From assembly GCA_016927865.1 (NCBI GenBank), contig JAFGLU010000122.1:1-64000 (forward strand): DNA of 64,000 bases. Direction: 5' to 3'. The notes under the pieces were generated by a model. The model made no database searches and had not been told where the DNA came from. It was given only the letters and a program-made list of their open reading frames with translations. Numbering within the stretch: position 1 is the stretch's first letter; each line of letters starts with the position of its first letter. The position numbers were made by a program, and so were the translations under genes. Source of the stretch: Anaerolineaceae bacterium. GTDB lineage: Bacteria > Chloroflexota > Anaerolineae > Anaerolineales > Anaerolineaceae. Below are positions 1 to 64,000 of the stretch, piece after piece.

Positions 1-186
1 CTCCTGGCTCAGTGGAACCTGGCAGTCTTTATGTCAGGCCCGTTCCGCTCTTCCCTTGGGCATCTGACATCTTTTGCGTGCACACTCAAATAGGTCATTG
101 GGTATCGGCGTGGCAGTTCCCGAAGGACCTCTCAAATTCGAATTATCTTCTCCTTCATCTGGCATGACTCTTGCTCCCTTCTCCTC

Positions 187-1503
187 ATGAAAGGAGCCTT
201 GATGACTATGACAGCTTCACAAAATCGAATTGGCCTGCATTATTTTCCCGACACCCAGCACTATCGTGAGGCTGACATACAATTCTGGCTGCCCCGCCTG
301 CAAGAAATCGGCGCGGGATGGCTGGTCCTCCAGGCCACCGCCGAGTGTGCCATCCCCGAAGTTTTCCTCAATGCGCTAACAAAAGCCAAAATCCAACCGC
401 TCCTCCACCTGCGCCTGCCCCTCGACCCGCTCCCCGAGCCTGCCGGCCTGCGCCCCATCTTCGACGCCTACGCTCGCTGGGGCGTGCGCCGGGTCATCCT
501 GTTTGACCAGCCCAACAGCCGCAGCGCCTGGCCCTCTTCTGCCTGGGCTCAGCAAGACCTGGTCGAGCGTTTCCTCGACCGCTATCTGATCTTTGCCCAA
601 ATGGCGCTCTCAGCCGGGCTGCAGCCCGTCCTGCCGCCTCTCGAGCCCGGCGGGCATTATTGGGATACTGCTTTCCTGCGCTCCACCCTCAAAACCCTCC
701 AGCGCCGCAAACAAGAGCACCTCCTCGAGCAGTTGGGCCTGGCTGCTTACGCCTGGAACAATGGTCGCGGTCTGGATTGGGGCGCCGGCGGCCCCGAGCG
801 CTGGCCCGCCACCCGGCCCTATCACACGCCTGAAGGCAGCCAGGATCAGCGCGGCTTTCGCATCGCCGACTGGTACCAGGTCATCTCGCAGGCTGTCCTC
901 CAGCGTCCCCTGCCCACCTTTTTGCTCCAGGCCGGTGGCTTTCAGGCTGCCGATCCCGCTGGGCAAGCGGAAAGCTCGCTGGCCATAGCCCGACTGCTGC
1001 TTGATGAAGAAGTAGTCGATCCGCAAAACGCCGAAAACCTACTCGACCCGCTGCCTTCCGCCGTCCAAATGGCTGCCTTTTGGCTGCTCTCCGCACCCGA
1101 TAACGACCCTCACAGCGCCGGCGCCTGGTTTGATACAGAAGGACAACCCCGCCCCGTGGCACAAGCCTTCCGTGAGTGGCAGGTGGTTCGCGCCCAAGCC
1201 GATTCGGCCCCCACCCCCGCCGCGAAATCAAACTCCGATCACCCCATCGAGCACTACCTGCTCCTCCCCCAATCCGAAAACGGCCTGTCCGACTGGTATC
1301 TGGACGCCATCCGGCCTTATTTGCGCCGCCACATGCCCACCTTTGGCTTCTCGGCTGCCGAAGCTGCCCTGGCGCGCAAGGTGACCGTGCTGGGCGATGC
1401 CTGCACTGATGATACCCTGGCGGCCCTGCGCCTGGCAGGCTGCCGCGTCGAACGAATAACCGGAGATGGCACGACACTTGCAACCATACTGGCAGAGAGG
1501 TGA
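187..1503 (+). CDS. Hypothetical protein, TIM-barrel / glycoside-hydrolase-like
   Basis: 438-aa ORF with Trp/Tyr-rich beta-alpha pattern (YAWNNGRGLDWG...GGPERWP) resembling GH-type barrels; ends 4 nt before ftsZ start. Confidence 0.6.
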   Translation: MKGALMTMTASQNRIGLHYFPDTQHYREADIQFWLPRLQEIGAGWLVLQATAECAIPEVFLNALTKAKIQPLLHLRLPLDPLPEPAGLRPIFDAYARWGVRRVILFDQPNSRSAWPSSAWAQQDLVERFLDRYLIFAQMALSAGLQPVLPPLEPGGHYWDTAFLRSTLKTLQRRKQEHLLEQLGLAAYAWNNGRGLDWGAGGPERWPATRPYHTPEGSQDQRGFRIADWYQVISQAVLQRPLPTFLLQAGGFQAADPAGQAESSLAIARLLLDEEVVDPQNAENLLDPLPSAVQMAAFWLLSAPDNDPHSAGAWFDTEGQPRPVAQAFREWQVVRAQADSAPTPAAKSNSDHPIEHYLLLPQSENGLSDWYLDAIRPYLRRHMPTFGFSAAEAALARKVTVLGDACTDDTLAALRLAGCRVERITGDGTTLATILAER

Positions 1504-1507
1504 TGCG

Positions 1508-2641
1508 ATGACAACTATTATTTCTAGCGATACAAGCAATTCCGAACAACTTCTTGGCCGCCAGCCGGTTCTCAAAATCCTGGGCATGGGCGGGGGCGGC
1601 TCCAACGCCGTCAATCGCATGATCGAATTGGGCTTGAAGGGTGTTGAGTTTATTGCTGCCAATACCGACCTGCAAGCCCTCAATCAAAGCCTGGCCCCCA
1701 CCAAGCTGGCCCTTGGCCCACGCACCACGCGCGGGTTGGGCGCCGGAGGCGACCCGCGCCGCGGTGAAGAAGCCGCCGAAGAAAGCTTCAAAGATCTCTG
1801 CGAGGTACTGCGCGGCGCCGACATGGTCTTCCTCACCGCTGGAATGGGCGGCGGCACGGGCACCGGGTCCATCCCGGTGGCTGCCCGCGCTGCCCGCGAG
1901 GTCGGCGCGGTCACCGTCGCCATCGTCACCATGCCCTTCACCTTCGAAATGGGCCGCCGCCAGCGCAACGCCCGCGAAGGCATGGCCAAACTCCAACCTT
2001 ATGCCGACACGCTCGTCACCGTGCCCAACGATCAGTTGCTCAAAGTGGCTCCACCCAATACCACGCTCGACATGGCCCTGCGCCTTGCCGATGACGTGCT
2101 GCGCCAGGGCGTGCAGGGCATCTCCGAAATCATCACTCAACCCGGCATGATCAACGTGGATTTCGCCCATGTTCGCTCGGTCATGAAAATGGGCGGCGGC
2201 TCGCTTCTCTCCATCGGCATTGGCAGCGGCGAACAGAAAGCGCTCAAGGCCATCGAACACGCCCTCCACCACCCCATGCTGGAATCCATCTCCATCGAAG
2301 AAGCCTCGGCCATCGTCGCCAACTTCACCGGCGGCAACGACCTGACCTTCATGGAAATGGTCGACGCCATGCAGCACCTTCAAGATCAGACCCACAACCG
2401 CGCCGAGGTCATTCCCGGTGTCATTACCGACCCCCGCATGAACAACCGCGTCCAGGTCATTCTGCTCATCACCGGCCTGGGAGCCACCCCCATGGATGCC
2501 CGCTCGCCGTTCTCCCCGCGTCCGGTCAAAGCGCAAGAACCCGTCCTGGTTTCTGCCGGCTCCGTCGAGAATCGCGCCAACGAAGCACTCGCCTCGGGTA
2601 ATCAGGATCTACCAGCCTTCATGCGCCGCCGCATCCACTAA
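1508..2641 (+). CDS. ftsZ: Cell division protein FtsZ
   Basis: Tubulin signature GMGGGTGTGS, N-terminal GMGGGGSNAVNRM, T7 loop NVDFAHVRSVM, C-terminal LPAFMRRR peptide; internal ATG at 1508 preferred over 1466. Confidence 0.93.
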   Translation: MTTIISSDTSNSEQLLGRQPVLKILGMGGGGSNAVNRMIELGLKGVEFIAANTDLQALNQSLAPTKLALGPRTTRGLGAGGDPRRGEEAAEESFKDLCEVLRGADMVFLTAGMGGGTGTGSIPVAARAAREVGAVTVAIVTMPFTFEMGRRQRNAREGMAKLQPYADTLVTVPNDQLLKVAPPNTTLDMALRLADDVLRQGVQGISEIITQPGMINVDFAHVRSVMKMGGGSLLSIGIGSGEQKALKAIEHALHHPMLESISIEEASAIVANFTGGNDLTFMEMVDAMQHLQDQTHNRAEVIPGVITDPRMNNRVQVILLITGLGATPMDARSPFSPRPVKAQEPVLVSAGSVENRANEALASGNQDLPAFMRRRIH

Positions 2642-2651
2642 TTGAGGCAAC

Positions 2652-2870
2652 ATGGACCCAAAAGCCCTCGCCGCCATCTGTTCACAAATCTACCGCCAAT
2701 ACCCTGCTGTTAAGGGGGCAAATCCAAAAGTCACAGCCCAGGCAGGCGGCATGTACCAGGTCACCTTTCGAGGCAAAGCTGCCACCGCTGATGGAAAAAG
2801 CTTGCCGGTCGTCGTTCGGGTCACCGCCGACGCAAAAGGGAAAATCACCAAAACCGTCGGATCTCGTTGA
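2652..2870 (+). CDS. Small hypothetical protein (72 aa)
   Basis: Short ORF in tight co-directional array after ftsZ. Confidence 0.6.
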   Translation: MDPKALAAICSQIYRQYPAVKGANPKVTAQAGGMYQVTFRGKAATADGKSLPVVVRVTADAKGKITKTVGSR

Positions 2871-2884
2871 GAAGGAGGTTAGGA

Positions 2885-3103
2885 ATGCAGCAAAGTTTGG
2901 CTTATCGTATCGAACTATATTTTTACGACGCAGTCATCCTCATCCTCGGCCAATCTACGAAGGCATGCACTGCCTTCCAGAAATCGGTTGGCAAGTTGCG
3001 CAAAGGTGAATGGGTGTTGCTGGGCGGCGCCCTCCTGGCCAGCGTTTTGGCCGGTTTGGTTACCGGTTACGTTCTCTATTTTCTCGTTGAAACCTTGGGG
3101 TAA
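2885..3103 (+). CDS. Small membrane protein with one C-terminal TM helix
   Basis: aaggagg SD upstream of ATG 2885; WVLLGGALLASVLAGLVTGYVLYFLV hydrophobic segment; stop overlaps next start (TAATG). Confidence 0.65.
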   Translation: MQQSLAYRIELYFYDAVILILGQSTKACTAFQKSVGKLRKGEWVLLGGALLASVLAGLVTGYVLYFLVETLG

Positions 3104-4161
3104 TGATGTCATACCGTTTACCGTTTCGGATGGCTTGGGCTGTGACGCTGGTGATGGTGCTGTTATGCGCCGTCTCACCGGTCCATGCCGCCCGAGGCGT
3201 CCCTGGAACCCCAGAGTTTGGGGTTGGCACCAACATTGACATCACCCGCTCAGACCTGAATGCGGCGCTCAACATCTTGCCGCTTCTCAGACCCGATTGG
3301 CTGCGGGTGGTGGTTCGCTGGGATGCTTATGAGCCCGCTCCCGGCTTTGTGGCAGATTGGCAGTCCCTGGATGCAACGATGGCAGTGGCGGCAAACCAGG
3401 GAGCCGCAGTGCTCATCAGCCTTACCGCCGCTCCCTCATGGAGTATGACGGAAGGCGGACCCGACCGCGAGGCTGCGGCTCGCTTCGCTGTCACGCTCGC
3501 CAACCGTTACCCTGTCACGCTTCAGGCAATCGAGTTGTTCCCCGCCGCCAACACCGCTCTGGGCTGGCAAGCGGCCCCCAACCCCGCCAATTACCTGGCC
3601 ATGCTCCAATCCGTCCAATCCTCTCTGGCGGCCGCGGGCAGGCAGGTTTGGATGGTGGCGGGAGGGTTGAACCCCTGCTCTGCCGATTACGACGCCTTAA
3701 AGTATCTCAGCGGATTATACGCCGCCGGCGCAAAATCAAGCCTGAGGATCGTCAGCTTGAATTACACCAGCGTGTCCGGCGAACCCATCGATTCGCCCGC
3801 CGGCTGCCAGAACCTGCGGTACTACGAAGAAGCTCGCCGCGTCATGTCCTCGAACGGTCACACCGATGGAATGCTGTGGATCACTCACTTAAGCATCCCC
3901 GGCGGACTGACTCGCGATCAGCAGCAGGATTGGCTGGCGCGCGCCTACAAACAGATCCGCTCCCAGTTATATATCGGTACCGCCATCTTGCAAAGCCTGA
4001 ACGAAACCGGAACCGGAGATGTGGCACTCCTCAATCCCGATGGAAGCCTGCACCCTTTCTTTACCACTTTTCAATCCTTCGTTGAACATAATCTTTATCT
4101 CAGCATGCCGCTCAAACCTGGGCGGGCCAAAGCCGCCATTTTCACAAAAAATCACCCATAA
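3103..4161 (+). CDS. Secreted TIM-barrel / glycoside-hydrolase-like protein
   Basis: N-terminal signal peptide (VTLVMVLLCAVSPVHAA), GH-like WLRVVVRWDAYEP... pattern. Confidence 0.6.
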   Translation: MMSYRLPFRMAWAVTLVMVLLCAVSPVHAARGVPGTPEFGVGTNIDITRSDLNAALNILPLLRPDWLRVVVRWDAYEPAPGFVADWQSLDATMAVAANQGAAVLISLTAAPSWSMTEGGPDREAAARFAVTLANRYPVTLQAIELFPAANTALGWQAAPNPANYLAMLQSVQSSLAAAGRQVWMVAGGLNPCSADYDALKYLSGLYAAGAKSSLRIVSLNYTSVSGEPIDSPAGCQNLRYYEEARRVMSSNGHTDGMLWITHLSIPGGLTRDQQQDWLARAYKQIRSQLYIGTAILQSLNETGTGDVALLNPDGSLHPFFTTFQSFVEHNLYLSMPLKPGRAKAAIFTKNHP

Positions 4162-4175
4162 TAAATGAGGAACCT

Positions 4176-4844
4176 ATGAGGCGATCTTCCTTGATTTCTG
4201 CCATGCTGCTCATCTTCTGCACTTTTACCTTTCTAGGATTTCGCACAGCCAATTTGACCAGCACGTTGGAATTATCCGATCAAACTGCTGTACAAAGCAC
4301 CCGCAACAACCGGGTGATTTTAGTTCATGTTGACAATCTGCAAGCCGATAGGCCCGTGCTCAAATCTGTCTGGGTGGGGGTGCTTTTCAATTCCGAGAAC
4401 CAGGCGGTTCTGTCCTTTGTTCCCATCTACCCAGCCGAGGGTGATCGATCCGCCGCCGAAGCGCTGGCTAATTCATTCAAACTGGATCGCTCCGGAAAAC
4501 CCGCCGCCTCATTCTGGCGTCGTCTTGCCTCCTTGAATATCGAAAGAGATGGCTATATCCTTGCCGATGACTACGCCTTGCAGGAAATCGCCGGTTGGAT
4601 CAACCGGCAAGGCAGCCTGATTTATGGAGCGTCCTCCCCCAACAGTTCCACAACGCCCGGCGAATGGTTCCTCGAGCTTGGTTGCGGTTCAATTGGCAAG
4701 ACCGGTGGCAATATCGCAGAATTTTCCTGGAGTTCGCTGGGCGATCATATCCAAACTGATTTGACCGGCGAAGCGTTAGACGCCGAATGGAATAAGCTGA
4801 CCACCCCCGGGCAACCGCTTAAGTGCGAGATCGTCTGTGAATAA
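4176..4844 (+). CDS. Secreted/membrane-anchored hypothetical protein, weakly LytR-CpsA-Psr-like
   Basis: N-terminal TM; ILVHVDNLQADRP...SFVPIYPAEGD...RDGYILADDYALQEIAGWI weakly resembles LCP domain. Confidence 0.45.
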   Translation: MRRSSLISAMLLIFCTFTFLGFRTANLTSTLELSDQTAVQSTRNNRVILVHVDNLQADRPVLKSVWVGVLFNSENQAVLSFVPIYPAEGDRSAAEALANSFKLDRSGKPAASFWRRLASLNIERDGYILADDYALQEIAGWINRQGSLIYGASSPNSSTTPGEWFLELGCGSIGKTGGNIAEFSWSSLGDHIQTDLTGEALDAEWNKLTTPGQPLKCEIVCE

Positions 4845-4846
4845 AG

Positions 4847-4958
4847 GTAACTACTCAGAGGTCGAAGAAAGTCTCCAAATTTGAGGTGCATGTGGGGTGC
4901 GAAGCACCCCACATGCACCTCAAATTTGGCCCTTTTCCGCTTCTGGCTGAGTAGTTAC
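4847..4958. mobile_element. MITE-like palindromic element, 112 bp, 12-bp TIR GTAACTACTCAG, 8-bp TSD GAATAAAG
   Basis: GTAACTACTCAG (4847-4858) / CTGAGTAGTTAC (4947-4958); identical GAATAAAG at 4839-4846 and 4959-4966; 26-bp perfect hairpin 4875-4900/4904-4929 with GAA loop. Confidence 0.85.
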
Positions 4959-4983
4959 GAATAAAGAAAGAAAACCGGAAGCC

Positions 4984-5037
4984 TGCGAAAAAAAATGACT
5001 GGCAAGGACTTTTCCTTGCCAGTCATTTTTTTTCGCA
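4984..5037. terminator. Bidirectional intrinsic terminator (25-bp perfect palindrome with A8/T8 flanks)
   Basis: TGCGAAAAAAAATGACTGGCAAGGA-CTTT-TCCTTGCCAGTCATTTTTTTTCGCA. Confidence 0.85.
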
Positions 5038-5059
5038 GAAGTTCACCGAATTCTCTTAT

Positions 5060-5105
5060 AAAAAAGGCGCAACGCTGGATGAGGGGGGCACCCAGCGTTA
5101 CGTCT
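5060..5105 (-). ncRNA. Candidate very short sRNA with C-rich loop and own promoter/terminator
   Basis: Minus strand: TTGAAT (5139-5134), 16-nt spacer, TATTAT (5117-5112), then CGTAACGCTGG-GTGCCCCCCTCAT-CCAGCGTTGCG and CC-TTTTTT. Confidence 0.45.
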
Positions 5106-5344
5106 GCAAATATAATAGCATGAATCGGCAGGAATTCAAGTACTCCAAACGTTTTTTAATCAAACTCTTAATGAGACTATTTGTATTCAATTGATAGTAA
5201 TGCTCAGACGAAGTCGGAACCTCTCTGCCTCTGGCTAATTTCGCGCCCTTGTAAATCCTTCCCAAACAGTCTAAAATAGAAATTGTGTATTTCTCTACTT
5301 AATAATTTACTGTCGCTATCACGATCAGCACAACCGGCGAAAGG

Positions 5345-6817
5345 ATGAAAATGGCGCCATCGAAAAAAATCTACCTGAATGGGATCGATGCTACCACGGG
5401 CCAATATCTGATCGGGCCGATGACCCGTAAACGCGCCGCGCGGTTGGCCAAAGGCGAGCCCGTCGAGCCTGAAATCATCCAGCGTTTCAAAGATTTTCTT
5501 AGTGATTTACTTTCCATTAATTTCGGTGTGGGACTCGGCCTGGAGCAAGAAACCGACTTGATACACACCGGCTGGGGCATTGTCTTCCACCAGTCAGAGA
5601 ACGACGCGGTGAAGCATGCCCTCCAACCCCTCATCGACCATCGTGCCGCCCAGGTGGGCAACATGGCCAAGGTTAAAGTGCTGGAATATCGCCCCGGCGA
5701 GCGCTTCAAAGATTGGCTGGGCCGCCATCAGGTCGGCACCGGCTTGACCAACCGCAACCCACGAAAAATCCCCTACTACCTCCTTCTAGTCGGCAGCCCC
5801 GAGCAAATCCCCTTTTCCTTTTGTCATCTCCTGGATGTGGACTATTATGTTGGCCGCATCCACTTTGACAAACCCGAAGAATACGCTCGCTATGCCCAAT
5901 CGGTGATTCAGTACGAAACCAGCCCCTCGGTACCCAACGCGCGCCGGGCAGCCTTTTTTGGCACCCGCCACCAGCTCGACCGCGCCACCCAGTTGAGCGC
6001 CGATCACCTTGTCCGCCCGCTGGTGGATGGCGAGCCTGCCCAGGGCAGCGACCCTGCCGTGCCCGGCATCGCCGCCGAGGCCGGCTACGCCGCCAGCGTG
6101 TTCTGGGGCCCCGAAGCAAAAAAAGCCACTTTGAGCGAACTGCTGGCGCCGCCTGCCGGGGTCAAGCCGCCCGCCTTCCTCTTCTCTGCCACCCACGGCA
6201 TGGGCATGCCCCCCGGAGACCCTGACCAGGCTCGCATCCAGGGCGCACTGTTGTGCCAGGACTGGACCGGCTTTGGAACCATTTCGCCCAAGCACTACTT
6301 CTCTGTCGATGATGTCCCGCCTGGCGCCCGCCTGCAGGGCATGGTGGCTTTCCATTTTGCCTGTTACGGCGGCGGCACCCCCGCCGAGGACCGCTTTATC
6401 TATGGCTCAAACAAGAAGCCCAAACGCATTGCCAGCCGGCCTTTCCTGGCGGCGCTGCCCAAAGCCCTCCTCAGCCACCCCAACGGCGCGGCCCTGGCCG
6501 TCATCGGCCATGTAGAACGAGCCTGGGGTTATTCCATCTCCACCCCCGAAGCCGGGCGGCAGATTGGCGCTTTCCGCGAAGCCATCGCCGGCATTCTCGG
6601 CGGGCTGCCCGTAGCCTTCGCCATGAAAGGTTTTAACGAGAAGTACGCCACCCTATCCACTGATCTGGTCAACACGCTGGAAGCTATTCGCTCTGGCGAG
6701 CCTATCGGAGACGAAGAACTGACTAATGATTGGATTGAACGCAACGACGCCGAAGGCTACGTCGTCCTTGGCGACCCCGCGGTTCGCTTGCGTGAAGCCG
6801 ATTTACAACCGGATTAG
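5345..6817 (+). CDS. Caspase-fold (clan CD; C25/CHAT-like) cysteine peptidase homolog
   Basis: FSATHGMG (His284) and VAFHFACYGGGTP (Cys340) motifs, followed by AVIGHVERAWGYS typical of gingipain-like domains. Confidence 0.6.
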   Translation: MKMAPSKKIYLNGIDATTGQYLIGPMTRKRAARLAKGEPVEPEIIQRFKDFLSDLLSINFGVGLGLEQETDLIHTGWGIVFHQSENDAVKHALQPLIDHRAAQVGNMAKVKVLEYRPGERFKDWLGRHQVGTGLTNRNPRKIPYYLLLVGSPEQIPFSFCHLLDVDYYVGRIHFDKPEEYARYAQSVIQYETSPSVPNARRAAFFGTRHQLDRATQLSADHLVRPLVDGEPAQGSDPAVPGIAAEAGYAASVFWGPEAKKATLSELLAPPAGVKPPAFLFSATHGMGMPPGDPDQARIQGALLCQDWTGFGTISPKHYFSVDDVPPGARLQGMVAFHFACYGGGTPAEDRFIYGSNKKPKRIASRPFLAALPKALLSHPNGAALAVIGHVERAWGYSISTPEAGRQIGAFREAIAGILGGLPVAFAMKGFNEKYATLSTDLVNTLEAIRSGEPIGDEELTNDWIERNDAEGYVVLGDPAVRLREADLQPD

Positions 6818-6918
6818 TGACTCTTCAGCCAGAGTTGAAAATGGCTCGATTTTGCCCTCTGAACAGTTACCCGGATTAATCATCACGTTGCATTGTTCCC
6901 CAAAATTGGAGGTTGATC

Positions 6919-8019
6919 ATGGCCGAGAAAAAAGGCATCCCCCTCACTTCCGTGGCCGGTTTTCCGGCGGATGTGGCCGCCAAACTGGCGGGGTTGTGGA
7001 TTACAACCGCTGAAGAACTGGTCGGAGCCGCCGTCCAGGAAGATGGCCTGGCCGGTCTTGCCGGGTTCACCGGGCTGGATGAATCCGAAATGACCCGCCT
7101 GGTCGAGTTGGCCCAAGCCGCCCTGCCCCCCAGCATGTCCTTTGCCCCCGGCGACATCGACCGTCACGGTCTGGGCGCCCTGGATGAACCGCCCGCCGAA
7201 CCCCCAGGCGAAGAACCCACCCGCTTTGCCCCTTTACCCCCCGCCGTTGACCTGCACGGTCGGCTGCCTGGTGTTCGCAACCAGGGTCAACGCGGGAGCT
7301 GTGTGGCCTTTGCTTGCACTGCCGTGCGTGAAATGCTCCTGGGTCAACCATCCACCCAGGCCGATCTATCCGAGCAGTTCCTCTACTGGAACGCCAAGCA
7401 ACACGACGGCTACCCCGGAGAGGGAACCTACGTTCACCTGGTCATGGGTCTGCTCAAATCCGACGGCATTTGCCCCGAACCCGTTTGGCCCTATGTTCCC
7501 ACCCCCATCCCTGGAAACATCGGCCAGGACCCGCCCCCGCCCGACGCGCGTAACAAGGCCCTTCCTTACAGGATCACCGATACGCAAAAGATCACCGCCA
7601 CCTGGGTAGATTCGATTCGCGAAGTGCTGGCAGAGAATCGTCCTGTAGCCTTTGCCGTTCCCGTCTACACTTACTGGTTCTCAGAACCAGCCCGCTCCAC
7701 CGGCGACATCCGCTTGCCGCTGCCCACCGATCCCAAAGAAGGCGGCCATGCCATGTGCATGGTAGGCTACGAGGTTGACGCAACCGCCCCCGGTGGAGGT
7801 GTCTTCCTGGTGCGCAACAGTTGGGGCACCGGCTGGGCCGGCAACAACAGTCTTGCGCCGGGCCACTGTCGCATCCCCTTTGATTACATCAGCCAATACA
7901 GCACAGCAGCCTTCAGCGCCTTAGTCAGTGAGGTTCCGCCCGAACCGGTGGAACCGGAACAGCCCTTATCGTTCTGGCAAAAGCTAATGGAGTTTCTAAA
8001 ACGGCTGTTTGGCGGGTAA
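6919..8019 (+). CDS. Papain-family (C1A) cysteine peptidase with N-terminal helical (HhH-like) domain
   Basis: GVRNQGQRGSCVAFA (Cys), GGHAMCMVGY (His), VRNSWGTGW (Asn); SD ggagg before ATG 6919. Confidence 0.85.
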   Translation: MAEKKGIPLTSVAGFPADVAAKLAGLWITTAEELVGAAVQEDGLAGLAGFTGLDESEMTRLVELAQAALPPSMSFAPGDIDRHGLGALDEPPAEPPGEEPTRFAPLPPAVDLHGRLPGVRNQGQRGSCVAFACTAVREMLLGQPSTQADLSEQFLYWNAKQHDGYPGEGTYVHLVMGLLKSDGICPEPVWPYVPTPIPGNIGQDPPPPDARNKALPYRITDTQKITATWVDSIREVLAENRPVAFAVPVYTYWFSEPARSTGDIRLPLPTDPKEGGHAMCMVGYEVDATAPGGGVFLVRNSWGTGWAGNNSLAPGHCRIPFDYISQYSTAAFSALVSEVPPEPVEPEQPLSFWQKLMEFLKRLFGG

Positions 8020-8043
8020 ACCCCGCCGATTAGCGGTCATCAT

Positions 8044-8058
8044 GCTACAATAGCCTAT
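8044..8058 (+). promoter_or_regulatory. Extended -10 (TGC TACAAT) 7 nt before ATG; probable leaderless promoter
   Basis: tgcTACAATagcctatATG. Confidence 0.45.
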
Positions 8059-8760
8059 ATGCCGCTGTCCTCTGTCGATCAAGCCATCATTGCCGCTGCA
8101 GGCCTCTTCAAGGGGCTGTCAGAAGCTGAATTGGCTCTGGTTTACGACATTACCCGAATCCGCTCAGTAGACGCGGATGAATACATTTACCACCAGGGCG
8201 ACCCCTCCTCGCACGTCTATTTTCTCATGGAAGGACGGGTGAAGCTGGGGCAAGTAACCACCGATGGACAGCAGGTGCTGTTGCGCATTCTAGGCCCGCA
8301 CAGTCTGTTTGCTATCGTGGCCCTCACATCCAACACGCCTTACCCCATCAGCGCGCAAACCACCGAGCCTTCCAGGCTGGCCTCCTGGCGCAAGGAAGAA
8401 TTGAAGTCCCTGGTTTTGCAAATTCCTCTGCTGGCCATTAACTCCATGGATATCATGTCGGCCTATGTTCAGGAATACCAGGACCGCTTCCGCGAGCTGG
8501 CGACCGAGCGCGTGGAACGCCGTCTGGCTCGCACCTTGCTGCGCCTGGCCTCGCAATCGGGTCAAAAGACTCCCAAAGGCGTTCTCATCGACATTCCCCT
8601 CACCCGCCAGTCTCTGGCAGAAATGATCGGCGCCACGCTCTTCACCGTCAGCCGCATCCTCAGCCAGTGGGAAAGCCAGCAAATCGTGCAGTCGGGCCGC
8701 GAGCGCATCACCATCTGCGCACCGCATCAACTGGTGCTCATCGCCGACGACGCATCCTGA
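8059..8760 (+). CDS. Crp/Fnr family transcriptional regulator
   Basis: cNMP-binding beta barrel then HTH LTRQSLAEMIGATLFTVSRILSQWE. Confidence 0.9.
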   Translation: MPLSSVDQAIIAAAGLFKGLSEAELALVYDITRIRSVDADEYIYHQGDPSSHVYFLMEGRVKLGQVTTDGQQVLLRILGPHSLFAIVALTSNTPYPISAQTTEPSRLASWRKEELKSLVLQIPLLAINSMDIMSAYVQEYQDRFRELATERVERRLARTLLRLASQSGQKTPKGVLIDIPLTRQSLAEMIGATLFTVSRILSQWESQQIVQSGRERITICAPHQLVLIADDAS

Positions 8761-8819
8761 GAACCCCGGTTTGCTTTATCGCAATACCGCGAGGCAAAAG
8801 AATGGCTATCATACAGTTA

Positions 8820-8840
8820 GTTGCTGCAATTTTCAGCAAC
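8820..8840. promoter_or_regulatory. 21-bp palindrome GTTGCTG-caatttt-CAGCAAC, candidate operator
   Basis: Dyad symmetry between crp-like gene and DUF1858 gene. Confidence 0.4.
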
Positions 8841-8854
8841 CACTGGATGAGCCA

Positions 8855-9103
8855 ATGACCAGACAAAATCCTGCTCTGATCCACACCCAAATCACCGTTT
8901 CCGAACTTCTGCGGCGCTGGCCTCAAACCATGCCGGTTTTCTTCAAACATCGCACCCAATGCGTCGGCTGCTACATGGCTGATTTCGATACGCTGGAAGA
9001 TGTGGCCGCCAATTACCATCTTTCTGTGGATGAGCTGCTGCTCGAATTACGAAACACACTTTCAGCTCAGCCCCCGGCCCAACCCTGCCCCCCCAAATTA
9101 TGA
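8855..9103 (+). CDS. DUF1858 domain protein
   Basis: TVSELLRRWPQTMPVFFKHRTQCVGCYMADFDTLEDVAANYHLSVDELL matches DUF1858 pattern. Confidence 0.8.
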   Translation: MTRQNPALIHTQITVSELLRRWPQTMPVFFKHRTQCVGCYMADFDTLEDVAANYHLSVDELLLELRNTLSAQPPAQPCPPKL

Positions 9104-9150
9104 TAACTGAATGAAAACTCACAGATGCCCAATGTGGGTATAATTTAAGG

Positions 9151-9202
9151 GTAATACTCAGCCAAAGGTGGGGGAACTTTCCTCGCCCTCTAATCAGTAC
9201 TA
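9151..9202. repeat. Candidate decayed short member of the GTAAC-MITE family
   Basis: GTAATACTCAGCCAAAGG left end; imperfect inverted right end CCCTCTAATCAGTAC; sits directly before the SD of the SDR gene; TSD not clearly preserved. Confidence 0.3.
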
Positions 9203-9214
9203 AAACGAGGCGGC

Positions 9215-10477
9215 ATGAAAGAACTATATTCACAGATTGGGCTCTCTCCCAAAGAATTTGAAGGGAAAGTTGTGGTCATCACCGGCGCGGGCCGAGGCAT
9301 TGGGCGGGCCATGGCCGAATCCTTCGCCGAATTAGGCGCCGGGGTGGTTATTGCCGAATTAACCGACGACGGTGCCAAAGTCAACAAAAATCTGCGCGCC
9401 GCTAATTACAAATCGCTTTACGTGCGCACCGATGTATCCAACGAAGGCTCAGTGAAAAATCTCTGGCAAGCCACCCGCGACTACTTCGGGCGCGTCGACA
9501 TCCTCATCAACAACGCCATCCTGTGCCCGGTGCAGTCCGTCCTGGAAATGGACATCGACCATTGGGATCGCGTGGTTTCGGTCAACCTTCGCGGCGCCTT
9601 CTTAACCTGTAAAAGCTTTTTGCCCGACATGTTGTCTCGCAACTCAGGTGTGATCATCAACATGATTTCTACCGATGCCATGCCCAGCCTGTCGGCGTAC
9701 ATCGCCTCCAAGCAGGGCATTACCGGCTTCAGCCAATCGCTCGATGCCGAAGTCTCGCGGGATGGCGTCAAAGTGATCGCCCTGGCCCCCGGCATGGTCG
9801 ACACCCCTGGCATCCGCAACGTGGCCCGCGAACTGGCCCCCCGTCTGGGCATCACCCAAGAAGAGTTCCTCAACGTCTCGCTTCATTCGGCTTATCCCGG
9901 CCTGATGCCCGTCGAACACGCCGCAGCCGCTGCCATGTACCTTACCTCCCGTCTGGCAGACGAATACCACGGGCAAGTGGTCAACGGTTACGAAATCCTC
10001 GAACGGGCCGGGTTGATCAAACCTGCTGCCGTGCCCGAACCCCAAGCGGAATCCACCGAGAAGGTCCCAGTCGAGATGATCCAGCAGGTGGCTGGATTCA
10101 GCGACAAACTGGTGGGGCTGTTGGATGAGACCCACGCCGAATTTTCCCAACTGCCCATCTTTGCCCGCCCCATGGCCGGCAGCGGCTTCAAGAAGAAAGC
10201 CGGCATGAGCATCCAAGACTGGAAGTTCAACGCCGCCGAACTGAGTAAAACGCTGCGGGCTTATGCTGCCGGCGAAGAAGGCGCCGCCGAGAAAACTGCT
10301 GCTGTAAGCGCAAAATTAATGCCCTACCTGCCACAGTTGATCGAGTATTTCCGCGGCGTGCCCGCTGAGATGGCTCGCTTTAGCCGCGATCAGGAGTTCC
10401 TCAAATCGGTCGCCGAGCGTATGGCCGCCCGCGAAACAACGGTCACAGCCCTCATCGAGGGGTTGCGCAGCCTGTAA
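9215..10477 (+). CDS. Short-chain dehydrogenase/reductase with C-terminal helical extension
   Basis: VVITGAGRGIGRAMAE, NNAI, YIASKQGITGF. Confidence 0.9.
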   Translation: MKELYSQIGLSPKEFEGKVVVITGAGRGIGRAMAESFAELGAGVVIAELTDDGAKVNKNLRAANYKSLYVRTDVSNEGSVKNLWQATRDYFGRVDILINNAILCPVQSVLEMDIDHWDRVVSVNLRGAFLTCKSFLPDMLSRNSGVIINMISTDAMPSLSAYIASKQGITGFSQSLDAEVSRDGVKVIALAPGMVDTPGIRNVARELAPRLGITQEEFLNVSLHSAYPGLMPVEHAAAAAMYLTSRLADEYHGQVVNGYEILERAGLIKPAAVPEPQAESTEKVPVEMIQQVAGFSDKLVGLLDETHAEFSQLPIFARPMAGSGFKKKAGMSIQDWKFNAAELSKTLRAYAAGEEGAAEKTAAVSAKLMPYLPQLIEYFRGVPAEMARFSRDQEFLKSVAERMAARETTVTALIEGLRSL

Positions 10478-10493
10478 ACAGGCCTGTCATCCT

Positions 10494-11624
10494 ATGGCAT
10501 CGATGATTTCACAAAGCCGGATCGCATCTGCGCTCCCGGCTTTGTGCGCGCGCGCCGAACCCCACTCCGCCCAGCAAGCGGAACTGACCCGCTCAGCCGC
10601 CGCCGTAGCCGATTGGGCTCCGATTTTGCCCGCAGCAGAACAAAACAGCCTCTCCCCGCTTCTTTATCATCACCTCTCCGCCGCTAACGTTGCCTTGCCC
10701 ACCCCGGTCAAACGCGAACTACTGGGCGGCTTTCTCCAGCACGCGCGCGCCAACCAAACCCGCGCCGCCGCCCTGGCCGAGATACTGTCTGCCCTGGAGC
10801 GAGACGGCATGCGCGCCCTGGTGCTCAAAGGCGCTGCCCTGGCCCACACCGTTTACCCCCAGCCCGGCCTGCGCCCCATGCGCGACCTGGATATTCTGGT
10901 CGCGCCCAATGATCTTGCTCAAGCCCACAAAACGCTCTTGGAACTGGGCTACCGCGAAGAACTGGAGGCCTCTACCCCCGCCGGTCACCATCACCTGCCC
11001 CCACTGGGCCGTGAGCAAAGCGGAATGCACATCAGCGTGGAAGTCCACCACCAGATTTTCCCTTCCACGCGCCACTATCGCCCGTTGGGGTATGCCGAGC
11101 TGGCCGGTTCGGCTTTCGCCTTTCAACTTCAGGGTCAAACTACCTATACTACCTCACTCGAAGACACCCTCTGGCACATCTACCGCCACGCCGCCGGGCC
11201 GCCCCTTCTGACCATCCCCTTCAAGCTCATCTACGCCGCCGATATCATCAGCCTGGTTGAGAAATACGCCGATCAGATCGATTGGGAAAAACTCCGCCAG
11301 AAATACCCCCAAATTTTGCGCATATTGCCTTTACTGCACAATTTCTCGCCCTGGTCGCCAGATATCATATCGCGCTTCGGCTGGAGTTTTTCCCCCACGC
11401 CAAAGGACGCCTGGGCAGAATTTAACGGCTGGCCCCGCCGCCCCTTGCGTCTCGACACCCTGCGCGACACCTTCGCTCCGCCCGAAAGCTGGCTACACCT
11501 GTTCTATGGCGTGGGCCTGGGCGCGCCGCTGGCTTACCACTGGCAAAAATGGGTGCGCCACCCCTTCCACGTCTTCGAGTGGGGTGTCTCCACCGTGCTC
11601 GCCGAACTACGCAAAAAGCGCTAA
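10494..11624 (+). CDS. Nucleotidyltransferase family protein (PF14907-like)
   Basis: LVLKGAALAHTVYPQPGLRPMRDLDILV motif. Confidence 0.85.
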   Translation: MASMISQSRIASALPALCARAEPHSAQQAELTRSAAAVADWAPILPAAEQNSLSPLLYHHLSAANVALPTPVKRELLGGFLQHARANQTRAAALAEILSALERDGMRALVLKGAALAHTVYPQPGLRPMRDLDILVAPNDLAQAHKTLLELGYREELEASTPAGHHHLPPLGREQSGMHISVEVHHQIFPSTRHYRPLGYAELAGSAFAFQLQGQTTYTTSLEDTLWHIYRHAAGPPLLTIPFKLIYAADIISLVEKYADQIDWEKLRQKYPQILRILPLLHNFSPWSPDIISRFGWSFSPTPKDAWAEFNGWPRRPLRLDTLRDTFAPPESWLHLFYGVGLGAPLAYHWQKWVRHPFHVFEWGVSTVLAELRKKR

Positions 11625-11677
11625 CCCTCCCCCAATCCTCCTGTTTCAAGGTAAACTTAACCCAACAGGAGTGCCCC

Positions 11678-11962
11678 GTGCTGAACCAAATCCCCCGCCC
11701 TACCCCTGACTTTGAATTGCAACAGTTGGATGGTGAAATCGTCCTCTACCACCCTTCGCAAACTCGCATTCTGTACCTGAATCCAAGTGCCTCGCTGGTG
11801 TGGAAACTTTGCGACGGCACGCGCACCACGCAAGCCATCATCGATCTGCTCACCGAAGCCTACCCGGATGCCGCTGCCGAAATCCCGGCGGACGTTCAGT
11901 CAGCTATCCAGCAGTTTCTGGAGAACGGCTGCATAGAAATGGCAGGGGCCGCCACCCCTTGA
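11678..11962 (+). CDS. PqqD family protein
   Basis: GEIVLYHPSQTRILYLNPSASLVWKLCDGTRTTQAIIDLLTEAY; GTG start with SD caggag. Confidence 0.8.
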   Translation: MLNQIPRPTPDFELQQLDGEIVLYHPSQTRILYLNPSASLVWKLCDGTRTTQAIIDLLTEAYPDAAAEIPADVQSAIQQFLENGCIEMAGAATP

Positions 11963-12795
11963 GCGACCTGATCATCTCCTTCGGCGACCTCAGCCTGTCC
12001 TATTCGGCTCACAGCGAGCGTGCCCAGAGTTTACTGGATTTTGCCTTCTCCCACCAGCGTTCCGAGCCCGCCACCGACCCGCTGCACCACATCGACCTCT
12101 CCGAAGAACCCTCCGGCGAGCTAGTCGTCCTTCAAGACGGTCACCCCGAGAGTCGCAACCCATCGGACGCGGTCACCGCCTTGCGCCTGATCGAACGCGC
12201 CACCTACCACTTTGCCGACCGCTGCGCGGACGGTCCGGTGTTTCACGGCGGCTGTGTCAGCCGGGACGGACAGGCCACCTTGCTGGTGGGCGGCTCGGGC
12301 AGCGGTAAAACCTGCCTCACCACCCACCTGCTCACCCAGGGCCTCGATTACCTCACCGATGAGCTGGTATTCATCGCTAATTCCACCGAAGACCCCGCCT
12401 GTCAGGGCTTTGCTCGCCCGCTCAACTTGAAGAACAGCGCCCATCCACTGTTCCCCGAGCTGGCCCAACACCCCGACGCCCTGACCACACCCTTTGGCTG
12501 CCTGGTTCGCCCCGATAACGCCCTGGCCCTGGCGCAGCCGCCCGGCAAGGTCGTCCGCCAGGCTCCCCTGGCGCAGATCATCTTCCCCACGTACCGCCCC
12601 AGTAGCGCTTTTGAGTTTTCTCCCCTACCCAAAGCCAAAGCCGTTTTGCTGCTCATGCAAAACCTGATCAATGCCCGCAACCTGCCCGAACACGGCTTTC
12701 GCCTGGTTTCAGCCATCTGCCAGTCTGTTCCAGCTTATACCCTTGCTTACAACAACTTTGAACAAATCGATGCGCTTCATTTGACTCATCTGTGA
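11959..12795 (+). CDS. HPr kinase/phosphorylase-like (HprK C-terminal domain) protein
   Basis: P-loop GGSGSGKTCLTTHLL, YLTDELVFI; TTG start overlapping upstream stop (TTGA). Confidence 0.75.
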   Translation: MSDLIISFGDLSLSYSAHSERAQSLLDFAFSHQRSEPATDPLHHIDLSEEPSGELVVLQDGHPESRNPSDAVTALRLIERATYHFADRCADGPVFHGGCVSRDGQATLLVGGSGSGKTCLTTHLLTQGLDYLTDELVFIANSTEDPACQGFARPLNLKNSAHPLFPELAQHPDALTTPFGCLVRPDNALALAQPPGKVVRQAPLAQIIFPTYRPSSAFEFSPLPKAKAVLLLMQNLINARNLPEHGFRLVSAICQSVPAYTLAYNNFEQIDALHLTHL

Positions 12796-13036
12796 CTTCA
12801 CGGTATAACATAAAAAATAGGGCTGAAGGCCCCGGGTCAAGTCATAAGTGCCCCTTGGGCGCCAGAAAAGGAACCCCGCAGGGGTTTTCGCGAACTGAGG
12901 CTGGGTTTCAACCCCCGCCGGCGAAAGTGGATCAACCCACTACAATATCGCCCCTTTGAACATCCAAATCAATCCACTCAGCCGGTGCAAGCTACCCCTC
13001 CCCGGCTTACCCATTCCGAATCCATTAGGAGATTAA

Positions 13037-13606
13037 ATGAACAAGAAAACGCTAATCATCATTCTGGCCATCGTAGGCGTCTTGTGCTTGTGCGCGGTCA
13101 TCGCCGGGGTTATCCTATTTACCCAGGCTGGCAAACTGGTCTCGGAAAACGTCTCTACCGACTCCGGTGACGTCCAGGCATCCGCAGCCGCCATTGCCGA
13201 ATACACCCTTCCCGCTGGTTACACCGAGACCTTCGGCATGAATATTTTTGGCGTCTCGATGGTTGGATTCAGCTCTGACGATAAAAATCAAACACTGATG
13301 ATGTACCAATTCCCCGCCGCAGAAGGCATGGACCCCGAACAATTGGCCGAGCAGATGCGCCAGATGAGCGAGAGCCAGACCGGCCAAATCAGCAACTTGC
13401 AGCAGGTCGACAGCTATCCGGTCGTCATTCGCGGGCAGGAGACCGAGATGATCATCTACGAAGGCACCTCCACGGACGGAGGCAATATTCGTGAGGCCAT
13501 GGCAGTCTTCGAGGGCAAAGGCGGCACGGCCTTCTTCATGGCGGTGGGCCCGCAAGCCTCCTGGGACCAGGCCGCCATCGACGAATTCGTCGGATCGCTG
13601 CGCTAA
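13037..13606 (+). CDS. Membrane-anchored hypothetical protein
   Basis: N-terminal TM LIIILAIVGVLCLCAVIAGVILF, extracytoplasmic domain. Confidence 0.7.
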   Translation: MNKKTLIIILAIVGVLCLCAVIAGVILFTQAGKLVSENVSTDSGDVQASAAAIAEYTLPAGYTETFGMNIFGVSMVGFSSDDKNQTLMMYQFPAAEGMDPEQLAEQMRQMSESQTGQISNLQQVDSYPVVIRGQETEMIIYEGTSTDGGNIREAMAVFEGKGGTAFFMAVGPQASWDQAAIDEFVGSLR

Positions 13607-13621
13607 ACTGGTTTCTCGGTC

Positions 13622-13711
13622 GTCGTAGGTCGGGTTGTGCAGTAGTCGTAGGTCGGGTTGAGCGGTTTGAATCGGCCAATTGCCCCAGAAGCCCAACAAG
13701 CGATACCCGAC
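13622..13711. repeat. Short tandem/inverted repeat GTCGTAGGTCGGGTTG x2 with distal inverted ACCCGAC
   Basis: 16-bp copies at 13622-13637 and 13645-13660; GTCGGGT/ACCCGAC inverted at 13705-13711. Confidence 0.6.
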
Positions 13712-13740
13712 ATTCCAATCTAAAGCGGAGGCGCAAACCA

Positions 13741-15024
13741 ATGGATAAATTCCTCATCGAAGGCGGAATCCCCCTGCAGGGCGAACTGACGCCTGCCGGA
13801 AACAAAAACGCTGCCTTGCCCATGCTGGCGGCCTGTCTGCTCACCGACCAGCCAGTGATTTTGCGCAACGTTCCGGCCATTGCCGATGTGCTCAACATGC
13901 GCCGCCTGCTGGAGAGTCTCGGCGTGCAGTTCACTTCCATAGACGAACACACCTGGCAGGTTCACGCTAAACAGGTGCGCGCCGCCGACCTGGACCCCGA
14001 CCTGTGCCGCAAAATTCGCACCTCCATCCTCCTGGCCGGCCCCATGACTGCCCGCGCCGGTGAGCTGCGCCTGCCTCCCCCCGGTGGCGATGTCATCGGC
14101 CGCCGCCGCGTCGACACGCACATGCTGGCCCTACGCAAGATGGGCGCCGAAGTCAACTACGACCGCATCTTTGAATTCAAGGCCGGGCGTCTCCACGGCG
14201 CCGATATTCTACTCGACGAAGCCAGCGTAACGGGCACCGAGAATGCCATCATGGCTGCCGCGATGGTCAAAGGCGAGGTGATCCTGCGCAATGCCGCCTC
14301 TGAGCCGCACGTTCAGGAGTTGTGCCACTTCCTAAATAGCTTGGGCGCCAAAATTGAGAACATCGGCTCGAACACCCTGCACATCACCGGCGTCGATTCG
14401 CTCCACGGCGGAGACTTCACCATCGGCCCCGATTACCTGGAAGTGGTCAGCTACATTGGCGCCGCAGTCGTGACGCGCGGCTCCATCCACATCCGCAACG
14501 CCGGGTCTCAGTACCTGGACATGGTGCGGCTGGTCTTCGGACGCATGGGCGTGGACTGGGAAGTGCGCGGCGACGACATCTACGTCCCCGCCGAGCAGCG
14601 CCTGGAGGTAGAGCCCGACCTGGGCGGGGCCATCCCCGAGATCAAAACCATGATCTGGCCTGCCTTCCCCACCGACCTGGTCAGCATCGCCATCGTCGTT
14701 GCCACCCAATCGCGCGGATCTATCCTCTTCCACGATTGGATGTATCCCAGCCGCATGTTCTTCACCGACAAACTGGTAGGCATGGGCGCGCAAATCGTCT
14801 TGTGCGACCCGCACCGCTGCGTGGTGCAAGGCCCCACCATGCTCTACAGCGAGAAGATGGAGTCGCCGGACATCCGCGCCGGCATGGCCCTGGTGCTGGC
14901 GGCCCTTTCCGCGCAAGGCAAGTCCACCATCCGCAATGTCGGGCAGATCGATCGTGGCTACGAGCGCGTGGAGCAAAAGCTCACCGCCCTCGGCGCCCGC
15001 ATCGAACGCCAGACCGAAAAGTAA
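13741..15024 (+). CDS. murA: UDP-N-acetylglucosamine 1-carboxyvinyltransferase
   Basis: GGIPLQGELTPAGNKNAALPML; RTSILLAGPMTARAGELRLPPPGGDVIGRRRVDTH. Confidence 0.92.
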   Translation: MDKFLIEGGIPLQGELTPAGNKNAALPMLAACLLTDQPVILRNVPAIADVLNMRRLLESLGVQFTSIDEHTWQVHAKQVRAADLDPDLCRKIRTSILLAGPMTARAGELRLPPPGGDVIGRRRVDTHMLALRKMGAEVNYDRIFEFKAGRLHGADILLDEASVTGTENAIMAAAMVKGEVILRNAASEPHVQELCHFLNSLGAKIENIGSNTLHITGVDSLHGGDFTIGPDYLEVVSYIGAAVVTRGSIHIRNAGSQYLDMVRLVFGRMGVDWEVRGDDIYVPAEQRLEVEPDLGGAIPEIKTMIWPAFPTDLVSIAIVVATQSRGSILFHDWMYPSRMFFTDKLVGMGAQIVLCDPHRCVVQGPTMLYSEKMESPDIRAGMALVLAALSAQGKSTIRNVGQIDRGYERVEQKLTALGARIERQTEK

Positions 15025-15035
15025 TTTGTTTTACT

Positions 15036-15083
15036 CTCAAAAAAGAACAGGTAGCATGCACATGCTACCTGTTCTTTTTTGAG
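15036..15083. terminator. Bidirectional intrinsic terminator between convergent genes
   Basis: CTCAAAAAAGAACAGGTAGCATG-CA-CATGCTACCTGTTCTTTTTTGAG. Confidence 0.85.
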
Positions 15084-15084
15084 T

Positions 15085-16809
15085 TTAGTCTTCTCTTTCT
15101 GGCCACAACCGAAAATCATGCAAGATCGACCCGCCCACAAACTCGCGCATGATCGAGTTATCGGGGATCAAATCCAACGGCAGCGGTAAGAACCACTCGA
15201 TGAATGCCAGCAACCGCTTCGCCTCCACATATTCCGGCGTGCCAAACGGCACCTGCCGCAGCAGCGGCTCAGCCAGTTGGCGCAGCGCCGCCAGCTCATA
15301 CACCAGCGCCGAGTTGAACAGAACGTCCGCATTCTCCTGGTATGGGAAAATGTGCTCCTTCTCGCCCCGCCGCACCGACTCCCAGCGCTCGATGGTCTTC
15401 TGCGCCGAATAGCCCCGCTCGCGCGCGTCGCGCACAATGCGCCGCAGCAAGCGGCTGTCGGTGGTCGAGATGCGGTTGTGGCGGTCCAGGTTGAGTTGCG
15501 TCAGGCACGAAGCATAGATGCGGAAGGTCTGCTCCGGCGGGATAGAAGGCAGCAAGCGCGGGTTCAACCCGTGGATGCCCTCCAGAATAATCAACTGGTC
15601 TTTCTGCAAGCGGTAAATCTCCCCCGGTTTGCTCGTGCCGCTGCGGAAGTCAAACTTTGGAATTTGCACTTCTTCACCGGCGATCAAGCGCTTCAAATGC
15701 TCTTCCAACAACGGCGTGTTCAACGCCTCCAACACCTCAAAGTTATATTGCCCGTTCTTATCCTTCGGAGTCAGTTCGCGATCCACAAAATAGTTGTCCA
15801 TCTCAATCGGCAGCGGTGAGATGCCCTGCGCCAGCAGTTGCACCGACAGCCGCTTCGAGGTGGTGGTCTTGCCCGAGGAAGATGGCCCCGCGATCAACAC
15901 GATCTTGACCTGCTGCCGCCGGCGCATAATCTGCTCGGCCATTTCCGCTACCTGGCGTTCGTGCAGCGCCTCCGACACCAGGATGACCTCCCGCGCCTTG
16001 CCTTTCTGAATGGTCTCATTTAGCGCGCCCACGTTCTCAATCTCCAGGCGCTCCAGCCACTTCCCATACTCACGGAAACTGCCCAACAGCTTAGGGTATT
16101 CAGGCATCGGCAAGATTTGCTTGGGAGCATGCCGCCGGGGGAACTGCATGATGAAGCCTTCCCCGTTCAAATCGTGCAGCTCAAACCAGCGCAGGAAGCC
16201 CGTAGAGGGCACCATATACCCGTGGTGGTAATCTCGGTGATCTTGAATACTGTATAGCACCAGGCGTTCCTTCTGGCGATACTTGAGCAACTTGACTTTG
16301 TCATCCATGTGCTTGCTGGCGAAGAAAGCCGCCGCCTCGGCCAGCGGCACAAACTCGCGCTTCAGAGGAATATCCTCATCAATCAGTTTGTGCATCTGTT
16401 TGCGCAGCGCCTTCAACTCGGCCTTACTGAGTTGCGCGCGCCCGTTCACCTGGCAAAAATACCCGCCCGACGAAACAGAGTGATCCACGGTAAGAAAAGC
16501 CGGAGCAAACAGGTCGTCGAAGGCAGCTTCCAGCAGAAACACCAGCGAGCGGCGGTAAATCCGGGCGCCGTCCGCGTCGCTCATCGTCACGGGCTTCACC
16601 TCGGATTCCATTTTGATGGGATAGGTTAACTCGCGCAGTTCATGGTTAATAATCGCCCCCATAATCGGTGGATTGTCCCATTCCGGCAAGGCGCGCATAA
16701 AAGCCTCGACGGACGCGCCCCGCGGACCGCTATAAACGCGCCCGTCAGGCAAGATAATTTCCACCCAATCCCGCTGCTCCACCGCCACAATATTTTTGTT
16801 AGCATCCAT
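15085..16809 (-). CDS. Nucleoside (uridine) kinase family protein with N-terminal TGS/ThrRS-like region
   Basis: VLIAGPSSSGKTTTSKRLSVQL P-loop; EMDNYFVDRELTPKD; SD CAGGAG before ATG 16809. Confidence 0.8.
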   Translation of the reverse strand: MDANKNIVAVEQRDWVEIILPDGRVYSGPRGASVEAFMRALPEWDNPPIMGAIINHELRELTYPIKMESEVKPVTMSDADGARIYRRSLVFLLEAAFDDLFAPAFLTVDHSVSSGGYFCQVNGRAQLSKAELKALRKQMHKLIDEDIPLKREFVPLAEAAAFFASKHMDDKVKLLKYRQKERLVLYSIQDHRDYHHGYMVPSTGFLRWFELHDLNGEGFIMQFPRRHAPKQILPMPEYPKLLGSFREYGKWLERLEIENVGALNETIQKGKAREVILVSEALHERQVAEMAEQIMRRRQQVKIVLIAGPSSSGKTTTSKRLSVQLLAQGISPLPIEMDNYFVDRELTPKDKNGQYNFEVLEALNTPLLEEHLKRLIAGEEVQIPKFDFRSGTSKPGEIYRLQKDQLIILEGIHGLNPRLLPSIPPEQTFRIYASCLTQLNLDRHNRISTTDSRLLRRIVRDARERGYSAQKTIERWESVRRGEKEHIFPYQENADVLFNSALVYELAALRQLAEPLLRQVPFGTPEYVEAKRLLAFIEWFLPLPLDLIPDNSIMREFVGGSILHDFRLWPERED

Positions 16810-16964
16810 GTTGACTCCTGTATCTTTTAAAACTACTTTGACAATATTCCAATTCAATTTCGAACTCGTGGCCCTTTCCCGCCGGCAAATCACTTCTAAG
16901 AACTCTACCCTCAAGCAGGGTGGGGGCATCACCCAAGTTCGAAGACTATGTTGTTAATTTCTGT

Positions 16965-16998
16965 TGAACCACTCTGGTTCCATTGTCTGAGTGGTCAC
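16965..16998. repeat. Candidate decayed short GTAAC-family palindrome
   Basis: TGAACCACTCTGG...CTGAGTGGTCAC dyad; no convincing TSD. Confidence 0.25.
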
Positions 16999-17000
16999 CT

Positions 17001-20000
17001 TCATCTCGCCCCTGTAAAGGGAATAATTTGCGCAAAGTCATCCGGGCCCAGCGTGCCGGGATCGCCGCTGCTGGGCGTGAAGGCGCTCAACAGCTCTTCC
17101 TGCGTCGGAGACGCTTCGGCGGGCCAGAACAGATCAATGATGCGAGTATGATTCTTGCCGTCCGGCGCGCCGCCAAATTTGTAATCCGCTGCTTCGGCAG
17201 TCACATCGCGCACGCGCCACACGCCCGTAGAGGGGTAGCCCTCCTGGCCCAACACCACCACCGAGTAGGCCCAGGTGGCGGGATCACCCCCACCCAGCAC
17301 ACCCTTGTCGATGCGAATGGTCACCAGCTTGGCGCCGGAGTCCACCACCACCTTATAGCTCGCTTCCGTCTTCTGCACGGGATTTCCAGCTTCATCCGGA
17401 ACAAACACCTGCTGCGACCAGCCCTCCGCCCACAAGGCGTACTCCCAACCATAGGTTTCGCCCAGGGCAGCGTTGCGCCCCGGCAGCATCAGCCGCGCCC
17501 CCGTCCCTGCGCCGGGGTCCTGGTCGATATAGATATCGATGGTCTGCAAGGATAGATTAATCGTCGAGTTCCACGGGTTCGGCACCGGGCCGTAGAAACC
17601 CACCCGGAAGATCAAGCTCGTTTCATCTTCTGCGATCACCAGCGACTTCAAATCGTAGACTTGCGGGTCAAACACCGAATTGGTCGGGTAAGTATAGGTT
17701 CCCGGGCCGTGGTCGTCATTTTCCGGGTCGGTCAATTCAAAGATCGTCGTTGAAACGCTCAAATCTGGCAGCAGCACCTGGGCAGGTCCGTCGGCAGGCA
17801 GCAGTTGGTTGGCCGGCTGGATCGCCGCCACAATGCGGAACTCCTCCTGCGGTTTCAACTCGGGGAACAAGGCCAGCGGCACGGCAAACTCGCGCACGGT
17901 CCCACTGGCGGCAGTGCTGCCCGCGCCTTCGGCAAGGGCCTCCCAGCCGGTCTTGCCCGGTTGGTAAACGTCCAGCGTGTCCTCCCCGTTCCATTCCACC
18001 AGGGTGGTGGCTCCAATCCCCAGGGCCACAGGCGGTTCCTCGGCAGCCGGGCGCGTGGTCGCCGCGGCGTCCAACCCTTCGCGCCGAACGTAAAAGCCCA
18101 CCCGCTCCACCGGCACCAGCGACTCACCAAAGGTCATGCGGAAGTACAGGAACTTCTGATCGATCGCATAGGCCAGCCCGGTCGCCGGTGACATCCCTTC
18201 GGCGGCATAATAGGCGGCGTTGTCCCACTCACCGGGCGAATCCACGCCGTCGATCACCGGTGTGGACATGCCGTTGAGCGGCCGGGTCGGCGCCGCGGGC
18301 CGGGCCTGGATGATGGGCGTATACACAAACGCAGGAACCGGCTCGCCCAGTGTCTCGAACACCTTCTGCAGCAAGGCCCGATAGCCCTGGTCGAAGTACG
18401 AATCCTGCCCAGAGTCCTGGTCGGCCCCATACCACCAGAACCAGTCCGAGCCTTCCGCCAGGTACATGTAATCCTTTGCCAGTTCCAGGTCTTCGGGCGA
18501 AACGGACTTCACCCCGCGCTCATAATCAGCCAGCACCGCGCGGGTCTGGCCCAGGTAGTTCCAGGCCGTGTTTTCTTCGCTCTCCCCAATCCAGGTATCG
18601 TAGTTGGGGCTGAACCACGCCCCAGGGAACAAGTCTTCGATCACGCGCTGCTCGGGAAATTTTGCCAGGTATTCGGACGGCGTGATGGTTTCAATGCCCT
18701 CGGTCTCGGAAAACAGGCGGTACATCTCGCTGAGAAAATCGATGGCGTCGTTGTCATAATTCTCCCAGGCGTTTTCCCCGTCCAAAATGATGCTGACCAC
18801 ATGCGGGCCTTCAGCGCCCTCTTCCTGCAACTGCGCGCGGATGTTTTCCAGGCGGCGCATCAAATCCTCGGCCCCGGCCTTGCCGCTCATCCCCGAGTAG
18901 TTGAAGCCAAGTTGATCGGAGATCACTCCGTCGCGGAAGAACACCGCCATCTGGTTGCCCGACCGGTCTTTGACGTAATAGGGTCGGTACAAATCATCCG
19001 CCTCCTGCACGGTTTCTTGCCCGTCTCGGGTGAAGCTGCCCAAGCCCAAGGACTTGGCCAGCACCGGCTCGCCGGTCGCCATCCACTGGTACCCCGCATC
19101 GATGATAAAGGGCACCACCAACTGCGCCACAGAGCCTTCTCCGGGCCACAATCCGCGCGGGGCCTGTCCAAAGATGTCTTCGTAGATCTCCACGCTCTTT
19201 TCCAAATGCACCACCGCATCCGCCGGGTACATGAACGGGTCGGGCAGTTCTGAAGCAGGGTTGCCAACCTGCTGTAGAGCCGTGTTGGTGATCAACGGCA
19301 AAATTGGATGTGCGTAGGGCGTGGTAATGACCTCAATCTGCCCAGCTTGCTGCATCTCGGCATGCAAGGGCAGGATTTCGCCCATCACCTGAAGCACATG
19401 ATCGAAGACGATCTGTTTGTCTTCCTCGCTGAAGCCTTCGCCCTTATCCACCAGGGCATTCAAAGGTTTGTCCGCCAAAATGCTAGGGTCAAACCAGGCC
19501 ATGTTGAACCAGATTTGCAGGTCGCGGTAATCCTGCTCGGTGAACGTTTCCAGAGCCTTGTTGATCGAGGCTGCATCGCCGCTGCCGCGCTTGTCCAGCA
19601 GTTCTTGATAGCGCGGGTAGCGCGCCAGAATTTTCTTCCAGTTCACGTCGAAGAAACGCTCCAGAATAAAACGCTGCTCTTCCTCGGTCAGTTCCGCAGC
19701 AGGCTTTTCCGCCATCACCCAATAGAGGTCCTTGGCTCCGTTCTCCAGGTAGTCCTGAATCTGGCGAATGAGCACCGGTGTAAAGTTAAACGTAACATGC
19801 ACATCCGGGTACTGGCGCACCAGGGCGGCCATATCGTAGTAATCCTTGGTGCCATGTACGCGCACCCAGGGTCGGGTGTAGACCCCGTTGTCGTCTTTAT
19901 AATACAGCGGTTGGTGCTGGTGCCAGACCAAATTCACATATAGCGTTTCCGCTTCCACTGCCGCCGCGGTAGGCGTGACAGCAGCCGCCTCGGTCGGACG

Positions 20001-20117
20001 GGCCGTCGCGCTGGGAGCGGCGGTCGGCACAGCCGTGGGCGTAGGGGTGCCCTGGCAGGCGGTTAATATCAGCGACAAAACGACCAACAACTGGAACATC
20101 CACGCGATTCGTTTCAT
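17001..20117 (-). CDS. GH57 family glycoside hydrolase lipoprotein with C-terminal glucodextranase-like domain
   Basis: Lipobox LILTACQG; NLVWHQHQPLYYKD and ILDGENAWENYDN typical of GH57; C-terminal DPENDDHGPGTYTYPTN...F motif. Confidence 0.8.
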   Translation of the reverse strand: MKRIAWMFQLLVVLSLILTACQGTPTPTAVPTAAPSATARPTEAAAVTPTAAAVEAETLYVNLVWHQHQPLYYKDDNGVYTRPWVRVHGTKDYYDMAALVRQYPDVHVTFNFTPVLIRQIQDYLENGAKDLYWVMAEKPAAELTEEEQRFILERFFDVNWKKILARYPRYQELLDKRGSGDAASINKALETFTEQDYRDLQIWFNMAWFDPSILADKPLNALVDKGEGFSEEDKQIVFDHVLQVMGEILPLHAEMQQAGQIEVITTPYAHPILPLITNTALQQVGNPASELPDPFMYPADAVVHLEKSVEIYEDIFGQAPRGLWPGEGSVAQLVVPFIIDAGYQWMATGEPVLAKSLGLGSFTRDGQETVQEADDLYRPYYVKDRSGNQMAVFFRDGVISDQLGFNYSGMSGKAGAEDLMRRLENIRAQLQEEGAEGPHVVSIILDGENAWENYDNDAIDFLSEMYRLFSETEGIETITPSEYLAKFPEQRVIEDLFPGAWFSPNYDTWIGESEENTAWNYLGQTRAVLADYERGVKSVSPEDLELAKDYMYLAEGSDWFWWYGADQDSGQDSYFDQGYRALLQKVFETLGEPVPAFVYTPIIQARPAAPTRPLNGMSTPVIDGVDSPGEWDNAAYYAAEGMSPATGLAYAIDQKFLYFRMTFGESLVPVERVGFYVRREGLDAAATTRPAAEEPPVALGIGATTLVEWNGEDTLDVYQPGKTGWEALAEGAGSTAASGTVREFAVPLALFPELKPQEEFRIVAAIQPANQLLPADGPAQVLLPDLSVSTTIFELTDPENDDHGPGTYTYPTNSVFDPQVYDLKSLVIAEDETSLIFRVGFYGPVPNPWNSTINLSLQTIDIYIDQDPGAGTGARLMLPGRNAALGETYGWEYALWAEGWSQQVFVPDEAGNPVQKTEASYKVVVDSGAKLVTIRIDKGVLGGGDPATWAYSVVVLGQEGYPSTGVWRVRDVTAEAADYKFGGAPDGKNHTRIIDLFWPAEASPTQEELLSAFTPSSGDPGTLGPDDFAQIIPFTGAR

Positions 20118-20212
20118 TTCAAAATTCCTCCGCTGTTGCCCCTTCGCAAACATCCTGTCGAGATTGCTATTTCAAATTAAAGTTGTACAAACTTTTGCCT
20201 GATAATTATAAC

Positions 20213-20225
20213 CCAGGTCACCTGG
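20213..20225. promoter_or_regulatory. 13-bp perfect palindrome CCAGGTCACCTGG upstream of -10 of lipoate ligase gene
   Basis: Dyad in divergent intergenic region. Confidence 0.35.
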
Positions 20226-20237
20226 ACGCTTTTCCTG

Positions 20238-20243
20238 TATAAT
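20238..20243 (+). promoter_or_regulatory. -10 TATAAT 7 nt before ATG; probable leaderless promoter
   Basis: cctgTATAATaccgcctATG. Confidence 0.55.
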
Positions 20244-20250
20244 ACCGCCT

Positions 20251-21072
20251 ATGACCAATCCCTGGCGTCTCCTCACTCACCCTCCCGCCCTTGGCGCGTG
20301 GAACATGGCCGTCGACGAAGCCATACTCGAAGCGGCAGGGCGCGGCGATTCGCCGCCCACCTTGCGCCTCTACGCCTGGACCCCGGCCTGCCTCTCCCTT
20401 GGCTATGCGCAAAACGCCGCCGACGTGGACCATGCCGCTCTGGCGCAAGCCGGTTGGGTTCTGGTTCGCCGCCCCACCGGCGGGCGCGCCGTCCTGCACA
20501 CCGACGAGCTGACTTATTCCGTCATTGCCCCCCTCAAAGAGCCCATCGTCGCCGGCACCATCCTCGAATCCTATAGCCGCCTGTCCAAGGCCCTCCTGGC
20601 AGCCCTGGAACTGCTCGGCCTGCCTGCCCGTGCCGATAAAGAATACCTCGATCCTGGGCAAGCCAAAACCAACGGCCCGGTCTGCTTCGAGGTTCCTTCC
20701 AACTACGAAATCACCGTCTCCGGGAAAAAGCTCATCGGCAGCGCTCAGGCCCGCCGCCTGGGAGGCGTGCTCCAGCACGGCTCCCTGCCCCTCTTTGGCG
20801 ACCTGACTCGCATCACCCGCGTGTTGGGCTATCCCAATGAAGCCACGCGCCAACAAGCCGCCGAGCGCCTCCTAGAGCACGCCACCACCACCGAAGCCGT
20901 GTTGGGCTACCCCCTGGAATGGGAAAGCGCGGCCCATGCCTTTGCCCGCGCTTTCAAGAACACATTTAATATTGAACTGGTTCCCGGCGAATTGACCACC
21001 GCCGAACAGCAGCGCACCGCCGAACTCAGCGCCGAAAAATACGCCAACCCCGAGTGGTTGATGCGGTTATAA
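20251..21072 (+). CDS. Lipoate--protein ligase A family protein
   Basis: AWNMAVDEAIL, TLRLYAWTPACLSLGYAQ, VRRPTGGRAVLHTDELTYSV. Confidence 0.88.
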   Translation: MTNPWRLLTHPPALGAWNMAVDEAILEAAGRGDSPPTLRLYAWTPACLSLGYAQNAADVDHAALAQAGWVLVRRPTGGRAVLHTDELTYSVIAPLKEPIVAGTILESYSRLSKALLAALELLGLPARADKEYLDPGQAKTNGPVCFEVPSNYEITVSGKKLIGSAQARRLGGVLQHGSLPLFGDLTRITRVLGYPNEATRQQAAERLLEHATTTEAVLGYPLEWESAAHAFARAFKNTFNIELVPGELTTAEQQRTAELSAEKYANPEWLMRL

Positions 21073-21073
21073 A

Positions 21074-21166
21074 GCACCTGCTCACCGGTGTTGGGGGAGT
21101 TCCCTAATTTGAGGTATAGGTGGGTGCTTCGCACCCACCTATACCTCAAATTAGGGCTTTTTCACT
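21074..21166. repeat. GTAAC-MITE family member (right end decayed/overlapping the neighbouring gene) between convergent genes
   Basis: CTGCTCACCGG left arm as in the gyrA copy; perfect 26-bp hairpin 21102-21127/21131-21156, loop TTC. Confidence 0.65.
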
Positions 21167-21838
21167 TTACTCTTCCACAAACACCACGTCGCCAAAACCC
21201 AGCCCGCGCAGCAAGCGTCCCAGGTAGTTTTCGGCGTTTTGCCGCGCCAGGTCCAAAATCCCGTCGTCCACGGCCGCCTTGAGGATTTCATTCTCGGCCG
21301 CCTCGCGCGCCGTCTTCTCCAGGTTCACATCTCCCTTGGTCAGCAGGCCCGTTTCGCGGTCATAAACATAGGATTTCTCATTATCCAGCGCCGCGACGAA
21401 CACTTCCGGCTCCGGCAAGCGCACGTACACGATCGTGCCTTCAATCCACAGGTCCTCCGGCATCATCTTTTCCAGGTCGATGCCCCCAATCACCACCCCG
21501 TGGCCCACAAACAGCAGCCGGTCGCCAAACAAGAAGCCCAATTCATTCTGCCCAATCTCAGCGGTGATCACCTTCTCCACGCTGTACTGGATGGTTTCCA
21601 GCCGGGCCAGCGAGCGCACCTCCTGGATGATCGTCACCGGGTCCGGGATCACCGTCGGCGTGGGATGCATGAATTCCGCCACCTTGGTCTGCACGGTCTG
21701 GTTGGCCTGTTCAAACGGCTGCACGGCGGCTTTCACGGTGTTTTCCATCATCGTCTTCACCACCAGAATCATCCCTACACCGATGATCGCTAAAATCAGC
21801 AGGGCGCCAATGAATACCGCCCCTTTTCTTCGATCCAT
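21167..21838 (-). CDS. Membrane-anchored hypothetical protein (DUF4230-like pattern)
   Basis: N-terminal TM AVFIGALLILAIIGVGMILVV; SD AAAGGAGT before ATG 21838. Confidence 0.6.
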   Translation of the reverse strand: MDRRKGAVFIGALLILAIIGVGMILVVKTMMENTVKAAVQPFEQANQTVQTKVAEFMHPTPTVIPDPVTIIQEVRSLARLETIQYSVEKVITAEIGQNELGFLFGDRLLFVGHGVVIGGIDLEKMMPEDLWIEGTIVYVRLPEPEVFVAALDNEKSYVYDRETGLLTKGDVNLEKTAREAAENEILKAAVDDGILDLARQNAENYLGRLLRGLGFGDVVFVEE

Positions 21839-21854
21839 GATTGTTACTCCTTTC

Positions 21855-21911
21855 GTAACCACTCAGCCAGAGGTGTAAAAGACGAAACTTCGTTCAATCT
21901 CTGGCAGCTAC
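21855..21911. mobile_element. Short (57-bp) GTAAC-MITE family member with near-perfect 8-bp TSD (CTCCTTTC/CTCTTTTC)
   Basis: GTAACCACTCAGCCAGAG ... CTCTGGCAGCTAC; TSDs 21847-21854 and 21912-21919. Confidence 0.7.
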
Positions 21912-21946
21912 CTCTTTTCCTTACTTATTGATTATAATCCATTCCA

Positions 21947-23032
21947 TTGAAACACACTTTTGACCCCTGCCCCCCCCATCCGGCAGCCACGCGCCGCCGA
22001 AGACAGCCTATCCTCCGGGCTTTTGCGGCTTTGCTCGTGTGCATGGCGTTCCTCAGCGGCTGCCTGGGCGAAGATCCCGAAGTTGGCCCCGAACCGGCCT
22101 ACACGCCCACCCCCACTCCCACGCTCACCCCAACGGTCACCCCCCACCCTCTGGGCAGCCCAGGCAACCCGCTCATCCTGGCGGCGGTCACAGGGGTTTC
22201 GCCCGATTCCTTCGTGCCCAGCCAGGACTTGGCCGCCCAGCTCACCAGCCTCACCGGGTTCACCGTCACAGCCCGCGAGTTCTCCACCTACGAGGACGTC
22301 CTCCTCAACCTGTCCAACGGCGATGCCCACATCACCTGGATGCCGCCGCTCACCTATCTGTTGGCTGCCCGGCGCGGAATCGCCGAAGCCGCCTTGCTTA
22401 CCAACCACTTCGGCGTCTACCTCTACGGCACCCAGATCATGGCCCATGTAGCCTCGGGCTTCACCCCCTACTACGACCCGATCAACGGTGAAAACACCGC
22501 CGAGCCGGATGTCGCCCTGGCCCAATTGGCCGGCAAACGCCCCTGTTATGTCGACCCCGGCTCCACCGCCGGTTACGTGGTCCCCGCCGGGCTGCTGGCC
22601 ACCGCCCAAGTGCCGGTTCTCGAGCCTGCCTTCGTCCAGGGCCACCCGTCCGTAGTTCGCGCCTTATATATCCAAGGCGTGTGCGACTTCGGCGCCACCT
22701 TCTCCATTTCCGGCGACCCGCGCACCTCGGATAGCGTCCTCCGCGATCTGCTGGACGCCCAAAACCGCGTCGTCATCCTCTACCAGAGTGACGCGGTCAT
22801 CCCCAACCTCAACCTTTCCTACCTCTCCGGCATGCCCGAAGAGATGCGCTACAGCTTGAACACGGCCTTTCTCGATCTGGCCGGAACCCCTGCAGGCCGC
22901 GACTTGCTCACCGCCTCAGCGGGCGAGTACCAGGTGGAAGCCCTGCGCGCCATCGACGATACCGCGTACGATCCGCTGCGCCAATTGGTTGAGGCCATCG
23001 ATCTAAACCTGGGCCAACTGATCGGTAGATAA
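21947..23032 (+). CDS. PhnD-like phosphate/phosphonate substrate-binding lipoprotein
   Basis: Lipobox LSGC; YEDVLLNLSNGDAHITWMPPLTYLLA, GKRPCYVDPGSTAGYVVP. Confidence 0.8.
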   Translation: MKHTFDPCPPHPAATRRRRQPILRAFAALLVCMAFLSGCLGEDPEVGPEPAYTPTPTPTLTPTVTPHPLGSPGNPLILAAVTGVSPDSFVPSQDLAAQLTSLTGFTVTAREFSTYEDVLLNLSNGDAHITWMPPLTYLLAARRGIAEAALLTNHFGVYLYGTQIMAHVASGFTPYYDPINGENTAEPDVALAQLAGKRPCYVDPGSTAGYVVPAGLLATAQVPVLEPAFVQGHPSVVRALYIQGVCDFGATFSISGDPRTSDSVLRDLLDAQNRVVILYQSDAVIPNLNLSYLSGMPEEMRYSLNTAFLDLAGTPAGRDLLTASAGEYQVEALRAIDDTAYDPLRQLVEAIDLNLGQLIGR

Positions 23033-23065
23033 CCCGTTGGCCCGGGCGCATTCCAACCTTTGCCT

Positions 23066-23740
23066 ATGCTTAAGAAACTTTTCAAAATGATCTGGGATTT
23101 ATTTTGGTACGTCACCATTGCCGCGCTGTTGATCCTCGGCATCCCGCGCCTGGTCACCATGCTCTATGCCGCCCCGCGCACCTATGCGCTGGATGATGCG
23201 CCCACCGCGCCCGCCGCGGTGGTCTTTGGCGCCGGCCTCTATCGAGACGGCACCCCCACCCCCGTCCTGCGCGACCGGGTGGCTACCGCCGCCCAGTTGT
23301 ACTTTGCCGGGAAGGTAGAAAAGATCCTCATGAGCGGCGACAATCGCTTCGTCGATTACAACGAGCCCGCCGCCATGTTCAATTATGCTGTCGAGCTGGG
23401 CGTGCCCGCCGAGGATATTGTCCTCGACTACGCCGGACGGCGCACCTACGACACCTGCTACCGGGCCGGGGCCATCTTTGGGCTAGATGACGTCATCCTG
23501 GTCACCCAGAAGTTCCACCTCCCCCGCGCTGTCTTCCTGTGCAACCAGATGGGTACCCACGCCGTGGGCGTTGATGCGGACCGCCGCTACTATTTGCGCA
23601 GGTCGCGCCTCATCTGGAACATCCGCGAAACCCCTGCCACGCTGGTTGCCCTGGTAGAAGCCTGGGTGACCAAGCCGCTGCCCGTGTTGGGCAATTTTGA
23701 GCCCATTTTCCCATCCGACGATACCGTCCGCTCCGAATAA
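23066..23740 (+). CDS. SanA/YdcF (DUF218) family membrane protein
   Basis: AVVFGAGLYRDGTPTPVLRDRV...ILMSGDNR...RRTYDTCYRA. Confidence 0.85.
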   Translation: MLKKLFKMIWDLFWYVTIAALLILGIPRLVTMLYAAPRTYALDDAPTAPAAVVFGAGLYRDGTPTPVLRDRVATAAQLYFAGKVEKILMSGDNRFVDYNEPAAMFNYAVELGVPAEDIVLDYAGRRTYDTCYRAGAIFGLDDVILVTQKFHLPRAVFLCNQMGTHAVGVDADRRYYLRRSRLIWNIRETPATLVALVEAWVTKPLPVLGNFEPIFPSDDTVRSE

Positions 23741-23850
23741 GGGTCAATGGGAATCAACGTGGAGAAACACCTACCACGGCAACTCCCAAAGAGCCCCGAA
23801 TAATTCGGAGCGGTGGCATTAATCTTGCATCTTACCCCAATGGAGGATCG

Positions 23851-24420
23851 ATGGATCGCAACCAGGCTTTAGCAATTGTTCAAGAATACATCCAGGCTCC
23901 CGGGCTGATCAACCACATGCTCTGCGTCGAAGCCGCCATGCGCTTCTATGCCGAGAAACTCGGCCAGGATGTCGAACTGTGGGGCCTCACCGGGCTGCTG
24001 CACGACTTTGACTGGGAAATTCACCCCACGCTGGAAGGGCATCCCCTCGAAGGCGCGCCTATTCTGCGCCAGCGCGGCGTTTCCGAAGAAGTCATCCGCG
24101 CCATCCTTTCCCACGGGCAGTGCGGGGTAGAGCGCGTCTCGCTCATGGAAAAAGCCCTGTTGGCCTGCGATGAGATCACCGGCCTGATCACCGCCGTGAC
24201 CCTGGTACGCCCTTCGCGCTCGCTCTACGATCTGAGCGCTTCCTCCGTCAAAAAGAAATGGAAGGACAAAGCCTTTGCCGCCGGCACCAACCGCGAGGAA
24301 ATGGCCGAAGCGGCAGCCGATTTTGGGGTGGAGTTGTGGGAGCACGTTGACAATGTGATCCTCGCCATGCGCCGCATCGCCCCCCAACTCGGCCTCGAGG
24401 GCAACATACCCCCGGCATGA
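23851..24420 (+). CDS. HD domain phosphohydrolase
   Basis: LINHMLCVEAAMRFYA...GLLHDFDWE. Confidence 0.85.
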   Translation: MDRNQALAIVQEYIQAPGLINHMLCVEAAMRFYAEKLGQDVELWGLTGLLHDFDWEIHPTLEGHPLEGAPILRQRGVSEEVIRAILSHGQCGVERVSLMEKALLACDEITGLITAVTLVRPSRSLYDLSASSVKKKWKDKAFAAGTNREEMAEAAADFGVELWEHVDNVILAMRRIAPQLGLEGNIPPA

Positions 24421-25523
24421 ACCTAAACGGACGTGGCTTCTACATCTGGAAGATAGCAAATTGCGAAGGCGGCGACCCTGAGCGTATTGCCGAAACGGCT
24501 CTGCAAGCGCGCCTCAGCCACGTTTTAATCAAAGTTGCCGATTGGTACAGACCCTATAACATCACCCCCTCTGGCGCCGACCTGGTGCCGCCGCTGGTGA
24601 ATGCGCTGCGCAAGCGCGGCATCCAGGCCTGGGGCTGGCAGTATATCTACGGCTCCGAACCGGCCCGCGAAGCCCAAATGGCTGCCCGCCGCATTCAAGA
24701 GCTGGACCTGGATGGATTTGTTATTGACGCGGAAATCGAATACGAGCAGCCCCGCCGCTCCGAAGATGCCAAGCGCTACTGTGGTAATCTGCGCGCTGCC
24801 ATTCCTTCGCTGCCCATCGCACTCAGTTCCTTCCGCTTTCCCACCCTGCATATGGCCCTTCCCTGGAAAATATTCCTCGAGCATGTCGACTTCGCCATGC
24901 CCCAGGTTTACTGGGAAAAATCCCACAACCCCGGCGACCAGCTCAAACGCACCGTACGCGAATACCGCAATCTGGCGCCCGTGCGGCCCATCTTCCCCAC
25001 CGGCGCGGCTTACAAATGGGGCGGCTGGAAGCCCACCACCGCTGACCTGATCGAATACCTGCGCACGGTCGAAGAGATTGGCCTGCCCGGAACTAACTTT
25101 TGGGTCTGGGAGCAGTGCCGCCGCGACCTGCCCGAGTTCTGGGAGCTCATCGCTCAACCCGAGTTACCCGAGCCTGAAAAGCCCCCCGAACCGCCTAAGG
25201 AACTCCTCGAACAGTATTTCGACGCGCTCAATGCCCGCGATCTGGCCGCGCTGGCCGCCCTCTACCACCCCAAGGCCGTCCACATCACCGCCGAGCGAAC
25301 CCTGCAGGGACCGCTTTCCATCCGCGCCTGGGCCGGACAGTGGCTGGAGCAGCAGCTTCCCAACGCCCGCTTCGCCCTAACCGGCCAAACCAAGACCCTG
25401 TTCGGCCGTTCCTTCACCTGGAAAGCCGACTCGGCCAACGCAAAAATCCCCCAGGGCCGAGATACCATCACCCTGAGGGACGACAAAATCCTCTACCACT
25501 ACAGCGCATTCAAGATTGTGTAA
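24417..25523 (+). CDS. TIM-barrel-like N-terminus fused to SnoaL/NTF2-like C-terminal domain
   Basis: HVLIKVADWYRPYN...FVIDAEIEYEQP; C-terminal LLEQYFDALNARDLAALAALYHPKAVHI. Confidence 0.65.
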   Translation: MNLNGRGFYIWKIANCEGGDPERIAETALQARLSHVLIKVADWYRPYNITPSGADLVPPLVNALRKRGIQAWGWQYIYGSEPAREAQMAARRIQELDLDGFVIDAEIEYEQPRRSEDAKRYCGNLRAAIPSLPIALSSFRFPTLHMALPWKIFLEHVDFAMPQVYWEKSHNPGDQLKRTVREYRNLAPVRPIFPTGAAYKWGGWKPTTADLIEYLRTVEEIGLPGTNFWVWEQCRRDLPEFWELIAQPELPEPEKPPEPPKELLEQYFDALNARDLAALAALYHPKAVHITAERTLQGPLSIRAWAGQWLEQQLPNARFALTGQTKTLFGRSFTWKADSANAKIPQGRDTITLRDDKILYHYSAFKIV

Positions 25524-25585
25524 GGGTAATTCGGGAGTAGTGGCAGTTCATGAACTGCCCCCACACCCGATTTGACGTCATCCGC

Positions 25586-25621
25586 AAGACCCTAAGGGTT
25601 TCGGAAAACCCTTAGGGTCTT
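25586..25621. terminator. Intrinsic terminator hairpin between convergent genes
   Basis: AAGACCCTAAGGGTTT-cgga-AAACCCTTAGGGTCTT. Confidence 0.8.
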
Positions 25622-25631
25622 CTTGTAGTAC

Positions 25632-28600
25632 CTATTTCTTCGGCTTCACCACCGGCTTCTTGGCGGCAGGTGTGCTATTCGCTGGTTTCTTGGCTGCTGG
25701 GGTGCTTGTCGCCGGTTTCTTTGCCGCTGAAGCACCACCGGCAGGTTTCTTAGCCGCAGAAGTCGTTGCCCGGCCACCAGCAACAGGTTTCTTCGCGGCG
25801 GGTTTCACCTCCGGGGTTGTCTTGGCTGATGAAGCAGCAGGCTTCTTCGTGGCAGCTTTAGCAGCCGCCGGGGCTGTTTTTGCCTGCTGCGCAGCCGCTG
25901 GTTTCGCTCGCGTCGTCCCGGTGGCCTTAGCCTGGGTCGATGTTTGCGCGGGTTTCTTCGCCGCCGAAGTTTTCTTCACCTCCGGCAGAACCTCCGTTGT
26001 AGCAGCCTTGCGCGTTCGTGGGGCAGGAGCCGCCGCCGAGGCAGTTTTCTTCGCACGGGTTGGCTCAACCTCGGCTGGCGCTGCCGCCGCAGGTTTGGCT
26101 CGGCTACTCCTTGCTGGCGCCGCCAGCGCTGCAGCGGCAGACTTGGCTTTTCGCACAGGTTTCTCGGCCGCCGCCGGAACTGCCATCTTCTTCGCGCGGG
26201 TTGGCGTGGCTGCTTCCGGCGCCGCCGGCCCCGCTTTACTCTTGGTCGCCGCTGCCCCCCGCACCGGCTTCGCGTCTGACTCTAGCCCAGGCAGCGCTAC
26301 CTGCGCCACCGCTTCTTTCACCCTGGGCGCTTTGTCCTCTGTCGAGCGGGCCGTCTTGAACACAGGCACCGGGGTGAAACCCACCACCGAGTCGCCGCCC
26401 TTCACCGGCACCAGCTCGGTACCCTTCGCGCCGCGTTTGCTCGCCGGAACGTCTCCAATCTTCACGTTCCGCGCCGCCAGCTTTTCCAGGTGCAGCAGTC
26501 CGCCCTCCGAGGCCTTTCCGATCATCGCCGCCACCACCTGCACGCCCAAAGGCGGCTTGCAAGCAATCACACCCTGCCCATAACGCCCCTGCAAGGGGAA
26601 TTCCGCTGCGGAAGTGCGCCAGGCTTTCCCATCCGAGGCCACCCACATCACATCCGCTTTGGCATCCCAACGCACCAGGGCTGCCACAGAGTCCACATTA
26701 CCCAGCTTGACGCCCATCACACCCGCCGCAACCAGACCCATCGGCCGCACCTCGTCTTCCGAGAAGCGAATGCCCATGCCTTGGGCTGTGAACAGGCCAA
26801 TTTCTGCCTTTCCGTCCGTCACCAGCACGTCCAACAAAGCATCATCGGCGTTCACTTTCGCCAGAGTGAACGTCTGCGACGATGGACCGGGCAGCTCGCT
26901 AACCGCTGACTTTTTCAACATACCCTGGCGGGTCGCCGTCAAGATGAAGCCTTCACTGTTGGCGGCAGGAACTGTGAACATTGCCGCCAGGTAATCATCT
27001 TCGCTCAGCGCGCTGGCCTTGTTCAGTCTCACCCCTTCGGCAAAGCTCTGCACCTCGGGCAGCGTGTGCACTGTAACTGCCGAAGCCTGGCCCTGGCGGT
27101 TGACCAGGTACAGGGTTTCGTGCGTGTTGGTGCGCAGCAAGCGCAGCGGGGCGTCTCGTCCGGCGATGCGCGGCAGTTCGTCGCCCACCGTGCGCCCAAT
27201 CAACCCGTCAATCGTCACGCCCACCCACACCGTCTCGGCGGGGGTCATGTCGGTTGTGGTCAGCAAGCTGGCAGACGAATCGCCTTCTTTGATGGAGAAG
27301 ATTTGCGTCCGGCGCCGGTCATCATAGGTCGCCTTCATGGCGCCCAATTCCTCTTCCACAATCGTGCGCATCCGCTTGGGTGATTTCAACAAGGATTCCA
27401 GGTCCTTGATCTGTGCCTGCAATTCCTTGTACTCATCTTCGATCTTCTTGCGTTCCAGAGAAGCCAACCGCCGCAATTGCATATCCAAAATCGACTGGGC
27501 CTGAATCTCGCTCAACTTAAAGCGCTTAATCAACCGCTGGCGGGCCGTCTCAACATCTGGCGCCTGGCGGATCAAATTGATCACCTCGTCCAGGTTCTTC
27601 AACGCCACGCGCAAGCCTTCCAAAATGTGTGCGCGCGCGCGAGCCTTGCTCAAATCATACTCACTGCGCCGCCGAACCACTTCCAGGCGGTGTTCCAGGA
27701 ACACACGCAGGGCTTGTTTCAGGGTCAACAAGCGCGGCTCGCCATCCACCAGGGCCAGCAGGGTGATACCAAAAGTGGTCTGCAGCGGCGTGCGGTGATA
27801 CAGCGCCCGCAGCACATTCTCCTGGTCGCCCGATTTGCTCAGTTCGATCACCACCCGCATGCCGTGCCGGTCAGACTCGTCACGCAAGTCCGAGATCCCA
27901 TCCAGATGCCCTTCGCGCACCAGTTCGGCAATGCGCTCAATCAAGGTGGTCTTGTTCACCTGGTAAGGCAGCTCGGTGATGATCAGCCGCCCGCGTCCGC
28001 GCCCCGTGTCTTCGGTATGCACCCGCCCGCGCACCGTGATCCGCCCGCGCCCGCTGCCATAAGCCGAGAGCAACCCGCTCTCCGGGCCTTCCTGCAGGAT
28101 GATCCCGCCGGTGGGAAAATCGGGGCCTTTGATGAAACGCATCAAATCCGACACGTTGATGTCGTCCAGGTGTTCCCACTCCTCCAACATGTAACTCAGC
28201 GCGGAAATCACCTCGCCCAGGTTGTGCGGCGGGATGCTGGTCGCCATGCCCACGGCAATGCCGCTGGCCCCGTTGACCAGCAGGTTCGGCACCGCCGCCG
28301 GCAGCACCAAAGGCTCGCGCAAGGTACCGTCAAAGTTGTCGGAAAAATCAACCGTGTCGCGGTCAATCTGCCCCAGGATTTCCACCGCAAAGCGCGTCAG
28401 GCGTGCTTCGGTGTAGCGCATTGCTGCCGGGGGGTCGCCGTCAATCGACCCAAAGTTGCCTTGCCCATCTACCAGCATCTGGCGCATCGAAAAATCTTGC
28501 GCCAACCGGGCCATCGCTTCATAAACTGCCGAATCGCCATGCGGATGGTACTTGCCCAGCACCTCACCGACTATTCTGGCCGACTTCTTATAGGGCGAAG

Positions 28601-28772
28601 TGGCATCCACATTCATGTCGTGCATCGCGTACAGGATACGCCGCTGCACCGGCTTCAAACCATCGCGCGCGTCTGGCAGTGCCCGCGCCACAATCACACT
28701 CATCGCATAATCCAGGTAAGACTGCTGCATCTCCTGGTCAATATCCACCCGGCGAACGAGACCTATTTCCAT
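25632..28772 (-). CDS. gyrA: DNA gyrase/topoisomerase IV subunit A with long Ala/Lys/Pro-rich C-terminal tail
   Basis: [37 protein letters not shown]-type start, [37 protein letters not shown] gives start 28772. Confidence 0.88.
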
Positions 28773-28781
28773 AATTTCTCC

Positions 28782-28893
28782 GTATCTGCTCACCGGAGGT
28801 GAAGGGATCTACAGAATTTGAGATGTGTGTGGGTGCTTCGCACCCACACACATCTCAAATTCTGATCTCTTCAACCTCTGCCTGAGCTATAAA
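28782..28893. mobile_element. MITE-like palindromic element, 112 bp, inserted at the gyrA Shine-Dalgarno; TSD ATTTCTCC/TTTTCTCC
   Basis: Perfect 25-bp hairpin 28812-28836/28840-28864 (loop TTC); outer arms GCTCACCGGAGGTGAAG/CTTCAACCTCTGCCTGAGC; TSDs 28774-28781 and 28894-28901; same length as 4847-4958. Confidence 0.8.
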
Positions 28894-29071
28894 TTTTCTC
28901 CAATGTGTATGTTCGGGTTCACCTGGAACCCAGGCCTATAGTTTAACATAATTTCCATAAACTGGCCGGTTTAAGCGCTCCGGCCCCCTCCATCTGTAGC
29001 GGCGGGTCTTTAATGCGGGCTGATGTCGCACACCTTTATATATCCAGGCGCGCACTTCTCACCAACCCACC

Positions 29072-29302
29072 CTCCAGACCCGCCGATCTTCAATCACCGG
29101 GCAAATGAAAGACCGTCGGCTTGACCGCTTCCACCCGCCCCCCTTTAGCAACGTTAAATCCAGCGAAAGCCGACAACTTCCCCGCACGACATTGGCATCT
29201 TAACTCTTAGATGTCGGTTTTCGCTAACGCCTCGAAACACGCCCCGAGTAGGACAATCCGCTCAAACCGACCTACAAATTGGCTCCAGACCCGCCGATCT
29301 TC
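29072..29302. repeat. 20-bp direct repeats (CTCCAGACCCGCCGATCTTC) bracketing an inverted repeat
   Basis: Copies at 29072-29091 and 29283-29302; inverted AGCGAAAGCCGACA 29162-29175 / TGTCGGTTTTCGCT 29212-29225. Confidence 0.7.
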
Positions 29303-29371
29303 TCTCACCCAGGAATTAAATCACAAGGACGAGCCTTTCGACTCGCCCTTGTAACACTACTAATTATTTGG

Positions 29372-33604
<4,233 letters not shown>

Positions 33605-33645
33605 TAAAAAGCCTCCTCAAAAGGAACCTGGATGGGGCGGCAAAC

Positions 33646-33686
33646 AAAACCAGGCGCAAAGGAGTGCATCCGATGCGCGCTGGTTT
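33646..33686 (-). promoter_or_regulatory. Leader hairpin in rpoC 5' UTR
   Basis: AAAACCAG...CTGGTTTT inverted repeat with inner GCATCcGATGC. Confidence 0.4.
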
Positions 33687-33727
33687 TAGTGCGTTAGGAC
33701 AAATATATAACAGGCATGCGATCTAAA

Positions 33728-33733
33728 ATTATA
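33728..33733 (-). promoter_or_regulatory. Candidate extended -10 (TGGTATAAT) of an rpoC promoter
   Basis: Minus strand TATTGT-16nt-TATAAT upstream of rpoC. Confidence 0.5.
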
Positions 33734-33854
33734 CCACAATTTCTAAAAAACAATACCCTTTTTTGAAAACTCCCCCAAGGAATTGTTGAAGAAAATCCCA
33801 TCTCCAGGTAATTATGGCGCGAGCCGCGACCCATAATCACTACAATTCGGTCTC

Positions 33855-36800
33855 TTATATCGCCAGGTTGACAGCCACCGCCTGATGGACGGGCATCTCC
33901 AGGTAGAAGGTGCTGCCCTTTCCCAACTGGCTCTCCACCCACACCCGCCCATTATGCCGCTCCGCGATCGATTTGACAATCGCCAATCCCAGGCCCGACC
34001 CGCGCTGCGCAAAAGCCTCGCGCCGCCCGCTGCGGTAGAATTTCTCGAACAAACGCGGCAAATCCAGCGGCGCAATGCCGATGCCGCTGTCCTGCACCTG
34101 CATCAACACCCGCTCACCGCGCAAATCCATCTTGACAGTCACTTTTCCGCCCACCGGTGTATATTTCACCGCGTTTTCTACCAGGTTGTACAAGGCCTGC
34201 TGCACCAACGCCTGGTCAGCCTCGATAACCACCTCACCCGGTCGTGCAGAGTCCACATACTCCAGCTTGATATCTTTTTGGGCTGCCTGGGCGCCCAACT
34301 GCCCAACCACATCCTCAATCACTGCGCGCACATTCACCGGAGCAATCTGCAAGCCCACGCCTGCTTCAATACGCCCCAGGTCTAAAAGATTGTTGACCAG
34401 GCGCGCCATGTTATCGACGCCCTGGGTAATCTTTTGAACATAGCCCTTTTGCTGCTCGTTCAATTCGCCAACCATCTGCATCATCGTCGTATACCCGCGC
34501 ATCAGGGTCAACGGCGAGCGCAAATCATGGCTGACCGTTGAAACAAAGTCCGATTTTAACTGATCCAGTTCTTTGAAGTGCGTGATGTCACGCATCAAAC
34601 ATACCCGCCCAATTGGGCGTCCCTCAACCGTCACGGGTGCGATGCTGACATAATACACTTTATTGCTTCCCAGGGTAATCTCCCGCGTGGTTCCCCGCTG
34701 CTCCATCGGCTCGTTCAACAAATCAGCCAATTCCTGCAGCCTGACCACATCCTTCAGCGGCTGCCCTTCAGCCCCCGAAGCAATCAAGCCGGGTGTTTCC
34801 AATGCCGCCGGGTTGACCAACAGCAAACGCATCTCTTCATCAAACACCATCATCGGCTCTGGCGCAGAGGCCAAAATCGACTCCAGGCGCTGCCGCCCGG
34901 CTTCCGCCGAAGCGTACAAGCGGGCGCTGGTAGCCGCTAAAGCTGCCTGCCCGGCCAGGGTCACAATGAAACGCGTTTCTTCCTCTGAGAAGGAACGCGG
35001 CATATCATAGGAAACCCACAAGGTACCGTAATAATGGTTCTCATAACGGATTGCCACCGCCAACAGCGCCCCCGGGCGCGCCCTGCCCGCCGGGAACTGC
35101 AGCCGCCTCATGCGGCTTGCATTAGGAACGGTCAGCATATCTTGCTGGCCGAGCAAATCAAACAACTGCGTATCCATGTAGGAGTAACGCTCAACAGCCG
35201 TGCCCACCCCAAACGAGACAGGCGTGGATTGCTTGGGGTCCACGGCCACCTCCCGCGATAGCACCATGCGAGCCTGGCTAGCCCCATCCAACATCGCCGC
35301 CTCCAGAATCGGGCGGACGGCATCTTCGATTTCCAGATTGGCAGCCACCCCCTGGCTAACCGCCAGCAGGCGGCTCAATTCACTCAGGCGGGCCCTCAAG
35401 CCAACACGCATCTGCTCGAAGGCCTGTCCAAGCCGCCCCACCTCATCCACCCCCTTCACCAGGGCTGTGCGATCCAAATCGCCGCCGGCAATGCTGGCGG
35501 CCTGGCCCGAAAGCGCGGTTAAAGAGCGGGTCACGCTGCGCAAGCCCAGCCGCAGCATGATGAATGCAATCCCTGAAATCGCCAGGAGCATCAGCAGCAA
35601 AGGCACGGCGATTTCCAAGGCCATCTGCTGAGCCACCTGAGCCGGAACAAATAACAGCACCGACCAGGGTCGCCCCACCGCGGGCTGATAATAACCGTAA
35701 CTTCGCGTCCCATTTGAAGAAATCCCAGCAAAGAAGCCGACCTCCGCCGGGATAGTGCCATCGAAAGGCGCCAGGCTGGGACCACTCACCGGGTAAATCG
35801 TCCGTCCGGATTCGTCTAACAGGTAGCCTTCCCCGCCCAAAGTCTGTGCGCTCTGCAAGGCCAGCACCGCGGGCCGCGTGAAGGGATTAGTATTTAGATC
35901 GGTCCGTCCCAACAAAACCCCTTTCACAACTCCGCCAGCATCCTTTACGGCTGCCAGGAAAGAAACCTGCGCCGAATCCTGCCCCTGTGCGGGTCCAATG
36001 GCATAAGCTTGCACGGCCACGCCGCCAATCGCCAAATCAAGCCCGGCCGTTTCCTCCGGACCAAGGCTCAACCCCGCATCCAATTGTTCAGGGTAACCGC
36101 CAACCGGGTTCTTTGCCTGATCGTAAAAATATAATTGCTGGAAAAATGGCACCGAACGCAGCCGCTCTGCTAACTCATCTGCAAGCTGCGCCCCTGCCAT
36201 CTCAGTCAGTTCGGGGGTAGCCATAGAGATAATCAGGCTCTGTCCGGTTTCCAGAAAGTAAGGCAGGCTGTCGGCAGCTGTTTGGGCGTTGTTCGAGAGT
36301 CTCTGTTCAATCATCTGGCGTACCGCCGCGCCTGCCACCAACCAATCGCCCAAGGTCAGTGTGAGGATTAGAGCCAGAACCAACGGCACGGTTCCCTGGA
36401 AGAAGCGAGCTTGAATGCTGGTTTCGGCCGGAGAGGGCACCAAAGGACCTTTCTTGCCCCACCAATCAGACCGCGCCAGGTACAGCGCCTCCCCTACCAG
36501 CGCCGCGAGGAACATCTCTCCACCGCGAGCCAAAATGCTCCACCAGGTCTGGGTCAGGGCATAATCCAACCGCACCGCCATCGAACCATTGGCCGCAAAC
36601 AGCATGCCCAACATAAATACAGGAATGTACACAACGGTCAGTACGAGTGCCGCCCCCAGCGGGTGGCGGATGAAGCGGTAAAAACCGGTGCGGTAGCGCT
36701 GGCGAACCGCCCATGAAAACAGCAGCGCCAAACCGGCAATTTCAAACGTCGTGAAAGGACTATGGGTTTCAAATAACCCCAACAACAACCCAACCAGCGC

Positions 36801-37148
36801 CCCCAACGCCACAGCCGGCAGCGGACCCAACAAACCCGCCGCCAAAACCCAGGGCAACGCCGCAAAGAACATCAATGCTGGCGCCCCTGTGTCCAACGGG
36901 ACTCCTGGAAGCGGCCAGGCCGAGCCCGACAAGCGCACCCCCACCGCCAGCACAGCTATCGGAGTCAAAAGCACCAATGCCAGCGCCACATACCAACGTC
37001 GGGCCAGTACATTCCAGTTCTTTTCGCCCCCCCGCCACATCCCGAAGCCCAACAGCCCAGCAAAAACGACAAAGCCAACCCACCCAATCAGTTGGGTTGG
37101 CGTAATGACGAAGGGCCGGGATGCAAACAATCCTGGGATCAGTTCCAT
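33855..37148 (-). CDS. Multi-TM sensor histidine kinase (Cache-like, HAMP, GAF, PAS, HisKA, HATPase)
   Basis: VSTVSHDLRSPLTLMRGY, LVENAVKYTP, DSGIGIAPLDLPRLFEKFYR. Confidence 0.92.
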   Translation of the reverse strand: MELIPGLFASRPFVITPTQLIGWVGFVVFAGLLGFGMWRGGEKNWNVLARRWYVALALVLLTPIAVLAVGVRLSGSAWPLPGVPLDTGAPALMFFAALPWVLAAGLLGPLPAVALGALVGLLLGLFETHSPFTTFEIAGLALLFSWAVRQRYRTGFYRFIRHPLGAALVLTVVYIPVFMLGMLFAANGSMAVRLDYALTQTWWSILARGGEMFLAALVGEALYLARSDWWGKKGPLVPSPAETSIQARFFQGTVPLVLALILTLTLGDWLVAGAAVRQMIEQRLSNNAQTAADSLPYFLETGQSLIISMATPELTEMAGAQLADELAERLRSVPFFQQLYFYDQAKNPVGGYPEQLDAGLSLGPEETAGLDLAIGGVAVQAYAIGPAQGQDSAQVSFLAAVKDAGGVVKGVLLGRTDLNTNPFTRPAVLALQSAQTLGGEGYLLDESGRTIYPVSGPSLAPFDGTIPAEVGFFAGISSNGTRSYGYYQPAVGRPWSVLLFVPAQVAQQMALEIAVPLLLMLLAISGIAFIMLRLGLRSVTRSLTALSGQAASIAGGDLDRTALVKGVDEVGRLGQAFEQMRVGLRARLSELSRLLAVSQGVAANLEIEDAVRPILEAAMLDGASQARMVLSREVAVDPKQSTPVSFGVGTAVERYSYMDTQLFDLLGQQDMLTVPNASRMRRLQFPAGRARPGALLAVAIRYENHYYGTLWVSYDMPRSFSEEETRFIVTLAGQAALAATSARLYASAEAGRQRLESILASAPEPMMVFDEEMRLLLVNPAALETPGLIASGAEGQPLKDVVRLQELADLLNEPMEQRGTTREITLGSNKVYYVSIAPVTVEGRPIGRVCLMRDITHFKELDQLKSDFVSTVSHDLRSPLTLMRGYTTMMQMVGELNEQQKGYVQKITQGVDNMARLVNNLLDLGRIEAGVGLQIAPVNVRAVIEDVVGQLGAQAAQKDIKLEYVDSARPGEVVIEADQALVQQALYNLVENAVKYTPVGGKVTVKMDLRGERVLMQVQDSGIGIAPLDLPRLFEKFYRSGRREAFAQRGSGLGLAIVKSIAERHNGRVWVESQLGKGSTFYLEMPVHQAVAVNLAI

Positions 37149-37172
37149 AGGGGTTCTTAGGAAATTATAGCA

Positions 37173-38501
37173 TCAATCAGGCAAATGGGCCGCGCGGTTC
37201 CAGCCTCGCCAGGCAGAACGGTAATAAAAGCGCACTCCCACGGCGGAAGCCAGCCCGTCCACGCGCTTCAACCAGTCCGCTTCGGCCCGATCAGCCTCCG
37301 CAAAACAGGCAGCCGTTAATTCGCGCCGTTCTTCCAGGTCTGCGCCAACCACCCCGGCTGACTGGGCAAAGCGCCCCTCCATCGCGTCGCGGTGGTCCGC
37401 AAAGATGTTCAGGCGGGCGGGCAAGTCCTGGATCACCATCCGGTGCAGTTGTTCGTGCCGCCACCAACGGCAGGCGGAATCAAACCGGGCGGTCAGGGGC
37501 GGCTCTCCATCCGGCAGGCCGCTGTCAATCCAAACCGGCTTAAACACCGATGTGCAGGGCGCAGCCGTAGCGCTGGCCCAATAAGTGTGCCGGTCTGGCG
37601 CCAGGTGCGCAACCAGCGACCCAACCGATTGACTGCCCCGCACCGGTCCAAACCCCGCGTGCATACACACCTGGCTGCCGGTCAAAGCCGCGTCAGGGCG
37701 GTACTGAGCCGTACCCTCTACGCCGTGTGCCCGCAGCATCGCTATCGCACCCGCCGGGGTAACCCCGCCGCGTTGCTCAGCCGCCAGGGCGGTGTTGCAG
37801 GCGCGCCGGTCCGCCGCCGCGCTCATGCGCGTGTACAGGAAATCGGAGTAGCAGCGCGCAAAGTCGAAATCTTCCCGCCCGCGGCACCATTTCTTCTCCA
37901 CGGCAGTTTTCACCAGATCGTCCGAGGCCTGGTCGAACTCACTGCCTATGGTCAGACGATTTGAAATCGCATAAAAACCCTCCACCCGCCGGGCAGCCCA
38001 ATGCGGTCCGGCTGTTTCCAGCACCCATGCCTCGCTGGGGTCCGCCAGCAAGAAACTGTTGTGATAATAGAAACCATGCGTCAGGCCGCAATTTCCGCCC
38101 TGCCCAAACTCAGCCAACAAGCCAGTGATCACCCGCAAGGCTTCAGCGGCGGTTGCCCCTCGTTCCAATCCCAGGCGCAGCAGGTCCATCCCCGTCAGGG
38201 CAGCCTCTTTTTGATAAGGGATGCGCGTGAACACTGCTTCGTTGCCAATCACCACCCCGTGCTCGTTGGCCCCCATCTCCGCGCCCCACATCCAAAAAGG
38301 CCGCGAAAGCAGCACCGCGTGCGTGTGTGCCACCTGTGGAATTTCGATGTAAGTGCATTTCAAACGGCTTCCCGCTGCGTGATCTGCGGCAGGGTGAATC
38401 TCCAAAGCCTGCGCCTCGTTCGGCTCCCGATCCGAGTTCTTCCCAAATAGGACTGAACCGTCCGCCGACCTTGCGCCCATGACAACGAAGGTATCGCACA
38501 T
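37173..38501 (-). CDS. C69/secernin-like dipeptidase
   Basis: MCDTFVVMGARSADGSVLFGKNSDREPNEAQ. Confidence 0.88.
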   Translation of the reverse strand: MCDTFVVMGARSADGSVLFGKNSDREPNEAQALEIHPAADHAAGSRLKCTYIEIPQVAHTHAVLLSRPFWMWGAEMGANEHGVVIGNEAVFTRIPYQKEAALTGMDLLRLGLERGATAAEALRVITGLLAEFGQGGNCGLTHGFYYHNSFLLADPSEAWVLETAGPHWAARRVEGFYAISNRLTIGSEFDQASDDLVKTAVEKKWCRGREDFDFARCYSDFLYTRMSAAADRRACNTALAAEQRGGVTPAGAIAMLRAHGVEGTAQYRPDAALTGSQVCMHAGFGPVRGSQSVGSLVAHLAPDRHTYWASATAAPCTSVFKPVWIDSGLPDGEPPLTARFDSACRWWRHEQLHRMVIQDLPARLNIFADHRDAMEGRFAQSAGVVGADLEERRELTAACFAEADRAEADWLKRVDGLASAVGVRFYYRSAWRGWNRAAHLPD

Positions 38502-38504
38502 CGC

Positions 38505-39611
38505 TTAGCTCCCTTTGATTCTCAATTCCAGGTCGACCGTTGTTCCCTGGCCCACCCGGCTTGACAGATTCACTTTGCCCCCGTAAAGATCGACCAGTTT
38601 TTGCACAAGCGTCCAGCCTAAACCGGTGTGCGTTTCCACAAAGCGCAGCCGGTCAAACTCGGCCTGGCGCACCAAATTCGCCACCTGCTCGGGGTACATT
38701 CCCCGCCCGCTGTCTGTCACCTGTAAATGGTAGATGTTTCCTTCCCTCACCCGCCCCACAACGCTGACCGGAGAACCCGGCTCCGAATAGCGAAATGCAT
38801 TATCCAACAACGCTTCCACCAATTTCTCCAAATGGTCGCGATGGATCATCAAATAAGCCTCGCCGACTTGCAGCTTCAGGTCACCCTCCCGATTATGCTT
38901 GCGAGTAATGATCTTGCAAACGCCCTCAATCTCCCATCCCGCCTGTTCCACAACGCTTCTCAAAAGCTGGTCTTTGCGCGTGGCATCTGCCAAAATCAAA
39001 TCGAGATCAGTGATCTGCAAATAATTTTCCAAAGACTCGATTAAGCGTCGCGCCGCCCGGGCGATGGCTTCTGCCGTGCTCCGCACCTGCTCCGGGTCGC
39101 TGCGTACCGCCGAATTCGACATCAATGTTTCCGCTGCTCCCAAAATCAAGCTCAGCGGGGTGAGAAAATCTTCGGGAACTCGCGTGGTCAGGCGTGTTTG
39201 CATGCTCGACACCGCCCGGCGCATCTGTTGAATAGCCTCGCTGTGCTTTACCAGGCGCTTATCCACAGCATTGAGGATTTCCAGGCGCGAAAACGGTTTG
39301 GTCACATAATCATCCGCGCCCAATTCCATGCCCGTGCGCTGGTCCTTTCGCTCCCCCAACGCGGTCAGAAAGATAAACGGGATTAAAGCCGTCGCCGGAT
39401 CCTGCGCCAAGCGTGCCAAAACGCTGAAACCGTCCAGTTGCGGCATCAGCACGTCGCAAATAATCAAATCCGGCAGTTCATTCCACGCGGCGCGCACGCC
39501 TTCTTCACCGTCCCGCGCCACCACGCATTGATACCCCTCTGCCTCCAGAAGTTCGGCAAGGTTCAAGCGAACCGATTCTTCATCCTCAATCACCAGGATC
39601 TTATCCGTCAA
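38505..39611 (-). CDS. Response regulator receiver fused to His-less histidine-kinase-like ATPase
   Basis: ILVIEDEESVRLNL...DLIICDVLMPQLDG...VTKPFSR; LLDNAFRYSEPG; TTG start 39611 after SD AAGAAGG. Confidence 0.8.
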   Translation of the reverse strand: MTDKILVIEDEESVRLNLAELLEAEGYQCVVARDGEEGVRAAWNELPDLIICDVLMPQLDGFSVLARLAQDPATALIPFIFLTALGERKDQRTGMELGADDYVTKPFSRLEILNAVDKRLVKHSEAIQQMRRAVSSMQTRLTTRVPEDFLTPLSLILGAAETLMSNSAVRSDPEQVRSTAEAIARAARRLIESLENYLQITDLDLILADATRKDQLLRSVVEQAGWEIEGVCKIITRKHNREGDLKLQVGEAYLMIHRDHLEKLVEALLDNAFRYSEPGSPVSVVGRVREGNIYHLQVTDSGRGMYPEQVANLVRQAEFDRLRFVETHTGLGWTLVQKLVDLYGGKVNLSSRVGQGTTVDLELRIKGS

Positions 39612-42024
39612 GGCGACCTTCTTGCACCGGGAATCGGACCACAACCGACGTCCCAACGCCCACCTCGCTGGATACGTCAATCGAGCCCTCCATTAATTCT
39701 AGTGATTTCTTCACAATCATCAAGCCCAAACCGTTGCCCGGAATTTCACCAACATTATTGCCCCTGAAGAAAGGGTCAAACAGCTTCATCTGTTCTTCCA
39801 ACGGAATCCCAAGACCCTCATCGGATACACGCAAGTTTACCTGTTGGTTTTCTACCCACACCACCACCTGCACGATGCTTCCCGCCGCAGAATACTTGAT
39901 TGCATTGGAGAGCAAGTTATCCAGTACTCTGCGCAACAATTCCTCATCCGTACGAACCATGATCTCAGATTGCGCCGGCGAATACTGTATCAAGTGGCTT
40001 TCCTTGATGTTGAGTTTGAAATCATCCACAACCCGTTTACAGAACGCCACCAGTTCAATGTCCGTCCGCTGAAGCTCGTGCAGGCTTTCCATCTGACTCA
40101 ACTGCAGAATGCCCCCCAGCAGGATTTCCATGCGCCGCACAGCCGCCTGGATACGCTTGAGGTGCGTACCTCGTTTCTCTGCGTCCCAACTTTCGCCATA
40201 ATGCTCCAGCAGCTCCGCCGATGAAAAAACGGTAGTCAAAGGCGTTCGGAATTGGTGAGAGGTCATCGAGAACAGGTTGGAGCGCATTTCACCCAGGCGC
40301 TTTTCACGGTCATAAGAAAGCTCCAGGCGCGCTTCATACTCCTTCTGTCTCGATATATCTCTGGCGATAGAGGAAAAGTACTGAATCTTCCCTTCCACGT
40401 CCCGGTGCGCCAATAACACCTGCGAAATCGGGATCACTCGTCCGTCTTCAAACGCCAGAGCCATCTCACCCTGCCACACATCATGTTGATACACATGAGG
40501 CATGACGACTTGCCGAATGTACTTTTGATGCTCTGCTGAGTAGAATTGGTATACGGACAACTCAGAAATGGAGTCTGTATCGCCCAACCCCACCATCTTG
40601 CGCCCGGCTTTGTTCAGGTAGCGCATCCGCCCACCCATCTCTGCCATCGCCACAATATCGGGGGTTTCCCAAATGATATCATTGAGGCGTTGCGATGAGC
40701 TTTCAATCGCCTGCCGGAAGCCGATTTCATTCATTAGCTCGCGATTGATCGCATCCTGTTCAGACACCGCTTCCAGGATACGCCTCTCCAGTTCTGCGTT
40801 CAATTGCGCGTAACGTTCCTCTGCCTGGGCTTGCTCGGTAATATCATGCACCAGCAGTAAGAATCCGGCTTGCCCGGCCAGGTCAAAAAAATCCAGCGAA
40901 AGTTTGACGTGCCGCACCCAGCGATCCTTGGTAAACACCGGCGTTTCAGCAAAGAACGGGATCGATTGGCGAGAGACGCGCTCAAATGCATCTTTGACCG
41001 CCTCATCACTGGCAAATAACTTGGTTTCTGTCAGGCTCATACCCGCCAATGCTTCCTGGGCCAGGCCGGTAATTTTTGCCAGCCCTTCGTTGGCCTGCAC
41101 AATCCGGCCCTCAGGTCGCGAAAGGATAGCTATGCCAATCATCGATGTGTTGAATACTTTAGAAAAACGTTGCTCTAGCGCCCTCAATTCCTGGGCTTGG
41201 TGGTAGAACTCGGTAATATCCAGGCCCATTGCAATCACATAGCCCACTTTTCCGCTGTCATCGACCAGCGCCGTGTTCGACCACTCAATGCGCAGTTCTC
41301 TTCCTTCGCGCGTCAGCCAGGAATTCTGATGCTGGTTGGGATATTTCGCGTTTCGCAGATCGCCCAACACCTGCATCACTTCGTCGGTTTCCTCAGGCAG
41401 CAGGAAAACCTCAGAAACCAATCGTCCCGCCACTTCTGCCAGGTGATACCCGGTGGCAGCTTCGCATTTCCGATTCAGAAACACAATATTCCCATCCGGC
41501 GTCAGCACCACGACCAAAGCATCCAGGGTATCCAGGAGCCGCTCAACGAACACCAGGCTTGTTTTCTCAGTGCGCAAAAAGCGAGGAATGCCGCTCAAGC
41601 CCTCAAAAGCATACTCGCCCTGCACCTCGCCCAGGCGTTTGGACGCATCCAGGCATATTTCGGGGTAGAAAGACTCAAGACATTCAGGTAATAAAGCTCG
41701 CGCATTCGCCAGTGGAATCACCCGATCTGCGCCAAAATTATTCAGTTTCAGCACCAGGGCCGCCGAGAATTCATCGGTCACAGCCACAACCGGCTGGTAA
41801 GCGTGGTGGAGCATTCTGGCAGCCAGGAATTCACCAACCCATTCCGCCTCGGCTTTATGCCGCAGCAGAATCAGGTCACAATCCGTGATCCGAGTGTTGT
41901 GCATTAACTCACTTGGATCATGAAAATGGACAGCGGGCAGTGGGCAGGCCTCTTCAAGCAGGCTTTGGAATGAAGCCTGTTCTTCCTCTGGGAAACCCAC
42001 CATACAGATTTTCAATGGCTGCAT
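39601..42024 (-). CDS. PAS-domain sensor histidine kinase
   Basis: PAS repeats; MTSHQFRTPLTTVFSSAELLEHYG; DEGLGIPLEEQMKLFDPFFR. Confidence 0.9.
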   Translation of the reverse strand: MQPLKICMVGFPEEEQASFQSLLEEACPLPAVHFHDPSELMHNTRITDCDLILLRHKAEAEWVGEFLAARMLHHAYQPVVAVTDEFSAALVLKLNNFGADRVIPLANARALLPECLESFYPEICLDASKRLGEVQGEYAFEGLSGIPRFLRTEKTSLVFVERLLDTLDALVVVLTPDGNIVFLNRKCEAATGYHLAEVAGRLVSEVFLLPEETDEVMQVLGDLRNAKYPNQHQNSWLTREGRELRIEWSNTALVDDSGKVGYVIAMGLDITEFYHQAQELRALEQRFSKVFNTSMIGIAILSRPEGRIVQANEGLAKITGLAQEALAGMSLTETKLFASDEAVKDAFERVSRQSIPFFAETPVFTKDRWVRHVKLSLDFFDLAGQAGFLLLVHDITEQAQAEERYAQLNAELERRILEAVSEQDAINRELMNEIGFRQAIESSSQRLNDIIWETPDIVAMAEMGGRMRYLNKAGRKMVGLGDTDSISELSVYQFYSAEHQKYIRQVVMPHVYQHDVWQGEMALAFEDGRVIPISQVLLAHRDVEGKIQYFSSIARDISRQKEYEARLELSYDREKRLGEMRSNLFSMTSHQFRTPLTTVFSSAELLEHYGESWDAEKRGTHLKRIQAAVRRMEILLGGILQLSQMESLHELQRTDIELVAFCKRVVDDFKLNIKESHLIQYSPAQSEIMVRTDEELLRRVLDNLLSNAIKYSAAGSIVQVVVWVENQQVNLRVSDEGLGIPLEEQMKLFDPFFRGNNVGEIPGNGLGLMIVKKSLELMEGSIDVSSEVGVGTSVVVRFPVQEGRLDG

Positions 42025-42051
42025 GTCCCCTCCTGTCCGCCAGCCCCGAAC

Positions 42052-42726
42052 TTATTGAGACAGTTGCCTGAGGCGGTCAACCACTTCTTCAATGCTCAGC
42101 CCATCGGTGTTGAGGATCACGGCGTCATCAGCCGGTTTGAGCGGCGCCACCGCGCGCGAGGAGTCAATCGCGTCCCTGCGCTTCATCGAAGCCAGAATCT
42201 CTTCATAGTCGCTCTGCCGCCCGCGTTCCTGGTTTTCCACATACCGCCGGCGTGCTCGCTCCTCAACGGACGCATCCAGGTAAACCTTAAGGTCCGCTTC
42301 CGGCAGCACCACTGTGCCGATATCGCGCCCCACCATCACCACCGAGCCGCGTTTCCCAATCCGCCGCTGTTGCACGGTCATGGCCTGGCGCACACCGGGG
42401 TAGGCCGACACTTGCGACACATTCGCATCCACCTGCGCCGAGCGGATCAGCCAGGTAACGTCCCGGCCACCCAAAAGCACGTCACACATCCGGCCGTCTT
42501 GCACGCTGGCCGGATCGACATCAATTTGCACAGACTCGGCCAGTTGCGTCACCTGCGCCTCATCGTCCACCGCATGCAGTTGCTCCAGCGCTGCCAAAGT
42601 CACCGCCCGATACATGATCCCGGTGTCAAAGAACAAATAACCCAATTCCTTAGCCAGCCGCTCTGCTACGGTCGATTTTCCCGACGCTGCCGGCCCGTCA
42701 ATGGCAATGATGTTCGCTCTCGTCAT
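42052..42726 (-). CDS. cmk: Cytidylate kinase
   Basis: IIAIDGPAASGKSTVAERLAKELGYLFFDTGIMYRAV; GRDIGTVVLPEADLKVYLDAS. Confidence 0.95.
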   Translation of the reverse strand: MTRANIIAIDGPAASGKSTVAERLAKELGYLFFDTGIMYRAVTLAALEQLHAVDDEAQVTQLAESVQIDVDPASVQDGRMCDVLLGGRDVTWLIRSAQVDANVSQVSAYPGVRQAMTVQQRRIGKRGSVVMVGRDIGTVVLPEADLKVYLDASVEERARRRYVENQERGRQSDYEEILASMKRRDAIDSSRAVAPLKPADDAVILNTDGLSIEEVVDRLRQLSQ

Positions 42727-42735
42727 AATTTCTCC

Positions 42736-44421
42736 CTATTGCAGCCCGGCAGCGCTCTCGTCCCCACCAGGGAACAGATCGGTACGCACCCACAGGATGA
42801 TTTGTTGATGATCGGTTAACGAGGTCCGGTAGACGGACCAGACCAGCCAATCCCTGCCCATCAGCAAGTCCCAGAAAGGCTTTTCCCATAAATAGAAATC
42901 CTGCCCCCGGTAAGGCGCAGTTTGCTCCATATAAAAATCTTCACCGGTGATCACCACCGCCGGTTGGGCATTCACGGGCAGGTCGGCTACATACGAAACA
43001 CCCTCAAACTCCCGCAGTGCCCAGCGTAGAGCCGAAGATTGCGAGCCAATCACCACAATGTCCAACTGGGTCCTCAGAGAAGGCTGCCAATCGTCAAAGT
43101 TGCGCAGGGTGGTCAAAAGCAGTTCCTCCTGTGTGAAAGGCGGCCCGCTGCGCCAAAGTTCCATCTCTGCCCGCCGGGAGGATAACCCCGCCCCGTTGAA
43201 CAAAGCCGAAAGCGCGAACACGCCCAGCACCAGGGTAAGGCCCCACTGCAACCCATCTCGCGCGGCTTCCACCGACCAGCCCCACCCCACCAGGAAGGTG
43301 GCGATACCCAAAAGCACCAATGACGCGGCAAAACGGCCCCACTGCAATGTCAGCGGAACCGATGGATCGACAATTTCGGCCAGGTTGAGCACCGAACTCC
43401 AGGCAAAAAATACCATCACCGCGGTCAGCAAAGCCTGACCGAGCATGGCAGTACGATCCTCTGGATCCACCACAAACTGCCGCGCCAACTGCCTTGAAGC
43501 CAACGCCAGCAGCGGCGGAAGCGCCCAACTCCAATCAATGATTTGTCGGGCTGGGTAAACGACCACCAGAAGCAAGGCGATTCCCGCCCATGCCGCCAGT
43601 TTCAGGTCCAATGCATCAGAGCGGAAAATGGCGCGCCCCAATCCCAGCAGCGCCAGCAACAACGCCAGCGCTTCATAGGCGGGCAGCGCCGCCAGCATCA
43701 CACCGACCGGCACGCCGGAAGGATCACTCCAACCGCGCAGGTAATCGGGCAGACTGCCCGCCGCAGCGCCCAATCCACTGGGCTGGAAAAATACCAGGCT
43801 GCCCACCAGGAAGTACACTGCCGCTGCCGCCAGCAAAGCGCTGCGCCAGTCGAATGCGTTTTCATCGTCAGAGGGCTTCTTGCTAAAAAACCACACGCCA
43901 AGCCCCGCGCTGATCAACCCTGGCCAAAGAGCAGGCCCGCTCAGCAAAGCAAACCCGGCGGCAATGCCCGCCCAAACGGGGCGTCGCGCCAGGACAAAAC
44001 CAAGCGCGGCAAACACCGCGCACACCGCGATCATGGTGCTGCCCGCCTCGCGCGAAACTGCCACCAGGCCTGGGTCCAGGGCCAGCCAGAAAGCCATCAC
44101 CAGTGCGGCCCGGCTGCCCAGCTTTTCGCGGAACAGCAGCGGCGTTAGGATGAACAGGCTGCCGGCAAAGGCCGGCCAAAAGCGGGCCATCCAGTTGGCG
44201 GCATTAGAAATGAACATCAACAAACCCGACAACATGACGTATGCAACCTGAGACCCCAATGTTCCAGACACAGCGTTGGACACGTCCAGCGCCTGCAACG
44301 CCAATCCTGCTTCGGCGTCTGAAAGAGGGGCCCGCCCCAGGGCAAAAAAGCGAACTACCAGCCCCAGCCCAAGAGCCAGCGCATACAATCCTGTGTTCAT
44401 CGTCAGCAATCGTGATTTCAT
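42736..44421 (-). CDS. Multi-TM glycosyltransferase-like protein (GT39/Agl23-like)
   Basis: LGRAPLSDAEAGLALQAL...W followed by many TM helices. Confidence 0.65.
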   Translation of the reverse strand: MKSRLLTMNTGLYALALGLGLVVRFFALGRAPLSDAEAGLALQALDVSNAVSGTLGSQVAYVMLSGLLMFISNAANWMARFWPAFAGSLFILTPLLFREKLGSRAALVMAFWLALDPGLVAVSREAGSTMIAVCAVFAALGFVLARRPVWAGIAAGFALLSGPALWPGLISAGLGVWFFSKKPSDDENAFDWRSALLAAAAVYFLVGSLVFFQPSGLGAAAGSLPDYLRGWSDPSGVPVGVMLAALPAYEALALLLALLGLGRAIFRSDALDLKLAAWAGIALLLVVVYPARQIIDWSWALPPLLALASRQLARQFVVDPEDRTAMLGQALLTAVMVFFAWSSVLNLAEIVDPSVPLTLQWGRFAASLVLLGIATFLVGWGWSVEAARDGLQWGLTLVLGVFALSALFNGAGLSSRRAEMELWRSGPPFTQEELLLTTLRNFDDWQPSLRTQLDIVVIGSQSSALRWALREFEGVSYVADLPVNAQPAVVITGEDFYMEQTAPYRGQDFYLWEKPFWDLLMGRDWLVWSVYRTSLTDHQQIILWVRTDLFPGGDESAAGLQ

Positions 44422-44454
44422 CGTTCGTCGTACCTCGTCGGCAGCTTCCCAGGC

Positions 44455-46941
44455 TTAGGGCAGTGCCGCTTCATAAATGCGCACGCTGTTATTCTCGTAC
44501 ACCAGATTCATATAAAGGCTGAACTTCTTTTCGTCGACCCTGTAAGCAGACTGCTCCAGGCGTCCGACGAATACATACCGGATATTGTACCGCAACAAGA
44601 CTGTCTGAGCTTCTTCCCATTGATTGGTTGCATACAGCCGCTCGATATCTTCCTGCCGGCTGCCTACTTCCAAATAGCCTCCGCGCCACTGGCCCTCGTG
44701 CCCTGGCCAACCCAGCACGTTCGGCAGCCCGCTATAGGTCGCCACGCGGGCAAACTCCGAGTAACTGCCACCCACTGCTTCAGCCACTACCCCATAAGGC
44801 GCATCCTTGAGCCAGGCAATGGCTTGCATCTCATCAGGATGGTACAGTGCTTGAATCTCCGAACCGTCCAGCGTCCAAATGACCCGCTGCCCTTCCATTG
44901 TGCTATATTCGGGATTGAATGCGTTGGCCCGTGAGTAGAAGGCCATGGCCGGGTAAACCAGCCCGCCTGCCACCACCAGCACCCAAACCAGGCGCATCAG
45001 GGCCTGCCTCCAGGTGGGGGCGTTTTCCCACAACCACACCGAAGCATAAGCCGCCGCGGCAGCCCACAAAATCCAGGCCTGGTAATAGAACTTGAAGATA
45101 GTGTTCATGCGCCAACCAAACTGGTCGCGCAGATAGAAGAATTCGGGGAACAAGGCCAACCCTGCCCCCAGCAGCACCAGCAGCAGCACAAACCCATCCG
45201 CCGGGCCCAGCTTGCGACCTTCGCCTTCTTCCAGCTTGGCCCCCTCGCGCCACAGCAGCCCGCCCACCAGGGCCAGCAGCCCCAACAGGCTCAACCATGT
45301 TCCTGGCTGCGCCAGCCGCCGTAAGAGAGAGGTCAGCAAAATGCTGCGCGGATCGCCCGAGGATTGGACAGACATTAACGTGTTGGCTGGCTCAGGCAAG
45401 ACCAGCATGATCGCGCCCCAGGCATACGACAACAGCCACAACCCACCGATTAAAATTCCAGCCGCCGCCAGACCCGTTTTCCAGCCTTTGCGGCTGCCCG
45501 CCGCGCCCCACTGCCCGAACAACCAGAAAAAGATCGGGATCAGCAGTACGCCGAACATCACCCACCAATGCGCCCCGCGCGTATAGAAACTCAAGCTGGG
45601 CAGAATTCCGCCCGCCTGCGAGGCGAACCCCAGGTAGAAAGGCAAATACAGCACCACGCCCGCCAGACCCAATTCCAGGGCTAGCACAACCGCGTCCACC
45701 AGCGGTGCGCTGCGCCAGCCCTCTTTTTGCAGACGAGCCAGCCCGTAAGCCGCGGCAGTCAAAGCCACGTAGATAGGAAAATCCCAGGTGTTCAGGAAGG
45801 ACAGCCCGCCCAGGCACAGCGCCAGCAGCCAGAAATCCAGGTCCAGCGGCCAGCTTCGATAGTTGAGCTTACGGAAATCTTCAGCTTGCCCGCGCCTGTA
45901 CAGGTGAAAGGCCAGCCCAATCGCCAGCAAAACGTACGGAATGGACAACACATGCGGGTGTAGGTCGCCCAGGGCAAAGGAGAACGCCGGGAACTCATCG
46001 ATCACCTCGCGCCAGCCCTCCGTCTGCCCTGGCTGGGTCACGGCCTCCCAGCCTGCGCCGGCATCGTAATCGCTGATCACCCGCGAAGCGCGCCACCACC
46101 ACCAGTTGCGATCAATTTTGAGATCATAAGGCTGGGCGGGCGGGTCCTTGAAATCCTTAATGTCCAGCCAACTCCAAAACGACGAAGCCGCCTGCCCATC
46201 GGGCAGCGTCCGCCAGAAAACGCCCATCGAATGCATCAGGTCCAGCGGCCCGGCAAAGTTGCCCAGCAGCAGCAAGCACAACGGCGCCAGCAGCGCGCCG
46301 ATGTGCGCATTCCGCCGCCTGGGCTGCGCCGCCAACAGGTTATACACCACCCCATACACGCCCAATCCCGCCAGGCTGAAGGAAGTCACCAGCCCCAGGC
46401 TGAAGCCTACCGGGGCGGCGGCCCCGCTCAACCCGCTTAGCATGGCAACGATCAGGTAACCGAAGTAATAATACGAAATGCCGTAGCCCGAAAGCCAGGG
46501 ATCGTGCGGCGGAAAGCCCGGCGAGCGCAAAATAGCATTGATGAAAGCCAGCTCCATCGGTTTCTCCGTGGTCGCCAGGTCCGGGTTGGCTGAGCGCACC
46601 ACCACCCAGGCCGCGAACATCACCGCGAAGAGCGCTTCCGCCAGGATCGTCTGCGCCTGGCGCTCCGCCAGCCACGCCCGCAGATCGCCCCAGCGGCCTT
46701 TACGCATGGCCAGCACCGACAAACCCACAATGACCAGCAGGCTGACCAGCCAGCCGCCCGAATTGTTCGGCACAACCCCCAACGAGCCGCCCATCCACAG
46801 CACATAGCCCCACAGCAGCAGCCCCAAAGGCTTGCTCAGAGTCCAGCCGCGGTCGGGTAAAAAGCGCAGCAGCCGCCAGGCCAGCGGGAACACCGCCAGC
46901 CCGCTCACCACAATCCACAAGTACCAAATCACTGCGGTCAT
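44455..46941 (-). CDS. DUF2298 / Chlor_Arch_YYY membrane protein
   Basis: EKPMELAFINAILRSPGFPPHDPWLSGYGISYYYFGYLIVAMLSGLSG signature. Confidence 0.88.
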   Translation of the reverse strand: MTAVIWYLWIVVSGLAVFPLAWRLLRFLPDRGWTLSKPLGLLLWGYVLWMGGSLGVVPNNSGGWLVSLLVIVGLSVLAMRKGRWGDLRAWLAERQAQTILAEALFAVMFAAWVVVRSANPDLATTEKPMELAFINAILRSPGFPPHDPWLSGYGISYYYFGYLIVAMLSGLSGAAAPVGFSLGLVTSFSLAGLGVYGVVYNLLAAQPRRRNAHIGALLAPLCLLLLGNFAGPLDLMHSMGVFWRTLPDGQAASSFWSWLDIKDFKDPPAQPYDLKIDRNWWWWRASRVISDYDAGAGWEAVTQPGQTEGWREVIDEFPAFSFALGDLHPHVLSIPYVLLAIGLAFHLYRRGQAEDFRKLNYRSWPLDLDFWLLALCLGGLSFLNTWDFPIYVALTAAAYGLARLQKEGWRSAPLVDAVVLALELGLAGVVLYLPFYLGFASQAGGILPSLSFYTRGAHWWVMFGVLLIPIFFWLFGQWGAAGSRKGWKTGLAAAGILIGGLWLLSYAWGAIMLVLPEPANTLMSVQSSGDPRSILLTSLLRRLAQPGTWLSLLGLLALVGGLLWREGAKLEEGEGRKLGPADGFVLLLVLLGAGLALFPEFFYLRDQFGWRMNTIFKFYYQAWILWAAAAAYASVWLWENAPTWRQALMRLVWVLVVAGGLVYPAMAFYSRANAFNPEYSTMEGQRVIWTLDGSEIQALYHPDEMQAIAWLKDAPYGVVAEAVGGSYSEFARVATYSGLPNVLGWPGHEGQWRGGYLEVGSRQEDIERLYATNQWEEAQTVLLRYNIRYVFVGRLEQSAYRVDEKKFSLYMNLVYENNSVRIYEAALP

Positions 46942-46945
46942 ATCG

Positions 46946-49900
46946 TTACCGCACCTGATAGATCACGGTTTGGCCGGTGCGGAACACCTCGCCCCACAGT
47001 TCGCCATCCCAGGCTTCAAACTTGGCCAGCCCTTCCGGAGTGTAGATGGCGTGTTCCATCACACCCACCACAATGTACTTCACATCGTAACGGGACAGGA
47101 AATCCGTGGTCAGGCTGCGCTCCTCCGTGTTATAGAACAGGCCAATCTGTTCCACTCTGCCAAACACCCATTCCGAAGGGGTCAAAGCCCGCTGCTGGCG
47201 CTGATGCCAGTTCCAGCCCACCACACCCGGTAATCCGGTGTAAATGGTATAACGCGAGCCCCAGCGGTATTCGGTGACATGACCTTCCACAATCACCGGC
47301 GAGCCGGGCACGTTCTCCTGCATCCACTGAATTGCCACGTAATCTTCCGCCAGGCTCATGTCCGTGCCGTTTTCGCCGTAGGTAGCGAAAGGCATATAAG
47401 CCATGCCGTCCAGGGTGTGGGGAGCCTCGCTGCTATAGCGATCCTTAATTTTATCTGCGCCGCCCAGCAAGGGGAACAGCGCCGCGCTAAAGACCAGCCC
47501 CACCGCCAGCACCTGCCAGGCGTTGCGCCGCAGCGCGGGCCACTCCTTCAGCACCGCGGGCAGCACCCAGGCCAGCGAAGCCGCCGCCGAGAGCGAAAGC
47601 AAAGTCCAGGCTTGCATATACAGCTTGAACACCGTGTTCATGCGCCCCAGGTCGCCTTCCAGGTGGAACAGCTCGACAAACAGCGTCAATGCCAGGGCCG
47701 TACCCACCAGGAACAACACCGCGCGTTTGGCCGCGGGCATGTTGGGCCGCAGCAGCAGCGTTGCCGCCCAGGCCATCACCAGAATCGCCAGCCAACCAAT
47801 CTGCACCTTGAGCAAGAACAGGCCCACCACCATCAGCACGAGCACCGCCAGCAGGAACAGGATCAACTCGCGGAATTTCATCACTTTGTTCAGCGAGGAA
47901 ACCGGCGTGGTTGCCATCCAATCGCGCGTCTCCCATCCCATCCAGGAGAGAATAAAGAACAAGAACACGCCCCAATGAGTGATATACGACCAGAAGGGTG
48001 AAGGCTCGTCATGCCAGAACTTGACCTTGTCATAGCCCTGTCCGAACCAATCGGTGAACGGCTGGTACAGCAGCAAGGCCAGCCCCACCAACAGGAGGGC
48101 GCTCAACCCGCCCAAGGCCAGCCCCTTGACCCAGTTCTCCTTCTTCTTCACCGCGCCGCTGACAGACGCAAACAGGATCGCCACCGCGCCCAGGGCCAGG
48201 TAAGTGGGCAGGTCCCAGGTGTTCATCGGTTTCAACGCGCCTATAGCCAGCCCGCCCAAGAAGAAGGTCACCGCAAAGTGAATCTTCTTGCCGCGCCCGT
48301 CTTCCAGCCCCCATTCCCATCCCTTCAGCGCAATAGACAGCGCCCAGGCCAGCGCCAGGATGGTCACCGGCAGGGCAAACATATGCGCGTGCGGGTCGGC
48401 GTACAGGAAGGTGAAGGCCGGAAACTCGGTGATGGCGCTGCCGGGGTACACCCGGCTGGGGTCCCAATACCAGTTGCCCGCGCCATAAGGCAATCTCGAA
48501 CCTTCAAACAACCGGCCAATGCCCCCCACCGTCCAGCCAATCTTCTGGAAGATATTGGAGTCCACCACGGTGCCGTCCGGCGCCGCCAGACGCATGATGC
48601 CATGCCAGATCATTCGCAGCGAGCCCAGGTTGCCCACAATCGCCAGCAGCACCGGCCCGGCCAATCCTACCAGGAAGGGCGGCGCGGGCTGCTCTTCGCC
48701 CTCCGCCGGGGCTTTGCGCCCCGCGCTAATCAGGTTCCAGGCCACACTGTAAGCCCCCAGCCCCACCAGCGAGAAGAAGGTCGGCAGAATCAGGTTGTAG
48801 GCTACCGCCGGGACAATCCCAAGCCACTTCACCGGTATGCCCGCCACGACAAAACCGTAATAATAATAATTTAAGTACCCGCCCGCAAACCAGGGGTCAT
48901 ACGGCGGGAAGGTGGTGCTCTTCAACACGGCGTTAAAGTAGGAGAAATCCATCGGCTTCTCGCCGCCCTTATACGGGTGCCACAAGTCGGGGTTACCCAG
49001 GCGCACCAGCAAAAAGATGACGAACAGAATCAGGCCGATCAATTCGACCCAGAAAAAGTAACGTTTCTTTTCCCGCAGTTCGCGGCCCAGTTCCTCGCGC
49101 TGCAGCCAGGCCAGCCCGGCGTTGATCAACAGCAGCAGCAGCGCCGCAGCGCTGATGGTCAGCGGGACAAAAGGCACCCTGGCCGAGCCCGCCACCCACA
49201 CAATCCACGCCAGCAGCATCATTCCCGCGATTTTTGTCAGCGGGAAGCCCTTGTCCGGCAGCCCGCGCAGTGCCAGCCGCACCAGCGGGTAGTTGATCCA
49301 ACCCAACAGGCTGATCACCAGGTACCACACCACCAACCCCACAAAGGGGTACTTGTTCAACAGCCCATCCCGGTCAAACAATTCCGCCCAGGTGCCTCCG
49401 TCGCGTTGTTCGGCCAGCCGGTCGGTGGGCAGCAGCAAGTTAGCCGGGAAACTCTTAGCCTTCCCTGGAATAATGCGCACCACCTGAGACAGGTCCACGC
49501 GCTCCAGGATTTCTCGAACCGCTTGCGAGTCGTAACCGGCGGTCTTCTTGAAGATCAGAACTTTGGGGTGGTCGTAAACGGTGAAAGCCTCTTCGGCGAA
49601 CTGTGTATTGAAGCGCAGCCCGCCCAGGTTTGGATCGGACTGGAACACAGCGATCAATTCAAAGCCCAGTTCGCCCTGGTACATGCCAGGCTCCCCCACC
49701 CGGTAGCAGGTGAGAATATCCTCCTCCGCCGGGCAGCCAATCAGGCTGCGGTAGAACTGCGTGGTCAACGGATAGCGCTCGGGTACGCGGGTCGTGGTGC
49801 CCCACTGGCGGTTCGAGCTAATAAAAATGTAATCTCCGTTGTCCAGGTTGTTCAGGAAGCGGTCCAACTTTTCGGCGTTGTCGTCCCAGTACATCTCAAA

Positions 49901-52267
49901 GTTGAGATCGCTTCGATAAACGCCCATGTTGTAGTCATAGGGACTGTAACCGTCCAGGCCAATGGGCAAAACGTCATCCCAACTACTTTCATTCACCGGT
50001 ACGTTGCCATAAACCACTATTTGCCCCGGTCCTTGCAGCACCTCGACGCGTAAAATGTACTGCCTGTCCAGCTCTAGCACGGCCGGTGTGGCAAATTCAA
50101 AGCGGTACGGCTCGCCCTTCACATCGTCCAGCGCCTGGAAGCTGCTTGTCACCTCGGCTTCGGCCAGGGTCTCATTGCCCTCTGGGTTCACCACCGACAG
50201 GCGCAAGGTCTTTTCCTCAGGCAAGTTCTCCCAATCCAGAATTCTGCGCACATTCACGGCGTTCAACTCGCCCGCATAAGCTGCCCGGAAGTATATTTCG
50301 TAATTGCGCTCCACCGTCATGGTGTGCATCGGATCCGGCAGCGCTTGCTTGAAGACGCCTTCCTGTGTAGCAATCGACAGGCGCATTTGCCCAATCAGGT
50401 CAACCGCCATGCCCTGCCCCACCAGTTCATAAACCAGGACATAGTTGTGCCCGGCTTGCACCTCCACCTGCGGCTGCAAGTCGAAACTAAAGCTGCGCCC
50501 GCGGTCGCTGCCCTCTTCCGCGAATGTATCCTGAAGCACTGCCGAGGACAGCACGTTTTCACGATTGTCTCCGTCGCGCAACGTGATCATCATGGTCTTC
50601 ATCTGGCTGTCGTTCAGCCGATCACGGATATGGTCAAAACTCAAATTGGTGAAGAGGCCTGATTCCTGAGGCGTGAAGGCAATCGTGATAGGCTCCTCCG
50701 CCACCAGTCGCCCACCAATCTGGTAAGCCAGGGGCTGGTTGGCCGTCCCGTCGACCGTTTCCATTTCCAGTGTCAACGGCCCGGGTATGTTCTGGTAGAT
50801 CCAACGGCTGGCCTCCACGCGCGTCACCGGTCGCGTATAAATCCGCGTGAAAGCATACGCATATGCAAAGGTGCCTAACACCACAACCACACCCGTGAGT
50901 GCCGCCGCGGCTTTCATGAAAGCAGACCCGCGCTGTTTGCCCTTTTCCCACAGCGCAAACACCGCCCAGGCGGCAATAATCGCCAGAGTGGGATAAATCA
51001 ACAACTGGTAACGCATGGTCCGCGACAGAAGCGTGGATTGCCAGACGAAGTACATCCCCGTCCAGCCCCACAACAGGGCATGTTTGTGCCACTCGCCCTT
51101 GATGAACACCCGTCGCCCCATCCACAGGAAACCCGCGATGCTCAACATCCCCAGGGGCAAACCTAACCCCCACACGATCATGTTCTGCCCCGAGAACCAG
51201 ATCGGGCGGCGCGCCCACTGCAAGGCAGGCGGGAAATCCACATCGCCGCCGCTTTGCGCCGCCAGTGATTCCATTGTGTCTTTCCACTTTTCGCTGAGAA
51301 AAACGTGGAAAAATGTCGGTCCGTTAAAGGCATAGGGCTGGAAGATGCGGAAGGTGAGCAAGCATAAGATGCCTGCAATGGCCAAATTTCGCAAATACAC
51401 ACTCACCATGTGCTCGCGCTGCTCGCTGCTCAGCTTGAGATAGCTGATCAAGGCCGCAGCCGGCAGCAGCAGCACCAGCGGCGCGGTGTTGATCTTGCTC
51501 GCCAGCGCCCAGCCCATGGCAATGCCAAACATGGCATAGGGGACGAGCGTGCCCCAATGCCGCCACAGACCGTTGATCCACGAATCGCCTGCCTTCAACT
51601 CCGGCCCTGCTGGCTTTCCATCCTGCGGCAATATCCGCACAGCAAAGTAAATGGCCAGAATGGCAAACGTGTTACTGAAGGTGTCGGTGGTCCAGTAATG
51701 TGACAACTGGATTTGCAGCACCGCAAACGCGGTGAAGGTCGCCGCCAGCAAAGCCAGGCGCGGTTTTTGATACAGCCGGTTAGCAATGAGATATACCAGC
51801 AAGATGGTCAACAAGTCCATAAAGCCAGACAACTGCCTTCCCACCAGGTAAATCTCGCCGTAGCCGGTCTGCTCGAGCAGTTCAGCGGTAATGCGCACCA
51901 TAAACAACGGCAGCGTGCCATATACATAGAAGCCATAGCCGCGGTTGTTCGGGTTCAGTGTCGACATGGCAGTATCGAAATAGCGCCCTTCGTTGCCTTC
52001 GGAGGTAATCCCGCTGGCGACCATCGTCAAGAAGCGCTCATCGGGGTGCAGGTGCTGGTTTTCGTCCCAATCCACGCCCACAAAGCGGAAATATGCGCCC
52101 AGAATCAGAATGCCAATCAGCAGAATGTCCCAGGCCAGCGACAACGACCCTGATTTACGCCTGGGCGTCGGCGGCGCAGCAAGCTCAGCAGGCGCCTCGG
52201 CAGGCTGCTCCAGCGGGGTTTCATTCACAGGTTGTTCCGGTAGTAATTCTTGGTTCATGTCACCCAT
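46946..52267 (-). CDS. 1773-aa fusion: N-terminal GT39-like glycosyltransferase plus C-terminal DUF2298/YYY domain
   Basis: N-term [14 protein letters not shown]...; C-term [38 protein letters not shown]. Confidence 0.87.
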   Translation of the reverse strand: [1773 protein letters not shown]

Positions 52268-52280
52268 ATTTCGCTTCCCT

Positions 52281-54431
52281 CTACTGGCTCGCTGGAACGA
52301 AGTAAATCATAAAGTCTTTGCCGTCAAATCCGGATGTATAGCGGCTCAGATTGCCGTTTGGATAGACCCGCAGCAGTTCGATATAGGTATTTTGATCGTC
52401 AGGGCGGAAGAGGAACATCTTGGGCCGCGGATCGGTGCTGGTCAAGGCGATTTGTTCCATCGGTAGGGCATAATCGCGCCCCGGGAAACCCGCCTGAATG
52501 CCCACCAGCCGGGTGTCCACCCAATGCGGATACGGGATCACGTAAGCTGTGTCGTAACTGCCGATCGAGGTCGCAAAGTTATAGACCACTTTGCCAATCT
52601 GGGAGGTGTTCCAGGCGCCGTTCAGGAACTGCGTCTTGAACGTATCAAACACCAGCGAGTAATTTTGCATCGAAATCAGCATCACCAGGTAAACGCCGAT
52701 GATAAAAGTGGGCCACTGCCGCAACGGGGTAGCCTTAAACCGCACATTGATGGTCCGCAAGAAGCCTTCTAACCCAATCGCCGCGATGATGAACACCGGC
52801 ACAATGGCTGCCCCGGTGCGGTTGAGAGAAGGATTCTCTTCGGGGAAAGCCAGCGACAGGATCGAAGGCATCATCAGCAAAGGCACCGATACCAGCAAGA
52901 ACAGGTCCAGCCAGTGCCGCCGGCGAACGTACCGCGCCGCCACCAACACCGTCCCCAAAAAGTACAACCCGCCGGTAACCGCATCCAGCGCCGGGCGCCC
53001 AGGAATGGAGTGGACCCAAATGTTTCCGTTGTCCCACCAGAACATCACCCAGGCTTTCCACAGGTTAGAGAAGAACACCTGCCACACCGGCATGGGGATG
53101 GCCCGTTCGACATCCGTCAGCCGGGTCATGGCCCGGTAAGAGAACCAATCGGGATTGTCAAACCAATACCGTAACAGCGGCACAAAGACAATCAAAGAGA
53201 CAAAGGCCAGCGCGTACAGGCCCATCATGGTTTGGACGCGGTTGCCCTTCGACTGCCGGTGCAGCAAGTAAATGCCAATCGCCGCCAGCACCACGAACGG
53301 CAGGAAGCGGGCCGGGCTGTATCCATGCAGGCCCACCCCCAGGAAAATTCCCGAAAGGATAAAATCCTGAAGCTTGCGGGTGCGCAGGCCGCGCAGCAGG
53401 AAGTACAGCATGGGCGCCGCAAACAGCGGGTAGATGGGAAAGCGCAGCCCAATTCGGGAGATCAGGTTCGGCCAATAAGCCACCCCCGCCATGAGCATGG
53501 CCAGCAGCCCCACCCAGCGGTTACCAACTTCCTTGCCGGTCAGGTAGATGAACGGCAGAGTCAAGAACCCGCACAGCGCTGTGCCTAATTTCAGGCTCAG
53601 AAAGCTCAGCCCGGTACCGAAAAAGGTGGCCACAAAGGCTGTCAGGTACATCTGGAAGGCTTCGCGCCCGGTGTTGCGCACAAAGAAAACCGGCCGCTGC
53701 CCATTGAGCACGTCGCTCACGTCCAGCAGCTTTTCGGCATGGTCGCTAAACGGCTCGCCCGGAATGCCGTTCAAGTCGACAAAGCGGTAAAGAGCGCCAA
53801 AGGCCAACACGGCAATCACCAGCAGCGTCCAAACATTCACACGAATCTCCGCAGGCTGGTCCGCCCGTTGGCGGGTCGTTCCCTTTACATTAGGAAGCAA
53901 GCTGATGATACCCAGGGTCAGCGACGACAGCCACAGTGTCACATTCCAGGCCGTGAAGCGGTTATCTTGAAAGAAAGCAAAACCCAGCAGCATCAAAATC
54001 ACCGAACCGCCCAGCATGAACAGGCGCCAATTCGCCATCGCCGGCAGGCGCATAGGCTCGTCCGCTTCTTCGGGCCGCCGAGCCAGCTTCCACTCGCCCT
54101 GCCAAAAAGCCCACACCGCCAGAACCGCCGCCAACAAGTACAAAGCCAGGCCTATCTCCAGGTTGCGGGCCGGCGGCTCGAGCATCGACTGCGCCAACAA
54201 TGCCGCGATCACAGAAGTCGCGGTGCGCCAGGGCCAGGGCAAGGCCGGGGCTTTGATCACAGGGATCGCCGCGGCGGGCGCAGTTTTCTCGATGTCGGCT
54301 TCCGCCATGACAACTTCTCCCTCTTCAAGCACCGATTGTTCCGCCACCAATTCGGGCGGAATGACAATCTTCTCCTTGTGGAAGGGATTTAGTTTCGCTT
54401 TCAGGTAATCAAGAACACTTGGCTCATCCAT
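52281..54431 (-). CDS. GT39/PMT_2-like membrane glycosyltransferase
   Basis: NGIPGEPFSDHAEKLLDVSDVLNGQRPVFFVRNTGREAFQMYLTAFVATFFGTGLSFLSLKLG. Confidence 0.8.
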   Translation of the reverse strand: MDEPSVLDYLKAKLNPFHKEKIVIPPELVAEQSVLEEGEVVMAEADIEKTAPAAAIPVIKAPALPWPWRTATSVIAALLAQSMLEPPARNLEIGLALYLLAAVLAVWAFWQGEWKLARRPEEADEPMRLPAMANWRLFMLGGSVILMLLGFAFFQDNRFTAWNVTLWLSSLTLGIISLLPNVKGTTRQRADQPAEIRVNVWTLLVIAVLAFGALYRFVDLNGIPGEPFSDHAEKLLDVSDVLNGQRPVFFVRNTGREAFQMYLTAFVATFFGTGLSFLSLKLGTALCGFLTLPFIYLTGKEVGNRWVGLLAMLMAGVAYWPNLISRIGLRFPIYPLFAAPMLYFLLRGLRTRKLQDFILSGIFLGVGLHGYSPARFLPFVVLAAIGIYLLHRQSKGNRVQTMMGLYALAFVSLIVFVPLLRYWFDNPDWFSYRAMTRLTDVERAIPMPVWQVFFSNLWKAWVMFWWDNGNIWVHSIPGRPALDAVTGGLYFLGTVLVAARYVRRRHWLDLFLLVSVPLLMMPSILSLAFPEENPSLNRTGAAIVPVFIIAAIGLEGFLRTINVRFKATPLRQWPTFIIGVYLVMLISMQNYSLVFDTFKTQFLNGAWNTSQIGKVVYNFATSIGSYDTAYVIPYPHWVDTRLVGIQAGFPGRDYALPMEQIALTSTDPRPKMFLFRPDDQNTYIELLRVYPNGNLSRYTSGFDGKDFMIYFVPASQ

Positions 54432-54482
54432 AAATCTCTCGCTGTGGGTCGGGATGCTGGAAAGTCAAAACAAGTATAGTAG

Positions 54483-55268
54483 TTATCCCGCGCGGCGGGC
54501 AACATAAAATGTATACGAACCCTTGGGATGCTTCGGCTCGCTGGTATAAACCCATTCGATCAATTTTCGGGTCAGTGCCAGGTTCCACTTCGTCGGCGCC
54601 AGAATCCACTTGCGAAACAGGCCGTGCGCCACCAGCGAAGGCAGTCCCAGATAGTGGCCCCATTCCAGCACGTGCAGCGCTTTAGGTGAAAAGTAATCCC
54701 AGCTTTGCTCCAGCCTGAAGCCGGTCCGCTCCAGGCGCGCCGTCCAGGTGGGCACGTCATCGCAGTGATGATGGCGGGAAATCTTGTTAAAGAACGCCCG
54801 GTAGGCGTTCCCCAATCCGCGCAAGCCAATCCGGTCAAAGAAGCTGGATATCGATAGGTTCGGCAAGAAGTTCTGATTAGGCACACAGAACAAGAACAGA
54901 GCACCCGGCCGCAGCACGCGCGCCAGGTCTACCAGCACCGCGTCCAGATCGGGAATATGCTCCAACACCGAATTGCTCACCGCGCTGTTAAAGTAGCCCT
55001 CATCGAACGGCAAGGTGTCACCGGAGCCCTGCACCACCATGCGGTACACGTCCAGCTTGACCGCCTTACGAACTGGTCCCGTCCACGGGTCCACGCCCAC
55101 ATCCAGAGGCTGGTCGAAGGTGACCATAGCAAAGTCGCCATCGCCGCATCCCAAATCCAACACCGGGCTGGTCAGGTCAAAATCCTGGTAGAAGCGCGAT
55201 TCAACCGCCCGCAGCACACCGCGGAAATACGGCAAATCTTTCAAGTTTAGCCACAAGTAATCTTTCAT
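54483..55268 (-). CDS. Class I SAM-dependent methyltransferase
   Basis: VLDLGCGDGDFAMVTF; SNSVLEHIPDLDAVLVDLARVLRPGALFLF. Confidence 0.9.
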   Translation of the reverse strand: MKDYLWLNLKDLPYFRGVLRAVESRFYQDFDLTSPVLDLGCGDGDFAMVTFDQPLDVGVDPWTGPVRKAVKLDVYRMVVQGSGDTLPFDEGYFNSAVSNSVLEHIPDLDAVLVDLARVLRPGALFLFCVPNQNFLPNLSISSFFDRIGLRGLGNAYRAFFNKISRHHHCDDVPTWTARLERTGFRLEQSWDYFSPKALHVLEWGHYLGLPSLVAHGLFRKWILAPTKWNLALTRKLIEWVYTSEPKHPKGSYTFYVARRAG

Positions 55269-55274
55269 CCCACC

Positions 55275-56447
55275 CTACCCTTCTACCATTAATTCGCCGC
55301 GCATTTCGGCAAACAGCTTTTCATATTCGATCGCGATCGCATCGGGCGAGTACATTTCCGCGATCGGCCCGGCCGGCCGGCGGAACTTTTCCACGTCCGC
55401 CAGCACTTCCAGCGCCGAAGCAGCCAGCCCGTCGACGTCGCCAATCTCAAAGATGCGCCCCATCTCGTGCCGCTTCACCGGGATGCGCACCCCCGGCAGG
55501 TTAGAGGTCACGCAAGGCACCCCGTTCAGCATCGACTCGATCTGCACCAGCCCAAAAGCCTCGGTCGAGTTCAGGCTGGGCAGCACGTGCAAGTCAATGT
55601 TGGCGAAAAAGGCCGCCGCCTGGCGTGGGTCCAGCGCGCCCAAAAAGCGCCAACTGCCCTCTTTTTGCAGTCGCTCCAATTCTGGCGCGAGCCGCGCCCA
55701 GTACTGCTCTTCGCCCATGATGTTCTGATACGGACCGCCAAACCACACCACCGCCTTCGGATGGGCTTCCAAAATCTTGGGCAGCGCCCGCATCAGGATT
55801 TCTACGCCCTTCTCGGTGGCAAAGCGCGCCATCATGCCAATGATCGGGCCGCGCCCGTCGGGATTGTGTTTCTCGCCGAAGGCTTTCACCTCGTCCGCGC
55901 TCACCTCGGGCAGTTCCACCGGCGGGGGAATTACGTGCAACTTGCGCAGATAGCGCTTCAAATACGACGAATTCACGGCGTAATCTTCGGTGTAGGTCAC
56001 AACGCGGTGCGTCGAGAGCGCCGCCAGGTTGTTCATCACCCGCACGGCCTGATTGGCCGCCCAACTCACCACGCCGGAGGGCATGCGCAGGTCACAGTGG
56101 TAAGTGATCACCGTCGGCTTGCGCAGCAGCCGCCCGCGCAAGGCCACCCCCGCCGCGTCGAACTGCGGCAGGTGCAACTGGATCACGTCATGCTCCAGCA
56201 CCAGCTTGCTGGCCAGCGCTCCAAAGGTGGGCATGATCACGCCTTTGCTCAGCCGAAAAGCCACCGGCGCGCGCACAATGCGCACCCCGTCCAACACTTC
56301 TTCACGCGGCAAATCGGGTTGATACTGCGAGGTCAACACGGTCACCTGGTGCCCGCGCCGCGCCCAGGCCTTGGCCAACCGCTCGGCGTAGATGGTCAAA
56401 CCGCTGATGTGAGGGCGGTAGTAGGTTAGGACGACTAGAATACGCAT
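55275..56447 (-). CDS. GT4 family glycosyltransferase
   Basis: ERLAKAWARRGHQVTVLTSQ; MARFATEKGVEILMRALP; SLNSTEAFGLVQIESMLNGVPCVTSNLPGVR. Confidence 0.93.
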   Translation of the reverse strand: MRILVVLTYYRPHISGLTIYAERLAKAWARRGHQVTVLTSQYQPDLPREEVLDGVRIVRAPVAFRLSKGVIMPTFGALASKLVLEHDVIQLHLPQFDAAGVALRGRLLRKPTVITYHCDLRMPSGVVSWAANQAVRVMNNLAALSTHRVVTYTEDYAVNSSYLKRYLRKLHVIPPPVELPEVSADEVKAFGEKHNPDGRGPIIGMMARFATEKGVEILMRALPKILEAHPKAVVWFGGPYQNIMGEEQYWARLAPELERLQKEGSWRFLGALDPRQAAAFFANIDLHVLPSLNSTEAFGLVQIESMLNGVPCVTSNLPGVRIPVKRHEMGRIFEIGDVDGLAASALEVLADVEKFRRPAGPIAEMYSPDAIAIEYEKLFAEMRGELMVEG

Positions 56448-56459
56448 AAGCTGAATTGG

Positions 56460-57500
56460 TTACCCCTCGAACAAACCCGGATTCTCTTGCACCCACTGGT
56501 ACAGGCGGCGGATGCCTTCTTCGACGCCTACCTTCGGGCGCCAGCCTAACTCGGCCTCGGCCTTGCGCACATCCGCGACAAACACACGCTGATCGCCGGG
56601 GCGCCAATCGCCTTGCGCTGTGGGCAGCGTCTTGCCGGCCAGCTTTTCCAGCAGCGGCCCAAACTCGGTCCAAATCGCCAAAATGTTTTCGGCCCCGCCC
56701 CCCACGTTATACACAGTTCCCGCAGCGTGGTCGATTTGAGCCACTGCGGCGTCGTAGGCATTTAGCAAGTCTTCCACATACAGGACATCCCGCACCTGCT
56801 TGCCGTCACCGTAGACTGTGATGGGCTTGCCCGTCAGGGTGGCGATAACGAACCACGCCACCCAGCCCTGGTCTTCCACGCCAAACTGGCGCGGGCCATA
56901 GATGCAGCTCTGCCGGAACACTACCGTGGGCAGATCATAGATGCGCGCATAATCGCGCACGTACTGGTCGCCGCAGCCTTTCGAACAGCCGTAAGGCGAG
57001 TGGAAATCGAGCGGATGGGTTTCAGGGATGCCGTAAGGGTAATCGGCGTAGGCGTAGCGGGTGCGCTCTTCCACCACGCGCACATCTTCCATCCCGCCGT
57101 AGACCTTATTGGTCGACGCGTAAATGAAAGCCGGGTTGCGCCCCGAAAGACGCGCCGCCTCCAGCACGTTGAAAGTGCCCTGCGCATTGATCTCAAAATC
57201 CTCGCGCGGATTGATCACCGAAGTGGTCACCGCTACCTGCCCCGCCAGATGCACGACCACGTCGGCATCGGCGGCAGCCTGCTGGATGGCGTTCGCATCG
57301 CGAATATCCCCTTCCACCAAACGGAAAGCTCCTTCGCCAAACGTTTCGCGCAGCCAGGCCAGATTCTTGCGCGAACCGCCCCGGGATAAGTTATCAAAGA
57401 CTGTGACCGTCTCGCCGCGCGAGAGCAGCCGGTGAACATAATTCGAGCCGATGAACCCGGCTCCCCCCGTCACCAGATATTGTCCTGCCATGTGGTTCAA
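56460..57500 (-). CDS. NAD-dependent sugar epimerase, CDP-paratose 2-epimerase-like
   Basis: YLVTGGAGFIGSNYVHRLLSRG; PLDFHSPYGCSKGCGDQYVRDYARIYDLPTVVFRQSCIYGPRQFGVEDQGWVAWF. Confidence 0.85.
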   Translation of the reverse strand: MNHMAGQYLVTGGAGFIGSNYVHRLLSRGETVTVFDNLSRGGSRKNLAWLRETFGEGAFRLVEGDIRDANAIQQAAADADVVVHLAGQVAVTTSVINPREDFEINAQGTFNVLEAARLSGRNPAFIYASTNKVYGGMEDVRVVEERTRYAYADYPYGIPETHPLDFHSPYGCSKGCGDQYVRDYARIYDLPTVVFRQSCIYGPRQFGVEDQGWVAWFVIATLTGKPITVYGDGKQVRDVLYVEDLLNAYDAAVAQIDHAAGTVYNVGGGAENILAIWTEFGPLLEKLAGKTLPTAQGDWRPGDQRVFVADVRKAEAELGWRPKVGVEEGIRRLYQWVQENPGLFEG

Positions 57501-58504
57501 TCTCCCTTCGAGATTTGTGTATCAGCTTCACCAGCCAGGTGGATCTCACTCAACATGCGCCCGTCTTGGGCCAGACCAATGAGGCCAAAGATGGCGCCGC
57601 TGATAATCTGCAAGATGCGCATCAGCAGGGCAAAGGCCAGCGCCACCGATGCCGAAACACCCAGCACGCCCAGCGCCCCCACCACGGCGGCTTCCAAAAT
57701 CCCCAGCCCGCCCGGCGCCGAAGGCACCGCCATGCCCAGCGCGGCGATCCCATCGATGAACATCATCCACCAGAAAGGCGCGCCGGGTTCGAACATGATC
57801 AGCATAATGTAGTGCATCCCAATCCACTGCGCCCAGGCGAAGGCAATCCAACCCATTGCGGTCAAGAAGCGGCGCGGCGAGGTCAGCGCGCTCAGGCCTT
57901 CCAGCAGCGAATCCAGCCGCGGCAGCACCAGTCGCTTGATTTTGTCAAAACGCGCGGGCAATTTCTCCAGCCAGCCATGCACCCGGTCACGGAAGCGCGC
58001 CAGCAGGTACAGACCCAGCAAGCCCAATAGCACCACGACCATCGAGATCGCCGCGGCCGGGCCGGCCCAATCCAGCCCCAAAGCCAGGGGCAGGGTGGTC
58101 AGCACCAGCGCCGCCGCCACTGCCACGTCGAAGGCCCGCTCGATGACAATGCTCGAAAGCACCTGGAAAGGGCTGATCTTCAACTCGCGGCCCATGAACA
58201 CCGCTCGCCCCAACTCACCGGCCTTGAGCGGAAACAGGTAATTCAACAGGTAGCCTTCCTGGATGATCAGGTACGTTCGCCAGATGGGCGGTTTGGCCCC
58301 CAACAGCACCCGCCAGGCCATGGCCCGACTGAACCCCGAGAGCACCAGGATCAAGAAAGAAATAATCATGTTGACCGGTTTGGCGGCTCTTAAAGCCTCC
58401 GTCAAACCCTCAAACGTCGCCAGGCGGAACACCAGCACCAGCGCCACCACGCTGATCAGCACGCCCGGCAGCCAGCGCCGGACGTTCCGCCATTGGCGCA
58501 TCAT
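57497..58504 (-). CDS. Lysylphosphatidylglycerol synthase TM-like (UPF0104) flippase/transporter
   Basis: LSGFSRAMAWRVLLG...GYLLNYLFPLKAGELGRAVFMGREL. Confidence 0.85.
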   Translation of the reverse strand: MMRQWRNVRRWLPGVLISVVALVLVFRLATFEGLTEALRAAKPVNMIISFLILVLSGFSRAMAWRVLLGAKPPIWRTYLIIQEGYLLNYLFPLKAGELGRAVFMGRELKISPFQVLSSIVIERAFDVAVAAALVLTTLPLALGLDWAGPAAAISMVVVLLGLLGLYLLARFRDRVHGWLEKLPARFDKIKRLVLPRLDSLLEGLSALTSPRRFLTAMGWIAFAWAQWIGMHYIMLIMFEPGAPFWWMMFIDGIAALGMAVPSAPGGLGILEAAVVGALGVLGVSASVALAFALLMRILQIISGAIFGLIGLAQDGRMLSEIHLAGEADTQISKGD

Positions 58505-58505
58505 T

Positions 58506-60305
58506 TTATTCTTCCTCCAGGCGCAGAACCGCGAAGAAGGCTTCCTGCGGGATTTCCACCATGCCGACCATCTTCATGCGGCGTTTGCCCTTCTTCTGCT
58601 TTTCCAACAGCTTCTTCTTGCGAGTAATGTCGCCGCCATAGCATTTGGCCAGCACGTCCTTGCGCATGGCTTTAACGTTGGCCCGCGAGATAATCCTGCC
58701 CGCCGCCGAAGCCTGGATCGGCACATCGAACATCTGCCTCGGGATGATCTCCTTCAGCTTGGTCACCAGCCGCTGCCCCTTGTGGTAGGCGTCGTCGCGG
58801 TGCACAATCGCCGCCAGCGCATCCACCGGCTCATTGTTCACCAAAACTTCCAGTTTCACCAAATTGCTGGCCCGGTATTCAACGAAGAAATAGTCCATCG
58901 AAGCATAGCCGCGCGTGCGCGATTTCAAATCGTCAAAGAAATCCACAATCATCTCAGACAGCGGAATCTCAAAGGTCAACTGCACCCGCTTGGGGGCCGG
59001 ATGCTCCTGCGAGCGAAACACCGCCCGCCGCTTGGAAGCCAAATCCATGATCGTGCCGAAGTAATCGGTGGGGCTGAAGATTTGCAACTGCATCCATGGC
59101 TCGCGCACTTCCAGGATCAAGCCTTCATCCGGAAGCTGCGCCGGGGAGTCGATCAGGATGACCTCGTTGGTGTTGTTCATCACCACTTCATACTCAACCG
59201 AAGGCGCGGTGACGATGATATCCAGGTCGTATTCCCGCTCGAGGCGTTCCTGGATAATTTCCATGTGGAACAAACCCAGGAATCCGCAGCGGAAGCCAAA
59301 GTTCAAGGCTTGCGACGTCTCAGGCTGGAAGTTCAACGAAGCATCATTCAGTTGTAGCTTCTCCAGCGCATCGCGCAGGGCCGGGTAATCTTCACCCTCG
59401 GTCGGATAGATCCCAGCGAAGACCATCGGCTTGGCCTGCAAGTACCCCGGCAGCGCTTCCGCCGCCGGATTGGCGACCAGGGTAAAGGTATCCCCCACCC
59501 GGCACTCACGCACCGTCTTCAACCCGGTGGCAATGTAGCCCACGTCGCCCGCTTCCAGGAATTCAACCGGGCGCATCCCCGGCGAAAAGTAGCCAATCTC
59601 CACCGGTTTCAAATCCACGCCCGAAGCCATCAGGCGCAGCATATCGGTGGGGCGAATTTTGCCTTCCACAATCCTCACATAAGCCACCACGCCTTTATAC
59701 GCGTCGTAATGCGAATCAAAGATCATGGCTCGCAAAGGGGCCTCCGGGTTGCCCTTGGGCGGGGGCACCTGCTTGACGATGGACTCCAGCACCTTGTCGA
59801 TATTGACGCCCTCTTTGGCAGAAATTCGCGGAATATCCTCGGCTGCAATCCCCAGCAGGCTGTTCAACTCCTCGGCCACTTCGTCCGGCTGGGCCGAAGC
59901 CAGGTCGATCTTGTTGATCACCGGCAGGATGGTCAGATCGGCTTCCAGGGCCAGGTACAGGTTAGCCAGCGTTTGCGCTTCCACGCCCTGGGTGGCATCC
60001 ACCACCAGCAGCGCGCCCTCGCAGGCTTCCAAGGCCCGGCTGACCTCGTAGTTAAAGTCCACGTGCCCGGGGGTGTCAATCAGGTTCAGCTCGTAGGTCT
60101 TGCCGTCCGAGGCCGTATAACTCATCCGCACCGCCGAAGCCTTGATCGTCACACCCTTCTCGCGCTCCAGATCCATGCTGTCCAGCACCTGTTCGGTCAT
60201 ATTGCGATCCGAAATGGTGCCAGTCAACTGCAACATGCGGTCTGCCAGCGTAGACTTGCCGTGATCAACGTGAGCGATGATACAAAAATTGCGTATATGG
60301 TCCAT
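58506..60305 (-). CDS. lepA: Elongation factor 4
   Basis: [64 protein letters not shown]. Confidence 0.97.
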
Positions 60306-60322
60306 GAGTTAGCTTTCCAAGG

Positions 60323-60367
60323 GTAACCACTCTGTTAAAGGCCGCTAAGTACCCTTTGAGTAGTTAT
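60323..60367. mobile_element. Short (45-bp) GTAAC-MITE family member upstream of lepA; TSD TTCCAAGG/ATCCAAGG
   Basis: GTAACCACTC...GAGTAGTTAT ends; TSDs 60315-60322 and 60368-60375. Confidence 0.7.
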
Positions 60368-60442
60368 ATCCAAGGTTTTGATTATACCCGGTATCGACCA
60401 TTTATGCACCCCGCGTCTCGTGGATACACGCAATCCAACGCA

Positions 60443-60970
60443 TTATCCGTCTTTTGGGCCGGGCGTCGCCACGATCAACCGCCCCATGATCACAGCCTTC
60501 TCCTGCCCATCCATGACCAGCGGCTCGAAGGTCGGCGTGGGGCTGGGCGCCATCACTGCCAGAGTCGGCACCGAGGATGGCTGCGTGGCAGGGCGCGTCT
60601 TGTCGATGCGCAGCGCCTGGTCAGGCGGCCAGCCAGCCCAAACACCCACCCCCACTGTCCAGGCCAGCAAGACCAAGGCCAGCATCGCCGCAGCCAGGAT
60701 CATGCGCTGCTCGCGGGTGACGCGGCTCAAGGCCGCTCCGCCCGCCAATACACGCCCCCTCGCCAAAGGCGGCATCGCCCGGCTTTGGGAATGCTCGCGG
60801 AAGGTCTCGCGCAGCGATTCTTCCAGCCCGCGCAGTTCGGCCTGCTCGTGGCGGCAGTCCGCGCATCCGGCCAGATGCCGTTGCAACCCTGCAGCCTGCT
60901 CCGCGTCCAACAGCCCGTCCGCTTCGCGCAGCAAAGCCTGTTTGGCCTGTTCGTGGTTGAGTTCACTCAT
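60443..60970 (-). CDS. Anti-sigma factor (zf-HC2-type, single TM)
   Basis: LLDAEQAAGLQRHLAGCADCRHEQAEL; TM AMLALVLLAWTVGVGVWAG. Confidence 0.82.
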   Translation of the reverse strand: MSELNHEQAKQALLREADGLLDAEQAAGLQRHLAGCADCRHEQAELRGLEESLRETFREHSQSRAMPPLARGRVLAGGAALSRVTREQRMILAAAMLALVLLAWTVGVGVWAGWPPDQALRIDKTRPATQPSSVPTLAVMAPSPTPTFEPLVMDGQEKAVIMGRLIVATPGPKDG

Positions 60971-61532
60971 AGTTCCAACCTCCCGGCTGACTCTCACCAC
61001 CCGTCAGCGCCGCTTTCAAACGCGCCCGGGCGGTGTTCAGCCGCGAATGCACCGTCCCCTCGTTGATTCCCAGAATTTGCGCAATCTCGCCCACCGGCAT
61101 GTTGTGATAATAGCGCAAGATCACCGGGAGGCGCTGCTTTTCGCCCAGCGCCTGCACCGCCGCCCACAGCTTGCGGCGGCCCTCGTGCGCAATCACCGTC
61201 TCCTCCACCGCCGGGGCTGAGCGCTCCAGCGAAAGCATCCCCGCCAGCAGTTCATGCAGCCGCTGCCGGGCGCGCAGCTTGCGCAGCCTGCCCCGGCACA
61301 CATTCAACGTCAGCGTATACAGCCAGGTCGTCAAAGCCGCCTCGCCGCGGAACTGTCCCAATCGGCTCACCGCCGCCCACAAGGCCTCCTGCGCCGCCTC
61401 CCCGGCCTCCGCCGGGTCATCCAGGATCGAAACTGCCAGCCGGAAAACCACCGGATAGGATTGCTCCACGAAGGTTGCAATCGCATCCTGGTCACCCGCA
61501 AGGCATTGAGCAATCAACACAGCAGTTTCCAT
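60963..61532 (-). CDS. ECF-type RNA polymerase sigma factor
   Basis: EAAQEALWAAVSRLGQFRGEAALTTWLYTLTLNVCRGRLRK; RYYHNMPVGEIAQILGINEGTVHSRLNTARARLK. Confidence 0.92.
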   Translation of the reverse strand: METAVLIAQCLAGDQDAIATFVEQSYPVVFRLAVSILDDPAEAGEAAQEALWAAVSRLGQFRGEAALTTWLYTLTLNVCRGRLRKLRARQRLHELLAGMLSLERSAPAVEETVIAHEGRRKLWAAVQALGEKQRLPVILRYYHNMPVGEIAQILGINEGTVHSRLNTARARLKAALTGGESQPGGWNYE

Positions 61533-61662
61533 CTTGGTTTATCTGAATATTTAGATGCAGGTCAACGGGAAAACCTTCAATTCTAAGAACCGGGAAACGT
61601 TTAGAACTACCGAGCTAATATGAGCTCTTGTCATTTTCCAAACCGGTAAGTCGATCAATTTA

Positions 61663-62187
61663 TTACAATTGACCTTCTCCAGCAAGTTGAAGCCAATATT
61701 CAATCGGCTTCTTTTTTCCTAATTCGATCAACTCAACAGTGATATTTTGCAATGCTGTTACTGCCTCAATAGGATTTGAGCTAATGACAGACGGTAGTTC
61801 GTATACACAATGCATGTATCCGCAATCAACCTTATGCTGGCAATCTGCCTCTATCTCTGCCTCAATTTTCCATCCCTGTTCCAAGGGAAACTCGTCATAA
61901 AACCAAGTAGGGTACAACGATACGATAAAATCAACCATGTGACCCCCATCAGATCCTGCTCCAACAAAACTGCTAATCTGGATTTTACCTGATGGAAACC
62001 ACACAAGGTCTAGACCTGTACCTCCCCAGCCCGCATGATTTTTCCCAAAAAAGCATGCAAATTCAAGCAACAACTTATCTGTGTTGCCTAAGATTTTCCG
62101 AATCTCAATGTCGTCGGATGGCGTTAAGAATCCAAAAACAGACTGCAATCTTGGATTTAAATTTTTTATTGACGATGAAGTTGCCAT
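61663..62187 (-). CDS. AT-rich orphan hypothetical protein (174 aa)
   Basis: Single ORF with coherent codon pattern in low-GC island; no motif recognised. Confidence 0.6.
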   Translation of the reverse strand: MATSSSIKNLNPRLQSVFGFLTPSDDIEIRKILGNTDKLLLEFACFFGKNHAGWGGTGLDLVWFPSGKIQISSFVGAGSDGGHMVDFIVSLYPTWFYDEFPLEQGWKIEAEIEADCQHKVDCGYMHCVYELPSVISSNPIEAVTALQNITVELIELGKKKPIEYWLQLAGEGQL

Positions 62188-62234
62188 ACGTTTTTTTATA
62201 ACCTCTTCACTTAAACAGACTATCTTGAGGTGTT

Positions 62235-63023
62235 CTAGTCCTGTTCAAACAAAGCATCCTGACCCACAATCTGATCTAGCTCCTCACCCGCGGGATAGAT
62301 TAACCACGCCAGGAACTCCGTATTCCCCTTGGGCCCCTTGAGCGCGGATCGCACCAGCCCGCGCGCGCCAAAACCGGCCTCCCGCGCATAGCCCAGCACC
62401 TCCTCCACCACCCGCCGGTGAATGCGCCCATCCTGGATCACCCCTTCTCCCCGGCTCACCTCGTCCCGCTCCGCCTCAAACTGCGGCTTGATCAACGCCA
62501 CCGCCTGCCCGCCATCCGGCCCAAACCAGCCCCGCACCACCGGCAGCAGCACCTTGAGCGAGATGAACGACGCATCGATCGTCACCAGGCCCACCGGCTC
62601 CGGCAGCGACTCCACATAGCGGGCGTTGGTGCGTTCCATCACTACCACCCGCGGGTCGCTGCGCAGCTTCCAATCTAAAATGCCGTAACCCACATCCAGG
62701 GCGTAAACCTTGCCCGCCCCGTGCTGCAAGAGACAGTCCGTGAACCCCCCCGTCGAAGCGCCCAAATCGGCGCACACTTGCCCGCCCAGGTCGCCCAGCC
62801 CAAAAGCCAGCAGAGCCGGTTCCAGCTTCTCCCCGCCCCGCGAGACGAAGCGAGCGGGCTGCTCCAGCTCCACCACGGCGTCCGCGGCCACCTTGCGCCC
62901 CGCCTCGCGCACCAACTCGCCGCCCACGCGCACCTTGCCCGCCATGATCAGCGATTGCGCCAGCACGCGGCTCTCTGCCAGCCCGCGTTCCGCCACCAAC
63001 ACATCCAACCGCACTTTGGTCAT
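62235..63023 (-). CDS. tlyA: TlyA family rRNA (cytidine-2'-O)-methyltransferase
   Basis: S4 domain RLDVLVAERGLAESRVLAQSLIMAGKVRVGG; CADLGASTGGFTDCLLQHGAGKVYALDVGYG. Confidence 0.92.
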   Translation of the reverse strand: MTKVRLDVLVAERGLAESRVLAQSLIMAGKVRVGGELVREAGRKVAADAVVELEQPARFVSRGGEKLEPALLAFGLGDLGGQVCADLGASTGGFTDCLLQHGAGKVYALDVGYGILDWKLRSDPRVVVMERTNARYVESLPEPVGLVTIDASFISLKVLLPVVRGWFGPDGGQAVALIKPQFEAERDEVSRGEGVIQDGRIHRRVVEEVLGYAREAGFGARGLVRSALKGPKGNTEFLAWLIYPAGEELDQIVGQDALFEQD

Positions 63024-63078
63024 GTCACTATTGTACTCGCTCTCTGCCTGCCCGTTGTGCTTCATTGGGAAGCGCCGC

Positions 63079-63396
63079 GGTAGGGGCGCAGCGAGAGGCG
63101 AAGACAAGAGAATCTACTCAAATCGCGCTGCGCCCATGCAGCGAGAGGCGAAGACAAGCTATGCGGTAAAACCTGTTCGGGCACAGCTCGGCTCTGGATA
63201 ATTCCCACGACTTCGGCCACCGCTGTGCCCCTACCCGACAATTCCTCTCTTCCATTCCTGCGAATTCGCGTTCACTCTGGCCTTGCCAGGGCCATTCGCG
63301 GAAAAATTTCTGTTCTTCCATTCGGCGTAATTCGTGTGAATTCGCGGAAAAATTCTTCTCTTCATTTGCGCACATTCGCGTTTATTCGCGGATCGT
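63079..63396. repeat. Intergenic repeat tract: inverted CGGTAGGGGCGCAGCG/CGCTGTGCCCCTACCCG, 21-bp direct repeats, degenerate ATTCGCGGAAAAATT repeats
   Basis: GCAGCGAGAGGCGAAGACAAG at 63088-63108 and 63138-63158; cggaaaaattt...attcg units at ~63298-63396. Confidence 0.65.
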
Positions 63397-63432
63397 TCCC
63401 TCTCTTCCCCCGAGTTATGCTATCATTAAACC

Positions 63433-64000
63433 ATGCTCAAAGCCCTCCTCAAAACCATGCGCCTGCGCCAATGGACCAAGAACGCCTTCGTTCTGGCCGC
63501 CGTCGTCTTCGACCGCCAGCTCAGCATCTCCAATCCCACCCCCCTGCTGCGCTCGCTGGCCGCCGTCCTGCTCTTCTGCCTCATCTCCAGCAGCGTCTAC
63601 ATCATCAACGACCTGCTCGACATCCAGGCCGACCGCCAGCACCCCGTCAAGCGCAACCGCCCCATCGCCTCGGGCAAGTTGCCTATCCCGGTTGCCATCG
63701 TCGCCGCTGTGGTTTTCGTCGTCACCTCCCTCACCCTCGCCTTCCTGTTGGCCCCCGCCCTGGCGCTCATTATCTTGCTCTATTTCGTCATGAACCTGGC
63801 CTACTCCAAGTGGCTCAAACACGTACCCATGCTGGACGTGCTCATCATCGCCGCCGGGTTCGTCCTGCGAGTCGGCGCGGGCGTAGTGGTCATCAGTGTC
63901 GAGCGCTTCTCCCCCTGGCTCTACGTAGTCATGACCCTTGGCGCCCTGTACATCGGTTTTGGCAAGCGCCGCGCCGAACTCACCCTGCTCAACGACAAAG
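63433..64000 (+). CDS. UbiA-family prenyltransferase, decaprenyl-phosphate phosphoribosyltransferase-like (truncated by window end)
   Basis: MRLRQWTKNAFVLAAVVFDRQL...SSSVYIINDLLDIQADRQHPVKRNRPIASG; no stop before window end, absent from ORF track. Confidence 0.9.
   Translation, partial: MLKALLKTMRLRQWTKNAFVLAAVVFDRQLSISNPTPLLRSLAAVLLFCLISSSVYIINDLLDIQADRQHPVKRNRPIASGKLPIPVAIVAAVVFVVTSLTLAFLLAPALALIILLYFVMNLAYSKWLKHVPMLDVLIIAAGFVLRVGAGVVVISVERFSPWLYVVMTLGALYIGFGKRRAELTLLNDK

Follow-up and report, generated by a model that had tools for sequence, protein, structure and literature searches.

At the start of gyrA in the genome of an Anaerolineaceae bacterium, a long and perfect hairpin lies close to the Shine-Dalgarno (SD) sequence, which raises the question of whether this palindrome belongs to the ancestral leader or was brought there by a mobile element and, if it was inserted, how its two arms have stayed complementary. 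The window analyzed here, to which all plain coordinates refer, is a stretch of 64,000 nt (contig JAFGLU010000122.1, positions 1 to 64,000). The gyrA gene is encoded on the minus strand (25632 to 28772, with the ATG at 28772); its product of 1046 aa was identified as DNA gyrase subunit A by profile search (PF00521, 4.7e-161), with NF004043/TIGR01063 scores that exceed their equivalog cut-offs, and rpoC is located upstream on the same strand (29372 to 33604). Between the two genes, a 112-bp element (28782 to 28893, given without strand) carries in its centre a hairpin composed, on the plus strand, of a left arm (28812 to 28836), a 3-nt loop that reads TTC (28837 to 28839) and a right arm (28840 to 28864), the arms being 25 nt each and 100% complementary. 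The element is flanked by ATTTCTCC (28774 to 28781) and TTTTCTCC (28894 to 28901), which are identical at 7 of 8 positions and which read GGAGAAAT and GGAGAAAA, respectively, on the minus strand that encodes gyrA. As the coding strand reads GGAGAAATT-ATG, the duplicated 8-mer is the gyrA SD. The initial annotation had described the 112-bp element, its perfect 25-bp hairpin and the 7/8 flanks, and had taken the target duplication to be the gyrA ribosome-binding site; its coordinates and description proved correct, and the coding strand agrees with its interpretation of the duplication. The ends of this copy are degraded (GTATCTGCTCAC and TTTATAGCTCAG), yet its hairpin is still perfect.

Comparison of gyrA upstream regions among relatives, which had been suggested as a check of the insertion, showed that the rpoC-gyrA gene order is kept and that three congeners lack the element at this position. 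The orthologous gyrA leaders of these three congeners, including Anaerolinea thermolimosa, contain no such palindrome, and the palindrome is therefore not ancestral but inserted; the possibility that it represents ancestral leader sequence was rejected on this basis. The empty site is established at the level of the genus rather than the strain, the flanks being too diverged for base-by-base alignment. When the element was deleted from the host leader by computation, together with a single copy of the duplicated 8-mer, an ordinary leader with the end TTGGAGAAATTATG remained. The rpoC-gyrA interval of the host is longer than that of its congeners and contains a 27-bp direct repeat (GATCGGCGGGTCTGGAG core) at 29072 to 29098 and 29283 to 29309. 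A GCGGCGGGTCTTTAATGCGGGCTG-like stretch of 26-29 bp is also present between the two genes (28994 to 29021); it has approximately 9 further sites in the fetched host sequence and represents a second small repeat family. Moreover, the host carries a second GyrA-like gene (contig C33, 17076-17672; 76% identity over 199 residues), with elements of the 112-bp family just beyond its 3' end (locus L222, 14862-15164), and two GyrA-like genes were also found in most of the relatives searched with the first 200 GyrA residues as query.

Further analysis of the host genome identified 53 matches to the element, some of which represent both strands of one palindrome. The end motif, GTAACTRCTCAG, was found in 108 exact occurrences, as compared to 0 for the reversed control. 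Within 1.19 Mb of host sequence, consisting of stretches picked for known copies and thus with a copy density that is not the genome average, 68 pairs of terminal repeats no more than 135 bp apart were found. The target duplication (TSD) was exact at 8 bp in 25 of these 68 pairs, other lengths above 4 bp accounted for at most one case, and reversed-pattern controls yielded 0 pairs; the TSD statistics together with the empty control indicate that the pairs did not arise by chance. The majority of copies were 111-112 bp long, and a second class, 44-59 bp long, lacks the hairpin, with several members showing their own exact TSDs. In the window, a second, intact copy of 112 bp (4847 to 4958) has a TSD, GAATAAAG, that matches at 8/8 positions (4839-4846 and 4959-4966), and the hairpin of a third, end-degraded copy (21102 to 21156) has perfect 26-bp arms and a TTC loop, while hairpin-less forms are represented by a 54-bp element with the exact TSD CCGGATTA (6817 to 6870) and a 45-bp element with the TSD TTCCAAGG/ATCCAAGG (7/8; 60323 to 60367). 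When 65 elements were compared with mechanically called genes, none was located inside a called gene; the neighbouring genes were in tandem for 33 elements, divergent for 22 and convergent for 8, and 2 elements were at edges. The family, which is short, has no transposase gene, carries terminal inverted repeats (GTAACTRCTCAG), is dispersed with a fixed 8-bp TSD and shows an empty site at the genus level in the congener gyrA leaders, is a family of high-copy non-autonomous elements (MITE). The statements of the initial annotation that a family member of the same length exists elsewhere and that a mobile-element insertion duplicated the SD are thus borne out by the copy at 4847-4958, by the 8-bp TSD of the family and by the congener leaders; the hairpin-less forms, as well as the mirrored evolution of the hairpin and the IS66-type identity described below, had escaped it. 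Six contigs of the host assembly (C42, C63, C64, C92, C101 and C112 of G000) start within an element, with the end motif at positions 76-87, suggesting that the family fragments this assembly.

The gyrA leader RNA had a computed fold of -77.6 kcal/mol (z = -9.2), and a promoter scan of the leader region found no sigma-70-type promoter. If transcription starts upstream, the gyrA leader would be predicted to carry a very stable hairpin. Folding predicted that the presence of the element does not reduce the accessibility of the SD, and occlusion of the SD by the element is accordingly not predicted. Altered expression of gyrA through the element is possible on this model, and any such effect would have to come from a leader hairpin of approximately 112 nt that leaves the SD uncovered.

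Alignment of 55 copies (50 distinct rows) revealed that the inner stem is perfect over 23 pairs in 50 of the 55 copies, yet is represented by 44 distinct arm sequences. Both sides had changed at 22 of 26 stem pairs; counted as alignment cells, which represent copies and not independent events, 133 were double-changed as compared to 2 with G-U and 6 that were unpaired. Altogether 99.5% of cells were paired, a value that leans on the criterion by which copies were collected (hairpin score ≥ 15), since it leaves too few copies with broken stems in the count; the mirrored variation among copies is independent of this filter. None of 500 shuffles approached the observed stem covariation, and 76 of the 133 double changes were of the transversion type, with no route via G-U. 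The gap state was mirrored at 1300 of 1300 positions, and changes in arm length are thus two-sided. With the outer arms as reference, 28 copies have a GAA loop and 24 a TTC loop, and near-identical sister copies with 2-3 outer differences can differ by loop inversion plus mirrored changes. By comparison, the outer arms, located between the ends and the hairpin, match at just 52%.

DNA template switching between inverted repeats has been shown to lead to arm homogenization and spacer inversion (PMC8604942), and the same process has been put forward as a means by which RNA stems are maintained (PMC8794818). In the hairpins studied here, both arms change together, probably because replication copies one arm onto the other. 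Under selection on RNA pairing, G-U intermediates and a preference for transitions would be expected, and neither G-U intermediates nor an excess of transitions was seen. Taken together, the homogenized arms, inverted loops, few G-U pairs and many transversions fit template switching better than RNA selection. That the hairpin has been selected as RNA, for example as an mRNA stabiliser, attenuator or regulator, so that the covariation reflects RNA pairing, appears unlikely; this explanation would account for the very strong stem covariation, for the leader fold with z = -9.2 and for the location of the elements outside all called genes and often near gene starts, but it is difficult to reconcile with the scarcity of G-U cells (2, as compared to 133 double changes), the 76/133 transversion-type changes, a loop orientation of approximately 1:1, the 8 of 65 copies between convergent genes, the transposition of hairpin-less forms and a predicted SD accessibility that is not lowered.

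The hairpin pattern recurs in part in two other genomes, one with both loop orientations among its related elements (G005) and one in which the arms vary in mirrored fashion and the loop is of several types, some of which are also present as their reverse complements (G031). DNA similarity searches for the element in 40 relatives found only one weak core match (G037), and the element ends alone are more widespread among relatives than the core. Plasmid and phage collections gave no match to the element. Rfam gave nothing above the gathering cut-off; the only matches were sub-threshold ones to miRNA precursors, which in our view any long hairpin would tend to produce. Derivatives of 80 bp that have lost one hairpin arm were also found in G005 (L256, L282 and L287), two of them with their own exact TSDs (gaaaattc and taaaatta). 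Pairing that is strictly of the Watson-Crick type, with G-U nearly absent, and the occurrence of comparable hairpins in three lineages could also indicate that the hairpin is selected as DNA, for instance as a cruciform or a protein-binding site for mobility or host factors. We regard this as no more probable than selection as RNA, since derivatives of 44-80 bp without an intact hairpin have exact TSDs, suggesting that the hairpin is not strictly needed for transposition, and since hairpins remain perfect in copies whose ends have decayed, the gyrA copy among them.

With regard to the origin of the family, ends that start with GTAA (GTAAGCG; GTAACCGTCCGG) and 8-bp direct repeats have been reported for IS66 (PMC11946415, PMC12888890), and the family described here has both GTAA-starting ends (GTAACTRCTCAG) and 8-bp direct repeats. 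A genome from the same order (G029) contains a complete IS66 copy (L151) with GTAACCGTTCAG ends and the exact 8-bp TSD CTCAATTT; the IS66 transposase encoded inside these ends is 491 aa long (NF033517, 8.5e-90). Two further genomes (G039 and G040) contain partial IS66 copies with GTAACTGCTCAC at the one end in view. Compared with the MITE end, the complete copy has 2 mismatches in 12 bases and little similarity further inward, which does not single it out as the exact parent; judging from its ends and duplications, the element is best called an IS66-type MITE. The genome with the complete copy (G029) also carries a 122-bp non-autonomous family (L271, L276, L279 and L280) that shares the 12-bp ends but has long inverted repeats in its outer parts and a centre that is not palindromic. 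An IS66 transposase (PF03050) was not matched in the host MAG, which is 84.5% complete. A transposase encoded by the host is not required of a MITE, but would be expected of a recently active one. While its absence from the host MAG could point to an IS family other than IS66 with 8-bp TSDs as the source of the MITE, we consider this somewhat less probable still than either form of selection on the hairpin, as relatives carry IS66 transposases with flanking GTAAC..TCAS ends, in one case with an exact TSD, and as the element ends agree with published IS66 ends (PMC11946415, PMC12888890). A library search found no paper on an IS66-derived MITE, which is weak evidence of absence. An origin of the perfect arms and inverted loops in assembly errors is very unlikely: many contigs start inside the element, which suggests that the assembly struggled there, and short reads could have been assembled with a loop in the wrong orientation between its perfect arms, but the hairpin, at approximately 55 nt, is shorter than an ordinary read, 44 distinct arm sequences are present and both loop orientations occur in another assembly (G005).

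Taking these results into consideration, we favour with reasonable confidence the explanation that an old copy of an IS66-type MITE, moved in trans, occupies the gyrA SD and that its hairpin has subsequently undergone template switching. An IS66-family DDE transposase would have acted as the mobiliser of the family in trans, and one element was inserted into the gyrA ribosome-binding site, duplicating 8 bp and leaving an SD at the normal distance from the ATG. Later, template switching probably recurred at the palindrome during replication, with one arm serving as the template for the other and the loop sometimes being inverted. Such events would keep the hairpin perfect even as its sequence, its length and the orientation of its loop drift, in contrast to the outer arms, which decay. 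The gyrA insertion represents a clean case in which a mobile element splits the SD of an essential gene and the TSD restores it, and the dozens of dispersed palindrome copies provide natural replicates of apparent bacterial template switching and warn that strong covariation in a stem may have causes other than selection on RNA. It is conceivable, and we put this forward tentatively, that the textbook covariation of the 26-bp stem across the whole MITE family was generated by copying and flipping of a DNA palindrome with no RNA function. If true, covariation that is usually read as strong evidence for a functional RNA would here be DNA-generated.

Among known systems, IS66 insertion sequences share the GTAA(C) ends and 8-bp duplication with the element and have a DDE transposase in relatives, the single-transposase, ISBst12-like type being in our reading the most akin; by contrast, the element is gene-less, has approximately 12 bp of the end in common with them and is found in a host MAG where no transposase was detected. 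The element also resembles bacterial MITEs such as Correia, MITEPsy1 and the RU/ERIC-like elements, which are approximately 100 bp long and intergenic, with inverted ends, a TSD and a possible hairpin transcript; it differs from these in its IS66-type ends and 8-bp TSD, and in a perfect central palindrome that is separate from the terminal inverted repeats, varies in mirrored fashion and has a flipping loop. REP/REPIN sequences with RAYTs are likewise palindromic, intergenic and present in high copy. REPs are described as 20-40 bp long with GTAG/CGTC tags (PMC3733652), and judged against that description an assignment to REP/REPIN was rejected for an element of 112 bp with long ends, terminal inverted repeats and a clear 8-bp TSD. 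Template switching at quasipalindromes in E. coli, yeast and rRNA stems similarly homogenizes the arms and inverts the spacer (PMC8604942, PMC8794818), whereas the case presented here extends over dozens of copies scattered through a single bacterial genome and is known by pattern alone. The element is a further MITE of a known kind, in which the mirrored variation of the hairpin is unusually clear.
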